From Opitutales bacterium (lineage in GTDB: Bacteria; Verrucomicrobiota; Verrucomicrobiia; Opitutales; JABSRG01), in NCBI GenBank assembly GCA_028280845.1, contig JANQKZ010000014.1:1-60671 (forward strand): a DNA stretch of 60,671 bases, in the 5' to 3' direction. The translations under genes and the position numbers were made by a program. This document shows, one piece after another, positions 1 through 60,671 of this stretch (position 1 is the stretch's first letter; each line of letters opens with the position of its first letter). The notes under the pieces were generated by a model. That model ran no database searches. It saw nothing but the letters and a program-made list of their open reading frames with translations, and was not told where the DNA came from.

Positions 1-1
1 A

Positions 2-3000
2 AAAGCCGGAAACACCCTCAAACAAGCAGCCGAGCAGGCCGGTATCGATTTGGTGTTCAGCACCAATGCGGTGAAAAATGTGACATCACGCCCTTTGAAG
101 GGAAAATTTTCCATAGCCTCGGCCTTTTCTACGCTGCTGGAAGGAACCGGACTCCGCTTGTATGAGGATCCTCAAAGTAATACCTACGCCATTGTTGAAT
201 CGAGTGGTAGTTCAGCAACAGAGCAATCCGGCTCTGGACAGACTGGACCAACAAACATGATCAATCACCCCACTTCTCCCATGCAAGACGAAAGAAAAAG
301 TAGTGCTGCCCTAAGCAAAATATCCAGGACGATCTTCGCTGTGTTTATGGCGGGCGGTGCTCTGTCCCTTCAGGCCCAGGAAACCGAAGACGAAGGAGAA
401 ATTTCAGAACTCAGCCCCTTCGTCGTCGAGACTCGTGAAGATACCGGATATATTGCTACCTCAACTCTCGCCGGTGGACGCCTTCGAACCCGATTAGAAG
501 ATACGCCTTCCGCCATTCAAGCCTTAACCATCGATTTTCTCGAGGACATCGCAGCGGTCGACCAGCGGCAAGCTACTCGATACGCTCTGAATGCGATTCA
601 TGTGAATGATACCGGTGGGGATCAAATATTTAATGATTATGCGATTGAATTCCGGGGACTTGGAACCTCTATCCAGGCAAGAAATTATTTCCAATGGTAC
701 ATTAATTCAGACAACTACAATGTGGAGCGGTTAGAATTTGCCCGTGGACCCAATTCCGTGGTATTCGGCGATTCTGGCGTAGGGGGATTGTCAAATATAA
801 ACACGAAAAGGGCTAACGAAGTTCAAAGTATATCCGGAACTGCCGCCTACAACAGTTGGAACGGTGGGAGGGCCACCATAGACTGGAACCAACCCCTCGC
901 TGAAAACCTCGCTATCCGAATCAATGGTATGATCGATCACTCGGACGGTTGGCGAGACCAACATTCCTGGGAACGCGAAGGCATTTTTCTGACCTCTACC
1001 TGGAAACCCTTCAGCAAAACTGAGATTCGGTTGGAGTATGAAAATGGCAGCAATTCTCAGTTCTTGGGAAGTTACTTGCGGGATTCAATTTCAGAATGGG
1101 ATGGAATCACCACCATTAGTGCACCCATGTCCGGCAACCTTGATGCAGTCCGCCGCAGAAATAGCGATTACCTGGTTTGGACCCCTACGGAACCTGATCA
1201 AGGAATTGTAAATTGGCTTAATTGGGGTGGCACCCGAGCAGCCGGAGGGGAGCCTACCGGTTTGCGCGATACCAGGATTTTTCAAAGTTCCCGCTATCCC
1301 ATTCTTCCCGATCAAGCATTTAACCTCCAAGCTCCGAATCGTGAGGTCGAAATGACTTTTGATACGACTACGCTCTTTTTGGAACAACAATTTGGAGATA
1401 ATCTATTTTTGGAACTCGCCTATAATCACACGAATAATACGCGTGATATTCAAAGGATTTTTTGGGACAACCTGGCTATGGATGTCAACGAGTTCATGCC
1501 CGATGGCGTAACTCCGAATCCAAATTTCCTCAAACGATATGCAGATGCCAACCCCTATGAAGATAGACAATCTAACGTCAACGATCACTTTCGCGCTTCT
1601 GCAGCCTACCGGTTAAAAACCAAAACCATGTCGCATGACTTCCTTCTGGCCTATCAACATCGCACGGGGGATTTCAATCAATTGGAGTGGCGGCATGCCA
1701 GGACCAACGGACCGAACCCCAACTGGGATAATTCAAGAAATCGTATCCGGATTCGCAGGTATGAAGACCAACTCGGCGAGGACTTTACTTTTGGAGCCAC
1801 AGACCCAATTTCAGGTTATGAAGTAAAACGTTTCCTTCGGCGCGACCGAGGAAACACCCAGACTCTTGCCTCTTACCAGGCAGCCGTAAGCAGCTCCTGG
1901 TTTAGTGGGCGGCTTACGTCATTGGTCGGCTATCGCTACGATGATTTGGAGATAGTCAGTTTTAGCGATGTCCGCGACGACACAACTCGCGAAGTCATCG
2001 GCAGGACTGATGAAGTTCTCGATTTGGAGGATGACCAAAGTACGATTACCCTGGGAGCCGTTTATGACATCACGAATTGGTTAAGTTTAGTGGCAAATTA
2101 CGGGGAATCCTTTCTACCTCGATCAGGATCTCGAGTCGACATAAACGGCAATGCCGTTACTGCTTTAAGCAGTGAAGGCTACGATTTCGGATTAAGGTTT
2201 AAATTACTTGAGGGCAAGTTGTATGTTTCCGCCAGTTATTATCAGAACGAGGAAATGAATAATGATACGGGCGGTTCTTCCGGAAATATCAATGGTAACT
2301 GGGAAATAATGGAAACCGTCCTCAACGCAAATGTTTCCGATCTTTTTGTTCCGGACGGATACAGAGAATTATTCTCCAAAGAAGGTTTCGGATGGGAGTT
2401 TGAATTAGTGGGAAATATCACGCAAAATTGGCGCATCCTGCTCAACATTTCCCTTCCTGACACCGAACAAACGGGTGGGTTTGACGCCACTGATGCTTAC
2501 GTCGCAACCCATTTGGGCACTTGGCAAAATGCGATTTCGGAACTCAACAATATGGGATTTGTGGATGAAGCCTCGGATATGGAGAACAATATCCAAGCTT
2601 TGAATGAGCGTTCTGAAAACTTTGCCAATGGCCGCCCGCTAAACGGACGATTTGATTACCTGGCCAATCTGTATACTCAATATAATTTTGATTCTGGATC
2701 ATTAAAGGGACTTTTTGTGGGTGCCGGGGTCAATTTCCGTGGTGATCGATTATTTAATAATCGTCCTGGGGATAGTTTCGATTTCCTGTTTGTGGACAGC
2801 TACTCCATCGCTAATTTCACCCTTGGCTATCGCTCCACCCTTTGGGGACACGATGTTGGAGTTCAACTCAACGTGGACAATGTATTCGAGGAAGACCAGG
2901 TCCAATTTAGCAACGGTTCTCGAATTCGAACCGTTACGGTAGAAAATGAAACCTTAGAAGTTCCACAAAACATATGGTTTCTCAATCCGAGGCAGATTCG

Positions 3001-3025
3001 AATTACTACTGATATCCGCTTCTGA
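2..3025 (+). CDS. STN-domain TonB-dependent outer-membrane receptor (5' end outside window)
   Basis: Outer-membrane, TonB-energised importer for a large ligand, probably an oligosaccharide or chelate. The frame is open from base 2, so the gene starts upstream. The first ~65 codons form an STN (secretin/TonB N-terminal) domain, a module that usually signals to a FecR/ECF sigma pair. A hydrophobic stretch resembling a second signal peptide follows at about 330-380 (IFAVFMAGGALSLQAQ), then an acidic spacer, the plug start (SPFVVETREDTGYIATSTLAG), and a beta-barrel ending in the aromatic-type C terminus RITTDIRF. The same layout occurs in the receptor at 48660-52316, whereas the one at 13947 has no STN. 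ATGs at 257 and 281 lie just before the internal hydrophobic stretch and could be secondary starts, but no good Shine-Dalgarno precedes them. The ligand cannot be read from sequence. Confidence 0.9.
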   Translation, partial: KAGNTLKQAAEQAGIDLVFSTNAVKNVTSRPLKGKFSIASAFSTLLEGTGLRLYEDPQSNTYAIVESSGSSATEQSGSGQTGPTNMINHPTSPMQDERKSSAALSKISRTIFAVFMAGGALSLQAQETEDEGEISELSPFVVETREDTGYIATSTLAGGRLRTRLEDTPSAIQALTIDFLEDIAAVDQRQATRYALNAIHVNDTGGDQIFNDYAIEFRGLGTSIQARNYFQWYINSDNYNVERLEFARGPNSVVFGDSGVGGLSNINTKRANEVQSISGTAAYNSWNGGRATIDWNQPLAENLAIRINGMIDHSDGWRDQHSWEREGIFLTSTWKPFSKTEIRLEYENGSNSQFLGSYLRDSISEWDGITTISAPMSGNLDAVRRRNSDYLVWTPTEPDQGIVNWLNWGGTRAAGGEPTGLRDTRIFQSSRYPILPDQAFNLQAPNREVEMTFDTTTLFLEQQFGDNLFLELAYNHTNNTRDIQRIFWDNLAMDVNEFMPDGVTPNPNFLKRYADANPYEDRQSNVNDHFRASAAYRLKTKTMSHDFLLAYQHRTGDFNQLEWRHARTNGPNPNWDNSRNRIRIRRYEDQLGEDFTFGATDPISGYEVKRFLRRDRGNTQTLASYQAAVSSSWFSGRLTSLVGYRYDDLEIVSFSDVRDDTTREVIGRTDEVLDLEDDQSTITLGAVYDITNWLSLVANYGESFLPRSGSRVDINGNAVTALSSEGYDFGLRFKLLEGKLYVSASYYQNEEMNNDTGGSSGNINGNWEIMETVLNANVSDLFVPDGYRELFSKEGFGWEFELVGNITQNWRILLNISLPDTEQTGGFDATDAYVATHLGTWQNAISELNNMGFVDEASDMENNIQALNERSENFANGRPLNGRFDYLANLYTQYNFDSGSLKGLFVGAGVNFRGDRLFNNRPGDSFDFLFVDSYSIANFTLGYRSTLWGHDVGVQLNVDNVFEEDQVQFSNGSRIRTVTVENETLEVPQNIWFLNPRQIRITTDIRF

Positions 3026-3071
3026 ACACACCTACATGTCTGAAATACTATTTTATTAATAGTGATCGATT

Positions 3072-3109
3072 GAGGGGCTTGGTCGGGAGGACTGAGCCTC
3101 TCTTCTTTT
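3072..3109 (+). terminator. Rho-independent terminator of the first receptor gene
   Basis: An 8-bp stem (GAGGGGCT pairing with AGCCTCTC, one G-T pair) with a 14-nt loop is followed by TTCTTTTC, about 45 nt after the stop codon. Confidence 0.6.
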
Positions 3110-3164
3110 CGGGCTCGCTGTTAATAATTTCAATATGATTAAGCGCTGTTCAAGTTTACTTTAA

Positions 3165-3494
3165 ACGCCGTCGACGGTTCCCTGGTTTGGGGCACCCGAT
3201 CATCCAGTGAATTGGAAATTTTTTATTGCTTCGCCCGATGGGAGATTTCTGGCATCGGATGGAGAAGAGTATATGGTTCGCATCTGAACGTTGGAAAACG
3301 GCAGCCTGCTCCGGGAACTGGAGTACGACCACGGCCTGGATGGTCTCGCCTGGTCTCCTGACGGCACCCCCCTCTTTCTGGCCGAAGGTCGGGATGGATA
3401 CATCTTCGAATACAAGCTTTACCAAGAGGCCGCTCCTCAAGACACGGCCATGCTGGAGCAGAGCCTGCAATGGCAGAACGCCATGGATATTTGA
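3165..3494 (+). pseudogene. Degraded WD40-repeat fragment
   Basis: One frame reads as two consecutive WD40 blades: SPDGRFLASDGEEYMVRI, then a TGA at 3285, then TLENGSLLRELE...GLAWSPDGTPLF...GRDGYIFEY. In intact WD40 repeats a Trp follows VRI, so the TGA looks like a TGG-to-TGA change. The frame has no start codon (a TAA lies just upstream at 3162) and it ends at 3494. It is therefore a short remnant of a longer propeller gene, probably not expressed. What is seen is the repeat pattern and the in-frame stop. That it derives from an intact gene is inference. Confidence 0.6.
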
Positions 3495-3496
3495 AA

Positions 3497-3525
3497 TGCA
3501 GCAAGTGTTCGGCTGCGCCGCATGG
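3497..3525 (+). repeat. Dispersed intergenic repeat, copy A (short)
   Basis: TGCAGCAAGTGTTCGGCTGC and the following bases resemble the copies at 6801 and 9539. Only the first ~29 bases are preserved here. Confidence 0.4.
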
Positions 3526-3683
3526 ATTTCGGCCGCTTGAATAACAAAGATCGATTCCGCCTGACCATTGATGAGTGAGTGACCCTGGTGTGTTTCGGGG
3601 GTGAAGAGGCGGATGTCGCAGAACCCAATTGCCGGAACGCTCACCACCCTGCCTTTTTCTCAAAATGAATATTCCCCTTGCCT

Positions 3684-3713
3684 AAATAGGGAAGACGGTC
3701 TACATCCCTATTT
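3684..3713. promoter_or_regulatory. Perfect inverted repeat upstream of the PadR gene (probable operator)
   Basis: AAATAGGGA and TCCCTATTT are exact 9-bp inverted arms separated by 12 nt, ending 13 nt before the PadR start codon. PadR regulators usually repress their own operon by binding an inverted repeat in the promoter. The role is inferred from position and symmetry. Confidence 0.55.
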
Positions 3714-3726
3714 GAATTAGGGAAAG

Positions 3727-4056
3727 ATGGCAAAAATAGATCTACTCAAGGGAAACCTGGAAATGATGATCCTGCAGGTCCTGCGCGGAGGGGCCAAGCA
3801 TGGCTGGGGCATCGCTCAGAAGATTCGGGTCTTATCGCAGGAAGCCCTGCAGATCGAAGAGGGCTCGCTCTACCTGGCGCTTTACCGGATGAAGCGCAAG
3901 GGTTGGCTGGAATCATCGACCGGGGTGTCGGAAAACAACCGCAAGGCCAAGTATTACTCCTTGACGAAAGCCGGGCGCAAACAGCTGGAGATTCAGCTTG
4001 GCGACTGGAGGCGCCTGTGTTCCGCCATCGAGCTGGTTATGGAGCATGACCATTAG
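3727..4056 (+). CDS. PadR-family transcriptional repressor (acidobacterial ADOP-associated type)
   Basis: A 109-residue winged-helix regulator. The start MAKIDLLKGNLEMMILQVL, then HGWGIAQKI, EEGSLYLALYRMKRKGWL and KYYSLTKAGRKQL match the PadR fold: recognition helix at ~55-70 and beta wing at ~85-100. This subtype is known to precede large MacB/FtsX permeases in Acidobacteria and relatives, and exactly that gene follows here. Its stop codon overlaps the AGGAGG Shine-Dalgarno of the permease gene, so the two are cotranscribed and probably coupled. The perfect inverted repeat at 3684-3713 is its likely autoregulatory operator. The effector is unknown. Confidence 0.85.
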   Translation: MAKIDLLKGNLEMMILQVLRGGAKHGWGIAQKIRVLSQEALQIEEGSLYLALYRMKRKGWLESSTGVSENNRKAKYYSLTKAGRKQLEIQLGDWRRLCSAIELVMEHDH

Positions 4057-4066
4057 GAGGCCTCAG

Positions 4067-6754
4067 ATGTTGTCCGCGTTCAAACAACTCATATCACGCC
4101 TGTTGGGTTTATTCCTGGGAGATAAACTGGACCGGGAGATGGAGGAGGAGATGCGATTTCATATCGAAATGGAAACGGAACGCAACATCGCGGCCGGCAT
4201 GCCGGAACGGGAAGCCCGTTGTGCCGCCCTCCGGGCCTTTGGCGGGATCGAACAATTGAAGGAACGTGAACGCGACCTACGCAGTTTCCGTTGGATAGAA
4301 GACCTGCTGAGAGATTTTCGTTTTGGATTTCGCATGCTGGTGAAAAGCCCGGTTTTTTCATTCGTGGCTATCATTTCCCTGGCATTGGCCATCGGCCTGA
4401 ACACAGCGGTCTTCTCTCTCGTCAACGGAATTCTCCTGAAATCGCTTCCAGTTCCCTCACCCAATGAGCTGTCCATTGTGACCTGGTCCGGGAAAACCAG
4501 GAATCTGGGAAGCAGCAGCGGCAGGATGAAACGAAGCCCTGACGGCCGCGTTGAAAGCAATGCATTCTGCTGGCCTGTTGTGCGAGCCATGCGGAAGCAA
4601 GTGGGAGATCAGGCCCAACTCTTTGGGTTCTATGACCTGCGTGATCTGACCGTGCAGCATCAGGGTCAGGGCCTATCCGCGACAGGCATGTTGGTCTCCC
4701 GGGATTTTTTTGAAGGGCTGGCCGTGAATCCAGCCTTGGGGAGCCTCTTCAGTCGGGCGAACGCGGATTCAGAAATATCTGACAAGGTCGTGGTGAGTTT
4801 CGATTTCTGGGAGAGAGAATTTGGCAGTCGTGCCGACGTGATCGGAAATTCTCTGATCCTGAACGGATTCAATTTCCAGGTCATTGGCGTGCTTCCGAAA
4901 GGATTAAACGGGTTGCAGGTAGGCTCCAGCACAGACTTCTACATCCCTTTTGCCGCCACAACCTTTCTGGAAGCAAATGGTCAGAAGGATAGTCCGCGGA
5001 ATTGGTGGATGAAGCTTATGTTGAGGATTCCCTATGGAACGGAATCCGGACCCGTACTAGACAGGCTGGAAGCCGCTTTCATTCAAGCTGCCCCTCCCTC
5101 GGTCAGCGAGGGTGGATTAATTTTCAGTTCCGGCTGGGGAGGGCTTCCGCGCGTTCGTGAGTGGTTCACCCGTCCGCTTCTGTTGTTATCCGGAATCGTA
5201 GCTCTGGTTATCCTCATCGCATGCTTCAATTTGGCGGGAATTCTGATCTCCCGTGGCGCAGCGCGAACCCATGAGTTTGCCATCCGAAGGGCCATGGGGG
5301 CGGGGCGTCTCCGCCTGATGGGGCAATCCCTGGCGGAAAGTATCCTCATTTCACTTACTGGCGGAGCCCTCGGTTTGTTGCTCGCTTTCTGGGGAAAAAC
5401 GGCCCTGGCCAATCTCCTAACCGGCGGGCGAGGTGGCGCCTCGCTCGACGTGCCGGTTGATTGGCGCGTCCTCCTGTTTACCCTGGGCACAGCTATGGCT
5501 GCAGGAGTGTTATCCGGGTTGATCCCAGCCTGGCGGGCCGCCTGCACCGATCCCTTGGATGGTCTGAAAAATCGTGGCCTCGCAGGACGTTCCCGGCAGC
5601 GAACCAGCAAGGGGCTCATCATCGCCCAGGTGGCGCTATCTGTTCTCCTGCTTATTGGAGGAGGGCTCTACGGAAAAAGCCTGGTAGGTATTCTGCGCAT
5701 CGATCCTGGCTTCCCCAGTGACAATCTACTGATGTTCGAAATCAATCCTACGCAGGTTGGGTATTCAGTGAAGGATGCATCTGCATTCATGAACGAATTG
5801 AAACGCGGACTTTCCACTCTGCCAGGTGTAAAACACGTGGGAGTTACGCGAATCCCCCTGCTGATGGGTTGGACCTCGAATGGGAATTTCTCGATACCCG
5901 GCGAAACAGATTCCGGCGATGATCCCCATGCCTACTATCATGAGGTGAGCGACGGTTACTTCGAAACGATGCAGATTCCCATAAAAATAGGGCGGGCATT
6001 TACCGCCTCAGACCAAGCCAATTCGGAGCCCGTAGCTGTGGTGAACGACGCCCTGGCGAAACAGTACCTCAAGGGGCAAAACCCCATTGGACGTCAACTG
6101 AAATTCAGAGGCAATCTTTGCACGATCATCGGGGTGTGTAAAAACGTAAAGTACGCCGATATCAAAACACGGAGTCCCCCTACGATTTATGTTCCTTTCC
6201 AACAAGCCAACTTGGGGTATGGTTTCATGATCATGCGAACAGAGGTTGAACCCTATTCCCTCTCGAGTTCCATCCAGGGAGTCCTGAATCAGCTGGACTC
6301 CCGGATTCCAATGACCCAGCTGAGAACCCAGGAGGAAATCATGAGGGGTCGAATTTCGCGCGATCGTCTCTTTGCCTTCCTCGTCGGAGGATTGGCCGGG
6401 GTTGCTCTGCTTCTGTGCAGCATCGGCCTCTACGGTCTGGTTTCCTTCAACGTCACCCGGCGGCGGAGTGAAATTGGCATTCGTATGGCTCTGGGTGCAT
6501 CAAGGAAGCAAATTGCCATCGCCCTATGGACAGAGATATTCGTCGTCGTTGGCCTGGGGGTGATCATCGGACTCCCATCTGGACTGGCAACGGCGCAGTT
6601 CATCGAAAAGGAGCTCTACCAGGTTCCCTCTTTTGATTCCCAAGTCATTTTTCTGGGATTGGTCGCACTCGGCTGCGTGGCTATCGCCGCAACCTGGGTT
6701 CCCGTTCGCCGCGCCCTTCAGGTTGATCCCTCGGATGTTCTGAAAAGAGATTAG
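4067..6754 (+). CDS. Duplicated MacB/FtsX-type ABC permease (ADOP family)
   Basis: An 895-residue inner-membrane protein of the acidobacterial duplicated orphan permease type. A cytosolic helical N terminus (DREMEEEMRFHIEMETERN, ~20-40) is followed by a first TM and a MacB-like periplasmic domain, an FtsX permease module (~375-510), a second periplasmic domain (~520-740) and a second FtsX module (~760-885) carrying the repeated R(R)xEIGIRMALGAS signature. The first copy reads HEFAIRRAMGAG. The ATG at 4067 is chosen because AGGAGG lies 6 nt upstream; a longer frame from 3998 would overlap padR. No ATPase gene is adjacent, which is the usual state for this family, so an ATP-binding partner would come from elsewhere. 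Substrate unknown; efflux or envelope mechanosignalling are possible. Confidence 0.88.
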   Translation: MLSAFKQLISRLLGLFLGDKLDREMEEEMRFHIEMETERNIAAGMPEREARCAALRAFGGIEQLKERERDLRSFRWIEDLLRDFRFGFRMLVKSPVFSFVAIISLALAIGLNTAVFSLVNGILLKSLPVPSPNELSIVTWSGKTRNLGSSSGRMKRSPDGRVESNAFCWPVVRAMRKQVGDQAQLFGFYDLRDLTVQHQGQGLSATGMLVSRDFFEGLAVNPALGSLFSRANADSEISDKVVVSFDFWEREFGSRADVIGNSLILNGFNFQVIGVLPKGLNGLQVGSSTDFYIPFAATTFLEANGQKDSPRNWWMKLMLRIPYGTESGPVLDRLEAAFIQAAPPSVSEGGLIFSSGWGGLPRVREWFTRPLLLLSGIVALVILIACFNLAGILISRGAARTHEFAIRRAMGAGRLRLMGQSLAESILISLTGGALGLLLAFWGKTALANLLTGGRGGASLDVPVDWRVLLFTLGTAMAAGVLSGLIPAWRAACTDPLDGLKNRGLAGRSRQRTSKGLIIAQVALSVLLLIGGGLYGKSLVGILRIDPGFPSDNLLMFEINPTQVGYSVKDASAFMNELKRGLSTLPGVKHVGVTRIPLLMGWTSNGNFSIPGETDSGDDPHAYYHEVSDGYFETMQIPIKIGRAFTASDQANSEPVAVVNDALAKQYLKGQNPIGRQLKFRGNLCTIIGVCKNVKYADIKTRSPPTIYVPFQQANLGYGFMIMRTEVEPYSLSSSIQGVLNQLDSRIPMTQLRTQEEIMRGRISRDRLFAFLVGGLAGVALLLCSIGLYGLVSFNVTRRRSEIGIRMALGASRKQIAIALWTEIFVVVGLGVIIGLPSGLATAQFIEKELYQVPSFDSQVIFLGLVALGCVAIAATWVPVRRALQVDPSDVLKRD

Positions 6755-6800
6755 AGCACCGCCAGGGCGCCATGTATAGGGTCTGCTGATGAGGAGGAAA

Positions 6801-6853
6801 TGCAGCAGGGTTCGGCTACGCCAACGCCTCGTTCCATGAAACGCCCCCTGCCC
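6801..6853 (+). repeat. Dispersed intergenic repeat, copy B
   Basis: About 53 bp beginning TGCAGCAGGGTTCGGCTACG and containing TTCCATGAAACG. It aligns with copy C (9539-9593) at roughly 80% identity with one small indel, judged by eye. It lies between the permease gene and ogt. Confidence 0.55.
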
Positions 6854-7036
6854 GGTCAGACATGGAACTCATGAGGTTCGAGATTCTACTACTGCCCTTG
6901 AGATGGCGTGCTCAACTCCTATCATCGTTTGAGCCCATTCAACACAAAATGGTAGGCTTTTTTTGGCCTTCCAGTGCGGATTGAAGAGCATCCACTGTTA
7001 TGCGCTCTTTTTCGTCTGGTTTCAGCTCTGTGTTCC

Positions 7037-7510
7037 TTACAATAGAATCTTTCCCGCGATTTTTTGTTCGTGCTCCAGCAACCATTTTTTGCGATGCATT
7101 CCGCCGCCATAGCCGGTTAGCGATCCATTCGCACCGATGATCCTGTGGCAAGGTACAACGATTGTGTGCTTGTTTTGCCCGTTGGCTGCTCCAACCGCAC
7201 GAACGGCCTTTGCTTTATTGATTCGTTCGGCTTGTTCCCCATAGGTGGCTGTTTCACCAAACGGTACAGGTAATAAGGCCTTCCAAACCTGTTCTTGAAA
7301 CGCCGTTCCTTGAAATTTCATCGGTAAATCAAACTCGGTTCGCGTCCCCTCAAAATACTCCCTAAGTTGCGTTTTGCATTTTTGTGTCAAAGCGTTGGGA
7401 CGAACTTCTATATCATCCCAATCAAACAGAATTTTTAGAATGTGGTGATTGTCGGCCTCGATGGTGAGTGTACCGATGGGGGTATCCATCATGTCATAAA
7501 ATAGGCTCAT
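7037..7510 (-). CDS. ogt: Methylated-DNA-protein-cysteine methyltransferase
   Basis: Suicidal repair protein that moves an alkyl group from O6-alkylguanine (or O4-alkylthymine) in DNA to its own cysteine. The active-site motif PCHRIIG is present with acceptor Cys121, preceded by a DNA-binding segment with GETATYGE and KAVRAVGAANGQN and followed by the glycine-rich LTGYGGG. At 157 residues it is a normal single-domain Ogt. The ATG at 7510 is favoured: it overlaps the alkA stop as ATGA and has GGAGG 6 nt upstream. A longer in-frame start at 7549 would run into alkA. It is the last gene of a repair operon (YdeI-like, alkA, ogt). Confidence 0.93.
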   Translation of the reverse strand: MSLFYDMMDTPIGTLTIEADNHHILKILFDWDDIEVRPNALTQKCKTQLREYFEGTRTEFDLPMKFQGTAFQEQVWKALLPVPFGETATYGEQAERINKAKAVRAVGAANGQNKHTIVVPCHRIIGANGSLTGYGGGMHRKKWLLEHEQKIAGKILL

Positions 7511-8313
7511 AGTTGCCTCCATAATTGAAGTGTTAGATAACTGCGCCATGGGCTGGCATCATCATCAGAAAAGCCATCGGGCAAAGTATCTTGCATTTTG
7601 ATAATGCCCAGGTCACCGCCCATATAGATGTCCGGATGGCTTTGCCCGCGCATTTGTGCGTATTGCACTGTCCATTTCCCAATGCCTTTTAAGTTGATCC
7701 AGCTTTCCGGGTCATGGTCATTGCCATCATCTGCCAAATAAGCAGCGAAGCGTCTAAGGGTGTCCTTTTTCGCCTGTGGCATTTTCATGAAGTCCAAATC
7801 GCTCGCGGCAATTGCCTCCGGCGTTGGAAAGAACTTATAGTCTGGCTTTTGCTTGCCTACGGGCTCGCCCAATGCACCGACCAATTGACCACAGTAGGTG
7901 TGTGCGGCTTTGACCGAGATTTGCTGCCCTAAGATGGCGCGAATACCCGCTTCAAATATATCCCAGATACCGGGCAAGCGTGTCCCCGACTGAAAAGGAA
8001 AAGCAGGACCGAGCGCTTCTTTCAGGAAAGTATCGACGGCCTGACTATCCGTATCAAGGTCAAGCATGCGCCGAATATTGGCACAAACAAGCTCTAGGGT
8101 CGTTGCATCATCGAAGAGCAATTCGACTTCAAAACGGTTTTTTTCAGGCTCATGCTTAGCTGTAAATGCGCCCTTAGCATCTCCATGCCGGAATGTGCGC
8201 CCATAGGAATGATCTGTTTTCCACTCTAGCGATGCCACTAAACGCGCCGCCAGAAAGTTGTGCATCATGGACCAGTCATAAGGGGGACGGTAGGGCAAAT
8301 GGACGATCTTCAT
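7507..8313 (-). CDS. alkA: DNA-3-methyladenine glycosylase II
   Basis: Base-excision repair glycosylase removing 3-methyladenine and other alkylated bases. The 268 residues are close to the E. coli AlkA length. An AlkA-N-like beta domain (~1-90) is followed by the helical HhH-GPD fold: AILGQQISVKAA (~127), the helix-hairpin-helix LKGIGKWTVQYA (~208) and the catalytic aspartate in MGGDLGI (Asp234). The ATG at 8313 (MKIVHLPYRP) lies 1 nt after the stop of the upstream YdeI-like gene. The longer frame, starting inside that gene, adds only a basic stretch unlike the family. It overlaps ogt by 4 nt, so the three genes form one operon. Confidence 0.92.
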   Translation of the reverse strand: MKIVHLPYRPPYDWSMMHNFLAARLVASLEWKTDHSYGRTFRHGDAKGAFTAKHEPEKNRFEVELLFDDATTLELVCANIRRMLDLDTDSQAVDTFLKEALGPAFPFQSGTRLPGIWDIFEAGIRAILGQQISVKAAHTYCGQLVGALGEPVGKQKPDYKFFPTPEAIAASDLDFMKMPQAKKDTLRRFAAYLADDGNDHDPESWINLKGIGKWTVQYAQMRGQSHPDIYMGGDLGIIKMQDTLPDGFSDDDASPWRSYLTLQLWRQL

Positions 8314-8314
8314 G

Positions 8315-8923
8315 CTATTTCTTTTTTGCTTTCTTCTTAAAGCCAAAGCCCGGTTCTTCCCCGCGCATGAGCATATCCATAAACTTGTCGAATCGCCTTT
8401 GTCTGGTTTCGGCTTTCTTCGCCGTGGTCAGACCATAGGTGATGACATAGCGGCTGGATTTGTTTAGTGTCTCAAAGAATTTCTTCGCCTTTGGCTTTTT
8501 ATCCAGTGCTGCCACGAAATCTCCCGGCACCTCGGTTTCGCTCGCAGGGGCATAAGCGTTTTCCCATCTGCCATCCGCTTTGGCGGCTCGCACATGCACA
8601 AGTCCTGGCTCCTGCATGCGGCCTTCCTTGATCAAGCGCTCAACGTGTCCCGTATTTTTCTTCGACCAACCGCTTTTCTCTTTTCTCGGCGTAATGCGTT
8701 GAACGTAGGATTCGTCATCAATGGACTTTTTCACACCATCAATCCAGCCCCAGCATAGCGTTTCAATGACGATCTCGTTCCACGTTACGCTTGGCTTTTT
8801 CGTATGCTTTTTGAAAATTTTAATCCAAAGCTCGTCTTTGGTGGCATGGTTTTTCGCAAGCCACGTATGAAGCGCTTGCGGTGTTTTAAAGGCCCTGGAG
8901 GTTTTCGGATGAAGTTCAGGCAT
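8315..8923 (-). CDS. YdeI/OmpD-associated family protein
   Basis: A 202-residue soluble protein with the features of the YdeI/OmdA family. The N-terminal part is LHTWLAKNHATKDELWIKIF, then VIETLCWGWIDGVKKSID and the RITPRKEKSGWSKKN block, with a basic C-terminal tail (FGFKKKAKKK). Members are annotated as protecting against cationic peptides, but the biochemical activity is unsettled. It is the first gene of the alkylation-repair operon, with a possible AGGAG about 11 nt before the ATG. Its link to DNA repair is by position only. Confidence 0.8.
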   Translation of the reverse strand: MPELHPKTSRAFKTPQALHTWLAKNHATKDELWIKIFKKHTKKPSVTWNEIVIETLCWGWIDGVKKSIDDESYVQRITPRKEKSGWSKKNTGHVERLIKEGRMQEPGLVHVRAAKADGRWENAYAPASETEVPGDFVAALDKKPKAKKFFETLNKSSRYVITYGLTTAKKAETRQRRFDKFMDMLMRGEEPGFGFKKKAKKK

Positions 8924-8946
8924 GTTATCAGAAGCTCCTGAGATGG

Positions 8947-9096
8947 TTATTTTTTGGAAAACAGAGCTTCGCCTTCGGCAAAACCATAAAAAGTGACTTC
9001 GATCGACGACTCCGTTCCCGAAGACCTGAGTTCCTCAGCAATTCTGGAAATATGGCCAAGGGTAGACCGTGAAAAAGCTGTGTTTTCTGGTTCTGG
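8947..9096 (-). pseudogene. Possible short coding remnant upstream of the repair operon
   Basis: About 49 codons without a start codon read like protein: LGHISRIAEELRSSG, then EVTFYGFAEGEALFSKK and a stop. It lies between the repair operon and the Ada-like fragment, in another frame than that fragment. I do not recognise a family. It may be the tail of a gene broken by the same decay event. Confidence 0.25.
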
Positions 9097-9103
9097 TCAT
9101 TGG

Positions 9104-9283
9104 TCATGAGCTTTGTCCTTTCGGTATGGTTCTAAGATGGGTGCATGCCCAGGAATTAAAAATACGATGGAATCGAGAGATGCTTAAATCGGCAACACCT
9201 GCGAGGTTCTCTAAACTTGGATGTCCGCGGTAGTGTTCCGATAAATACCTGATAATCTGTTCGATCCGTTCGTAGTCAGTCAT
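9104..9283 (-). pseudogene. Truncated Ada-type AraC DNA-binding fragment
   Basis: A 59-codon frame with ATG gives MTDYERIEQIIRYLSEHYRG, then SLENLAGVADLSISRFHRIF and NSWACTH. This closely follows the N-terminal AraC half of fused HTH/methyltransferase (Ada-like) proteins, whose usual form runs on as FxRWAGxSPKRFLQ. Here the match stops just after the first helix-turn-helix and the frame closes within ten codons. The second HTH and the methyltransferase domain are missing. It lies ~1.6 kb upstream of the separate ogt gene, on the same strand. Most likely it is the relic of an Ada-like fusion; expression as a mini-regulator is less likely. Confidence 0.6.
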
Positions 9284-9538
9284 TTGTTCATCATACCCCG
9301 GATAACACTACGCAACCACCCGATTCTTGTTGTCGGCTAAAGAAAACATTGGCTGCCGCATGATTTACGCCGTGAGCGAAGTTATCGGGGTTATTGGCTC
9401 CGAACGGTTAATCCCTGCAACCCACTACGCTCAGGTTCGCAATTTCAGGCATCATGGGCGGCTCCCCATACCCTTCGACGACGGTGAGTTGTCTGCCCTA
9501 AAGCCAGGGCTTTTCTCTGTGACAAAGTGGTTTGAAGG

Positions 9539-9593
9539 GCAGCAGGTGCTCGGCTACGCCTCCGCTTCGCTCCATGAAACGATCCGTGCCCGG
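9539..9593 (+). repeat. Dispersed intergenic repeat, copy C
   Basis: GGCAGCAGGTGCTCGGCTAC and the next ~35 bases match copy B at 6801-6853, sharing GGCTACGCC and CCATGAAACG. The surrounding 9284-9638 holds no gene I can support; open frames there have no family resemblance. Confidence 0.55.
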
Positions 9594-9638
9594 GCGGCCA
9601 GCTACCAGCATATTACGAAGGGTGATAGTGGACTTACT

Positions 9639-12600
9639 TTATTCGGTTTCCTGGTGGGCTTCCCGGTAGTCGCTCGGGGACTTTCCAAATTCCCTCTTGA
9701 ACGCCCGGCTGAAGTTAGAGGCATCTAAGAACCCCACTTGGAAAAAGATCTCGTTGATGGAGAGGTCGCTCGAAGCGAGCAGTTGAGCTGCACGTTTCAA
9801 CCTCATCGTCCTAATGAAGGCGTTGGGGGAGATCCCTGTAATTGCTTTGATTTTTCTGTTTAAGGTAGCTCGGCTCACGGCCATGTTTTGGGCAAAAGCA
9901 TCCACATCGAAAGCTTCGGTTCGCATGTTTTCTTCAGCGATCTGGATGGCATTTTTCAAGAATAGCTGGTCTGCGGGGACGACGGCTATTTTCGTAGGTT
10001 CTACGACAACTTGCTTAGCAAAGAGTTCGTAAATGTTTTGGCGAGATTGGAGTAGGTTTTGGATTCTAGCGATAAGCTTCGGGGCGGAAACCGGTTTGCC
10101 AAAATATTCATCTGCACCGCTTTGGATTCCCTCAAGATAGTGCTCTTCCGCGGTTCGCGCGGTGAGCAAGATGATGGGAATGTGGCTGATTTCCGGGGTT
10201 TCCCTTATCTTTCTGCACAGTTCGATTCCGTTCATTTCCGGCATCATCACATCACTGATGATCAGGTCTGGAGGGGCCTCGATCGACCGTTCAATGCCGA
10301 TCAGACCGTTTTCGGCCGAATCCACTTCGAAGTAAGCAGACAGTTCAGTGACCAGAAAACACCTGAGATCGGGGTTGTCCTCGACGACGAGAACTTTTTT
10401 CCGGAGCCCATTTTGGTGGGAGCCAGCCAAGGGATGTTCATCCGATTCCTCATCACTAACAGGGTCGAGGACAACTGGAGTATCCTCTTCTGTTTTCGCC
10501 GGATGAAGGGGCAGCGTGACGTGGACTCGGGTTCCTCTGCGTGGCCCTTTCGTTTCACTTTCGATTTCGAGGGATCCGTTCCAAAGACTCACGAGTTCTT
10601 TGACCAGTGCTAACCCAATTCCGATGCTGTTTTTCTCCCGGTTTTTGTTTCTGGCGGTGTAAAATGGCTCAGTGATGTGGGCGAGTCTTTCTTTCGGGAT
10701 ACCCCTACCGTCATCTTCAATTTTGAGGATGAGCCTCGGGTCATTATCCTGGTCTTGGATTACTTCAGCGACGATGTGGATGGCTCCTGCCACGGATGTA
10801 TACTTGATGGCGTTAGAGATAAGATTGTCGGTGATTCGGATGAGTTTGTCGGGATCGAACTCGCAATAAAACGGGCTCGGATGGAGCGTTATCTTCACCC
10901 TCTGTTGCTTTTGCTCCCACAGCGGACTCAGCGAATAGATTGCATCCTTGGTGAAGCTAATGATTTCCCCTGCCTGAGGATAGAATTCGAGTTTGCCCAG
11001 TTCAACCTTCCGGAACTCGAGCAATTGATTCACCAGGCCCAACAATTTGTTTGCATTCCGTTGCACCATTTCCAGGGATTGCCGATCTTTGGAGGTCTTG
11101 GCATTCTGGATCAATCCCTGCAGCGGTCCGAGTATGACCGAGAGAGGCGTTCGAAGCTCGTGGGATAGGTTTGCAAAGAAACCGATCCTGAACTCGGTAA
11201 GGGCGAGCGTATATCGGATGCGCTGCTGGACAATAATCGTGATGAGGACAACTGCCGCAATGAGAACTCCCGCTAAGGCGGTGATGAACCAGGCCCGCTT
11301 CCAGAGTGGTGGCAGCACCCGAAAGGTCGCAAGCGCGGGGGATGCATCCACATTCAGGTCATAATCTCTGGAGCGCACTTCCAGGGTATAATTCCCGCTC
11401 GGTAAGTCGAGCAGAGCGATTTCAGTGCGCTCGGAAAACTCCGACCAGTCTCCTCCCGAAAGCCGATAGGAATACGTTAGATCATCTCGAGGGGTGTCTT
11501 CCCACCTGTCCTGACCTCTCCAGGAGAAGAATGCATTGGCGGGCTCTTCCAGCTGATCCGTCTGCCGAACAAACTCCGTTTCCGGGGCTTGATTGTCGGG
11601 GCGGTAGCGTATGCTTCGATGGATATGAGAGCGTCTGGTATGAGAGGAGGGGGAGTTAACGAACCAATTCCGGTGACTGAAGTTGAGCCATAAACTCCCA
11701 TCCGTGCTCTCCACGAGCGTTGCGCTCTCTTTAGCAAATTTAAAATCGCCATCGAAGACATTGTAGCTCCACCCGTGACCATCAAATCGGTGTAGCCCTT
11801 CAATGGATGCAATCCAGATTCCATTTTGTGTTGTTCCTTCTAGAATATAGGTTGCCTGAATCTGAGAATTATCTCTTTCATCTCGAATTTCTTCCCAATC
11901 TTCGCCATCGAATCGAAAAAGGCCTGAACGCCAGTTTGCCACCCAGAGGTTATTCATCGAGTCGACAATGATATGGTCGGTCCAATTTCTTCTAAATCGA
12001 TCTTTTCTGTTTAGATCTGGGGAGTTGACTGAAACCTTCTTATAAAGATTACTCCCTGCGATCCACAGTTCATTCTCTCTGTTGGATGTGATATTGGCAG
12101 GACGATGGGGAAAAAAGGGTTCAGAAACCACGTTGAATTCAGTTTCCGAATTCGCGGGATGGTAAATGACGGCTCCGCCCGGGCGGTCATCATAGTATGC
12201 ATCAGATCCGTTTCCGAAAACGATTAGACCTCCCGGGAGTTCGCAGATGGCCAGGTGGCCCAAGGTATAGCCGACTTCTGGAAAGGTTTCTCGATGCCAT
12301 CGATCCTCCTTGAAATAGGTCAGGGCGGCCTGATTCTCATGCATTCCGGATACCCAAATGGTTCCGTCCCGGCTGCAATAGACCGAATTGGGCGAATCGA
12401 TCATTCCGTCCTCGGAGGAAAGGAGGGACCACGCTTCGTTCGCGGAATCGTGAACGATGACGCGCTGGTCTTTATCGATGAACCATTGCCGGTTATTTCG
12501 ATCTTCAACGTAAAAAACAAGGTCTGTATAGGTTAACCAACGATCATCGGACAGGTCTATCAAGTACCGTTCCGTATGACTGCCCCCAATCAACAAATGA

Positions 12601-13529
12601 TTGTCGGAGAGGGAGATAGCAAACGATTCGTGAGTCGCTACGGGGTAATCATCCAGATTCAAATCCAGCCAACTTCCTCGGTAAAACTGGGCTGTCGTCG
12701 ATTTGTCAGAAAAAAGGATTCTACCGCTTGGGGTAGGACAATAATTGAAGCCGAGTGATGACTCGAAGCCATCAGGAAATGGTATGGATTGAATCTCGAG
12801 CTCAGGATTGAATTCGATCACGACCCATGAAGGATCCGTGTTCAGCATCCAGATGGTTCCATCCGTTCGCTGGAAGAGATGAGAGGCCGAGCCTTGGACG
12901 CTTTCCGGTATGGGAATAGATTGCTGAAGTTGCAAAAGCGGTTCACGGCCTGGGTCTACGCTGAAGACCACCACATCGTTTGTTTCGGTAGCTATCCAAA
13001 GATGACCCATGGCATCCACCAACAAGGACCGGACCGCGCCCAATTTAGTCTCAACCGGCTTTGGTGTACCTGTTTCGATACGGAAAAGCCCTTCACGAAC
13101 CCCTAGCCAAACTGACTCATCGGTGGTTTCACTCAGCGAAGTGGCAATTCCATCGGACTCCTGGAGATCCATGATGAGGTCGAACCCCTGTGCAGGCTGG
13201 AAACGAAACACGCCATTCTGATATAGGGCGTATATGAAGCCATTCTTGGTGCTCAAAAGGTCTTTTCCCACCCCCATTTCGTTCCAGGATTCGGGGAAGG
13301 GGAACGCTTCGGCGGTGTAGCCATCATAAGCGAGGAGGGCGGAATCGCCTGCAAACCATATCACTCCATTGCTATCCATGTCTCCAGCATAGAGGATTTC
13401 GTGCTCCAACTCGGGTTGGGCTTTCCAGCGGTAGATTTCAGAGAGAGGATCGGGCTGGCCAGGAATGTATTGGGAGGACCAACCGAGGACGGAGGACATG
13501 ACAACCAATACTGTTAGAATAACTCTCAA
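9639..13529 (-). CDS. Hybrid two-component system protein (propeller sensor, kinase, receiver, AraC output)
   Basis: A 1296-residue one-protein signalling system like those controlling glycan loci in Bacteroidota. After a signal peptide (~1-19) a periplasmic two-propeller region with repeated (L)W(I/V)A and DGTIW blades runs to ~650. A Y_Y_Y domain (~690-750) follows, then one TM (~750-768), HisKA with SHELRTPL (phospho-His ~790), HATPase (DGRGIP, GIGLALVKEL), a receiver (~1044-1165; phospho-Asp ~1093 in SDVMMP) and a C-terminal AraC HTH (~1190-1296, VGFLDASNFSRAFKREFG). The start is TTG at 13529, which keeps the signal peptide; no strong Shine-Dalgarno is visible. It is divergent from the receptor at 13947 and very probably activates that locus in response to a breakdown product of its glycan. 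Confidence 0.93.
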   Translation of the reverse strand: MRVILTVLVVMSSVLGWSSQYIPGQPDPLSEIYRWKAQPELEHEILYAGDMDSNGVIWFAGDSALLAYDGYTAEAFPFPESWNEMGVGKDLLSTKNGFIYALYQNGVFRFQPAQGFDLIMDLQESDGIATSLSETTDESVWLGVREGLFRIETGTPKPVETKLGAVRSLLVDAMGHLWIATETNDVVVFSVDPGREPLLQLQQSIPIPESVQGSASHLFQRTDGTIWMLNTDPSWVVIEFNPELEIQSIPFPDGFESSLGFNYCPTPSGRILFSDKSTTAQFYRGSWLDLNLDDYPVATHESFAISLSDNHLLIGGSHTERYLIDLSDDRWLTYTDLVFYVEDRNNRQWFIDKDQRVIVHDSANEAWSLLSSEDGMIDSPNSVYCSRDGTIWVSGMHENQAALTYFKEDRWHRETFPEVGYTLGHLAICELPGGLIVFGNGSDAYYDDRPGGAVIYHPANSETEFNVVSEPFFPHRPANITSNRENELWIAGSNLYKKVSVNSPDLNRKDRFRRNWTDHIIVDSMNNLWVANWRSGLFRFDGEDWEEIRDERDNSQIQATYILEGTTQNGIWIASIEGLHRFDGHGWSYNVFDGDFKFAKESATLVESTDGSLWLNFSHRNWFVNSPSSHTRRSHIHRSIRYRPDNQAPETEFVRQTDQLEEPANAFFSWRGQDRWEDTPRDDLTYSYRLSGGDWSEFSERTEIALLDLPSGNYTLEVRSRDYDLNVDASPALATFRVLPPLWKRAWFITALAGVLIAAVVLITIIVQQRIRYTLALTEFRIGFFANLSHELRTPLSVILGPLQGLIQNAKTSKDRQSLEMVQRNANKLLGLVNQLLEFRKVELGKLEFYPQAGEIISFTKDAIYSLSPLWEQKQQRVKITLHPSPFYCEFDPDKLIRITDNLISNAIKYTSVAGAIHIVAEVIQDQDNDPRLILKIEDDGRGIPKERLAHITEPFYTARNKNREKNSIGIGLALVKELVSLWNGSLEIESETKGPRRGTRVHVTLPLHPAKTEEDTPVVLDPVSDEESDEHPLAGSHQNGLRKKVLVVEDNPDLRCFLVTELSAYFEVDSAENGLIGIERSIEAPPDLIISDVMMPEMNGIELCRKIRETPEISHIPIILLTARTAEEHYLEGIQSGADEYFGKPVSAPKLIARIQNLLQSRQNIYELFAKQVVVEPTKIAVVPADQLFLKNAIQIAEENMRTEAFDVDAFAQNMAVSRATLNRKIKAITGISPNAFIRTMRLKRAAQLLASSDLSINEIFFQVGFLDASNFSRAFKREFGKSPSDYREAHQETE

Positions 13530-13946
13530 ATCATGTTCGGGGTTTTTGATCTAAGCTATATGCAGGGATTGAAAACGGAAATGACTATACAGGCAATTCC
13601 AGCAACTTTCACTGCGACACAAACTAACCGGGGTAGATTTTCCGTTCTCGGTTCTAGGAATTTTAGCGTCAATTCGAAAATGTGCAGAGAATAGGTCGTC
13701 TCACTTCTTATTATGATCTGGGCAGGTCCGCATAACGCTTCGGAGCGTAGGGTGAGATCGAGTGGGTTCACATTTTCCCTATCTTTGATCCGCAAAGAAT
13801 ACGAAAAGAGCCGCGTGGTATAACACATGACCCATGCCGTGTGATAAATTATAGGAAAAACAAGGCGCCGCTGAACGATCCCTCAGACGGGTTGTATCGG
13901 CGGTCCGCTATTCAAACCCCTGAAACTAAAGACTATAAAGACTATA
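13530..13946. promoter_or_regulatory. Divergent promoter region between the hybrid regulator and the receptor
   Basis: 417 bp with no supported gene. A tandem 9-bp repeat (AAAGACTAT twice, 13928-13945) abuts the receptor start codon. The AT-rich stretch at ~13816-13855 (TATAACACATG...CCGTGTGATAAATTATA) has weak dyad character and could hold the regulator site, but no motif is certain. Confidence 0.35.
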
Positions 13947-16868
13947 ATGAAAAACGTTAGAACCCCCAAACCCCTTGCAAAGGCCTTTTTGTTGGTTTTT
14001 GTAGCCGGTGTTTCTTCCGCAGTTGCCCAAGAGAATGAAGAAGAAGAAATTAGCGAACTTGAAGCGTTCGAAGTATATGGAACTGCCCAGATGGAAGCAT
14101 CGGAATTTAAGAGAGATTCTGATGTCATTGGCAGTTTCCTAGGAACGGATGCGATTGGAGATCTCCCTGATGACACCCTGGGAGAAGCCCTCACTCGACT
14201 GGCAGGGGTGAATGTTGTCGGTGGGTCGGAGGTCACGATCCGTGGCGTTGAGGGAAAACTCAACGCGGTGCGGCTCGATGGCGTTGATTTTGCCCAAGCT
14301 GATACCGGCTGGGATCCCGGAGCGGTCACCCGTAACTTTGACGTTTCCCAGGTCCCTGCGGAAATCGTAAAATCTGTGGAAGTGATCAAGACCGTGCTTG
14401 CGGATCAGGATGCCGATGCAGTCGGCGGAATCGTGAATGTGCGAACCCATAATTCGTTCGATTCGAGTAATCCAACCACCAGTTATAAGGTTGAAGGGCG
14501 TTATAGAGAGCTTGGTGACCAGGGAGGCTATGGCATCTCGATCCGACACACCAATCCTGTGTCTGATAATTTCGGATTCAGTGTGAATCTCTCCTACCGT
14601 GATGAAGACTTCTTGAGGAACCTGGTAGAGTACCGACAAGCCCAGGGTCCTGAGGACCTTCCTGCAGGGACGATCCCTGAACAAGAGCAAGTCGATCTAC
14701 GGAATGAGGTTCGCAATGATAAGCGATTCAATTTCACGGGTAGTTTCGACTATCGTTTCAACGAAAGCTCATTCATCTCCTTCAAACCTTTTTACAGCAA
14801 ACGCGATGAATCTCGATTCCGCAATCGCTTTCGCTTGCGAGACCTCGACGAACGTGAAGGCAATAGCCGGGAATTCTCGGGTTCTGAGGATGTATGGTGG
14901 TTTGAGGACGAAAATGGAAACCCTTTGGGCGACTGGGTAGACTTTGATGGAGACGGAGTTCTGGGGAGCGCCGGGGACAATTTCGTCCCTCTCGGGGCCA
15001 TTGCGGATGCTGATGGTGACATTGAAGACGAAGATGATGTCGTGATCACTCCACGCAAGCAATCAGCAGACTTCCGGCTCGAACGCCGCTATTTGGACTC
15101 TCAGACAGAACGAGAAACTATTGGGTTATCTGTTCTGGGAGAAGCTGCCTTCGACCGGTATTCGCTGTCCTATAAATTGGCTTACAATGAGAGCACGACG
15201 GAGAGGTCTATTGTTGAAACAACGTTCAATCAGGGGAGTAGTAATACTGACTTTCAACGATTTCGGTATGATGCAAGCGACCCATATCGGGTTCTTGTTG
15301 AGTCCTTCGTGGTGACTCAGGATGAGGGGCACATACCCGTTGAGCCGAGAATTGATACCTTTCAAGCCCACGATCGCATTCGGTTGGGGAACTATAGGCT
15401 AGGAACTGATGATGTAAAAGTTCAGCAGTTTGTCGGGCAAGTAGATCTGACTATTTCCAATATTCTTGGAGATTGGGATCTGAAGACTGGATTAAAACAA
15501 CGGACCCTCTCCCGCGACGCTGAAGCTGCACCTGTGGACTACAGCGTTTCGGGGGATGCCAATGTCCAGTTCTCTACCTTTGAGAGCGAGTTCCAGAATA
15601 ACATGCCGATTTTTGATGATTTCTGGAGTTACACGGGTCCAACCATTTCCTCAAACGCGCTCGCGCAGGATCTCTTTGAATCCAATCGCAGTGACTTTTC
15701 CCGGAACCTGGGGGATGAGTATGTAAGAGCGGCCGCAGGGTTTTCGGAAAGCGATGAATCGATTACGGCGGCCTACGTCCAAACCCGTGGCGCGGTAGGC
15801 CCAGTCCTGTTGATTGGTGGAGTTCGGGTAGAACACACGGAATCGGATATCACCTGGAAAGCTTCGAGTCTACCTGCCTTGGAAGGAGCCACCGTCCTGC
15901 AGGATATCACCGATTCAACGGACTATACCAATTGGTTGCCCAGTGCGCTGGCAATCTATCGTTTTGGTCAAAAAGAAGAGTTTGTGATCCGGGGAGGATT
16001 CTCGACCACTCTGGCTCGCCCGGATTGGTTTGACCAGATTCCGTATGACACCGATGTCATCAATTTTGCCCTTGAGCAAGCTGGTGATGATTCTACGGGG
16101 ATTAACCTACTCGGTAACCCCGGCCTGGTGGAACAGCGATCGACCAATTTCGACCTCAGCTTTGAATGGTATTACACGGATTCCAGCAACGTTTCTATCG
16201 CCCTGTTCCGCAAGGATCTGGAAGACTTCCTCATGAATGCAACGGTTGAAAGAACCGTTCCCACCATCGATCCTGATACAGGACAACAAGAAGTTGATCC
16301 TGACACAGGGGAGCTCGAATTTCGGGACGTTCGCTCAACATTTGTCGTCAATGGGGCCGAACGGGAGATTGAAGGTCTCGAACTTTCCTGGGTTCAAGAT
16401 TTTGATTTCATGCCCAGTCCACTGGATGGACTCAGTGTCATCGCCAGCTACACCTACACAACGGGTAAAGAAGTTGAGCCAATCTTTGCCGACCCTGAGG
16501 CCGTTCTTGCTGGAGACTTCACCCCAAGCGGCTTTCGTGAGGGCTCTCGATTACAGGGTCAGCCCGAAAACATTATCAACCTCCAATTGCTTTACGAAGT
16601 GGGGCCATTGAATCTTCGCGTGGCCTACTTGAACATCGATGAGATTAAACGGGAAACCTTCGACGTTGATTTTCCAACCTTGGAAGGGCCCCAGGAACTG
16701 CTCGATGCATCCCTGCAATACCGGATAAACAGCATGTTCCGACTCTTTGTCGATGTGAAGAACATCACGGAGGAAGACTCTCTGCGCTATCAGGGCAATC
16801 AACTCTTCCCTGAGTCATGGCGTGAAAGTGGCCGCCAATGGGTTTTCGGACTTCGCGGTAGCTTCTAA
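13947..16868 (+). CDS. TonB-dependent receptor (TonB-Xanth-Caul type)
   Basis: A 973-residue outer-membrane receptor of the class used for plant and algal oligosaccharides (TIGR01782-like). Signal peptide MKNVRTPKPLAKAFLLVFVA...AVAQ, acidic linker, plug with DTLGEALTRLAGVNVV, VTIRGVEGKLNAVRLDGVD and EIVKSVEVIKTVLADQDADA-VGGIVNVRT, then a 22-strand-type barrel ending QWVFGLRGSF. Unlike the other two receptors it has no STN domain. An extracellular-loop segment at ~330-365 carries Asp-rich, EF-hand-like repeats (DFDGDGVLGSAGDN, DADGDIEDEDD), which suggests calcium binding. It faces the hybrid regulator and precedes GH2/GH28 genes, so its cargo is probably a pectin-type or other uronate oligosaccharide. 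No SusD homologue is present. Confidence 0.92.
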   Translation: MKNVRTPKPLAKAFLLVFVAGVSSAVAQENEEEEISELEAFEVYGTAQMEASEFKRDSDVIGSFLGTDAIGDLPDDTLGEALTRLAGVNVVGGSEVTIRGVEGKLNAVRLDGVDFAQADTGWDPGAVTRNFDVSQVPAEIVKSVEVIKTVLADQDADAVGGIVNVRTHNSFDSSNPTTSYKVEGRYRELGDQGGYGISIRHTNPVSDNFGFSVNLSYRDEDFLRNLVEYRQAQGPEDLPAGTIPEQEQVDLRNEVRNDKRFNFTGSFDYRFNESSFISFKPFYSKRDESRFRNRFRLRDLDEREGNSREFSGSEDVWWFEDENGNPLGDWVDFDGDGVLGSAGDNFVPLGAIADADGDIEDEDDVVITPRKQSADFRLERRYLDSQTERETIGLSVLGEAAFDRYSLSYKLAYNESTTERSIVETTFNQGSSNTDFQRFRYDASDPYRVLVESFVVTQDEGHIPVEPRIDTFQAHDRIRLGNYRLGTDDVKVQQFVGQVDLTISNILGDWDLKTGLKQRTLSRDAEAAPVDYSVSGDANVQFSTFESEFQNNMPIFDDFWSYTGPTISSNALAQDLFESNRSDFSRNLGDEYVRAAAGFSESDESITAAYVQTRGAVGPVLLIGGVRVEHTESDITWKASSLPALEGATVLQDITDSTDYTNWLPSALAIYRFGQKEEFVIRGGFSTTLARPDWFDQIPYDTDVINFALEQAGDDSTGINLLGNPGLVEQRSTNFDLSFEWYYTDSSNVSIALFRKDLEDFLMNATVERTVPTIDPDTGQQEVDPDTGELEFRDVRSTFVVNGAEREIEGLELSWVQDFDFMPSPLDGLSVIASYTYTTGKEVEPIFADPEAVLAGDFTPSGFREGSRLQGQPENIINLQLLYEVGPLNLRVAYLNIDEIKRETFDVDFPTLEGPQELLDASLQYRINSMFRLFVDVKNITEEDSLRYQGNQLFPESWRESGRQWVFGLRGSF

Positions 16869-16897
16869 GCTCTCCAGCGAATCTCCTGGCGATTCTT

Positions 16898-16938
16898 GAA
16901 TCCATTCGATCCGCCCTTTGGGGCGGACCGATGGATTC
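16898..16938 (+). terminator. Long stem-loop between receptor and GH2-like gene
   Basis: GAATCCATTCGATCCGCCC pairs with GGGCGGACCGATGGATTC around a TTTG loop with one bulge, giving a very stable ~18-bp stem. No T-run follows. It may be a partial terminator or 3' stabiliser giving more receptor than downstream enzyme mRNA. Confidence 0.5.
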
Positions 16939-16968
16939 CCCTGCGAAACTTTTACGAGATAGCCTTAG

Positions 16969-19900
16969 ATGACACGAAAGAAACACTTATTTGCGAGTGG
17001 CTTGCGTGGCGGATTCCTTGCACTGCTGATGATTCTCAATGCCCAAGCGGAGTGGCGGTCCTTTGAGCTGAGATACCACTCGGCCTCGGATGCCGCGAAC
17101 GGAGAAACGGATTTCCGGGGAGAAACGGCATATTTCAATACAGATCAACGGATCGAATACCTGCAGAGATATGAACAGGTTGCCGGCCGTTTTTTTGAAA
17201 ATTCCAACTGGGACCAAGTAGTAGTCAGCGACGAAGAGGCGAAAGTTCGTCTTGCAACAATCAAACCTCAACCACTGCCCAGCGTCCGGAAACGTTTGAA
17301 TTTAGAGACATGGCGATGGATGGGTTTCAAAGCGGGCATTCTCGAGCAAGAGACAAGGGCCATTGCCCAATGGGAAACGCAGCCCAACACAACCGTCCAG
17401 GATGGCCATTTACTCGTGGGTGCGACCACAGTAAAACACGCTTTCGACGAACAGTCGTGGCGTTTCAAGATGCGGTGGACGGTATCGGTAAATGATTTCA
17501 ATGACGCAGTATTTTCGATTGGTCGTGTCCTGAGGTCTGGCTTCTTAAGTGATGGGACTTTTTTTTATGAGGGGAGCCACGGCTCAATAATTTTCGGCCA
17601 ATATCAGACGGGTGTGGACTACACATTTGAAGTCGATATCGATCTGGAGAATGGAGGGTTCAATCTGACGGTCAACGAATCCAAAGTCGCAGATTTTGTC
17701 CCCCTTGTTCGCCGCATTCCAGTCAGTGAGTTCGGTATCGAAAGCTCGAAAGGAGTGACACTCAAGAGCCTTTACGCAGAGGGGTATACTAAGGCCAAGT
17801 TCACGGAGGATACCAACTCAAGGGATGAACCGTATACCGTCGCTTTGCTGATTGATGAAGACTTTGATGTCCGACCGGATATTCACGGTTGGACGACTCC
17901 GGAATATGATGATTCGAGATGGCAAGCGTGCTGGCTCCCATATCCACATGGCGGAGAGCGTTACCAAGGGGAGTCCCTCTACCTGCGCAAGTGGGTGGCG
18001 GTCGATGATTTCTCGATTGCTGAACTGAATATTGAAACCCTGGATCCTGGCGGGGAGATCTGGATCAATGGCGAGGTGGTCCATGTCCAACATCATCGAC
18101 TTCCAGTCCAAGTTGATGTGTCGAGGTATCTCAATAAGCACACTGAAAACTTGATCGCGATCCGGGTGTTCCCGAACAAGGTGATCACGACCAATCGACA
18201 CACTTCGATGGATCGACACACCGGTTGGTTTTCGGGTCGAGCTTGGATTGATTTTCGATCTGAGAGTTATGTAAAGGACCTCTTCGTCTATGCGACAGAT
18301 GTTGAGGCTGATGCGAAAGTCCAGGTGAACGCAGTTTTTCGCAACGACAGGATTTTCCATGTGGAGCGTGAAATGAAAACGGACAACGATTTTTTCGGGG
18401 CTGCGAGATTGACCGTTTATCCCTGGTTTCCGCAGGAATCGACTGAACCCGTTTTTGAACAAGCTTATCCTATCCGTTTACGTTTGAATCAGGACTTTAA
18501 GTTCTCACAGAAAATCTCTTTAAGGAATCCGCAATTATGGACAACCGAGACTCCAAATCTCTACAGATTTGTCCTCACGCTAGAGGATCGACAGGGAAAT
18601 CCCGTTGACGACTTTGTCGTAACTTCAGGCCTGCGGGTGATTAGCCAGGATGGCGGGACTTTTCGCCTTAACGGAAAGCCCTACGTCATGAATGGCGCAT
18701 TGCTCTTCGGCTACAAGTATCCCCTGGAGGACATTGCACGGACCCTTCGCTGTGGGCCAGATTACTGGCTAATCAAGCAGTTGATGATGGTGAAACGCCT
18801 TAACGGGAACACGATCCGTATGAGTATCCATCATGGCAATCGAGGAGGCGTCAATGATCCGCGATTTGCAGAGTTCGGAGATCAACTGGGCGTGATGTTT
18901 CAGTGGTCCACCGGCACCTGGGTCCGGTCCGGCAGTCCTTGGCAGTTGGATATCGGTCTTTTGCCTACCTATGTTGAGCAGGTCCGCAATCATCCCAGCA
19001 TCGTAATGTGGCAACCGGGAAACCACCCAAAGTTCCTGGGATATGAGCAGGAGGGGGGAGAATGGATGGAGCAGATATATAATGCGATCTATCCCGTCGA
19101 CCCGAGTCGGTTGATTTCCTGCACGGCGAGTAACTCACGCTTCGGCGCGGAAGGGGCACCCAACAGCACGGGGACCCTCCTGGAAAGTGGGAAAGTCGTA
19201 GATGATCCAGGAGTCTGGAACGCTCCGATGATTGCCCGGGGCGATATGGAACACATGACTGGCTACGCAACCGATTGGTCAACGATTCGTAAGTTTCCCT
19301 ATCCCGATGACTTCGAGGATCAGCAGGGATGGAGGCGAAAGGGGTTTCGTACTGAGTATCTGAATTGTCCCAATAAAGCGTGGTTTGATTTTGAATCCGA
19401 AGAATCAGCGGGGCATCCCAATCAAGACCTGCGCAAGGGAAAACCCTACAGCGGTTATCGCTCTTACGAGGTCAGGTATGACGATGCCACCATCGGTCGG
19501 CGCCTCAGTTCGGATCAATGGAGGGAAAGTCAAGCATGGCAGGGCTTCAGTGCCTTCGAGGCTTACAAGAAAAAACGATGGTTAGACTATGACGGACAGA
19601 TCTGGTGCACACTGCACGGAGGAGGGAACTCCGCAACCTATGAGAAGCCGCTGATCGACTATCTCGGTTATTCCAAAATCGTTTTTCACACGGTAAAAAT
19701 GGCGTTTCAGGAAGTGCTCGTGGGCTCTCAAAATGTGGACATGGTTTATGGACCCGAGGACATGATCCCGTTGGTCGTTATGAACCAGGGGGATGAGAAG
19801 CAGGTCGACATCATCGTAGAGGCAAAGGAATTGAGCGGCCGGGTGCTGGCCGAAAAGCTGTATCCAAATGTAATCCTCCCCGCGGGGCGGAGCGCGGTAA

Positions 19901-20010
19901 CCCTCGATCCCTTCGACCCGGAATTGAAAACCGAAGGTTTCGTGCTGTTGGAGTATCGAGCTGTTTACTCCGAATCATCAACTCGGATTTCCCATGAGTC
20001 ACCCATTTAA
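16969..20010 (+). CDS. Secreted GH2-fold protein with non-canonical acid/base position
   Basis: A 1013-residue exported protein. After the signal peptide, ~120-270 look like a concanavalin-type jelly-roll insert, followed by the GH2 sugar-binding domain (~285-420, LYLRKWVAVDD, GGEIWINGEVVH), an Ig-like sandwich and a TIM-barrel with FRLNGKPYVMNGALLFGYKY, RLNGNTIRMS and RNHPSIVMWQPGNHPKFLGY. GH2 enzymes normally read GNE (or GSD in exo-glucosaminidases) here. The acid/base residue is replaced by His686. A candidate nucleophile Glu796 (FRTEYL) is kept. The protein may be a binding protein, use another acid, or form a distinct subfamily. Its 3' end overlaps the GH28 gene by 17 nt, so both are translated from one mRNA. 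Confidence 0.82.
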   Translation: MTRKKHLFASGLRGGFLALLMILNAQAEWRSFELRYHSASDAANGETDFRGETAYFNTDQRIEYLQRYEQVAGRFFENSNWDQVVVSDEEAKVRLATIKPQPLPSVRKRLNLETWRWMGFKAGILEQETRAIAQWETQPNTTVQDGHLLVGATTVKHAFDEQSWRFKMRWTVSVNDFNDAVFSIGRVLRSGFLSDGTFFYEGSHGSIIFGQYQTGVDYTFEVDIDLENGGFNLTVNESKVADFVPLVRRIPVSEFGIESSKGVTLKSLYAEGYTKAKFTEDTNSRDEPYTVALLIDEDFDVRPDIHGWTTPEYDDSRWQACWLPYPHGGERYQGESLYLRKWVAVDDFSIAELNIETLDPGGEIWINGEVVHVQHHRLPVQVDVSRYLNKHTENLIAIRVFPNKVITTNRHTSMDRHTGWFSGRAWIDFRSESYVKDLFVYATDVEADAKVQVNAVFRNDRIFHVEREMKTDNDFFGAARLTVYPWFPQESTEPVFEQAYPIRLRLNQDFKFSQKISLRNPQLWTTETPNLYRFVLTLEDRQGNPVDDFVVTSGLRVISQDGGTFRLNGKPYVMNGALLFGYKYPLEDIARTLRCGPDYWLIKQLMMVKRLNGNTIRMSIHHGNRGGVNDPRFAEFGDQLGVMFQWSTGTWVRSGSPWQLDIGLLPTYVEQVRNHPSIVMWQPGNHPKFLGYEQEGGEWMEQIYNAIYPVDPSRLISCTASNSRFGAEGAPNSTGTLLESGKVVDDPGVWNAPMIARGDMEHMTGYATDWSTIRKFPYPDDFEDQQGWRRKGFRTEYLNCPNKAWFDFESEESAGHPNQDLRKGKPYSGYRSYEVRYDDATIGRRLSSDQWRESQAWQGFSAFEAYKKKRWLDYDGQIWCTLHGGGNSATYEKPLIDYLGYSKIVFHTVKMAFQEVLVGSQNVDMVYGPEDMIPLVVMNQGDEKQVDIIVEAKELSGRVLAEKLYPNVILPAGRSAVTLDPFDPELKTEGFVLLEYRAVYSESSTRISHESPI

Positions 20011-21379
20011 AGACCTGGTATTGTTTGTCACAGTATTGACCGGAGGGTTGCTGGGACCTCCTCTTGTTTCCAGTGAAGACCCATTCGAGGCTGTGGATCG
20101 AATCATCCGCAGTATTCAAACGACATCTTTCCCAGAGCGCGCTGAGGTCGTCCCTCGAAAGGAAGGATCGAAGAATTGCCTGCCCGCGATCCAGGCAACC
20201 ATTGACAGGGTACAGGCTGAAGGCGGGGGAACGGTTGTATTGGGGAAAGGACTTTGGCTTGCCGATGGACCCTTGCGCCTCAAGTCCAATGTCAGGCTCC
20301 ATCTCGAGGATGAAGCCATTTTAAGGTTTCTTCCAAATCCGGAGAGCTACTTACCTCCTGTCCTGACGCGTTGGGAGGGAACGGAGGTCTACACATACTC
20401 CCCCTTCATTTTTGCAGACGGGCAGACCAATATCGCGATCACGGGTAAGGGCACAATAGATGGGCAAGGAGAAAAGTACTGGCTCCCGTGGCGAAAGACA
20501 CAAAAGCCGATTCAAAAAATCTTGAGGGATATGGGAAGAGATGGAGTTCCCGTGGAAGAGCGCGTCTTTGTTGGGGAGCGGCGCTTGCGGCCATATTTTG
20601 TGCAGTTTAGAAATTGCAGCCGGGTGCTGGTGGATGGTCCAACCTTTATCGATTCGCCGTTTTGGATGATCCATCCCCTTTACTCCACGGATGTCATCAT
20701 CAGAAACTCAAAGTTTATCAGCCGGCATATCAATAGCGATGGGGTGGACCCTGACAGTTCGCAGCGGGTGCTCATCGAGAATTGTGATTTTGATGTCGGT
20801 GATGATGGCGTTTCCATAAAAGCGGGCCGAGATCAAGACGGGTGGCGTGTAGGAAAGCCCAGCGAAGATATCGTCATTCGGAACTGTGTTTATAGTGGCG
20901 ATACCGGAGGCGGTGTGGCGATTGGAAGTGAAATGTCGGGTGGAGTTCGAAATGTTTTTGTGGATGGCTTCACCTTACCCAAGGCGAGTCATACCCTGTT
21001 TTTTAAAGCAAATCTGGATCGAGGCGGCCTGATTGAAAATGTCCATATCCGCAATATTCGCGGTGGTGAGGTGAAGTCTGTCCTGGTATTCAGTAACGCT
21101 TTTCACTCTTATCGTGGGGGGAATTTCCCCCCCAAGTTTCGCAAGGTTACGGTTGAGGATGTGGTGGTGGATAAGGCCAGAATCGGGATTTCCATTCAAG
21201 GGCATGAAGACGCTCCAGTTGAGCAAATTGCGATCCGTAATTTTACGGTGAGGCATGTGGAACACCCGCTCAAGATGTCGGATGCTAAGGACGTGGAATT
21301 GGACCGAGTCATGATGAACGGTCAAGGCGTCACGGTCAAAGATGCCGCTCAGGTGGATTCAGAGCTTGTAGGTAACTGA
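19994..21379 (+). CDS. Secreted glycoside hydrolase family 28-like protein
   Basis: A 461-residue right-handed beta-helix protein with a signal peptide. GH28 (polygalacturonase) signatures are present: a pectin-lyase-like front (AIQATIDRVQAEGGGTVVL, GKGTIDGQG), NSDGVDPD (~246), CDFDVGDDGVSIKAG (~265-279) and the Lys-containing LFFKANLDRGG. The catalytic Asp positions (NSD, DD) are kept. The family GHG...IGS motif reads GGGVAIGSE, so the conserved His is missing. A substrate with galacturonic acid or a related uronate/rhamnose linkage is likely from the family. The ATG lies inside the end of the GH2-like gene, suggesting translational coupling. Confidence 0.85.
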   Translation: MSHPFKDLVLFVTVLTGGLLGPPLVSSEDPFEAVDRIIRSIQTTSFPERAEVVPRKEGSKNCLPAIQATIDRVQAEGGGTVVLGKGLWLADGPLRLKSNVRLHLEDEAILRFLPNPESYLPPVLTRWEGTEVYTYSPFIFADGQTNIAITGKGTIDGQGEKYWLPWRKTQKPIQKILRDMGRDGVPVEERVFVGERRLRPYFVQFRNCSRVLVDGPTFIDSPFWMIHPLYSTDVIIRNSKFISRHINSDGVDPDSSQRVLIENCDFDVGDDGVSIKAGRDQDGWRVGKPSEDIVIRNCVYSGDTGGGVAIGSEMSGGVRNVFVDGFTLPKASHTLFFKANLDRGGLIENVHIRNIRGGEVKSVLVFSNAFHSYRGGNFPPKFRKVTVEDVVVDKARIGISIQGHEDAPVEQIAIRNFTVRHVEHPLKMSDAKDVELDRVMMNGQGVTVKDAAQVDSELVGN

Positions 21380-21416
21380 GAAGCGGATCAGGGGTACGGT
21401 CGAAAAAGATTTGGAT

Positions 21417-22568
21417 ATGAGCACCCAGGTTCCACTTGTGAGAGCACCATGTTTTCCTGTCAGAACCCAACATATCCTGTTGTTGGTCTTCTGGTCTTTA
21501 TTTTCTAAGCCAGCCATGAGTCATTCGGCGTCCCTGCTTTCTCCGCCTGATGGTGATGCGGTGGTGTCCTACTTTCATCAATTTGCAGATAGCCCGGACG
21601 GGCAGCGAGTGGTGTTTACCGTTTTTGATTCACCAGAAAGCATGCAGGTGGTGGTGATGGATCTTAGGAATGGAGCGATGACCAGGATAGCCAGTGTGGC
21701 GGGGCAAAACCGGCACACGGGAGCACACCCGCTCTGGATTAGCGACCACGCCCTGATCTACTGCAGTGGAGCCGATTACAAGATTTATTATCATGATTTG
21801 CGGACAGGAAAAATCGTGGCCTTCGACGGAGGGCACATCAGCGATTATTCCAGTGTGAACAGGAAGATCCTTTATAAAAATAACGATCCTTCGAAAGAGC
21901 CGGTCGGTATTTACGAAATCGATTTGAACACTGGCATTCGGAGGCGACTCATCTGCCTGAGTGAGGTCGCGAAACTGAAATCGGAGATCGGGACCGAAAA
22001 CTCGGTGAGATATTGGCGGTTGGATCATCCCTATTGGAGCCCCGACGGAGACAAGATCCTTTTCCAGGTCAAAACATCGAGTGGGAAATCGAACGCCAGA
22101 GACGACTATATCTTTTTCGCGGATGCCCGGGCTGAGCAGATCCACTTTATCGGGAATAAGCCGATGCATGTCCAATGGTGGGATAATGAATCGGTGTTTG
22201 GACACGATTGGCAGGAAGCCAAGGACTATCACATGAGGCGGTGGAACCTGGATGGTGAGTTGATAGAGGAGTTGTCGGGCCCGGGGTGCCATGGCACGGT
22301 TTCCCCGGACCGACAGTGGATCGTAACGGAAAGCTGGTATCGCAGTGATCCTATTAACGTTTATCTTTATCGCAGAGGCGAAGTGGTCCCCAGGAAACAG
22401 ATCTTCAGCCAACCCGCGGTCGTCCAAGGAAAGTCGTTTTGGGATATTCGTTCCCATGTTCATCCTACCTTTTCGCGAGATGGGAAACGGGTGTTTTTCA
22501 ATGGACAGGGAGTGGACGGCCAATCGAAAGTGTGGGTATTCGAATTACTTGGATCGGGTCAATACTAG
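21417..22568 (+). CDS. Secreted beta-propeller, PL22 (oligogalacturonate lyase)/TolB-like
   Basis: About 383 residues with a hydrophobic N-terminal export segment (HILLLVFWSLFSK) and repeated propeller blades: FADSPDGQRVVFTVFDS, PYWSPDGDKILFQVKTSS, HGTVSPDRQWIVTESWY, HVHPTFSRDGKRVFFNG. His-containing blades such as HVHPTFSRDGK resemble family PL22 oligogalacturonate lyases, which are seven-bladed propellers using His-coordinated Mn. The GH28 neighbour supports a pectin-related role. A generic TolB/WD40-type protein is the alternative. The ATG at 21417 is preferred to the TTG two codons upstream. It is the last gene of the locus; no clear terminator follows. Confidence 0.6.
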   Translation: MSTQVPLVRAPCFPVRTQHILLLVFWSLFSKPAMSHSASLLSPPDGDAVVSYFHQFADSPDGQRVVFTVFDSPESMQVVVMDLRNGAMTRIASVAGQNRHTGAHPLWISDHALIYCSGADYKIYYHDLRTGKIVAFDGGHISDYSSVNRKILYKNNDPSKEPVGIYEIDLNTGIRRRLICLSEVAKLKSEIGTENSVRYWRLDHPYWSPDGDKILFQVKTSSGKSNARDDYIFFADARAEQIHFIGNKPMHVQWWDNESVFGHDWQEAKDYHMRRWNLDGELIEELSGPGCHGTVSPDRQWIVTESWYRSDPINVYLYRRGEVVPRKQIFSQPAVVQGKSFWDIRSHVHPTFSRDGKRVFFNGQGVDGQSKVWVFELLGSGQY

Positions 22569-22815
22569 GTGAGGGATGCTCCTCGAAGCTTCATAACGGG
22601 ATGCGAAGTGGGGCCAGAGTGGTGGTAAATCCTGCTATTCAAAGCACGCGCTTGACTTTGAATTTCACCACAGGGTGACCCATAACCTGAGACGCGCCTG
22701 GACCAACCTTACTTGCCGATGTGAAAATATTTCCACTGAGCTATTCGCTCCCTTCAAACTCATCTGTGGCCTTTTTACACCCCCCGCAGGCGTTTTTTCC
22801 TTCTCGACCCTCATT

Positions 22816-22832
22816 ATGAAAGTTGCTTTCAT
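22816..22832. promoter_or_regulatory. Zur-type palindrome, box 1 (cobW1)
   Basis: ATGAAAG-TTG-CTTTCAT is a perfect 7-3-7 palindrome ending 6 nt before the COG0523 gene start. The same motif recurs at 24969 and 32891. Regulator assignment is inferred from the Fur-family gene beside box 2. Confidence 0.7.
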
Positions 22833-22838
22833 TAAGGT

Positions 22839-24173
22839 ATGAGTTTTTTGTCGTGGAATCCCGATATTTCCCATGAACCCGCTACAAAGATTCCGGTGAC
22901 GGTTTTGAGCGGTTTTCTGGGGGCGGGGAAAACCACCGCGTTAAACAGGATACTTGCTGCTTTGGCCGCTCGGAAGTTTGCGGTCGTCGTCAATGACCTG
23001 GGGGAGATCAACATTGATGCATCGTTGATCAAGAGCGCGGTCAAGGAGGTGGATGGTGTGCTTGAGCTGCAAGGCGGTTGTATCTGTTGCAGCATCCAAA
23101 CTGACTTGCTGGATGCGCTTCTCGAACTTTATGAGCGATTCCAGCCAGAGCATATTCTGATTGAAGCCACAGGTGTCGCCGAACCGAAAGCCATTCTCGA
23201 GACCCTTTACTCAGGAAACCTTTTCGGTCGGAAGGGAACGGATTTCCTCAAAGTTGCCAACATGGTGACGGTGGTTGATGGTGGAAACCTGGAACAGTAT
23301 CTCGAATCACCTGAAAACACCGGGGCATCTCGACGCATGCATCTTCTTCAGAATGATCCGCGCCGCCCCCTTGAAGAACTGCTCATGGAGCAAATTGAAT
23401 GTGCAGATATCTTGCTGATTAACAAGGTGGATGTGCTAGAGGAGGATGTCCGCCAACGCTTCCAAGCTTACCTCATGAGACTGAACCATTCTGCCGAGAT
23501 CTGGGAATGCAGTTTCGGCCAGATCGATGTAGAGCGGTTGATGAAGGATCATCGTTTCAGCGAGGAGAAGACACTGACAGGCGCGGCTTGGCGTCATGCG
23601 ATCCTTGACAATGAGGCTGGCAGGAAGAGCGCATGGAAGCTGGTCGAAGAGAAAGCAAGCAGGTCTTCGATCCACAATTCCCACTCCGATGGGCACGACC
23701 ACCATCACCATGATCAGGGCCAAGACAGTTCTTGCCAGCACGACCATGATCACGAAGCGCATGAGGAGCACCATCATCATAAAGACTATGGGTTGGAAAC
23801 TTTCGTGTTCAATGCGCGGAAACCGTTCGTGGAGTCCCGCCTTCTGAAGGTGCTGCGGAACGGATTGCCAGGGGTTATTCGCGCCAAGGGCTTTTACTGG
23901 ACCGAGCGTCGCCCGGAGTATGTAGGGCTCTTATCCGTAGCCGGCAAGATGCTTCGCGCGGACTACCTTGCAGAATGGTGGCATACCATGATCGAGCGTG
24001 GAGAGGTGGATTTGAGTGAAGTTCCGGAGATTGTCCGCAAATCGTGGCTCCCGGTTTTTGGCGACCGAAGGCAAGAGTTGGTATTTATTGGGATCGATCT
24101 GGACCGGGAGCGAATCGAAGACGCATTGAAGGATTGTTTCGTAAATGATCAGGTCGCAACCCACCTACCATGA
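22839..24173 (+). CDS. COG0523 (CobW-type) metal-chaperone GTPase with His-rich linker
   Basis: A 444-residue G3E-family P-loop GTPase: GFLGAGKTT (~25-33), the metal-binding CICC motif (81-84), ATGVAEP, INKVD (~197) and a C-terminal CobW_C domain (GLETFVFNARKP, GVIRAKGFYW, GDRRQELVFIG). A long His/Asp-rich linker at ~278-317 with many HDH and HHHH runs separates the domains and suggests zinc loading or storage. Members of this family insert or allocate metals, and several are Zur-regulated zinc metallochaperones (ZagA/ZigA type). A perfect Zur-type palindrome ends 6 nt upstream of the ATG, with only AAGG as a possible, very close Shine-Dalgarno. A second, shorter paralog is at 28361-29596. 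Confidence 0.92.
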   Translation: MSFLSWNPDISHEPATKIPVTVLSGFLGAGKTTALNRILAALAARKFAVVVNDLGEINIDASLIKSAVKEVDGVLELQGGCICCSIQTDLLDALLELYERFQPEHILIEATGVAEPKAILETLYSGNLFGRKGTDFLKVANMVTVVDGGNLEQYLESPENTGASRRMHLLQNDPRRPLEELLMEQIECADILLINKVDVLEEDVRQRFQAYLMRLNHSAEIWECSFGQIDVERLMKDHRFSEEKTLTGAAWRHAILDNEAGRKSAWKLVEEKASRSSIHNSHSDGHDHHHHDQGQDSSCQHDHDHEAHEEHHHHKDYGLETFVFNARKPFVESRLLKVLRNGLPGVIRAKGFYWTERRPEYVGLLSVAGKMLRADYLAEWWHTMIERGEVDLSEVPEIVRKSWLPVFGDRRQELVFIGIDLDRERIEDALKDCFVNDQVATHLP

Positions 24174-24192
24174 GTCACTTGCCGTTCGCGCC

Positions 24193-24438
24193 TCAAGCGA
24201 TTCTTTCACTTCGACGTCCGCACTGGTGCTTGCCCATGAACCCCCTGCAGCCTGGGACTTCGATTGCTTCGGCAAATGCCGCACGTTTGATGAGGTCAAA
24301 ACGTTTGTGACCTTGAAGGGCCTGGAAGTCGCCAACGCGTTCGGGCGCATCCAGCTCTTCCGCCCAGCGCGTCCAGTCGGGAGTTTCCGGTTGTTCGACT
24401 GAAGCCGGACTGCGCTTGGCTCCAAGGGCCTTTACAAT
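24193..24438 (-). other. Possible coding stretch without a canonical start, after hisI
   Basis: This frame reads protein-like (PDWTRWAEELDAPERVGDFQ, then HKRFDLIKRAAFAEAIEVPG) and closes at 24193. It begins inside the last codons of hisI in another frame and has no ATG, GTG or TTG. Either it starts at a rare codon such as ATT at 24438, or it is a gene remnant. I do not recognise a family. An opposite-strand frame of similar length (24145-24402) looks less protein-like. Confidence 0.3.
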
Positions 24439-24929
24439 TGGGTCGGATTCGGAGCGTCGCCGTAAACCGCCTTGGGATCGAAGGCCTTGGACTCCTCGAT
24501 GAAACGCAGGCGCACTGGACTTAGCGCATTGCCGATGGGCACTTCCCGGTAGAAGCAGGAGCGGTAACCGACATGGCAGGAGGCCTCCTGTCCGCCATGC
24601 GTTGGCTGAGTCAATTCTACCTCGATAACGACGCAGTCTTGATCGTCATCAATGAGCATCCGCTTGACGTGTTGAAACATGCCAGAGCTTTCGCCCTTCT
24701 TCCAGAGCTTCTGCCGGGAGCGAGACCAGTAGTGCGCCAAGCCGGTCTCAATGGTCAGGGCAAGGGCCTCCGGGTTCATGAAGGCAAACATCAAGACCTC
24801 CCGGCTTTCGGCGTGAATGGTCACACAGGGAATGACGCCCTGCTGGTCAAATTTCGGGGCCAGTTGCTCGCCTTCCTCGACCTGTTCGACACTCTCTCGT
24901 TTGGCAAAAATCAATCCTGATGCGTCCAT
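24432..24929 (-). CDS. hisI: Phosphoribosyl-AMP cyclohydrolase paralog (HisI) with altered zinc site
   Basis: HisI opens the adenine ring of phosphoribosyl-AMP in histidine synthesis and normally needs zinc held by three Cys. The 165 residues show the family blocks VLMFAFMNPEAL, SRSRQKLWKKGE and SCHVGYRSCFY (Cys118, Cys125). The conserved D-C-D-x-D motif instead reads DDDQDC (94-99): the three Asp are kept but the first zinc-ligand Cys is Asp, with a Cys four places later. A ~4-residue insertion precedes SCH. The gene is divergent from the Fur-family regulator with a Zur-type palindrome between them. Duplicate, zinc-regulated HisI copies are known in Zur regulons. The enzyme probably serves during zinc limitation; another hisI is expected elsewhere in the genome. 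Confidence 0.85.
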   Translation of the reverse strand: MDASGLIFAKRESVEQVEEGEQLAPKFDQQGVIPCVTIHAESREVLMFAFMNPEALALTIETGLAHYWSRSRQKLWKKGESSGMFQHVKRMLIDDDQDCVVIEVELTQPTHGGQEASCHVGYRSCFYREVPIGNALSPVRLRFIEESKAFDPKAVYGDAPNPTQL

Positions 24930-24968
24930 GCTTTTACCTTGAAAAAAGCAGGTTTGGAGGCAAGCATA

Positions 24969-24985
24969 ATGAAAACGACTTTCAT
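24969..24985. promoter_or_regulatory. Zur-type palindrome, box 2 (zur/hisI divergent)
   Basis: ATGAAAA-CGA-CTTTCAT differs from the perfect palindrome at one arm position. It lies 39 nt before hisI on one strand and 5 nt before the Fur-family start codon on the other, so one site could control both and give autoregulation. Confidence 0.7.
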
Positions 24986-24990
24986 AACGA

Positions 24991-25437
24991 ATGAAACGCG
25001 CAAAAGGATTCCTTCAGCGCATTATTCAGGCCATTAAGCGTGGCCCATTGCGTATGACCCGGAAACGCGAACGGCTTCTCGGGGCTTTGCTGGCGATGGA
25101 TCGTCCGGTATCAGCGGCGGCCCTGCGAGACAAGGCAGGTCTCCCTGAGAGTGATTTGGTCACGGTATACCGCACGCTGGAAGCTTTTGAAGGGGTTGGA
25201 ATCATTCAACGTATCCCGCTTGAAGAAAGTGGGTGTCTTTTTGAGCTGACCGAACCTGACGATCACCATCATCATTTCGTCTGCCGGGAGTGCCATCGAA
25301 CGGAACGCCTCGATCTTTGTCTTGCTATAGAATTAGAAGAGCAGGCACGGAAACTCGGATTCACGCAGATCAACCACCTGATGGAGGTATATGGGCTGTG
25401 TGAAGATTGTCAGCCAGCAGCTGCATCTGGTGACTGA
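24991..25437 (+). CDS. zur: Fur-family metalloregulator, probably Zur
   Basis: A 148-residue Fur-family repressor: winged helix with [20 protein letters not shown] (~56-75), the [13 protein letters not shown] metal block (His92-95, Cys98, Cys101) and the C-terminal CEDC pair (Cys137/Cys140), which together form the structural zinc site typical of Zur and Fur. The specificity is inferred from neighbours: COG0523 GTPases, HisI and CysS duplicates point to zinc rather than iron. The ATG at 24991 follows the palindrome by 5 nt. A second possible start is the Met at 25054 (MTRKRERLL), where the usual Fur homology begins. The last 68 bp overlap the convergent YidD-RibD gene. Confidence 0.85.
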
Positions 25438-26128
25438 ACTGTGGGTTGAGGGCTTCGCAGGCGGCAGACTCTACGCCCCACACGACCGCTATCCCGTGGC
25501 TGCCTAGAAGTTCGAGTGCTCGCCCGGCATGAGCCGGATTGGGATCCAGGCAACCGATCACCACGCGACCTATGCCACGGCTGTTAATGATGCGTTCACA
25601 GCAGGAACCCGTTCTGCCGGTTGTAGAACAGGGTTCCAAGGTCACGAACATCTCCGCCCCGGGTTTTGGTAAACGCCCCAGATTTTCGAGGGCTACTCGC
25701 TCGGCATGCGGTCCTCCGTCGTAAGAATGGAAGCCCTCGGCCACGACTTCGCCCGATTCCACGATGAGAGCCCCGACACGCGGATTGGGACTGACGGCAT
25801 CTTCGGAGACCATGGATGCAAGTGCGATCGCTCGGCGCATGAAGCGACGATCCCTTTCTGAAACGGCTGTCGGGCACGAAGCTGCAGGAGGAACAGGATC
25901 GAAGCCATGCCCACCCCAGGGGTGACAGCGCAATAGGCGTTTGACCGACAAGCCCAGCCCTCGGATCACGCCGTGGTCACGAACGGCCTCGATTGCGTAA
26001 GCGGAACAGCTTGGTTGAAACCGGCACCCGGAGCCGGGTCCTCCCAGTAGATGCAACACTGGCGAAAGCAAAAGTTGGTACGCACGAATGAGACCGACAA
26101 CGGCCTGCTGAGAGAGGGATGATTTCAT
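25370..26128 (-). CDS. YidD-RibD deaminase-domain fusion protein
   Basis: One uninterrupted 252-residue frame joins two normally separate proteins. Residues 1-80 are YidD-like ([12 protein letters not shown] ~34-45; [14 protein letters not shown] ~67-80), a small membrane-associated factor linked to YidC-dependent insertion. Residues ~90-240 are a RibD-type cytidine-deaminase fold with NPRVGALIV, the zinc ligand and catalytic pair HAE (141-143), and [15 protein letters not shown] (Cys167, Cys176). The RibD reductase domain is absent. Its ATG overlaps the cysS stop as ATGA, making it the last gene of the eight-gene operon. RibD deaminates the pyrimidine intermediate of riboflavin synthesis. 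Whether this copy does so is unknown, and why it is fused to YidD is unexplained. Confidence 0.85.
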
Positions 26129-27534
26129 TTGTTAACCTCAGTGGATTCCAAGTCGTAGCCATCTGCTTTGTCCCGCACTTCCCAGCCTTGTTCGCGCAAG
26201 GCCTCGCGTAGCGAATCGGCCTCTTGCCAGTTACAGGCACTGCGCGCCTCTTGACGTCGGTGCGCCAAGGCTTCCACTTCTGGCGGGATACTGGTTTCAG
26301 TTAAATCATTCTGGAGTTGTGGGGGAAGACCCAGCATTTGGAGAACACGTGCTAAATCCCTTTGGATCGGTTCCTGATCCCTGCGACCGATCGCTTTTCG
26401 GCTTTGCAGGGCACTGTTCAAGGCTCCCAGGGCTTTGGGTGTGTTCAGATCTTCGCAGAGCGCCTCAAGTACGGGTGTGAAAACGGAGGTTTCCATAGAG
26501 GCATAGCGCACATCTTCCAGCACCGGAGTATCGATCCCTTCCGTGAACCCGCAAATGCGCTTCAGGGTGCTTTCTGCGGCGGCGAGCGACTCCCAGGTGA
26601 AGTTGAGTGGCTGACGATAATGCCCCGAAAGCAGGAGGTAACGGAGTGCTTCAGGTGAAAAACCGCGTTTGACGACCTCATCGAGAATGAACAGGTTTCC
26701 CAGCGACTTACTCATCTTTTCGCCATTCACTCGAAGGTGGGCGACGTGAAACCAATGGCGCACGAATGGTTTGCCGGTGGCTGCTTCACTCTGAGCGATT
26801 TCATTTTCGTGATGCGGGAAGATCAGATCCACACCACCGGAATGCAGATCAAAGGACTCGCCGAGGTAGCGCATGCTCATCGCACTACACTCGATGTGCC
26901 AGCCGGGGCGTCCCTGGCCCCATGGGCTGTCCCAGCGGTTCGGGCCATCTTCCGGCTTCCATGCCTTCCAAAGGACAAAGTCCTGCCAGGATTCCTTTCC
27001 GTATTCGTCGCTCTCGTTTAAGCGTTCAGACGCATTCTGCCGAACCCCGGACAGGTTTAGGCGGGAAAGCTTTCCGTAGTCGGCAAACGAATCGATGCGA
27101 AAATAAACACTCCCAGAGTCGGCTGTGTAGGCATGGCCCTTGTCGATTAACTTTTGGATTAACAGGATTTGATCTTTGATATGTGCTACGGCAGATGGCG
27201 TGTGGGCGGGGGGTAGGATATTCATGGCCGCACAGTCTGCTTCAAATTTTGTGCGCCACTTTTGGGTGAACTCAGCGAGCGGCAGCCCAACCTTTTGCGA
27301 ATCCCGGATCGTCTTGTCGTCTACATCCGTGACGTTGCGCACATGACAGGTCTCGACTCCAAGAAATTCGACAACTCTGCGGAAAGCATCCTGGAGCACG
27401 AAAGTGCGAAGATTACCGATATGGGCAGGGCCATAGACCGTTGGGCCGCAGCAGTAAAATCTCAGCGTGTTTTGATCCGATGGGCGAACTGGCTCAAGCT
27501 TCCGAGTCAGCGTGTTGTATAGAGAAAGTTGCAT
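26125..27534 (-). CDS. cysS: Cysteinyl-tRNA synthetase (zinc-regulon copy)
   Basis: Class I synthetase charging tRNA-Cys. The 469 residues have the HIGH-equivalent motif [15 protein letters not shown] in EKMSKSLGN, and all four zinc-ligand positions of the family: Cys in YCCGPTVY, Cys in GWHIECSAM, and His/Glu in HHENEIAQ. The zinc-dependent active site is therefore intact, unlike HisI and FmdB in this island. It lies in the middle of a metal-starvation operon, 3 nt after the MerC-like stop and overlapping the YidD-RibD start by 4 nt. A second, housekeeping cysS would be expected elsewhere; this copy may keep translation running when zinc is scarce, or have higher zinc affinity. Confidence 0.93.
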
Positions 27535-27537
27535 GGC

Positions 27538-28116
27538 TCAGCCAAAGGCCTCTTCGTGAAAGCATTTTTGCTTTCGGCAGAGCATGAAATTCCGTGTATG
27601 GCCCAATACGAGAAAGAGACCGCCCAGAGTGTTCAGCAGGGCATGCCCAGACAGCGATGCGGTCGATGTCTTTGCTGTCGTTTCTCCGTTGTCGCTGGAC
27701 ACAGCTTGAGCGGGGTGCAGGGCGCAGCATCCATCCCCTGCCACATGCGCCCTTGAATCAATGCCCGCATTCGGTGTCGAGGATGCATGTAAACTGGCTT
27801 CAACACTTTGCGAATGGTTCTGCGCGTGGACCATTCTTTCAGTGATGAGGGCCGTTACGAGAATACCAAGCCCCAGCGCGGCTGCGGCCATGACCCATCT
27901 ATCTTTGTGCCGACGGCAGCCGCTCCAGATCGCTAGACTCGTGGTCGGGATAACGAGCAGAAGCATCCAGAGATGGAAATTCTCATCGACCCAGAAGGTG
28001 GTGGCAATGATCGGCAGTGCCACGAGCAAAACTGGTGTCACCAGACAGTGGATGCCGCAGATCACCGCCATTGAAATGGCGAGGTGGTCAAGTACTTTGC
28101 TGCTTACGGTATTCAT
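27538..28116 (-). CDS. MerC-domain inner-membrane protein
   Basis: A 192-residue membrane protein. The first 70 residues carry the MerC signature CGIHCLVTPVLL (Cys20, His23, Cys24) and about four hydrophobic segments in all. A hydrophilic Cys/His-containing stretch lies at ~105-160 (GDGCCALHPAQ) and the C terminus is MLCRKQKCFHEEAFG. MerC carries mercuric ion inward; MerC-like proteins without mer genes occur in metal-homeostasis loci, and no mer genes are present here. In this operon zinc or another soft metal is a more likely cargo. It lies 30 nt after the FmdB-like gene and 3 nt before cysS. Confidence 0.75.
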   Translation of the reverse strand: MNTVSSKVLDHLAISMAVICGIHCLVTPVLLVALPIIATTFWVDENFHLWMLLLVIPTTSLAIWSGCRRHKDRWVMAAAALGLGILVTALITERMVHAQNHSQSVEASLHASSTPNAGIDSRAHVAGDGCCALHPAQAVSSDNGETTAKTSTASLSGHALLNTLGGLFLVLGHTRNFMLCRKQKCFHEEAFG

Positions 28117-28146
28117 GGCTTAATTCTTGGTTTAGGAGGTCAATCA

Positions 28147-28359
28147 TTAGCAGGTCCCGCAGCAAGCGCCTCCAGATAGCGCATGCTGCATTCCAGATCT
28201 TTTGGGGATAAGCATGCCGCCGGTGATGATCCGTCTGACGAGCTTTCCCGCTTCCGGATGTAGCGGAATGGAGTCGGCCTGAATCGATTGGTAAATCTCG
28301 AATTGTTCCGGCGACTCATTCTCATGCTGAGAAACCGTTTCGTAATAAAAGACCAGCAT
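28147..28359 (-). CDS. FmdB-like small protein lacking the zinc-ribbon cysteines
   Basis: A 70-residue protein whose core (QFEIYQSIQAD...GKLVRRIITGG) follows the FmdB zinc-ribbon family, where the usual pattern is YEYxCxxCG...FExxQS...CPxCGGxVRRxISGG. The first CxxC is replaced by VSQHEN and CPxC by HPEA, so all four zinc ligands are gone. The C terminus has gained ACCGTC. Loss of zinc ligands within a zinc-starvation operon fits the C-plus/C-minus paralog principle known for ribosomal proteins. The ATG at 28359 lies 1 nt after the COG0523 stop; an upstream TTG would overlap that gene. The function of FmdB proteins is not established. Confidence 0.7.
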   Translation of the reverse strand: MLVFYYETVSQHENESPEQFEIYQSIQADSIPLHPEAGKLVRRIITGGMLIPKRSGMQHALSGGACCGTC

Positions 28360-28360
28360 G

Positions 28361-29596
28361 TTAATCAATCTCTGCAGTTACGGGCGAGGCGTCACTCAAC
28401 CAGGCTGGGAATGGATCTTTGAATGCGCTCCAGGAGGACTCTCCTCCGTCCATTTCCGCATCGGTCAACAGGCAGGCATCGAAGCAATCACGCAGAAAAG
28501 CTTCGTCCATTTGCTCGACATATCCGATCAAAACGATCTCCTGGCGCCGGTCGCCGTAAGGTTCCTTCCAGTTGGAGAGAACGGTCGTGATCTCGTCTTC
28601 ATCCTCCGGCCAATCTTCGCGAGGGACCGTAGCAAACCACTTTCCTGCCAGGCGCACGTCAGACTGCGCTCCAGCTCGCGACCAAAGGCCGACGTAGGGC
28701 ATGCGGGTTGCGAGCCAGAAGAAGCCTTTAGAGCGAATCACCCCCGGCCAATCCTGTGCCATCCATTTGCGTATACGCTCCGGATGGAAGGGCCGCCGGG
28801 CACGGTAAACAAAATGCCTGATGGCGTATTCCTCAGTTTCGGGAACGGGCTCATTTTGAATCAGCTTCAGCCAGTCGGGCATCTGTTCCGCGGAATGGAT
28901 GTCGAAGCGTTCGGTATTGAGGATGGCGTGAAGCTCAACTTTACCGAAGCTCGACTCAATGAGTTCAGCACGGCTGTTGATCGCTTTGATGCCCGAGATG
29001 ATCCGGGCCCGTGCCGCCTCATCGACTGCATCCACCTTGTTCAGCAGGATGACATCGGCGAACTCGATCTGATCGACGAGCAGATCGACAATAGTGCGCT
29101 CGTCTTCAAGCCCGACCTCCTGACCACGATCCCGCAGCTTTTCCGGCGAGCCGAAGTCGCGCTCGAAATTGGCGGCATCTACGACGGTCACCATGGTGTC
29201 GAGCCGGGCGATGTCCTCCAACCGGAAGCCAGCCTCATTGCGAAAGAAAAAGGTTTCCGCTACCGGCATGGGTTCGGAGACACCCGTAGACTCGATCAAC
29301 AAGTAGTCAAAACGTCCCTCGTAGGCCAGTCGCCGTACTTCTTCAAGCAGATCATCGCGCAAGGTGCAGCAGATACACCCATTGCTCATTTCGACGAGTT
29401 TCTCCTCCTTGCGGCTTAACTCCGCATCGCCTTCGGCCACAAGCCGGGCGTCGATATTGACTTCACTCATGTCGTTGACGATGACCGCCACCTTGAGCCC
29501 TTCTCGGTTGTTGAGAACATGATTGAGGACGGTCGTTTTACCGGCTCCCAGAAATCCCGATAGGACGGTTACGGGAAGTTTTCGTTTATTCACCAC
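28361..29596 (-). CDS. COG0523 (CobW-type) metal-chaperone GTPase, second copy
   Basis: A 411-residue G3E GTPase with GFLGAGKTT (~14-22), CICC (74-77), [14 protein letters not shown] and a complete C-terminal domain ([34 protein letters not shown], ending in the extended [13 protein letters not shown] tail). It differs from the copy at 22839 in having no His-rich linker and in the ZigA/ZagA-like [10 protein letters not shown] block. The start is one of two tandem GTG codons at 29596/29593. It lies in the eight-gene operon between the DsrE-like and FmdB-like genes. It likely delivers metal to one of the operon's enzymes; the client is unknown. Confidence 0.92.
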
Positions 29597-29607
29597 GAGA
29601 TTCTGAT

Positions 29608-29985
29608 TCAGAGGGTGATCACTTGATGGGGGTTAGCTGGCACCAAAGCCTCGTATAGCTGAGGAAAGTACCCGGTCGACACCCCTTCGACGGTCCCTCG
29701 CGGGGTAACTTGGCCTGTGTCGCATTGATCAAAAGCTCCTTCGGCCATTCCACGCCGCACCGCACATTGATCGCACATCATCAGGAGAATCCCGTGTTCT
29801 TTGGCAACTCTTGCGAGTCGTTCACCTACGGGGTCGCCCGACCGCAGACAGTAGATGTTGTCGTCGAAGAAGAACATGCCGACAACTGTGGCCCCATGAT
29901 TGCCTTGCTCCAATTGGGGTAGAATCATCGTGGCAAGCTTGAATGTAGAAGCCATTTCCGTGGCGAAGATGTAAGCAACTTTCAT
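29608..29985 (-). CDS. DsrE/DsrF-like protein
   Basis: A 125-residue soluble alpha/beta protein with [10 protein letters not shown], the [18 protein letters not shown] segment and [13 protein letters not shown] carrying Cys71 and Cys74. This is the fold and Cys arrangement of the DsrE/TusD sulfur-relay family, which carry persulfide or bind metal. In this operon it may donate sulfur or act as a soluble metal/thiol partner of the transporter; that is inference. The first 17 bases of the gene (29969-29985) form a near copy of the Zur-type palindrome (one mismatch) on the start codon. It sits 37 nt after the FeoB-like gene and 11 nt before the COG0523 gene. Confidence 0.75.
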
Positions 29986-30022
29986 ATTCTGGACGTGGTT
30001 TTTCGAGTAATGGATTGGTCAT

Positions 30023-31738
30023 TCAATTGGCAAAAGGGACGAGGAGAGCACCTATCCAAGCAATGCAGATAGAAAAGAATGCGGCACAACCGGCCTGCCG
30101 TCCTACCATCTTGAGCGCGAAACCCGGGCGCATTTCCCTGGCCACCGCAAGTAGAGTGACGAGGCAGGGCAGCAAGACCCCCGCGAGGTAGACTGCTGTA
30201 AGCACTTGAACGGGTGTATCCAGCGGCACTTTGAGGGCGCCCCAATCGCCGTCGAGTAAGCCGATAGCGAGGCCGTCCTTCCGCACCGAACCAAGCACGA
30301 CCGCAAGGGCGGCTTCAGGCGGCAGGTTGAAGACAGCCATCACCGGCGCCAGCAGATTCGTCAACCCCTCCAGTGCGCCGGACCATTGCAGCAAACCGGC
30401 TATAACGCAGATGCCAACGAAGATGGGAAGGGCCATGACTGCAAAATCCCGAAGACTTTGCAGGGATTCCCGCAAAACTGCTTTCCAGTCGGGTGGACGA
30501 AGATTGCCCAGTGCTGGAAGCAGTATCTTGTTATGAGTCTGGCGGACCGTCGATGGTATCGTCAGGCGTAGATACACCAGTGTTGTGACCGCCAGCATCG
30601 CCAGATAGACGGGACCTAGCCAGACGAAACCCGCCGCCGCGAAAACCGCCAGAGTGGCAGGAAGCTGGTAAGAACAAGCGGAGCCGAAGGAAATGGCTGA
30701 TACGCAGGCACTCCTTGAACAACTGGAACACGACCGGGTCGCGACGACCGCCGGCACGTTGCACCCGAAGCCCATCACCACCCGCACCAGATCGCGCCCG
30801 CCTAGACCGAATGGCATTAGCCAGGGATGCAGGCCGTAGGAAAGGCGGTCAATCAGCCCCGTACTCTTATAGATGGCAATCAATCCGGTGAAAATGAGGA
30901 TCGTCGGCAAGGCGTAGAGCAGCAGAAAGGGAAACATGGCGACCACGCCGTAATCGCCTCCCAGCGATGATGCCAGAGGCGCGGGGAGCTGATTGAGCCA
31001 GCTCAGTAATGGCTCCAAAAGTGCGCCTAACGAATCATACAGGCGATCTGCGAAAGCATTTGCCTGAGTGACCGCGATCCATGCCGGGCCAAAGAGCAGA
31101 AGCAAACTCAGCGGAGCAAAGCCCAAGACCCGCTCCAGCACGAGGCCCCATGACTGTCTCCGGGCTTCGGAAAACGCGGGTAGTTCGTCCGGAATTGCGG
31201 GCATTAATGGCCTTGCCCGCATGACTGCCGTCCGCACACGTGTCAGATCCGTGACTTCTGGAGCGCGGCTGTCCAGGAGCTCAACCGGTACTCCGAGCTT
31301 TTCCCTCCAAGTGGCTATCCGACGCTGCTGAGACTCTGTATCCATCGACGCCAAGCGATCTCGAAAGCTAAGGGCGATGACCACCTTGCGAGAGTCGAGC
31401 ATCGGTAGCAAATATGCCAATTCCTCATGTGCTCGGTAGGCCCTTAGCACGACCAAAACCGACTCGGCGGACTTCAAGGCCTCAAGCGCGTCCCGCACAG
31501 TGGCGGCGTCAGACCCCGTTACGATTCCAGGCGTGTCGATCCAATCCCAAGTCTCGTCCGGATAGCGCTCGCAGCGCAGCGTCGTCCCCGCCAATGCCGA
31601 GGATTCAGCAAACCGCCCCGTCAAGGCAGACAAGAGACTGCTCTTGCCCACGCTTTCCACCCCGAGAACCACGACCGACGGTCGTTGCTCCGCTTTCGAA
31701 GAAGAGCGGATTTCTCCGGCAATAGACTCCGCATTCAT
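30023..31738 (-). CDS. FeoB-like GTPase-permease (candidate zinc or divalent-metal importer)
   Basis: A 571-residue inner-membrane protein: an N-terminal G domain with G1 GVESVGKSS (26-34) and G3 DTPG (68-71), then ~8-10 hydrophobic segments with FeoB-type Gate motifs, including GFGCNVPAVVATR (~320) and the second half GICVIAGLLQWSGALEGL. The NxxD (G4) motif is replaced by SFRDR (~124-128), so guanine recognition is probably altered. After GCNVPA the protein is unusually Cys-rich (CSSCSRSAC, then GSACSYQLP). The protein is ~200 residues shorter than typical FeoB, and no feoA is nearby. Its ATG overlaps the flavoprotein stop as ATGA. Zinc transport is inferred from the Zur-type regulon; iron or manganese is possible. 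Confidence 0.85.
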   Translation of the reverse strand: MNAESIAGEIRSSSKAEQRPSVVVLGVESVGKSSLLSALTGRFAESSALAGTTLRCERYPDETWDWIDTPGIVTGSDAATVRDALEALKSAESVLVVLRAYRAHEELAYLLPMLDSRKVVIALSFRDRLASMDTESQQRRIATWREKLGVPVELLDSRAPEVTDLTRVRTAVMRARPLMPAIPDELPAFSEARRQSWGLVLERVLGFAPLSLLLLFGPAWIAVTQANAFADRLYDSLGALLEPLLSWLNQLPAPLASSLGGDYGVVAMFPFLLLYALPTILIFTGLIAIYKSTGLIDRLSYGLHPWLMPFGLGGRDLVRVVMGFGCNVPAVVATRSCSSCSRSACVSAISFGSACSYQLPATLAVFAAAGFVWLGPVYLAMLAVTTLVYLRLTIPSTVRQTHNKILLPALGNLRPPDWKAVLRESLQSLRDFAVMALPIFVGICVIAGLLQWSGALEGLTNLLAPVMAVFNLPPEAALAVVLGSVRKDGLAIGLLDGDWGALKVPLDTPVQVLTAVYLAGVLLPCLVTLLAVAREMRPGFALKMVGRQAGCAAFFSICIAWIGALLVPFAN

Positions 31739-32880
31739 GCCTTTGCCTCCACCGGTTCCGGCTTTGATTCCACTGCACATTCGCAGTTCGTGCAGCACTC
31801 CAGATCATCGACCAGAAAGCCTCGGTTCCGATCGTTCTCTAAGTCAGGCTCCGGATAGTCCAGTCGCCGGGCCACCGAGCGTGCAATCACCCCAAAGCGG
31901 GCCCGAAACTTATAGATGAAGCAGAACTTTGAGCCCTGATGAATCAACGAAGGTCCCGTGTAGTAGAGTCCCGGATGAAGGGTAGATTCATCCTCATCCG
32001 TAAACTGCGGCGTTGAGCCTTCCCATGCGAAGAGATCTTTGATTGGAGTCAGCGCAGACTGAAACCCGGTAGCCGCAATCGGACGGTGCTTCGAGTCAAA
32101 GACCTCACCCTCTGCCGTTTTTACGATGTAGCGGCCAGAGAGGTGATCCACTGAAACCACCGTAGCATTCCCTCGAAGATTGAGCTGCCCCGAGTAGTTT
32201 TGCATGGTATGCAGTAGGCGCTCGCGCGTAAACGGGCTGAGAACCTCGCTGGGGTCCGCATGATCGGCAATCCATGGCTCACCGCTCGACAGCACCAAGG
32301 CCCGCTTCCCCAACTGGACCAAGTGACATGCCGCGTCGATCCCGCTCTCGTAGCCTCCAATGATCAAGGCGTCATCTCCCTGATAATCGTTCCAAGTCCG
32401 AAACACACTGGAATGGGCACAATGCTCCGCTCCCTGAAACGCGCCAGTTTTCGGATGCGAGAACTCCCCGCCGGCCCAGATAACAATCTCAGCACGATAT
32501 CCCGCCTTGTCGGTTGTGACAGAGTAGCCCTTGGATTCGGGAGAAATCTGCAAGACCCTTTCGTTTTCGCGCAGGTTCAGCTTGAAATGAAAGGCGACGG
32601 CTTGCAGGTAGTCCGCATACTCCCGCCCACTCAAATGCTCCTTCTGACTGAACTCGGCCGGACTGGTGTCTGGAGTGATCGCGTTCAAGTCAGTCTGAAA
32701 GAAGGGATTCCCATGGAACGACGGCGTGATCATGCGCATCTGCTCAGGCCAGCGACGAAATGACGCCCCGACCGTCTCCGCCTCCAATACGAGCAGGTTC
32801 GCGACTCCTGCCCGCTGCAACGCAAGAGCGCAACCCATTCCAGCTGGTCCCGCTCCCACGATAATCACACTAAAGTCCAT
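31735..32880 (-). CDS. FAD/NAD(P)-dependent oxidoreductase (CzcO/YpdA-like) with Cys tail
   Basis: A 381-residue two-dinucleotide-domain flavoprotein: FAD motif GAGPAGMG (~9-16), EAETVGASFRRWP, second Rossmann motif IIGGYESGIDAA (~174) and ATGFQS near the C-terminal half. It resembles the CzcO/YpdA group, which includes flavin monooxygenases and low-molecular-weight disulfide reductases. The C terminus carries a CCTNCEC cluster (~358-364), a probable metal or disulfide site absent from most relatives. The ATG at 32880 is chosen over an in-frame GTG at 32907, which lies in the palindrome. It is the first gene of the eight-gene operon, with the palindrome 10 nt upstream. Confidence 0.82.
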   Translation of the reverse strand: MDFSVIIVGAGPAGMGCALALQRAGVANLLVLEAETVGASFRRWPEQMRMITPSFHGNPFFQTDLNAITPDTSPAEFSQKEHLSGREYADYLQAVAFHFKLNLRENERVLQISPESKGYSVTTDKAGYRAEIVIWAGGEFSHPKTGAFQGAEHCAHSSVFRTWNDYQGDDALIIGGYESGIDAACHLVQLGKRALVLSSGEPWIADHADPSEVLSPFTRERLLHTMQNYSGQLNLRGNATVVSVDHLSGRYIVKTAEGEVFDSKHRPIAATGFQSALTPIKDLFAWEGSTPQFTDEDESTLHPGLYYTGPSLIHQGSKFCFIYKFRARFGVIARSVARRLDYPEPDLENDRNRGFLVDDLECCTNCECAVESKPEPVEAKA

Positions 32881-32890
32881 CCCGACAGCA

Positions 32891-32907
32891 ATGAAAGTCA
32901 CTTTCAC
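32891..32907. promoter_or_regulatory. Zur-type palindrome, box 3 (eight-gene operon)
   Basis: ATGAAAG-TCA-CTTTCAC matches the box consensus except at one end position and lies 10 nt before the flavoprotein start codon. It would control the whole run of genes down to 25370, which are joined by overlaps or gaps of at most 37 nt. Confidence 0.7.
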
Positions 32908-33080
32908 TAAGTCAATCCAGAAAACGGACTGCTGAGGGTGGGTGTGCCTTTAGTCTGCCGATTGAGTGGCTGAACTACGTCCTTCCGATGGTGTGATCAT
33001 CTTGTAGAAACCGGTGTGTTGTGGAAGATCAGGGTCAAGGGGCGCTTTTATTCCCCAAGGATCCCTGAAATGGATTCAAT

Positions 33081-35489
33081 TTAGGGGAAAAGGCGTTGAA
33101 TCAGGGTTTCCGGGTCGAGGTCTACGCCGATGTAATCGTCGAAAAAGAGCTGTAATTCATAAGGCCCGGGATTCGGCGTCAGGTTGAGGCTGAAGGGGTT
33201 GTTTTCCGCCGATACCTCGATGGTTTGGTTCTCCCCGGTTCCCGTCAAGAGGTAGGCGTAGGCGGAAATGATCTGAAAATCGCTGAGCACTTCAATGTCA
33301 CTCCCATCAATCGAGACGATGCCGGAAAAGAGCGAGGTCAACCGGTTAAACTCGTCGTCGGGGCTGAGGCGGACGGATTGCGGAGCCTCCTTCGGGTAAA
33401 CCGTAGCCATGAGGCGCGTTCCGGATGGGGCATTGAAATTAAATAGGTCCCGGTCGTTCAGGTCGTGGATCTCCCCGCGGACCCATGCGGGTAGCTGAAT
33501 CTCGGTGGCGTCGAGGTCGTTCTGCGCAGTATCGGTGTAGACCTGCTCGTCGATGAGGCCGTCAAGATTATTGTCCTTCCCGTCATTGGCGAGCTCCGGT
33601 GCGTTGGGATACACCGAGGCGTCCGCGTCGAAGAAATCCCCCTGTAAGGGCGCTATGCCATCGCCATCCCCGTCGATCAGCATCGGGCTCGATGGATAAC
33701 GGGTGAGGTACTGGCGTGTCTCCTGCAGAAGTGGATACTTCCAGTAGTCGATATAGGGCGCTACGTTGAGCCGGAGGGCGTCGCCGAGGGCGCGGACAAA
33801 GAGATCGTTGCGTTCGGCGGGCGAAGGATCGAAGAAGTCGTCATCCCAGAGCTTACGCTCGGTCAGGACGCGGTCCAATTGCCGAAACAGCGCCTGAAGT
33901 CCCTCGCGGCCATGCATTTGATAGATCGCGATGAGGAGCCCGCCCTGCACATTCATCCGCTCTTTGTTTTCAGGAATCGGGCGCGTTCCATAAGGAGCGT
34001 TGATCTGCTCGTCAGAGAAGTAGCTTTGCCAATTGAGTGTTGGATTGCTCAGGTAGCGCTCCATGATCACCCGGTAGTTGAAGTGGAGCGAGAAGAGCGG
34101 GCTTACGACGTTGTCGCGGGAGCGATTCTGCATCCAGGTAATTTTGCCCACGCGAAGGTCGGCGTTGACGATCGGCTCCATTCCCCCGGTAAAGGAATGA
34201 GCGGCGTCGGGTCCCTGCATCCAGAGATGAGACCGGAAGTCCCAGAGGTGGATAAACTCGTGCAGGAGCGACTCCCAGACGACACTGGCGATACGTCCGT
34301 CCGCTTCGGTTTCGCTTAAGTCGTTGAAGCCGAGGCCCATGCCCTCCCCCCCGATGCCGGCGCCGCTGAGGCTTTCGCAAAAGACAATCCGCAGGCCCTG
34401 GTGTTCGAGCGGGCAGTCCCAGCGGAACAGCTCGCCGAAAGCTTCGAAAGAGAAGTCCGCCAGAGTGAGGAATTCGATAATCTTCCCGCTCTCAACGGGG
34501 GGGCGTTGCGGCGACCGCTGCAACCAGAGCGATGCATATTTCCCGTAATACACATCATAGGTGCCGGTACAGGCAAACCAGTCGGTCTCGTCCAGGACGG
34601 CCTGCGGGCCGAACGCAGCGTTGCGGACGGCGTATGCCGTTTCGGCAAAGGGCCGGGCCACGTCGACATAATGGAGGTGATAGAATACCTGATTGGGGTC
34701 GCTTTTCAGCCGGGCCTCGAGCTCTATCCGGTAGCGCCCGGGAAGTTGGAAGGCATGCATGGCTGTCGGCGTCGTCTGGACGAGGCCTGGGGAGGTTTCA
34801 TCGTCGAATGTCCATGCGAAATCAAAGCGGTCCTGGTTCTCACCCTCGATCGTGAAGGTGACAGGGACGCCCGTTACTGTGCTTTCCACTGCCATAACTC
34901 GCCAAAAGGGGGCGTCCCCCCGCGTCACGGAGATGGTAAATTGCCGTTCTGTGGTGACCCCTCCGGCCGTGGTTTGGGACAAGGTCACCCGGGTGTCTCC
35001 TACCGGGAAGCTGCCTTGAGCCAGTCGTCCCGAGGTGGAGCCTCCGTTCCACTGCCAAAGCCAGGCGGTAAGAGGTTCTTCCGCGTCGTCGGTGGTGTCC
35101 CCGATCAGGACCACCGCCTCGACGCCATCGTGATCGCGATCGGCGATAAGCAGGTCCGCGCCATTCTGCGCGGCGGGTTGCGCCGATTCTTCAATCACGA
35201 CCCGTACCTTCACTGCCGGGTAAAGGTCGCCCGGCCACTCTTTGCCGGCCTCCCAGAGGATTCTCCGGTCAGAGCCCGGGGCGACGCCAGAGCCCACCGC
35301 GCCCGACACCTGGGTCAGTCGCGACCAGGGACCTCCGTCGCGTTGGGCGTCCAGCCAGATCGACTGGTTGAGCGCCACCGAGTCGGCGAGGTCAAAGGTG
35401 ACCGTAACACGCGTATCTTCCCCGGCGCCTGCCTGGTTGACCCGAACATTGGACACAGCCGCCTGGCCGGAAAGCGTGAACGAGCCCAT
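33081..35489 (-). CDS. Secreted HExxH putative metallopeptidase with MopE-type calcium motifs
   Basis: At least 802 residues. The N-terminal part contains beta-sandwich and PKD-like domains (AWTFDDETSPG). The centre holds SLLHEFIHLWDF with the zinc-protease signature HEFIH (His410, Glu411, His414). Residues ~612-645 are a MopE-type metal-binding stretch (DGDGDGIAP...DADASVYPNAPE...NDGKDNNLDGLIDE), followed by a C-terminal sandwich. I do not recognise the peptidase family. The codons before ATG 35489 read CACLITALLM, i.e. a signal peptide with an Arg-rich front, but no ATG, GTG or TTG lies in that frame upstream. The true start is therefore uncertain. Probably an operon with the small secreted protein upstream. 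Confidence 0.65.
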   Translation of the reverse strand: MGSFTLSGQAAVSNVRVNQAGAGEDTRVTVTFDLADSVALNQSIWLDAQRDGGPWSRLTQVSGAVGSGVAPGSDRRILWEAGKEWPGDLYPAVKVRVVIEESAQPAAQNGADLLIADRDHDGVEAVVLIGDTTDDAEEPLTAWLWQWNGGSTSGRLAQGSFPVGDTRVTLSQTTAGGVTTERQFTISVTRGDAPFWRVMAVESTVTGVPVTFTIEGENQDRFDFAWTFDDETSPGLVQTTPTAMHAFQLPGRYRIELEARLKSDPNQVFYHLHYVDVARPFAETAYAVRNAAFGPQAVLDETDWFACTGTYDVYYGKYASLWLQRSPQRPPVESGKIIEFLTLADFSFEAFGELFRWDCPLEHQGLRIVFCESLSGAGIGGEGMGLGFNDLSETEADGRIASVVWESLLHEFIHLWDFRSHLWMQGPDAAHSFTGGMEPIVNADLRVGKITWMQNRSRDNVVSPLFSLHFNYRVIMERYLSNPTLNWQSYFSDEQINAPYGTRPIPENKERMNVQGGLLIAIYQMHGREGLQALFRQLDRVLTERKLWDDDFFDPSPAERNDLFVRALGDALRLNVAPYIDYWKYPLLQETRQYLTRYPSSPMLIDGDGDGIAPLQGDFFDADASVYPNAPELANDGKDNNLDGLIDEQVYTDTAQNDLDATEIQLPAWVRGEIHDLNDRDLFNFNAPSGTRLMATVYPKEAPQSVRLSPDDEFNRLTSLFSGIVSIDGSDIEVLSDFQIISAYAYLLTGTGENQTIEVSAENNPFSLNLTPNPGPYELQLFFDDYIGVDLDPETLIQRLFP

Positions 35490-35580
35490 AAGGAGGGCCG
35501 TGATGAGGCACGCGCATCGCCAACGCCGCCGCCGGGTGCACGGTCCGCCGGCCGCATCGCAGATGAAGTTGCTGAGGCTA

Positions 35581-36084
35581 TTAATCTGTCGTGGGGGTTG
35601 AGTTGAGGTGAATCCGGAAGAACCGGTGTTGCAGGGTGGAGGTATCGATGGTGAAGCGCCAATCGGAGCCGAATGGTGTCAATTCCCCACCTTGCACGAG
35701 GGTCCAGGTCGATAGGTCATTACTGGTATAAACTAAAAACCCCACGCCCTCGTGGATCGGGCCAAATTCAAGGGTAAGCGGCGTGCCGACCGGATCAATC
35801 AGCGGTTGAAGGCGGAATCGTGAGCGGGCATCCCGAGGATTGAGCTTCGCCAACAATTCGAACTGGTTATTTGCCCCATCATGATCGGGGTCGGCGTAGA
35901 GCCCGGTGAGGGTCGGGTCATCGAGTTCCATGGGGGAAAACCAAGCGGATATCCATGCCAGATAAGCAGGCGACCGGAGGTCCAGCTTGAAGGAGGCGGA
36001 TTCAGCGGACGCGATCTGGCCCATCACCCCGATCGGAGCGACTCCAAGGCCGACTAGAATAAGGCCCAATAGAAATGACTTCAT
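35581..36084 (-). CDS. Small secreted protein with Verrucomicrobiota-type repeat module
   Basis: 167 residues: signal peptide MKSFLLGLILVGLGVAP...GQ, then a module YLAWISAWFSPMELDDP...ADPDHDGANNQFELLAKLNP, which is common in secreted verrucomicrobial proteins and has a short DxDxDG calcium-like motif. The C-terminal sandwich (FLVYTSNDLSTWTLV...FRIHLN) resembles the C-terminal part of large surface proteins in the phylum. It lies 92 nt before the putative metallopeptidase on the same strand. Function unknown. Confidence 0.75.
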   Translation of the reverse strand: MKSFLLGLILVGLGVAPIGVMGQIASAESASFKLDLRSPAYLAWISAWFSPMELDDPTLTGLYADPDHDGANNQFELLAKLNPRDARSRFRLQPLIDPVGTPLTLEFGPIHEGVGFLVYTSNDLSTWTLVQGGELTPFGSDWRFTIDTSTLQHRFFRIHLNSTPTTD

Positions 36085-36773
36085 GTTACGGACGGATGGA
36101 ATTTGATGTTTGGCGGACCCCGGTCAGCCGTCGGGGAAAAGACGATCTGTGACTCTGATAGTGGCTTATCCGCTTCTTGTGGTCGTTTCTCAAATGGGTT
36201 GATCTTTCGATGTTTCTTATGGTTACAACGGCCAATTATGCATAATTAATGGTGAAAAAATCATCAAGCCTCTTCACTACTGAGATTATGGTTCACGGTA
36301 CTAACCCGAGGCTTGTCTTAACAGAGGTAAATCCTGCCCTCATTTTATACTCCCTTCAGCTACCGGGATGGGCACCCCAGTCTTCGGCCAGGGAATTTAG
36401 AGTTTCGCTCGATAATCCAATGGCTTCAGGGGAGCCATGATTCCAGTCATAAGATGGGCTTTGGGCCGGGTTCCTGGCCGGGGTGAGTTTTTGTCTGATC
36501 TCCCGGGGCCCGGAATTTGGAGATACCAAGTTAGCGTCACTCTTAAGGCCACGATAAGGAAAACCAACAAGCTCCTGAGCCAGCGTGGAGAAGTTTTACC
36601 GGACAAGTTTTTAAGTCGGCCTGGAGGTCCCGCCTCATGCTTGAATAGCATAAGGTGAGTTTGTCAGAGCGAGTTTCCCCTTCATTTTCGTAATGTGAGG
36701 TCCCTGGACGATGTGTAAGCTCAATGGGCATCGATCTAAAGAAATCTGAGAAACCCCTTGCAAGCCGGGGAAA
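36085..36773. other. Gene-poor spacer with a perfect 14-bp palindrome
   Basis: About 690 bp between divergent genes. I see no gene; short open frames lack family resemblance and coding bias. A perfect palindrome AATTATGCATAATT lies at 36234-36247 in an AT-rich patch and could be a regulator site. Confidence 0.4.
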
Positions 36774-37670
36774 GTGAGGCGTTGTTGCTCTATCGTGAAT
36801 AATCCATCGCTTTGTTTACTCGCCTTCCAGCTCCTGGCCTGGGGTGGCCTCACTTCCTCCCATTCGCTTGCCCGGCCGAGTGGGTATGACCTTCAAGTCG
36901 GGATGTCGATTGATGTGAAGGTTACGATTTCGCAGGAGATCGACCAGCAAGTGATGGGCCAGGAAATAGTGACGAAACAGGAAATTGTGACTCTGGATCG
37001 CTATGCCGTAGAGGCGGTGACCCCGAACGGGTATCGTTTGAAGACAACAGGCCTGTCCCGTGTCCTCTCGCTGGAATCACCCCAAGTGTCCATGACCATG
37101 GACTCTTCCCAGGACGGCGATGAGCACTTGGCGTTTCGGGCTATTTCAGGGAAGAGTTTTTTTGTTGAAATCTCCAAGACCGGGCGCGTCCTGGACATTT
37201 CAGGGCTGGAGACGCTAAGGCAGGAAGTTGAATCGGAATTGTCGGGCACCAATCTTGAAGCTTCAGCCGGTGACCTTTTATCTGCTTTCGAACCCGGCCC
37301 CCTGGCCTCCGCTATCGAGGGTCAGCTCCGGATATACCCTGAACCGGGAGAGTCCTGGGCTTACAAAACCGAATTGTCCGTCAACAACCTTCCTGTTTCC
37401 CTGGAGACTTCCTTTCGTTGGGGAGAAGGGAATACGATTCTGGCTGAGGGCGTCCTCACCCTCACGGGAGATATTGAGACAAATGGTATGGTGGTTAACG
37501 CCAGGATGGCCGGAAATCAGGACTCAAGCTTCCAGGTAGAGGAAACGACGGGGCTTCCCACCGTTATCGATACGACGCAATCCATGGTGGGTGCGCTAAC
37601 GGTTGGAGGGATGGAAATTCCCATGGCGATCAATACGGTGATCGAGACTGAGATGACCTTGACGGAATAG
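36774..37670 (+). CDS. Secreted DUF6263-like protein
   Basis: About 298 residues with an N-terminal export signal (LCLLAFQLLAWGGLTSSHS) and an all-beta body: YDLQVGMSIDVKVTISQEID, repeated threonine/methionine-rich strands, and a terminal region GLPTVIDTTQSMVGALTVGG-MEIPMAINTVIETEM. This pattern fits the DUF6263 group of periplasmic or lipid-anchored proteins; the match is by style, not by a diagnostic motif. The start is GTG at 36774 after GGGG. A GTG at 36795 is a close alternative. The sulfatase gene follows after 57 nt with a small hairpin between. Confidence 0.55.
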   Translation: MRRCCSIVNNPSLCLLAFQLLAWGGLTSSHSLARPSGYDLQVGMSIDVKVTISQEIDQQVMGQEIVTKQEIVTLDRYAVEAVTPNGYRLKTTGLSRVLSLESPQVSMTMDSSQDGDEHLAFRAISGKSFFVEISKTGRVLDISGLETLRQEVESELSGTNLEASAGDLLSAFEPGPLASAIEGQLRIYPEPGESWAYKTELSVNNLPVSLETSFRWGEGNTILAEGVLTLTGDIETNGMVVNARMAGNQDSSFQVEETTGLPTVIDTTQSMVGALTVGGMEIPMAINTVIETEMTLTE

Positions 37671-37689
37671 TAAACCCTCAGGGGCCTTT

Positions 37690-37707
37690 CCTTGTCCTTG
37701 GACAAGG
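37690..37707. other. Perfect 8-bp hairpin before the sulfatase
   Basis: CCTTGTCC-TT-GGACAAGG lies 20 nt before the sulfatase start codon. No T-run follows, so it may be an operator or a translational hairpin rather than a terminator. Confidence 0.35.
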
Positions 37708-37727
37708 GAGTGGGATAGGATAGACTT

Positions 37728-39206
37728 ATGAAGCTTACCCCGGCTTTTCTTTTTTGCTGTTATGTCTTTGGGTCGCTGTTTACCCACGGGGCGCATCGGT
37801 TGCCCAATGTGGTTTTTATCCTGGCAGATGACCTGGGTTGGAGTGACACGACGCTCTACGGGACTAGCGAGTATTTTCAAACCCCCCATGTCCAACGACT
37901 GGCCGACCGTGGGATGACGCTATGGCAGGCCTATACCGCCAGTCCGGTCTGCACGCCCACCCGGGCCAGTATTCTCAGTGGGCAATACCCGGCGCGGCAG
38001 GGTTTGACCCAAGCCCGTGGCCATCAGGGTTGGGAGGCCTTGGAAGCGACGGTGGCGAAGTCCGCTCCCGCCCACCGGGGGGCTCTGGAAGTGATAACGG
38101 CCAACCGGTTGCCCCAAAGTGTGTTTACTTTAGCGGAGGCTCTCAAAGCGGCTGGTTATGCGACGGGCCATTTTGGAAAATGGCACCTGGGCGATGCCCC
38201 TTTTTCCCCGAGGGAACAGGGGTTCGATGTCGACGTTCCCAATACCGTTTCGGGGGGGCCCGGTCGCGGCTATCTTGCCCCTTGGACCTTTGAAAACCAT
38301 GAAAACCTGCCCCATGCATTCGAGGGGCAACACATTGAAGATAAGATGGCAGCAGTTGCCTGTGCATGGATGGAAGCGCAGGCGGACCGCCCATTTTTTT
38401 TGAATTACTGGTCATTTTCCATCCACTCTCCGTGGAGTGCGAAAACAGAATATGTGGACGCATATGCAGAGCGAGTGGATCCTTACAGTCATCAGCGCAA
38501 CCCGGTCTACGGCGGCATGGTGCAGAGTTTTGATGATGCGGTGGGAACGCTGCTGAATAAGGTGGATGCCCTGGGGCTTTCCGACAACACGATCTTTGTT
38601 CTGTTTTCCGATAACGGCGGAAACACCTTTGGGCCCAAGGTGACCGAGCCCGCCGGTTGGCACGAAATTCCGGGAACGACGAGTCATCCACTCCGGGGAG
38701 GAAAGGGAAGAATTTGGGAAGGTGGGATTCGGGTGCCCATGGTGGTAGTGTGGCCGGGAGTGACCGAGCCCGGGTCGACTAGCCAGGCGCTGTTTGGGAG
38801 TGTAGATTTTTTCCCTACATTATTAAGCATGCTGGGTCTAGCGTTGTATCCAGAACATCACATAGACGGGGTGGACCAAAGCCATATCTTTCGAGGTGGC
38901 GAGAGCGCGAGGGAGACCTTGTTTTACTATTATCCCCATTACTCAGACCGGGACTCTTCTCCTTCGGCAGCGATTCGCCGGGGAAATTGGAAGCTAATCA
39001 AATGGTTCTATTTGAATCCGGATCAATCCCACCGGATTGAACTGTATAATCTGGAACAGGATATCTTCGAACGGCAGGACATCGCCAGTCGCCACCCCGA
39101 AAAGACTCAAGCAATGCTGGCTGAATTGGAGGACTGGCTGAACGATACCGGGGTGGCCCAACCCCAGCCGAATCCTGATTATCTGGGCGGGGTGTTGGGG
39201 GAGTGA
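37728..39206 (+). CDS. Secreted type I sulfatase (CTPTR)
   Basis: A 492-residue exported arylsulfatase-family enzyme that hydrolyses sulfate esters of a polysaccharide or oligosaccharide. Signal peptide ~1-21; metal-binding [10 protein letters not shown] (~31-40); formylglycine motif [11 protein letters not shown] with the modified Cys75; [37 protein letters not shown]. It belongs to family S1; the subfamily and substrate cannot be decided by eye. It needs a formylglycine-generating enzyme, which is not in the window. It stands apart from the main sulfatase cluster at 43.6-58 kb. Confidence 0.93.
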
Positions 39207-39210
39207 ATCA

Positions 39211-39309
<99 letters not shown>

Positions 39310-39489
39310 GTGTGGGGTGTGGCCCGATTTCATCCCGCGTCTGCGGGACTGCGAGAGGCTCTCCTGCTGATTCCACACATGCAGGGCTTAGGAGAATGCC
39401 CAAGTTTAAATTCCCAAAGGACAGACCTGATTGGCCTTGGGGCCTGGTCTTTTTCCCTCTGTTCCTCTCGTGGGGGGATGCAGACGGCG

Positions 39490-40599
39490 CTATCGTCCGT
39501 CTTCGGATTCTGCGTGGGTTTCGGTTGGCTGGTCTTGCGGAGTGTCAGGCGCGGGGATTTCCAGCTCCATTTTGGCGGCGCGTTCGCGCCAGCGACGCCG
39601 AGCCAGTTCACGCATGTCGTCAGCATGGTCTGACTCGTCGATGATCTCCATTCCCAGGAGGGTTTCTATAACATCTTCACTCGTCACAACCCCGGCGAGG
39701 CCCCCGTATTCATCAATAACGAGTGCGATCTGTTCGCGATGTGAAATGAAGTCGTTGAATACGCGTGCGAGACTGGTTTTTTCGACAACCAGGCGAATCG
39801 GGCGCATGATCTCGGATAAGGGCGTCTCCGGTTTCTGAAGCGCCACCTGCTCGAGGACCTTCTGCTTGAGTACGTAGCCGGTCACGTGATCGATGTCGTC
39901 TTGATAAACCGGGATGCGTGAGAACCGGGTCACCGGAACTTCTCGAAACGCCTCGCCGCAGGACATAGTTTGCGGAAGGAGTCCCACGACGGTCCTAGGT
40001 GTCATGGCATCTTCGACCCGAATGCTTTGCAGGCGGATCAGGTTTCGGATGATCATGGATTCGTTTTCGGCGATTACCCCCTCGCTGAGACCGAGTTGGG
40101 CGAGGGCGACGACCTCGTCTCGACTTACCCGTCCTTCCGCCCCGTCCTTTGGCTGGATCAATCGGGTCAACTTTTCAGAGATCCAGACGAGCGGATAGAG
40201 CCCGAGAATGATGAGCTGGCAGGTGTAGGCCGTGAACTCAGTTAATTGTTTCCAATAGACTGCGCCGAGCGTCTTGGGAATGATCTCCGAAAAGAAGAGG
40301 ATGAGCAGAGTCAGGATGGCCGAGATGATGCCAAAGTAAGCCTGACCGAAGATGGCCGCCGCCTGCGCGCCGACACCTGCTGCACCTACCGTGTGGGCGA
40401 TCGTATTCAACGAAAGGATGGCGGCGAGCGGGCGATCAATATCGGACTTGAGACGGGCGAGGAGTTTTCCGGACCGGCTCCCAGTCTCCTCGGTCTGTTT
40501 TACATAGGAGGGGGGCACCGAAAGCAGGCTGGCCTCGAGGATCGAACAGAGGAAGGACACTCCCAGTGCCAATATGAGATAGATGAACAGAAGGGTCAT
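39490..40599 (-). CDS. CNNM/CorB-type transporter with CBS pair
   Basis: A 369-residue membrane protein of the HlyC/CorC (CNNM) family, associated with Mg or Co efflux or transport. The DUF21 transmembrane domain (~1-150) has EASLLSVPPSYV and FFSEIIPKTLGAVY. The Bateman (CBS) pair (~175-320) contains MTPRTVVGLL, SRIPVYQDDIDHVTGYVL and VIDEYGGLAGVVTSEDVIE. The usual C-terminal CorC domain is missing; a short charged tail (RRRWRERAAK...) ends the protein. No partner gene is adjacent. It is divergent from the GH2 gene. Confidence 0.88.
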   Translation of the reverse strand: MTLLFIYLILALGVSFLCSILEASLLSVPPSYVKQTEETGSRSGKLLARLKSDIDRPLAAILSLNTIAHTVGAAGVGAQAAAIFGQAYFGIISAILTLLILFFSEIIPKTLGAVYWKQLTEFTAYTCQLIILGLYPLVWISEKLTRLIQPKDGAEGRVSRDEVVALAQLGLSEGVIAENESMIIRNLIRLQSIRVEDAMTPRTVVGLLPQTMSCGEAFREVPVTRFSRIPVYQDDIDHVTGYVLKQKVLEQVALQKPETPLSEIMRPIRLVVEKTSLARVFNDFISHREQIALVIDEYGGLAGVVTSEDVIETLLGMEIIDESDHADDMRELARRRWRERAAKMELEIPAPDTPQDQPTETHAESEDGR

Positions 40600-40830
40600 G
40601 GTTTTGAATCACCTTTGAAGGCGGACTTCGGATAACTAACACCGAGCTTGCCCTCGGGAGCAACCCAATCCGTTCGCCTTCTATCGCGCTGGATTCCTTG
40701 ACGGGTCGAATACCCCGTTGGGTCCTTGTGTCAGGGGGCGTTACTCATAGGGATTTGGCCTTTGGCAGCGGGGTTGCCGAGGCTGGTGGTTGTCGGGAAA
40801 GCGGCAGGGGGGATTTATCTGACAGAAACC

Positions 40831-40847
40831 ATGAAAGTCGTTTTTAT
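40831..40847. promoter_or_regulatory. Weak Zur-type half-palindrome
   Basis: ATGAAAG-TCG-TTTTTAT keeps one arm and differs at two positions in the other; its reverse complement differs from box 2 at one base. It ends 6 nt before an in-frame ATG of the GH2 frame (40854). The rest of 40600-40979 holds no supported gene. Confidence 0.3.
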
Positions 40848-40979
40848 TCAGGGATGAGGGAACTGAAGCTGAGGAGAGAGAAGGGGGGAGGAATACGGTC
40901 ACACAGACTTCGTCTGGTCGAGGGGTCTATCTTTGCCTTAACCTTCTTCACCATGGAGCTTTTTTCCCCCCGAACCCCT

Positions 40980-42851
40980 ATGAAATTCCTTGTTATCCTG
41001 ATTTTACTCATGTCTTCCGTAAGCGCCTTTGCCTGGGAACCCGCTGAGCACACCATGCTCACCGAATGGGGGGAGGCCGTTACCCCAGACAATGTCTGGC
41101 AGGAGTATCCACGGCCGCAGATGGTCCGGGATGAGTGGACGAACCTGAATGGCTTGTGGAAGTTTAAAGTCACCTCAAATCGGGAACGGGATCCCGGCAG
41201 AATGGAGGAGGAAATTCTGGTACCCTTCGCCCTGGAGACTCCGCTTTCCGGGGTTGGACGGCGGTTGGAGTCGGATGAGGTGATCTGGTATGAGCGTGAG
41301 TTTTCTTTGGAAGCAGCGCCAGAAGGCCGCTTATTGCTCCACTTTGAAGGCGTTGATTATAAATGCATGGTCTGGGTAAATGGCCACCATGTGGGCGACC
41401 ATGTCGGGGGAAACCTACCCTTCTTTTTCGACATTTCCGATGGGGTTCAATCGGGGAGCAATACGGTCCGGCTTCGAGTGGTGGATGGGACAGACGACCC
41501 CGATCTGTATCAATTACGGGGTAAACAGAAACGGGATAACAGAGGCATCTGGTATACCCCGTCATCGGGAATTTGGGCGACTGTGTGGTTGGAAGCGGTG
41601 CCTGCCACTTATCTGGAAGCCGTCAAGGTGACTGCGGAGATGGATGGCGGCTTAGCCGCTCGCGCCAGCATCGCGGGTTCGCCGATGGAGGCGCATCTTC
41701 GAGTAGCGGTAAAGCAGGGCGGCGAGGTGCTTCGGGAGCAGACCGGTTTCGGGAATTCGGTGTTCATGCACGTCAAAGACATCGAGCCGTGGTCGCCGGA
41801 TTCACCGGTATTGTATGATCTCGAGATTCAATTGCTGGATTCCGAAGGAAAGGTGTTGGACGCGGTGGAATCCTATGTCGGTTTTCGAACCGTTGGACGG
41901 GTCCAGGACGCGAATGGCCATTGGCAGTTTGCCTTGAATGGGGAGCCTCAGTTTTATCTTGGCCCGCTCGATCAAGGCTGGTGGCCGGGAAGTTTTTTAA
42001 ACCCGCCATCTGACGAAGCGATTGTCTGGGAGATGGAGTATTTAAAGGCGGCCGGATTCAACATGATCCGCAAGCACAAGAAAGTGGACCCCCGTCGTTA
42101 TTATTATCACGCAGATCAGATCGGGCTGGTTATTTGGCAAGACCAGCCTTCCGGAGGTGCCGGCATGTCTGAATGGCCGGTTTGGAAGAAATTGCGCGCC
42201 GAGCGGGAGGACTACAAACCTCACAACCAGAACTGGTGGAGTTCACCAGAGCAGCCCCTCGACCATGACTGGCCGGATTGGGCGCATGAGCAATACATGG
42301 CGGAGTTCAAGGCCATGATCGATACTTTATACAACCATCCCTCCATCGTTGTCTGGACCCCGTTTAATGAACGGTGGGGTCAACACCGCAGCATGGAAAT
42401 CGGGACCTGGGTGAAGACCTATGACCCGACCCGACACCTGAATATTGCCAGTGGCGGGAATTTCTTTCCGGTTGGGGATATTGCAGATGAGCATGACTAC
42501 CCTGATCCGTTGTTCCCGCTCGAATTCCCGCTCTATGACGATTACATTAAAGTGATCGGGGAATTCGGGGGTCACGGTTGGGCCGTCAAAGGTCATCTGT
42601 GGGACCCTGATTTCCGCAATTGGGGATATGGTGGTATGCCGGAAACTCTGGAGGAATATGTAGACCGCTATCGGCGGACCGCCAATCTCCTGGGGGAATA
42701 CAAGCGCAAAGGTGTCAGTGCCGGAGTCTATACGCAAACAACCGATGTGGAAGGGGAACTGAACGGCCTGGTTACCTACGACCGCAAGGTGATGAAGATG
42801 TCGCCCGAGCTGGTCCGACGGATCCATGAGGAGGCCGGGTTGCTGGATTGA
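40980..42851 (+). CDS. Secreted glycoside hydrolase family 2
   Basis: A 623-residue exported GH2 enzyme. Signal peptide MKFLVILILLMSSVSAFA, sugar-binding jelly roll (~55-190; WYEREFSLEAAPEGRLLLHF, YKCMVWVNGHHVGDHVGG), a short Ig-like domain, then the barrel with FNMIRKHKKVDPRRYYYH, acid/base Glu464 in HPSIVVWTPFNERWG and nucleophile Glu528 in VIGEFGGHGW. Both catalytic residues are present, in contrast to the GH2-fold protein at 16969. Substrate (beta-galactoside, beta-glucuronide or other) cannot be told. The ATG at 40980 is chosen because the signal peptide begins there; the frame extends upstream through ATGs at 40854 and 40953 with no signal-like sequence. Confidence 0.9.
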   Translation: MKFLVILILLMSSVSAFAWEPAEHTMLTEWGEAVTPDNVWQEYPRPQMVRDEWTNLNGLWKFKVTSNRERDPGRMEEEILVPFALETPLSGVGRRLESDEVIWYEREFSLEAAPEGRLLLHFEGVDYKCMVWVNGHHVGDHVGGNLPFFFDISDGVQSGSNTVRLRVVDGTDDPDLYQLRGKQKRDNRGIWYTPSSGIWATVWLEAVPATYLEAVKVTAEMDGGLAARASIAGSPMEAHLRVAVKQGGEVLREQTGFGNSVFMHVKDIEPWSPDSPVLYDLEIQLLDSEGKVLDAVESYVGFRTVGRVQDANGHWQFALNGEPQFYLGPLDQGWWPGSFLNPPSDEAIVWEMEYLKAAGFNMIRKHKKVDPRRYYYHADQIGLVIWQDQPSGGAGMSEWPVWKKLRAEREDYKPHNQNWWSSPEQPLDHDWPDWAHEQYMAEFKAMIDTLYNHPSIVVWTPFNERWGQHRSMEIGTWVKTYDPTRHLNIASGGNFFPVGDIADEHDYPDPLFPLEFPLYDDYIKVIGEFGGHGWAVKGHLWDPDFRNWGYGGMPETLEEYVDRYRRTANLLGEYKRKGVSAGVYTQTTDVEGELNGLVTYDRKVMKMSPELVRRIHEEAGLLD

Positions 42852-42984
42852 GTGGAGGCGCTTTGGAATTGGAGATAGTGGCGCGCCGGGTCATCGCGCC
42901 CCGCTAAAGTGCTTCGCAGGGTAGGATGAAGATGAAGTTACTTGGGGGGGTTGACATGCGGCTGGCTTTGGTCAGGGTAGCCTC

Positions 42985-43530
42985 ATGAAAGCTTGGACTC
43001 TTCTTTTTTCCGTTATCCTATTTGGATTTCAGTCCCTGGCTCAGGCCGACTCCCTTTATGATATCCCCCTCAAAACCATTGAGGAGGCCCCCACGACGCT
43101 GTCCGCTTATGAGGGTAAGGTCCTGCTCATCGTAAATGTGGCCTCTAAATGTGGGCTGACGCCGCAATACGAGTCCCTTGAGGCGCTCTACCAGGAGCAT
43201 AGTAGTGATGGCTTAGTTGTGTTAGGCTTCCCTTGTAACCAGTTCGGTGGGCAGGAGCCGGGAACGAATGAGGAAATTATGGGGTTCTGCTCGGCCACCT
43301 ATGGCGTTTCCTTTCCGATGTTTGATAAGATTGAGGTCAATGGCGCAAATCGCCATCCGCTCTACACCGAGCTAGCTGGCGAGGGATCCCCGTTTCCAGG
43401 CGATATTAAATGGAATTTTACTAAATTCCTCATCGGGAAGGACGGTGCCATCCTGAATCGCTTCACACCCAGGACCAAGCCGGATGCCCCTGAAGTTGTC
43501 GCAGCAATCGAGGCAGCGTTGAAGCAGTAG
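42985..43530 (+). CDS. Exported glutathione peroxidase-family protein
   Basis: 181 residues with signal peptide (~1-22). Thioredoxin-fold peroxidase with NVASKCGLTPQY (peroxidatic Cys56), LGFPCNQFGGQEPG (possible resolving Cys ~84) and WNFTKFLIGKDG, the Gln/Trp/Asn catalytic triad of the family. These bacterial Cys-type enzymes usually take electrons from thioredoxin rather than glutathione and reduce lipid or hydrogen peroxide. Export to the periplasm is somewhat unusual. It stands alone, convergent with the sulfatase gene. Confidence 0.92.
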   Translation: MKAWTLLFSVILFGFQSLAQADSLYDIPLKTIEEAPTTLSAYEGKVLLIVNVASKCGLTPQYESLEALYQEHSSDGLVVLGFPCNQFGGQEPGTNEEIMGFCSATYGVSFPMFDKIEVNGANRHPLYTELAGEGSPFPGDIKWNFTKFLIGKDGAILNRFTPRTKPDAPEVVAAIEAALKQ

Positions 43531-43608
43531 AAGGTAAGACTGCCCGGATGGGCCTGTCCTCCACTCTGGTTTCAGATAAGTTCGATTTGGACTTCGGTCC
43601 TTAGCGGG

Positions 43609-45012
43609 TTATTCGGGGAAGTAGGTCAACATGTCCTGCCACCAGGCAAGGACTTGGGTTTCCATGGCCTGGGTTCGGCTAGCATAACGGGAGGCGAGGT
43701 TTCTGGTTTCCCCGGGATCGTCAATCAGGTTATATAGCTGTTTGTCGGATCCATCCGGGTTGAGCAGGAGTTTCCAGGCACCATTTCGCATAGCGAGGGC
43801 AGGGCTGATGTGGGCGGGTTTTCCCGGCCGAATACTCCCCAAGGTGCCGTATTCCCAAAAGACCGGGTCTGGCCTGGGGGTGGGGTGACCCAGGAAAACC
43901 GAAGTGCGGTCGATACCGTCATAGGGTTTTCCGGAAGGTAGCGGAATTCCAGCCAGGGATGCCAAAGTGGGTTGAAGATCCATCGCAAGGACAATGCTTT
44001 CAGTGTCCTCCGAGTTCCCGGGGATTCTGGCTGGCCATCGGATAATGAAGGGCATACGGATTCCTCCTTCGTAGAGGCTCCATTTTCGACCGAAGAAAGG
44101 TCCGGTGAACCCGGGTGGCTCCACGCCCCGCTCGTAGTAATGCGGCCAGTCGGTGGGACCGTTATCACTGGTGAAGATGACGATGGTGTTCTCTGATAGA
44201 CCACTCGTCTCTAAATATCCCATGAGGCGTCCGATTTCTCTGTCCATGTCTTCGAGAACGGCGAGAAACTTCTGCTCATCCGGGTCTTTGGTGAGGTGGG
44301 CAAATTGTTCAGCCCGACCTTCTTTAGGAAAAAACCCATCGTGGATATCGTTAGGAAAAACTTCGAGGTAGAAGGGGGTGCCTTGGTTGCGTTCCAAAAA
44401 GTGGATGGCCTTATCGACGTAGATCCGGGTGAGGTCATGTTTAGGAGCATGGGATATCTCTCCGCGACCGAGGGCCTCGCTGGCCTGGGCAGCCTTCTCG
44501 TTTTGAAAGAGAACCCGATCCCCCAGACCTTCAAAGGAAACATAGCTTTCATCAAACCCGTATTCGGTCGGCAAAGGGGCTTCTCCAATGTCGCGTCCGC
44601 CGCCCATATGCCATTTCCCGAAGTGAGCGGTAGCATAGCCTGCGTCTTGGAAGAGTTGTGCCGTGTGAAGCGCCGCGGGGTCGAGATAATTGGCCATGCG
44701 TTTCCGCTTTTGAGCCCCTCTCGTGCTGAGAAAGGAATGGATTCGCCAGCGGTGTTGGTATTGACCGGTGGCCAGGGCCACCCGAGAGGCTGAACAGATG
44801 GGGGAATTGACGTAAAAGTTCGTCAGCATCATCCCTTTCTTAGCAATGTCATCGATGTGAGGGGTTTCGATTAAGGGATTTCCAAAGCAGCTGGGATCAG
44901 CATAGCCCATGTCGTCGATGAAGAGGATGAGGACGTTGGGGGGATCCACCTCTCCTGCATGGCTGTAAATCGATCCAACTAGGAGGCAGAACAGCAGGGA
45001 GAGACGATTCAT
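43609..45012 (-). CDS. Secreted type I sulfatase (CSASR)
   Basis: A 467-residue family S1 sulfatase. Signal peptide MNRLSLLFCLLVGSIYSHAG, FIDDMGYADPSCFG metal-site start, formylglycine motif ICSASRVALATG with Cys73 and Ala in the third position (allowed by the C-x-P/A-x-R rule), GKWHMGGG, and FTSDNGPTDWPH. The ATG at 45012 begins the signal peptide; the frame runs further upstream without support. It follows the other sulfatase gene at 45162 on the same strand, so the two are probably cotranscribed. Substrate unknown. Confidence 0.92.
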   Translation of the reverse strand: MNRLSLLFCLLVGSIYSHAGEVDPPNVLILFIDDMGYADPSCFGNPLIETPHIDDIAKKGMMLTNFYVNSPICSASRVALATGQYQHRWRIHSFLSTRGAQKRKRMANYLDPAALHTAQLFQDAGYATAHFGKWHMGGGRDIGEAPLPTEYGFDESYVSFEGLGDRVLFQNEKAAQASEALGRGEISHAPKHDLTRIYVDKAIHFLERNQGTPFYLEVFPNDIHDGFFPKEGRAEQFAHLTKDPDEQKFLAVLEDMDREIGRLMGYLETSGLSENTIVIFTSDNGPTDWPHYYERGVEPPGFTGPFFGRKWSLYEGGIRMPFIIRWPARIPGNSEDTESIVLAMDLQPTLASLAGIPLPSGKPYDGIDRTSVFLGHPTPRPDPVFWEYGTLGSIRPGKPAHISPALAMRNGAWKLLLNPDGSDKQLYNLIDDPGETRNLASRYASRTQAMETQVLAWWQDMLTYFPE

Positions 45013-45161
45013 GATATGGTGAGGGACCATTGACGCGTCTATGGAGTCACCAAGCTCCGGAGAACGCAATTTGGATCAAACATGACGGTGAAGAAGATTG
45101 CTGCAGCCGATACGCCAAGGAAAAACGAAGATGCTGCCTATTGATATCAGGAGGGCGGAGA

Positions 45162-46808
45162 TCAATTTGGAGGTACTCCACCCTCCGGGGCTCGAAAATC
45201 GATTGGAGTTTCGGTCGAGGCCCTCGAGGGGAGCCTTTCCGGGGTCGCCTTGTGCGTGAGCGCCCACTCCCACCATTTGCGTTTCATCACCTCCAGGATT
45301 TCGGGATACTGCTTTGCCAAATCGACGGTTTCCGTACGATCCTGAGCCATGTTAAACAGGAACCAGCGGCCCGTGGGTTGACGATGGATCGCTTTCCAAT
45401 CCCCATGGCGGACCGCGGCTTCGAGGCGGTGCTCCCAGAATAGCCAGTTGTGCGGGACTCGGTCTCCCGACTCGAAAACCGGGCGGAGCGATTTCCCCGG
45501 AGAGGGATGAATGTAGTAACCATCGACCACCTCTGGATAGTCGGCCTCTGCCAGGTCGATGAGGGTGGGCAAGACGTCGATGATATGCCCTGGGGAATGG
45601 ACGATCGAACCTGCCTGAACTTTCAGGCCGGCGGGCCAGTATACGATGAACGGTGTTGAGATTCCGCCTTCATGGCTTTGCGTTTTGTAGCGACGGAAAG
45701 GGGTGTTGGAGGCGTTGGCCCAACCCTGCCCATAGGAGATTCCACCGCTTTTGTCCGGGTCGTGGATGTCCGCCCGGGTTCCTCCTCCAAGATGAGAATT
45801 GCCTCGTGGAGTGGTGGTGTTCCAGGGTTCAGGGCATCCTCCATTATCGGAGAGGAACATGATGATAGTATTGTCGATTTGTTCCGTTTTTTCGAGGTAT
45901 TCCACTACCCGGCCAATATTATAATCCATGCGATAAATCTGCGCAGCATAAACGGCCATGCGGTAATTGAGGTCCTCTTGTTGTTCAGGAGTTAGGGTAT
46001 CCCAGGCAGGGACCTCAAAATCTCTCGGCGAGATTCCCTGTTCCTCTGAGACCAGACCCAGCCTGACTTGTTTGGCGAAGCGGCTCTCGCGGAGAGCGTC
46101 CCATCCCATTGCATACCGGCCTTCAAATTTGGCGATATCCTCCACTCGCGCATGAAGCGGCCAGTGGGGCGCCGTGTAGGCCAGGTATAGGAAAAAAGGG
46201 GCATCGTCTTCCTTCTCTGCAATGAACTGTATCGCATAGTCGGTAAATCGGTCCGTGATATAATAATCCGGGTCGTCGGGAACGGGGAGCAAATCGTTGC
46301 CGAGGTAGAGGCCTTTAGGCCGGAAATAACTGGAAGCTCCTCCCATGAGTCCGTAAAACCGGTCGAACCCGCGCTGGCGAGGCCACCATGCAGGATCCCC
46401 GGCACCGACGTGCCATTTGCCCGTCATGTAGGTGTAGTAGCCTGCGGGTTTCAAGGCTTCAGCCAGAGTCACGCAATGCTTATTGAGATGACCGACAAAA
46501 CCCGTCGTCGAGGTGGGGTGCCGCTTAGTCATTTCGCCGATTCCAGCCTGGTGTTGATAAAGGCCGGTGAGGAGAGAGGCGCGGGTGGGGCAGCAGCGGG
46601 AAGTATTGTAAAACTGGGAGAAGCGGAGGCCTCCGGCGGCGAGTTTATCCAGGTGTGGTGTGGGGATCTCTCCTCCATAGCAGCCGACATCGGAGAACCC
46701 CATATCGTCTGCCATAATGAGTACAATGTTTGGTCTTTCCGCTGATAAAGAAAAAAGAAATAGAAAAGGAAGTGAGAGTGAGCAGTAGGGTCTCATTAGA
46801 TTCATCAT
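45162..46808 (-). CDS. Secreted arylsulfatase (CCPTR)
   Basis: A 548-residue S1 arylsulfatase of the long type. Signal peptide (MMNLMRPYCSLSLPFLFLFS), IMADDMGFSDVGCYGGEI, formylglycine motif SRCCPTRASLLTG (Cys72 modified, followed by a second Cys), MTGKWHVGAG, FLSDNGGCPEP and RRYKTQSHEGGISTPF. The C terminus carries the usual beta-sheet domain. Start: the tandem ATG at 46808/46805 fits the signal peptide; the longer frame to 46886 overlaps fecR. Downstream of sigma/FecR and upstream of the CSASR sulfatase. Confidence 0.92.
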   Translation of the reverse strand: MMNLMRPYCSLSLPFLFLFSLSAERPNIVLIMADDMGFSDVGCYGGEIPTPHLDKLAAGGLRFSQFYNTSRCCPTRASLLTGLYQHQAGIGEMTKRHPTSTTGFVGHLNKHCVTLAEALKPAGYYTYMTGKWHVGAGDPAWWPRQRGFDRFYGLMGGASSYFRPKGLYLGNDLLPVPDDPDYYITDRFTDYAIQFIAEKEDDAPFFLYLAYTAPHWPLHARVEDIAKFEGRYAMGWDALRESRFAKQVRLGLVSEEQGISPRDFEVPAWDTLTPEQQEDLNYRMAVYAAQIYRMDYNIGRVVEYLEKTEQIDNTIIMFLSDNGGCPEPWNTTTPRGNSHLGGGTRADIHDPDKSGGISYGQGWANASNTPFRRYKTQSHEGGISTPFIVYWPAGLKVQAGSIVHSPGHIIDVLPTLIDLAEADYPEVVDGYYIHPSPGKSLRPVFESGDRVPHNWLFWEHRLEAAVRHGDWKAIHRQPTGRWFLFNMAQDRTETVDLAKQYPEILEVMKRKWWEWALTHKATPERLPSRASTETPIDFRAPEGGVPPN

Positions 46809-46882
46809 TGATTGTTCCAACCCCTTTCCCCCAAAAAGTCTATCCAGAGCTATGTTCCCGGCGGCAAACCGTTCGGTTTCTG

Positions 46883-47944
46883 TCAATTCACCGGGCCTAG
46901 AATAACCCCTTCATCTCTGGACCACTCAATATTGGCATTGAAGTTGGTTTCCAGCAACCTGACAAATCCTTCCACGTTGTCCGACCAGAACACCCCCGAA
47001 AGTGGCATTGATTGAAGCGATGGATTGAGGAGTTGAATTTGTATCCGGTTTCGCCGGTTGAATTCGCTCACTACCGCGATTAACGGCGTGTCGATAAATT
47101 CGATCAACTCAGGTTGCCAAATTAATTCCTCCTCGATTTGTGACTGTTCGAGTGAGATCACCTCAATCGTTTGGTTTTCAACACCCAGGGTTACAATGGC
47201 CCGTTCGGCCTGTCCGATAACGGGGGACCGCATAGACTCGGGAGCGAAGGAGCGGAGGGCACTCTCCCCCAAAACCTGAACCCGGCCTTCGGAAACAATC
47301 AGATCTATAAAGTCTTCGTTTTCTCTGACATTAAAAACGGTTCCAAGCGCCACCAGGCGGACGCTCGATACATGAACCACAAAGGGTCGATCTGGATTCT
47401 TGGCAACTTCGAAACTGGCTTCACCCTGGACCAGAGTGATGGATCGCTCGGATGCTGAATAATGCTCCTCAACAATGGCTCCATGATTGAGCTCAATCCG
47501 GGACCCGTCGGATAACCGCATTGTTTGGATTCGCTCAAATGGGACCAACTCCATGGCGGGAGGGGTGGGCTGTTCGGGTTGGTTAACACCAATTTGGACC
47601 CAGAAAGCCAGCAGGACCAACACCGTGGATGCGGCCAAGGAAAGAAAAACCTTTCGTTTTTTTAAAAGGCGATGAAACCAGAAGGATGAGGGCAGATCCT
47701 CATCGAGCAAGTTCGGGTTGATGGGTAAGCCGGGCGTGGTCTGCAATCCGGCCAGGCGATCCAGTTCCTCCCAGGCCCAACTATGCTTGGTCATGGCATT
47801 TCGATGGAGAACATCCGCACCCAACCAGTCCGTGAGTTCATCTTGTTCCTTAGGTGAGAGCCCCCGGTCCAATTTCAAAACCCAGGCACAGGCTTCCCTT
47901 TCAATTTCTTCAAGTTTAGCTTTATCAGGGGGGATAGGGTTCAT
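46883..47944 (-). CDS. FecR-type anti-sigma factor
   Basis: A 353-residue transmembrane sensor. A cytosolic sigma-binding helix bundle (~1-90, EREACAWVLKLDRGLSPKEQ) precedes one TM (~99-116, VFLSLAASTVLVLLAFW), then the periplasmic FecR domain (SDGSRIELNHGA, LVQGEASFEVAKNPDRPFVV, ALGTVFNVRE) and an STN-like C-terminal half ending in the DUF4974-type VSEFNRRNRIQIQL. It overlaps the sigma gene by 4 nt (ATGA). It would release the sigma factor when the STN domain of a receptor, probably that at 48660, reports ligand. Confidence 0.92.
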   Translation of the reverse strand: MNPIPPDKAKLEEIEREACAWVLKLDRGLSPKEQDELTDWLGADVLHRNAMTKHSWAWEELDRLAGLQTTPGLPINPNLLDEDLPSSFWFHRLLKKRKVFLSLAASTVLVLLAFWVQIGVNQPEQPTPPAMELVPFERIQTMRLSDGSRIELNHGAIVEEHYSASERSITLVQGEASFEVAKNPDRPFVVHVSSVRLVALGTVFNVRENEDFIDLIVSEGRVQVLGESALRSFAPESMRSPVIGQAERAIVTLGVENQTIEVISLEQSQIEEELIWQPELIEFIDTPLIAVVSEFNRRNRIQIQLLNPSLQSMPLSGVFWSDNVEGFVRLLETNFNANIEWSRDEGVILGPVN

Positions 47945-48483
47945 TTGGAGAATCGGTTGGTATATTTTTTCTTATCGAAGTACTGGACACATTTACGGAA
48001 TCCGATGCGTCCCTGTACTTCCACCGTGTGTTCAGCGATTCCAAGCATGCTGGCCACCTCTTTTTGGGATAACCCGTAAATCTTTCTTAAAACCATTATC
48101 TGTCGACATCGGGTAGGGAGGCAACGCAGGGCATCAATAAGCAGGCGAATCTCCTCCGAATGGACAGCACTTTCCAAGGGATTGGCGGTTGGATCGGTTA
48201 TCTCCACCGATTCGTATTCTTTATCCCCCGGGGGGGCTTCAAACTGGTATCTCCTTATCAGGTTGAGGGCAATATTTCTGGCAGTAACAAATAAATAAGC
48301 CCGCGGATTTGCAATGGGTCCTGAGGCGTGTGCCTTGATAATTCGCTCATAAGCTTCCTGGATCACATCATCCACATTTGGGATAATGGAAAAACGGGCA
48401 TGTAACCAATTCCTTAAATCGTCCTCATGGGGAAGGATTTGGTCTACAAACCAGATATTCTGAGGCAATTCTTCGTTGGTCAT
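47941..48483 (-). CDS. ECF sigma factor (FecI-like)
   Basis: A 180-residue ECF sigma factor: region 2 with NVDDVIQEAYERIIKA and RAYLFVTARNIALNLIRR (~35-80), region 4 with LPTRCRQIMVLRKIYGLSQKEVASMLGIAEHTVEVQ (~118-153). It is paired with FecR, with which it overlaps by 4 nt. A plausible -10 (TATACT, complement of 48560-48565) lies ~75 nt upstream. The order receptor, sigma, FecR, sulfatases is unusual in that the receptor comes first. It likely activates the receptor and sulfatase genes around it. Confidence 0.93.
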   Translation of the reverse strand: MTNEELPQNIWFVDQILPHEDDLRNWLHARFSIIPNVDDVIQEAYERIIKAHASGPIANPRAYLFVTARNIALNLIRRYQFEAPPGDKEYESVEITDPTANPLESAVHSEEIRLLIDALRCLPTRCRQIMVLRKIYGLSQKEVASMLGIAEHTVEVQGRIGFRKCVQYFDKKKYTNRFSK

Positions 48484-48579
48484 GCGGTAGAAGCGAATCC
48501 AGGACTCACAGTTAATTAACCCATGAGGCGATAGTATCCGTTAAGTTTGAGATGAAAATAGTATAACATAGCCGGGCAA

Positions 48580-48613
48580 AAAAGAGCGACCGCTACCCAA
48601 CGGCCGCTCTTTT
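48580..48613 (-). terminator. Rho-independent terminator of the STN receptor gene
   Basis: AAAAGAGCGGCCG and CGGTCGCTCTTTT (minus-strand reading) pair with one G-T and an 8-nt loop, followed by a T-run. It separates the receptor gene from the sigma gene. Confidence 0.85.
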
Positions 48614-48659
48614 CTTATACGGTATAACCCGACCACAGTGTGGCTTACATCACTACAGG

Positions 48660-51600
48660 CTAGAAAGCGAATGTAGTGGTAAAGATGAACTGGCGGGGAG
48701 CGGGCAGGCCGATTGAAGCGGGAGATCCGTCAGTGAATTTTGAAATGGCAACTGGGTCGCTGGTATCAAACAGGTTGCGAACGTTGAGCTGAAACTTTGC
48801 TCGGACTCTATTTTCCAGGAGGTTCATCCTGTAGGATGCAACGAAGTCGACAAAAATATCGCTGTCTCCCTTAAGGCGGTCGTCCGGATTTAAGATGATC
48901 TCGCCGGGGTCTTCCGGGTTTTCCATTGTCCCGAAGCCCAGGACCGGGGCGCTGCGGTAGCGCAACCCACCACCCAGACTGAGTCCATCGAGCTTTCCAT
49001 CGGTGAATTTGTAATTGCCGAAGACATTTACCCGCCAGTCCCGAATCTGCTGCTCACTCAGGCCATCTTGGGCTGCGATGAGCGCCATTTGAGGAATGAT
49101 AACCGTTTCATATTGTTCCTGGAAACTCACATCCCCATCGGCCACGAGTTCACCGTCGTTCCAGGGCAGATTTTCCCATCCTGAGACTCCGAAGTTCGGA
49201 TTCACTTCGGCAATACCGTTGCCATCGGCATCGATATATGGGCGAGTATCCGTGACGGATTGCCAGACGGAGACACGGGCATCCGTCCAATCCCGGAAGG
49301 AGAGCGCCACGTTCGAAACCGTGGATTTCTGGTTAGCCGCATTGAAGCGTACACTGAAATTGGAAACCGGGTTGATGACCATTTCGAGTTCATATCCCTC
49401 GGCCACCTTGTCTTGGGAGGTCCGGTAATCGTTGGCGCCCCTTCCGTTCGTGGGATCAAATCCGTTGGCAGCAATAGAGGGATCAAAGCCATTGGGAATT
49501 TGCAGGACTGTCCCAGGATTGCTGGGATCTTCCGCTTCGAAGAAGGCCGCATCCCGAGCACGATTTTCGAAGGGAACCAAATCCCCTCGAATGTTGTTCA
49601 CGTCATTCGCGGGGCGGCTGGCAATTTGAGTGTTCTCATATTTATTAATCCGGAAATAGAGCTTATTATCGAGAAGGTTAAAGCGTACCCCGTAGTCTTT
49701 GCCATCCCCGGAGGATCCCGAAATCTGTTCATCCCAGGCGTTTAGGTTGCCTGGAGGAGGAATGAAGTTTTCGGACTGGTTGTAATGAAAACTGATCCAG
49801 GGCAAGGGGTGGATGACCAGACCGTAGTTATAGGAAGTGCCAGAAGCCGACTGAGTGAGCACACTCGCCTCCAGGTCTTTGCTTCCGTAAGGGAATAGGT
49901 TGTTGTCCTGGCGGCCAGGGCGGTCGGCTGGATCCTCTTCCCAAACTTCGGCTTTATCGTGGCGTACTCCGACGAAGGGAATAATCCGGTTTTTCCAGAA
50001 ATATCCCTGATAGACTCCCATCCAACTGACAAGCGTGTTTTTATCCGAGCCACCCGCTCCCGTGGTCCCGAAGCCATCGTAAACTTGGTGCTGTCCGGTG
50101 GTAAAGACCTGCCCATTGACATCCGTAAAGGTGTATTGACCGGATTTATGGTCATGTTGTTGGACCCCGGCGTTGCCGATGACGGCCAGGGCGTTGTTAC
50201 TGCCGGAGGGATAATTCGGGTTATCCGTGAACGGGTTATCAAAATAATAGCGGACCCATAGCTCGTTCGCCCGGTTGTTCAGGGCGTCATTGCTACTGCC
50301 GGTGAGATAAGTTGCACCGGCTGGCACAATGGCCCTTGAGCCACCGATATCCCATTGCTTGGTGGAATCATTGGTATAGATGCCGGCGAGGGAGTGACGA
50401 CCCAACCAGCGGGTCCAGCCGGCATGCTCGGTGAAGTCCAGTTCGTAAGAGGCGCTGATACGAAGGTTGCGTTGCTCAATCTCATCTCGCCCTCCCTGAA
50501 GTCTGCCTTCGGTGAAGAATTTGCCTGCATTCGGGTTGGGTGTGATTCCGTCAGGCATATACATATTGGCGTCGCCCCGGATCCAGGTCCAATTGTTTCC
50601 ACCGATTTGGGCGGTGCCTATTTCATCCAGTTTTTCCTGATTGAACGCGATCTCAACAAAGAGTTTATCGAAGAGGCGCTGCTCCACCACGGCTGTCAAT
50701 GCCCGGTCCTCATTACGATTGTACCAACCAAACCCGCGAAGGCTGGATTGGAAGAGGAAGGCGAGGTCGTCTCCTCCGTAACCGGCACGGGTTTCCTCAT
50801 CCAGTTGGGTGGGGGGCTCCGGAGGTGCGGTGTAGGCGGAGCGGCCGGACCATTGGGCGATGGGTACGCTTGCGGCTGCGCCTCCGACAACCATCGGGGT
50901 ATTGTCATTCCATCCCACGGGATTATCCCGGTTCCGGAACGTATCTACACGGTCAGGATTTCCACCCATGAAAAGGTATCCATTTGGATCGCGTCGGAGG
51001 GCGTTACGAATTTCATTCCCGTTAATGACTCCGTTCCCATTGTCGTCAACGTTGGCCAGGGAATTGTCAAAGAGCGGCATGCCTGCTTCAACCCAAGGAG
51101 AAACGGCATCAAATGGGGTCCGGCCCATGGCACGTTGGGCGGAACGGTTTCTGTATTCATAGCTCAGGCGAATTTTTGTTCGCTCAAAGGGGTTATAAGC
51201 GATGGCCCCATAAATCCCGGTTTTGAAATCTTTGTTGGGATCAAGATGGGAGCGATCGTAGGCGCTGACCAATGCTACGCGAACCGCCAACTTATTTTCT
51301 ACCAGGGCGTGATTGTAGTCTAGAATCCCACGAGTGCCGTCAAAGCTGTCGATGCGCAACCCAATCTCCCCGAAATTATCCCGCACGTTGGGACGTTTCA
51401 GGGTAGTATCGACGGTACCGGCGGGGCTTCCCAACCCGAAGAGAATAGAATTGGGACCACTGGAGATCGTGGTGCGTTGCTGGTTGTAAGAATCCAGGCT
51501 CATCCGGGTGGGGAAGAACTCCCTTGTCCGCGAAGCCGTGGAAAGCCCTCGAATCCGGGTGTTATTACGCACGTTCAAAGATCCAAATGCCCCGGTTTCC

Positions 51601-52316
51601 TGGGCGTATTCATAGGTGCTTTCTACATTCGTACTGTAGAGGAAGACTTCTTCCTCAGACATCGCACCGACATCGCTCAAGAACTCCAGGGTAAGCACTT
51701 CAACTTGTGAGGAGATATCGCTTAGACTGGCACGTGTCCGACCTCCAGCCAAAGTGGTGGTTGCCAGGTAGCCCGCATCCTCTGCCGAAACTTCAAAGGG
51801 GGATAGGGTCGCAATATCAGCTTCTTCCTCGGCCTCCTGAGCCTGGGCGTTGGGAGTCGCAGTTACAGCTAAGGTAGCCAGTCCTGCCAAAAGCTTGCCG
51901 AATAGGCGCTTTTCATTTTTCATTCTGTTTTCAGTGTGTTGGTTTGGTTTGTTGTGGTTTGGATTCCCCGGGTGGCCGCCCGGGTTGTCCAAGGTGACTT
52001 CAGCCGCGTTTTGTGGCTTGCGCACAACTGCAACTGCATTCGAATCGACATCTTGATTAAAGCCGAGCGGGGTGTTTTCTAGCATCAACTTGAGCGCCTC
52101 GCTCGGTGCCAATTCAGCCTGGATTTCGTTGGTAACAATCCCCCTGACGTGATCCGGGTTGAACACCACACTCATGCCCGACTGTTTGCCATAGGCCAGC
52201 AGGGTATCACGAGCATCTCCTTTGGGGATGGAGTAGTGGACAGGGGGGATGTCCGCGTCGGCGGCTGAAAGATTAAGGAGTAGGGTTGGAAAGAACAAAA
52301 CAAAGCCCACAATCAT
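48660..52316 (-). CDS. STN-domain TonB-dependent receptor of the sulfatase locus
   Basis: A 1218-residue receptor. Signal peptide MIVGFVLFFPTLLLNLSAAD after a TTG/ATG pair at 52322/52316 (ATG chosen), STN domain (~28-95; DARDTLLAYGKQSGMSVVFN, SEALKLMLENTPLGF), a Pro/Asn/His-rich linker, then a second complete signal-peptide-like segment beginning with Met132 (MKNEKRLFGKLLAGLATLAV...NAQAQ), acidic spacer, plug (SPFEVSAEDAGYLATTTLAG) and barrel ending PRQFIFTTTFAF. The STN should signal to the FecR at 46883, so induction by its cargo, likely a sulfated oligosaccharide, is expected. The internal segment suggests the STN module was added in front of an older receptor gene. Confidence 0.93.
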   Translation of the reverse strand: MIVGFVLFFPTLLLNLSAADADIPPVHYSIPKGDARDTLLAYGKQSGMSVVFNPDHVRGIVTNEIQAELAPSEALKLMLENTPLGFNQDVDSNAVAVVRKPQNAAEVTLDNPGGHPGNPNHNKPNQHTENRMKNEKRLFGKLLAGLATLAVTATPNAQAQEAEEEADIATLSPFEVSAEDAGYLATTTLAGGRTRASLSDISSQVEVLTLEFLSDVGAMSEEEVFLYSTNVESTYEYAQETGAFGSLNVRNNTRIRGLSTASRTREFFPTRMSLDSYNQQRTTISSGPNSILFGLGSPAGTVDTTLKRPNVRDNFGEIGLRIDSFDGTRGILDYNHALVENKLAVRVALVSAYDRSHLDPNKDFKTGIYGAIAYNPFERTKIRLSYEYRNRSAQRAMGRTPFDAVSPWVEAGMPLFDNSLANVDDNGNGVINGNEIRNALRRDPNGYLFMGGNPDRVDTFRNRDNPVGWNDNTPMVVGGAAASVPIAQWSGRSAYTAPPEPPTQLDEETRAGYGGDDLAFLFQSSLRGFGWYNRNEDRALTAVVEQRLFDKLFVEIAFNQEKLDEIGTAQIGGNNWTWIRGDANMYMPDGITPNPNAGKFFTEGRLQGGRDEIEQRNLRISASYELDFTEHAGWTRWLGRHSLAGIYTNDSTKQWDIGGSRAIVPAGATYLTGSSNDALNNRANELWVRYYFDNPFTDNPNYPSGSNNALAVIGNAGVQQHDHKSGQYTFTDVNGQVFTTGQHQVYDGFGTTGAGGSDKNTLVSWMGVYQGYFWKNRIIPFVGVRHDKAEVWEEDPADRPGRQDNNLFPYGSKDLEASVLTQSASGTSYNYGLVIHPLPWISFHYNQSENFIPPPGNLNAWDEQISGSSGDGKDYGVRFNLLDNKLYFRINKYENTQIASRPANDVNNIRGDLVPFENRARDAAFFEAEDPSNPGTVLQIPNGFDPSIAANGFDPTNGRGANDYRTSQDKVAEGYELEMVINPVSNFSVRFNAANQKSTVSNVALSFRDWTDARVSVWQSVTDTRPYIDADGNGIAEVNPNFGVSGWENLPWNDGELVADGDVSFQEQYETVIIPQMALIAAQDGLSEQQIRDWRVNVFGNYKFTDGKLDGLSLGGGLRYRSAPVLGFGTMENPEDPGEIILNPDDRLKGDSDIFVDFVASYRMNLLENRVRAKFQLNVRNLFDTSDPVAISKFTDGSPASIGLPAPRQFIFTTTFAF

Positions 52317-52578
52317 TCGCAAAGCAATGATTGACGATCTGCACCCTCTGGTTGAGTTGCAGTAACTGGGGTAGATGTAGTGGGTATTCAGGTTATACAG
52401 TAGTAAAACGTGGGGCGGGAAAATCCGTTAAAACAATTCTCAAAAAAAGAGAGAAATATCACAGGCCGTTCCGGATCCTTTCGGGCTTGGTTGAGCGGTC
52501 CAAAAATCGCAGCAGATAGGACAGGGTGGAAGGCGCCACCGAGGGTGCGGCCATCCCGCGTGTTATTCCTGATGGCCT

Positions 52579-53988
52579 CTACTTCATTTCATCCAGATAC
52601 TGTTGCAGCTTTCTATTGAGCTCCGCCGCTTTGCGAAGGTCGGGATCTTCAGGATATTCGAGGTCCTCAAAAGTGTGTAGTTTGCCATACAGTAGGTTTA
52701 CCCATTCTTGGGGGTCTGCCTGCTCGTCATAAAGCTCCCACGATTTGGGGGCGTTGACGGAATATCGGATCAAGCGCCAACCGTCGGCCACAATCGTATG
52801 GTTATCTGGCTTGTAAGTGCTCACCGCGAAGGCATCCCAGTTATTTGATTTCGGATCCTCCAGGAGGGGCCGCATACTTTTTCGATTCCGAACCCACACC
52901 GGTGTAGGCAAGCCGGCTAAATCACAAACCGTGGCGTAGGCGTTTGAATAATCCACACTGGCGTGCGAGACGGAACCGGGCCGGGTTACGCCCGGCACCA
53001 CCCAGATGTAAGGAGCCCGGGTGGACTCGTTCCAAAGGGTGCGTTTGGCGGCCTGTTGTTTTTCCCCAAGGTGGTAGCCATGGTCAGACCACAGAATGAT
53101 GATGGTTTCCCGTTTTGAATTAGGCCCCTGGTCAAAGGCGTTGAGAATCCGGCCAATGTTAAAATCGGTATAACTGGCCGTTGCCAGGTAAGCCCGGACC
53201 ATTTCTCGCATCGCTTTATCAGAGGCATCGAAGGTGTGGTTGTCGTTGCAACGGGTTAGGTGGCAAAACGCGTCCGGATCAAGATCATCCCGGTCGGTAT
53301 CGAGGATTTCCGGAAGCAGGACCTGCTTCAAAGGGTGCAAATCATAAAAGCGTTGCGGAACGAACCAGGGAAGGTGGGGTTTGTAAAGACCGGCCAGCAG
53401 GAAGAAAGGCTTCTCGTGTTTGGCCACGAGATCTTCAGCCAGCAGGTCTTCCATGAGTCTGACGGTAGGTTCATCTTCCACCGCATCATACCCTGATGGA
53501 GATTCTGGGAGGATGCCCCAGCTCTGACCGGCGGTTTCTCCGGATTCGAGTAACAAATTGGCCTTGGGCCGGGGCCCCTTGGGCTGAAAAAGATCTTGGG
53601 AATCTGCCAGATCCTCGCCCCCGATGATTTTTCCTCCGCCGGCGACATAATACCCATTCTGGCGAAAGTAACGAAAAAGACTCTTCTCGCTCATGCCGGG
53701 TTTATTCTTGTCTCCATTGACATAGATTCCCGAAGCAAAGGGGGGCAAGCCGGACCAGAATGCGCGTCGGGCGGGATTGCATTGGGGCGCCATGGTGTGC
53801 GCGTTGGTAAATGTTACTCCCCGGTCAGCCAACCGGTCTATATTGGGGGTCTCCAACTGCGGATGTCCTCCAAGATGGCTGACCCAGTCATTGAGGTCAT
53901 CGACGATGATAAAGAGGATGTTAGGCTTTTCGGCATGACTGAAAAATGGGGAAAGGGTGCAAAGAAAGATGAGGAGGGTTTTTTTCAT
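52579..53988 (-). CDS. Secreted iduronate-2-sulfatase-like sulfatase (CNPAR)
   Basis: A 469-residue S1 sulfatase with the features of the iduronate-2-sulfatase/choline-sulfatase-like branch: IIVDDLNDWVSHLGGHPQ, formylglycine motif QCNPARRAFWSG (Cys70), GGGKIIGGED, LAGLYKPHLPWFVP and ILWSDHGYHLGEK. Signal peptide MKKTLLIFLCTLSPFFSHA sets the ATG at 53988 (a longer frame to 54015 adds nine residues). Substrate probably a 2-O-sulfated uronate or fucose; uncertain. Tandem with the sulfatase at 54083. Confidence 0.92.
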   Translation of the reverse strand: MKKTLLIFLCTLSPFFSHAEKPNILFIIVDDLNDWVSHLGGHPQLETPNIDRLADRGVTFTNAHTMAPQCNPARRAFWSGLPPFASGIYVNGDKNKPGMSEKSLFRYFRQNGYYVAGGGKIIGGEDLADSQDLFQPKGPRPKANLLLESGETAGQSWGILPESPSGYDAVEDEPTVRLMEDLLAEDLVAKHEKPFFLLAGLYKPHLPWFVPQRFYDLHPLKQVLLPEILDTDRDDLDPDAFCHLTRCNDNHTFDASDKAMREMVRAYLATASYTDFNIGRILNAFDQGPNSKRETIIILWSDHGYHLGEKQQAAKRTLWNESTRAPYIWVVPGVTRPGSVSHASVDYSNAYATVCDLAGLPTPVWVRNRKSMRPLLEDPKSNNWDAFAVSTYKPDNHTIVADGWRLIRYSVNAPKSWELYDEQADPQEWVNLLYGKLHTFEDLEYPEDPDLRKAAELNRKLQQYLDEMK

Positions 53989-54082
53989 AGTAAAAGTGGC
54001 GCGTCGATTCGTCACATTCTAACCTGGATTAGTAAAAGGTCAGGTTGTCCCCTGGGTTTGCTGAGGGTTAAGTTCGTCTGGG

Positions 54083-55453
54083 TTAGCGGGAATAATTCTT
54101 CCATTGATGTTCGTAGGCGGCCATTTCGGTTTCATGACCGAGATCTCCGCAATAGAGCATCCACTCTTTGAGTTGTTGATCGAGGTGCAGGATGACTTCC
54201 CGGTAGGCGGGGTCGTCAGCCAGGTTGTGCATCTCAAAGGGATCAACCGACCGGTCGTAGAGCTCGATTGGGGGGCGCGTGATATACCCTAAAAAGAGCT
54301 TGTCGGCCTCTTTGTTTTTCCAGCCTACTTCCCGCCAGCTATTAAAGAATCCATCCCCGTAGCGGGTAAGGTGATTCTCAAAGAGCATGTAGGGATGCAG
54401 GTTCCAGATATAGGTATAGCGCGCGTCCCGGACGCACCGGACGGCAAAGTGATCCCCTCCCCAAGGCTCACCCCGGGTGGTTTGCATAGAAAACAGGTAA
54501 TCCCGGTGGTGATCGGTTTGCCCGGTAAGCACCTCGAGAAAGCTATCCCCATCCAAATGTTTTTGGACCTCACCGCCTGCGATATCAATCATCGTGGGAA
54601 GTACGTCCGTGTATTCGACAAAAGCATAGGCCTTGCTGTCCGCTTCTACTTTTCCTGGCCAGCGGACGATAAAGGCCGTATGCACTCCCGCTTCGTAACA
54701 GGTCCATTTTGCGTAGGGGAAGCTGGCTCCTTGCTCACTCGTATAAATGAATACCGTATGGTCGAGGATCCCCTTTTCCTCCAGGACCCTCAGGGTTTCT
54801 CCCACCTCCCAATCCGAATAGCTTACCTCCCCCAAATACCGGGAGTAGTAATCCCGGGTTTCGGGGGTATCGATCCAGTTGGGGGGAAGTTTCAGAGATT
54901 CGGGGGGGTAGGCGGTGGCATCCCCTTTATCCCATCGATAATGGGGTTCCGTTGTTCCAATGATCAGCACGAAGGGGGTCTCTCCCACCTCCATGATAAA
55001 CTCCTCCATCCTTTCAAAATTGATGACTTTGTCGTCCGTAATATACTCAAAAGGAAAGGCTTCAGGGGGCTGGATGTGTCGCTTTCCCATGTAAGCCGTG
55101 CGGTACCCCTCCTTCCGCAAATAATGAGGCAAGGACTGAACCCCCGGACGGACAAAGCCTGTTTGCGGATAGGCACCATTCCTCACCGGGTAAAGTCCCG
55201 TCAGCAGGTTATGGCGGGTTGGCCCGCAAACCGCAACCGTCTGATAGGCCCGCATGAATTGCATTCCCTCATCGGCTATTCGGTCAATATTTGGCGTGGA
55301 GGCCTGCCCACCATAACACCCCAAATCCCAATAGGTCAGGTCGTCGGCGATAAAGAGAACGATATTTGGTTTTTCAGCCTGGCTGGAAAAAGGGGGTAGG
55401 GAGAAAAGGATAAGAAAGAGGAATTTCCTTAGTAACACAGGTTGAGTATGCAT
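54083..55453 (-). CDS. Secreted sulfamidase-like sulfatase (CGPTR)
   Basis: A 456-residue S1 sulfatase resembling the N-sulfoglucosamine sulfohydrolase branch. FIADDLTYWDLGCYGGQ, formylglycine motif VCGPTRHNLLTG (Cys76), MGKRHIQPPEAFPFEY, GTTEPHYRWDKGD and YTSEQGASFPYAKWTCYEAG, where the sulfatase SDNG motif is replaced by SEQG as in that branch. Signal peptide ~1-27. It is closely similar in its motifs to the sulfatase at 56628, so the two are duplicates. It is divergent from the LolA-like gene. Confidence 0.92.
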   Translation of the reverse strand: MHTQPVLLRKFLFLILFSLPPFSSQAEKPNIVLFIADDLTYWDLGCYGGQASTPNIDRIADEGMQFMRAYQTVAVCGPTRHNLLTGLYPVRNGAYPQTGFVRPGVQSLPHYLRKEGYRTAYMGKRHIQPPEAFPFEYITDDKVINFERMEEFIMEVGETPFVLIIGTTEPHYRWDKGDATAYPPESLKLPPNWIDTPETRDYYSRYLGEVSYSDWEVGETLRVLEEKGILDHTVFIYTSEQGASFPYAKWTCYEAGVHTAFIVRWPGKVEADSKAYAFVEYTDVLPTMIDIAGGEVQKHLDGDSFLEVLTGQTDHHRDYLFSMQTTRGEPWGGDHFAVRCVRDARYTYIWNLHPYMLFENHLTRYGDGFFNSWREVGWKNKEADKLFLGYITRPPIELYDRSVDPFEMHNLADDPAYREVILHLDQQLKEWMLYCGDLGHETEMAAYEHQWKNYSR

Positions 55454-55667
55454 CGGTCATTGCCGGTGCGAAAGCTCGGCCTCACATTACGATAACGGGT
55501 GGGGGCAGGTTTTCTATTCTTGTTGAACTGGCGATAGGGGGCTGACCTGCGGGGATACTCCCAATCCCCCATCCAATGTCCCATATTTAAAGGTGAATTT
55601 GGTCACAGGATGTTACGAGTGGTTTGGGAGGTCATGCTATCCGCTTGCCTGAGAGGAGTTAAGGAAT

Positions 55668-56540
55668 ATGTTTAGCCATATGCGTCCATCCCCCATCTCT
55701 TTTCCCTGGTTCGTCCGTGGGGTTGCACTGATCCCTTCGGTTACCATGCTGTTTCTATTTTCCAACTGGGTCGAGGCCCAGACTGTGACAGGGGATGATG
55801 TGATTCGGCGGCACTTGGAATATCACGCGATCCGGTATGATCTGCTCTACTTCGAGATGACCCGGACGGTGGAGGGAGAAGACCGGCCCGCCAGTAAAAT
55901 CCTGGGAGCCTATCACTCCTTTGAGGATGGATCCCTCGGATATATGATCCGTGTCCTTACCCCGGAGGAGGTGCGCGGAGCGGGTGTATTGATGAAGGAC
56001 AACCTCACTGGGCCTCCGCAGCAGTATCTCTTTCTGCCTGAGTTCGAACGGACCCAGCGGATACGACGTGGGTCCGGGCCGATTTCCTTTTTGGGATCCG
56101 ACTTCACCTACGATGACCTGTTGAGGGAATTACCCTCTCACCAGAACTATCGCCGCCTGGATGACACGGTTGTGGATGAGATGCCGTGTTACGTGGTGAA
56201 GGCAACGGATCGGTTGACTAAGACCTGGAAGGCTTACCACCACCGCCTGCTTTATATTGCCCACAAGGATGCTCGGCTGCTGAAAGTCGAATTTTTCGAA
56301 GATGAGAATACCATAGAGAAAACCATGCGGTTTTCGGACTTCAAGCCGGCGGCGGACCTGCCCACCTTCATCAACCCGGAAACGATCGTGATGGAGACGC
56401 ATGCAACCCACTCCAAGACCACCCTGAAGGCCCTCGGGCTGGCGGCAGGGGTCGGGCTGAGTGAGGAATACTTCACTCCCAGGGCTCTCCAGACCTTTGA
56501 TCCGGAGGGGATCGAAAAGCTACTAGAGAAGTTAAAGTAG
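55668..56540 (+). CDS. LolA-like outer-membrane lipoprotein-sorting family protein
   Basis: A 290-residue exported beta-rich protein of the LolA-like (PF17131) group. An N-terminal hydrophobic segment (~20-38) precedes HLEYHAIRYDLLYFEMTRTV, GGP-type loops (GPPQQYLFLPEFERTQRIRR), the hallmark ISFLGSDFTYDDLL and a C-terminal half with AYHHRLLYIAHKDARLLKVEFF. Such proteins bind or shuttle lipids or lipoproteins across the periplasm and often sit beside RND-type exporters. Here the neighbours are sulfatases, so the link is unclear. AGGAG stands about 8 nt before the ATG. Confidence 0.8.
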   Translation: MFSHMRPSPISFPWFVRGVALIPSVTMLFLFSNWVEAQTVTGDDVIRRHLEYHAIRYDLLYFEMTRTVEGEDRPASKILGAYHSFEDGSLGYMIRVLTPEEVRGAGVLMKDNLTGPPQQYLFLPEFERTQRIRRGSGPISFLGSDFTYDDLLRELPSHQNYRRLDDTVVDEMPCYVVKATDRLTKTWKAYHHRLLYIAHKDARLLKVEFFEDENTIEKTMRFSDFKPAADLPTFINPETIVMETHATHSKTTLKALGLAAGVGLSEEYFTPRALQTFDPEGIEKLLEKLK

Positions 56541-56627
56541 GGCTAGCCCAAGCCTGTCTTGAATTACGATCCTACAAGTGGGGAGTGGTCTTATTCCGTA
56601 ACTTACCCTACGGATAAGCTCTTCGTG

Positions 56628-58046
56628 ATGCAATATATGTCCTCTATCCTCGTATCCGTAGCTTGTGTTTTCCTGACCACTAGCTCCCTGTTTTCAGAGG
56701 AGAATTCCGAGCGCCCAAACATCATGGTCTACATTGCAGATGATATGACCTGGCGGGATTGTGAGCCCTATGGCAATCCTGATATCATCACACCGAATAT
56801 CCAGCGGTTGGCAGATGAAGGAGTCTGCTTCGACAACATGTTTACCGCCACGGCGATGTGTGCGCCGACCCGACAACAGCTTTATACGGGACTCTTTCCG
56901 GCTCGGAGTGGAGCCTACCCGAATCATTCCAAAGTTTACCCCGGGGTAAAGAGCCTGGGACACCACTTTGGGGGTGCCGGGTACCGTGTGGCATTAATTG
57001 GGAAGCGGCATTACGGACCTGAGGAGGCCTTCCCCTTTGAATACCTGGGAGGTCGTGCGCATGATAACGGTAAGGATGGGCCGGAGAAACGACTTGAAGC
57101 AATTCTTCCTATCATAAACGGGGATGATCCTTTCTTCCTCATTGTGGCCAATAACCAGCCGCATACCCCATGGAACCGCGGAGACCCCTCGCCGTATGAT
57201 CCAGATGCCTTGACGATTCCGGATTATATGATCGACTGCGAGGCCACACGGAAGGGGCTGCCTCCCTATTACGGGGAAATTACCTATATGGATGCCAACC
57301 TGGGCCGGTGCCTGGATATGCTGGAGGCTGCCGGGAAGGCGGAAAACACGATCGTCATTTTTACAAGCGAGCAGGGGTATACCTGGCCTTTTGGGAAGTG
57401 GACCTGTTATGATTTGGGTTTGAAAACCGCCTTCATCGCAAGGTGGCCCGGCAAGATTGCACCAGGGACTCGAAGTGTGGCGATGACTCAATATGTGGAT
57501 GTGGTTCCCACCCTTTTGGAGGCGGTTGGGATCGCCCCCCACCAGCTTGATGTTGGAATACCCGATACCTTTGGTTATCGTGGGTTTGACGGAGCCAGTT
57601 TTTTGGAGGTGCTGCTCGGGCAGGAAGATACCCATCGGGACCATGTGTTCGGCATCCACACGACCCGCGGTATTTATCACGGCTCCGAAAGCTATCCGAT
57701 CCGGGCTATTCGGTCGGGACGGTACAAGTACATTCGCAATGCAAGCTTTGAATCGGCCTTTGCCAACCTGGTAACGATCAATCCAAAGTCCATGTATTAT
57801 TCGTGGCTGGACGCTACCGTGGGAACGCCAAAGGAGGCGTGGGTGCGTTCCTACGAACGGCGTCCCTTTGAAGAGTTGTACGATCTGGAAGCTGACCCTT
57901 GGGAGCAGCGGAACCTGATAGATTCCAAAGCCCTCGCCTCGGTTCGGGATGATCTGCGCCGGCGCCTGAACCAATGGATGCTCCAGCAGGGTGATCTGGA
58001 AGTGGCTACGGAGATGCAGGCCGAGGAACGGATGGGGAGGAAGTAG
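56628..58046 (+). CDS. Secreted sulfamidase-like sulfatase (CAPTR)
   Basis: A 472-residue S1 sulfatase, paralog of the one at 54083. YIADDMTWRDCEPYGNPD, formylglycine motif MCAPTRQQLYTG (Cys78), GKRHYGPEEAFPFEY, NNQPHTPWNRGDPSPY and FTSEQGYTWPFGKWTCYDLG with the SEQG variant. The ATG at 56628 (or 56637) fits the signal peptide (MSSILVSVACVFLTTSSLF); the frame opens earlier without a signal-like start. Probably acts on the same glycan as its paralog, at a different position or chain end. Confidence 0.92.
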   Translation: MQYMSSILVSVACVFLTTSSLFSEENSERPNIMVYIADDMTWRDCEPYGNPDIITPNIQRLADEGVCFDNMFTATAMCAPTRQQLYTGLFPARSGAYPNHSKVYPGVKSLGHHFGGAGYRVALIGKRHYGPEEAFPFEYLGGRAHDNGKDGPEKRLEAILPIINGDDPFFLIVANNQPHTPWNRGDPSPYDPDALTIPDYMIDCEATRKGLPPYYGEITYMDANLGRCLDMLEAAGKAENTIVIFTSEQGYTWPFGKWTCYDLGLKTAFIARWPGKIAPGTRSVAMTQYVDVVPTLLEAVGIAPHQLDVGIPDTFGYRGFDGASFLEVLLGQEDTHRDHVFGIHTTRGIYHGSESYPIRAIRSGRYKYIRNASFESAFANLVTINPKSMYYSWLDATVGTPKEAWVRSYERRPFEELYDLEADPWEQRNLIDSKALASVRDDLRRRLNQWMLQQGDLEVATEMQAEERMGRK

Positions 58047-58109
58047 GCTGGAGGCCAGTTTTTTTTAGTTTTCTGTTAGGTCTTTTTTTGGGGTTGACTA
58101 AAATCCTTT

Positions 58110-58134
58110 ATATCGTTTTTTTACGATATATCGT
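58110..58134. promoter_or_regulatory. ArsR-type operator with overlapping palindromes
   Basis: ATATCGT-TTTTTT-ACGATAT (58110-58129) is a perfect inverted repeat and overlaps the perfect 12-bp palindrome ACGATATATCGT (58123-58134), so three half-sites share one region 10-34 nt before the ArsR start. A -35-like TTGACT lies at 58094-58099. Confidence 0.65.
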
Positions 58135-58143
58135 ATTTTAAAG

Positions 58144-58488
58144 ATGGAAATAAAATCAAATTATGCAGTGAAGGAGGAGCGGTTGGCCGGGCAGTTGAAG
58201 GCGATGGCGCATCCGGCGCGATTGGCGATCATGCGAGAGTTGGCGTCAAATCCACAGGCGGGGTGTACGCAGCTGATGGAGCATCTACCACTGGGGCAGG
58301 CGACAGTGTCTCAGCATTTGAAGGCGCTGAAGGAGGCGGGGATCATACGCGGGGAGGTAGAGGGCCGCCGGGTATGTTACTGCCTGGATCCGAAGGCCCT
58401 GGAAACACTCCATAGCCTGTTCCACCAGTTCATTACGGAGAGCTGTTGCTGCGGACCTGACAGTGGGTGCGAGTGCAGTTGTTGTTAG
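58144..58488 (+). CDS. ArsR/SmtB-family repressor with Cys-rich tail
   Basis: A 114-residue winged-helix repressor: LAGQLKAMAHPARLAIMREL, HTH with PLGQATVSQHLKALKEAGII (~50-70) and the wing EVEGRRVCYCLD. The classical ELCVCDL alpha-3 metal motif is absent. The C terminus instead is CCCGPDSGCECSCC, seven Cys in 14 residues, a likely binding site for a soft metal or metalloid. The gene is preceded by its probable operator and followed after 73 nt by a Cys-rich peptide gene. Metal release of repression is inferred from the family. Confidence 0.88.
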   Translation: MEIKSNYAVKEERLAGQLKAMAHPARLAIMRELASNPQAGCTQLMEHLPLGQATVSQHLKALKEAGIIRGEVEGRRVCYCLDPKALETLHSLFHQFITESCCCGPDSGCECSCC

Positions 58489-58561
58489 TTTTCATCAGAG
58501 GAAAGGGAGTGCGCGGAGAATCCGGTCCCCGATCCTCGTCAACCAACGAAAGGAAACGACC

Positions 58562-58657
58562 ATGAACGAACCAGAAGTCCTCAAAGCACAGGCCTGTTGT
58601 TGTGGGTGTGACTGTGACTGCGGTGACAACTGCAGCTGCAGCAACGGTTGTTGCTAA
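58562..58657 (+). CDS. Metallothionein-like 31-residue peptide
   Basis: ATG at 58562, with AAGGA 9 nt upstream, opens a 31-codon frame: MNEPEVLKAQA then CCCGCDCDCGDNCSCSNGCC. Ten of 31 residues are Cys, there are no aromatic residues, and the spacing (CC, CxC, CxxxC) is typical of metallothioneins. A terminator hairpin follows at once. It is cotranscribed with the ArsR repressor, whose tail has a similar Cys pattern, so it probably buffers the metal sensed by that repressor. It is far shorter than known bacterial metallothioneins (about 50-60 residues), and I recognise no described family. Confidence 0.7.
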   Translation: MNEPEVLKAQACCCGCDCDCGDNCSCSNGCC

Positions 58658-58663
58658 CCTGAA

Positions 58664-58689
58664 ACCCGCCGGTCCTGCAGGCGGCGGGT
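58664..58689 (+). terminator. Terminator after the metallothionein-like gene
   Basis: ACCCGCCG pairs perfectly with CGGCGGGT across a 10-nt loop, followed by GGATTTT. Confidence 0.7.
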
Positions 58690-58760
58690 GGATTTTGAAA
58701 GAGGCTTGCAATTCCTTAGAAGAAGGGGAACGTGGAAGATTCTTTCATGTTCTTTCCATT

Positions 58761-60647
58761 ATGCACCGATACCTGATTCCTCTTCTCTCATACTCCCTTT
58801 TAACACTTTTCACCTTTGGGCAGGAAAGCAGTAAGCAGGTCGTGACCAATGTCGATGATCTGCCCCGGTTCACCTATGAATTAGACCTCTTGCCCTCTGA
58901 ATTGCTGACCGATGATGTAGCCTTTGAGGCGTGGGCCACTGAGGTGGAAGCGGACCTGGAAACCGTTCTCGCTCAATATGACATTCAGGATAAGCCGACC
59001 GTGCGTGGCTATCTGAACACCCTCCGGGATATTGCGCTCTGGAAAGGTGAATATGAGAAGGCCAAAGCGCTCACACTGGAAATTCGATCCCTGCAGGAAA
59101 AGCCAGCGGATAAACTGACTAGCGGGTTATCCGCGCTGACCCTTATCGAAACCATTGAAATGGAGGGCGAGCGGGCCGAAACCTTTAACAAGTCCTTCCG
59201 AGAGGCCTACGCTGCAAAAATCAATGAGCTCCCCTGGGATGTGGTTCAAGACAACATTGAACAGACCAAGGGCGGCTATGAGATGTACAGCGAAAACTTC
59301 TTTACCGGGATTGTGCAGACCAATTACGACCCGGGCGCGAAGGAGAGTAAGAGCATCAGCCAGGACCTGGCAGGCGGGATCATTAGCATACGTGTCTTGA
59401 TCGACCGATTCCTCCCGGTAAAAGACGAAATCATTGCTGTCACCGGTGGTTACATTGCGGCCAATCGGGTGGAGAAGGCAGATATCTGGGAAGCGCGCGA
59501 TGTGGATTTAACGGGTGAATCAGGATTACAAGATGTCATTGTCGGGGTTTGGGACAGCGGGGTGGATACGGCGATCTTCGAGAAGACCAAACAGCTCTGG
59601 ACCAATACGGGAGAGATTCCGGGCGACGGAATAGACAATGACGAGAACGGGTTTGTCGACGACGTGCATGGCTTTGCCCATGACCTCGAGGGACGGCGCA
59701 CCACGGGGGAGCTGTTCCCGCTGCCGGAGGAGATTGAGGCGAAACGGGATGACCTGGTTTACCTCTATAAAGGCCTGTCCGACCTGCAGGCGGCGGTCGA
59801 TTCCGATGCGGCCAGCGCCCTGAAGCAGCGCATGAGTCAAATTCAGCCGGAGGAGGTCGAGTCCTTCCTCCTGGATCTTAACTATTACGGGAATTATTCC
59901 CATGGAACTCATGTGGCCGGGATTGTGGCGAATGGAAATCCGGCGGCAAAGGTGCTCGTAGCCCGGATTACTTTTGATCATAAGAACATCCCCGATCCTC
60001 CACGCCTGGAGGAGGCTGTGCGCTTCCGGCGTGCGGCCTTCGAGGCAGTCGAGTATTTTAAGCAATCCGGCACACGCGTGGTGAATATGAGTTGGGGCGG
60101 ATCCAAGCAAGGTAATGAGATTGCCTATGAAATGAACGGCGAAGGGGATGATGCCGAAATGCGTTCTGAAATGGCCAAGATCCTTTTCGATATCGGGTAT
60201 GATGCACTGGTAGAGGCCATGGCGAGCGCGCCGGAGATTCTGTTTGTAGCCGCAGCGGGCAACAGCGATAACACAGTGGAATTTGATAAGGTCATTCCTT
60301 CCAGCATCGAGCTGCCAAATGTGCTCGTGGTGGGCGCAGTCGACCAGGCCGGTGAAGAAACCGGCTTTACCAGCTTTGGTAAAACCGTACTGGTTCATGC
60401 CAACGGGTTCGAGGTCGACAGTTACCTGCCGGGAGGGAGCCGCCTGCCGCTTTCCGGAACATCGATGGCTTCGCCCAATGTGGCCAACCTGGCGGCTAAG
60501 CTCCTGGCGGTCGATCCGTCCTTAAGCCCGGAGGCCGTGATTTCCCTCATTCTGCTGGGCGCTGAACGGAGCGAAGATGGGCGGCGTAACCTGATTCATC
60601 CAGCCCGGAGCATGGCTCTGTTACAGGTCAAAAACGGACTGCTTTAA
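58761..60647 (+). CDS. Secreted subtilase (S8 peptidase)
   Basis: A 628-residue exported serine protease. Signal peptide MHRYLIPLLSYSLLTLFTFG, a helical N-terminal region (~25-240) possibly acting as a propeptide, then catalytic Asp265 in GVWDSGVD, a calcium-type insert GDGIDNDENGFVDD, His381 in SHGTHVAGI, oxyanion Asn in AAAGNSDN and Ser568 in GTSMASPNVA. A ~60-residue insertion lies between Asp and His. The ATG at 58761 is set by the signal peptide; the longer frame from 58602 covers the metallothionein gene and terminator. It ends 24 nt before the window end. Confidence 0.92.
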   Translation: MHRYLIPLLSYSLLTLFTFGQESSKQVVTNVDDLPRFTYELDLLPSELLTDDVAFEAWATEVEADLETVLAQYDIQDKPTVRGYLNTLRDIALWKGEYEKAKALTLEIRSLQEKPADKLTSGLSALTLIETIEMEGERAETFNKSFREAYAAKINELPWDVVQDNIEQTKGGYEMYSENFFTGIVQTNYDPGAKESKSISQDLAGGIISIRVLIDRFLPVKDEIIAVTGGYIAANRVEKADIWEARDVDLTGESGLQDVIVGVWDSGVDTAIFEKTKQLWTNTGEIPGDGIDNDENGFVDDVHGFAHDLEGRRTTGELFPLPEEIEAKRDDLVYLYKGLSDLQAAVDSDAASALKQRMSQIQPEEVESFLLDLNYYGNYSHGTHVAGIVANGNPAAKVLVARITFDHKNIPDPPRLEEAVRFRRAAFEAVEYFKQSGTRVVNMSWGGSKQGNEIAYEMNGEGDDAEMRSEMAKILFDIGYDALVEAMASAPEILFVAAAGNSDNTVEFDKVIPSSIELPNVLVVGAVDQAGEETGFTSFGKTVLVHANGFEVDSYLPGGSRLPLSGTSMASPNVANLAAKLLAVDPSLSPEAVISLILLGAERSEDGRRNLIHPARSMALLQVKNGLL

Positions 60648-60671
60648 GGATTATCTAATTTTTCAGGTAGA

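Follow-up and report, generated by a model that had tools for sequence, protein, structure and literature searches.

We identified, in a 60,671-nt window (the whole stretch of DNA that was analysed), a compact locus in which a gene for an ArsR/SmtB repressor with a Cys-rich tail is followed by a frame for a 31-residue peptide containing ten Cys. From its sequence features, we consider it likely that this locus works as a mini-metallothionein unit, autoregulated and inducible by metal(loid)s. The sequence-only reading of this DNA had proposed a self-contained sense-and-buffer unit; support for that proposal comes from similar frames beside related ArsRs, from the operator form, from hairpins, and from the position of several of these frames in ars operons.

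Organization of the window locus

There is no doubt that the regulator has the ArsR fold: in an NCBIfam profile search it passed the cut-off of NF033788 (73.8 bits; cut-off, 55), and it also matched HTH_5 in Pfam. Direct reading of the gene bore out the Cys tail described earlier. The protein ends in ESCCCGPDSGCECSCC, and residues 101-114, its last 14, include seven Cys. When aligned by the Cys columns of 258 relatives, the protein retains the core cysteines C41, C78, C80, C113 and C114, carries A39 in place of a conserved core Cys, and has additional tail cysteines at C101, C102, C103, C109 and C111.

The peptide frame begins 73 nt after the arsR stop, opens with ATG behind a Shine-Dalgarno-like site, and encodes MNEPEVLKAQACCCGCDCDCGDNCSCSNGCC, in agreement with the composition first read from the DNA; it contains no His. 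The terminator placed after it in that reading corresponds to a hairpin followed by a modest T tract. Cys makes up 10 of the peptide's 31 residues, and the gene is located behind a predicted ArsR operator. Among ATG frames of 15-45 codons with at least six Cys, on both strands of the 60-kb window, this peptide stood alone. It had no match in Pfam or NCBIfam at E values up to 10, bacterial metallothionein profiles included, and none in the PDB; eight related peptides had no meaningful match in Pfam or NCBIfam, and Rfam returned nothing in the window. Two sulfatase-like genes (54083-58046) adjoin the unit on one side, and a subtilisin-like peptidase frame (about 58762-60647) lies behind it.

Features of the arsR-peptide locus, in window coordinates
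Feature	Position	Strand	Basis
-35-like hexamer TTGACT, putative arsR promoter	58094..58099	+	direct reading
ArsR operator (predicted), ATCGT-N6-ACGAT	58112..58127	.	recurrence upstream of related arsR; form of ArArsR footprint
Second palindrome ACGATATATCGT, 12 bp, overlapping the operator right arm	58123..58134	.	direct reading
arsR, ArsR/SmtB metalloregulator, 114 aa	58144..58488	+	NF033788 and HTH_5 profile matches
Shine-Dalgarno-like AAGGA ahead of peptide frame	58550..58554	+	direct reading
Cys-rich peptide, 31 aa, 10 Cys, proposed mini-metallothionein	58562..58657	+	ORF reading; analogous frames at 15 related loci
Terminator-like hairpin (58664-58689), then GGATTTT	58664..58696	+	hairpin, -16 kcal/mol

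Ahead of arsR, the overlapping palindromes reported earlier are real. The predicted operator reads ATCGT-TTTTTT-ACGAT, and an exact operator occurs at most 120 nt upstream of arsR in 75 of 166 related genes, where 0.2 would be expected. The spacing within this set is 6 only, with the exception of one other register at 13. The whole source genome contains four exact sites, a total at chance level; of these, only the window site lies shortly before an arsR, and the other three lie in or near unrelated genes, with no link to metal genes.

Relatives of the regulator and recurrence of the peptide

The nearest ArsRs are mostly from Bacteroidota and head arsenic operons in which arsR is followed by arsM, ACR3-like, DUF6428-like or arsC genes (several gene names were assigned by eye). 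Six Cys columns (CxC, CYC and a terminal CC) are kept in 222-242 of the 258 distinct relatives. This Cys layout places the window ArsR in the same branch as ArArsR, the proven As(III)/MAs(III) repressor of the Arsenicibacter rosenii arsRMC operon, which requires Cys41, Cys80 and Cys82 and whose DNase I footprint contains ATCGT-N6-GCGAT (PMC11868830). Both arsR genes are preceded by an operator of the form ATCGT-N6-(A/G)CGAT, and the window protein has counterparts of ArArsR Cys43, Cys80, Cys82, Cys107 and Cys108. In contrast to ArArsR, it has Ala at the essential Cys41 column and five extra tail cysteines, so that its three ligand positions read A39, C78 and C80 and the ArArsR set is incomplete; likewise, the ArArsR operon carries arsM and arsC, whereas the window operon carries the peptide instead. 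By analogy with ArArsR, the ancestral inducer of this branch would be As(III)/MAs(III). The window ArsR is, by its sequence, a relative of the ArArsR branch, with an inducer that is uncertain because one essential As ligand is replaced (Ala39). Loss of an essential ligand was not significantly enriched among Cys-tailed ArsRs (4/14 versus 33/244 others, p = 0.12). An arsenic lifestyle is not evident for the source organism, since a profile search of its genome found no ACR3 over the cut-off.

ArsR relatives are also present on plasmids, and a viral scan found three. In same-order genomes, six relatives (L007, L008, L011, L013, L015 and L017), most with the window-type operator, are followed by genes that look like CoA-disulfide-reductase-like oxidoreductases, which suggests that this ArsR group includes a branch for sulfur stress.

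A search with ArsR, followed by reading of the flanks for short Cys-rich frames, revealed that the window locus is one of a series: a comparable frame of 21-34 aa adjoins arsR in 16 of the 258 relatives, the 15 further loci including members of other phyla. The carriers belong to Rhodothermales, Saprospiraceae and Fibrobacteria, in addition to the source organism. At the Bacteroidetes locus L047, an ArsR ending in NCTCACCS is followed by the peptide MNAQENCTCCCCPCPDCGGGCCGD; its genome is taken to be from Rhodothermales because it belongs to the same order as G356, which carries the Salinivenus locus L025. The frame also lies downstream of arsR at L122, L123, L124, L132 and L150 (order of L047), L079 (Saprospiraceae), L216, L217 and L226, and upstream at L181, L186, L187, L190 and L045 (Fibrobacteria). 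Under strict thresholds, 10 downstream and 5 upstream frames were found, versus none in 1430 control windows drawn from the same loci; a loose threshold gave a frequency of 0.7% in shuffled sequence. Most downstream-frame loci have the operator form seen in the window, Shine-Dalgarno sites mostly precede the related frames, and a hairpin follows the peptide stop in 16/16 loci, with T runs evident in some only. L079 contains a second operator copy between arsR and the peptide. The pairing of arsR with such a peptide is thus not due to chance, and the short frame, whose lack of conservation in relatives the earlier reading had named among its refuting conditions, has counterparts beside related ArsRs.

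The peptides are alike in Cys richness and have no alignable common sequence; a single origin therefore cannot be concluded. Searches with the peptide alone returned nothing convincing in 86 same-order, 288 same-phylum and approximately 394 Bacteroidota-phylum genomes, although the first look may overlook sequences this short and divergent, and a plasmid search with one of the peptides gave no match. Weak matches were obtained at L022-L024, L106, L119 and L120; of these, L106, L119 and L120 looked like chance on inspection. Because the peptide was not found in the 86 same-order and 288 same-phylum genomes searched, the presence of the unit in the source organism looks patchy or horizontally acquired.

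Several of the related frames lie among arsenic genes. The gene order is arsR-pep-arsC at L123, arsR-pep-arsN2-arsM at L216, arsR-pep-arsN2-aquaporin at L217 and arsR-pep-arsN2-like at L226; it is pep-arsR-arsC at L181 and L190, with a gene similar by sequence at L186 and L187. At L045, a peptide gene next to arsR-aquaporin is served by an operator and a strong terminator of its own. The arsN2 genes of L216 and L217 exceed the NCBIfam cut-off; at peptide loci, matches to arsC, arsM and aquaporin are strong, yet below cut-off. In the window and at L121/L047, the unit stands alone, with neither enzyme nor pump in its operon.

The occurrence of the peptide was strongly associated with the Cys tail, defined as at least four Cys in the last 15 residues: an adjacent frame accompanied 10 of 14 Cys-tailed ArsRs versus 8 of 244 others (p = 1e-10), and among the latter eight, the cases at L261 and L287 look like chance. 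The association persisted after collapse to 114 clusters (p = 1e-5) and after removal of the three seed loci (p = 1e-9). Some of the ArsR queries were themselves Cys-tailed, which biases the search towards finding tails, not peptides. A tree built from the ArsR core requires ten changes for the peptide; these p values carry no tree correction because the tree has too few supported branches. The likeness of Cys patterns that the earlier reading saw between tail and peptide held for composition; at ten loci, however, tail DNA was not significantly closer to its own peptide than to those of other loci (p = 0.19), and an origin of the two by duplication was not supported.

Several further loci are worth recording. 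The ArsRs of L049, L076 and L086 have paired CC...CC tails and no adjacent Cys peptide; a VOC-family-like gene (ArsI-like by eye) lies behind arsR in L049 and L086. The L182 ArsR has a longer Cys-Pro tail (SCACPPGACACPPGSACCS) and an operator, and no Cys peptide was found nearby. At L145, L257, L261, L037 and L077, ArsM-like proteins encoded behind arsR have N-terminal stretches rich in Cys pairs and similar to some of the peptides, making the ArsM N-terminus a possible source of the mini-metallothionein.

Proposed mechanism and alternative explanations

We propose that an ArsR dimer would bind ATCGT-N6-ACGAT over its own promoter and repress both arsR and the peptide gene. Binding of a thiophilic metal or metalloid to the ArsR cysteines would release the dimer from DNA, and arsR and the peptide frame would then be transcribed as far as the terminator. 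The peptide would chelate the ion through its thiolates, and repression would resume on renewed ArsR binding. In outline, this would be a small-scale version of the SmtB/SmtA and BxmR/BmtA scheme. Repression and its relief by As(III) are taken here from the published relative ArArsR and from the ArsR/SmtB family; we infer translation of the peptide, its metal binding, its part in detoxification and a role for the tail. With respect to the missing As ligand (A39), either the Cys tail may supply a replacement, or a different soft metal (for example Cd, Cu(I), Pb, Hg or Zn) may have become the inducer.

Other explanations can account for parts of these data. A peptide that co-occurs with arsM, arsN2, arsC and aquaporin genes could be a metallochaperone, passing the metal(loid) to an efflux pump, ArsM or ArsN2 rather than storing it. 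We regard this as unlikely for a unit that, in the window and at L121/L047, has no enzyme or pump in its operon and whose source genome has no ACR3 over the cut-off. It is similarly unlikely that ArsR instead senses reactive sulfur or oxidative stress and that the peptide serves as a thiol buffer: same-order ArsRs with the same operator do precede CoA-disulfide-reductase-like pyridine nucleotide disulfide oxidoreductases, but the peptide-bearing relatives are located in arsenic operons, and the window ArsR retains two arsenic-branch features, the CYC motif and the terminal CC.

The frame might also be a regulatory leader, either a Cys-codon attenuator or a metal-sensing nascent peptide like CruR, with the hairpin as attenuator for the next gene. 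A short, Cys-codon-rich frame with a hairpin directly after it has the appropriate form, and at L181, L186, L187 and L190 the peptide and hairpin do lie ahead of arsR-arsC. However, the gene that follows the hairpin varies from locus to locus (in the window, the subtilisin-like peptidase frame; elsewhere, arsN2, arsC or genes for unrelated secreted proteins) and is convergent at L079, L122 and L150, which makes a leader improbable; in addition, the L045 peptide has its own operator and strong terminator, and the RAPP arrest motif is absent from the peptide. Finally, the frame could have arisen by chance within a spacer: it is very short, and searches found neither a same-order homolog nor a family match. 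We nevertheless judge this explanation highly improbable: the frame is the sole one of its kind in 60 kb, and frames like it recur by arsR, with hairpins, at 15 other loci and in 0/1430 control windows. The mini-metallothionein unit remains our preferred reading.

Relation to known systems and significance

The pairing of a repressor with a metallothionein is already known, operon form included. SmtB/SmtA of Synechococcus and BxmR/BmtA of Oscillatoria brevis likewise combine an ArsR/SmtB repressor with a Cys-rich metallothionein; BxmR and its metallothionein are described as forming an operon, and smtB-smtA as forming a divergon (PMC8790569). SmtA has 56 aa and uses both Cys and His as ligands (PMC12193353), whereas the window peptide has 31 aa, no His, and no Pfam or NCBIfam model. 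Unlike SmtB and BxmR, the window repressor belongs to the arsenic branch and has a Cys-rich tail. CruR (DUF2946), a copper-responsive upstream ORF that acts in cis via CXXC and RAPP motifs (PMC9426467), is similarly a small Cys-containing frame in a metal-regulated operon, but the window peptide has neither a DUF2946 Pfam match nor the RAPP motif. The metallothionein of Neurospora crassa has 26 residues (PMC4755600). Fungal copper thioneins are similar to the window peptide in length and Cys richness, the two traits by which we liken them; unlike it, they are eukaryotic and are not known to be paired with an ArsR. New here are the peptide's size and type, the absence of a curated family for it, its place in ars operons, and the link between tail and peptide.

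According to a 2025 paper, no intracellular-sequestration gene has so far been found in the ars operon (PMC12093948). The Cys-rich frames in ars operons, some of them directly under an ArsR operator, would supply such a gene. At 21-34 aa, they fall below usual gene-calling lengths and have no curated family model. We tentatively suggest, at somewhat less than even confidence, that mini-metallothioneins of this length form a scattered and previously unseen sequestration arm of bacterial ars regulons, often together with an ArsR whose C-terminal Cys tail serves as a metallothionein-like sensor of the ion and competes with the peptide for it. These loci are small and inexpensive systems in which to test how very short peptides buffer metals; they also bear on whether an ArsR can shift its metal site to a Cys tail.
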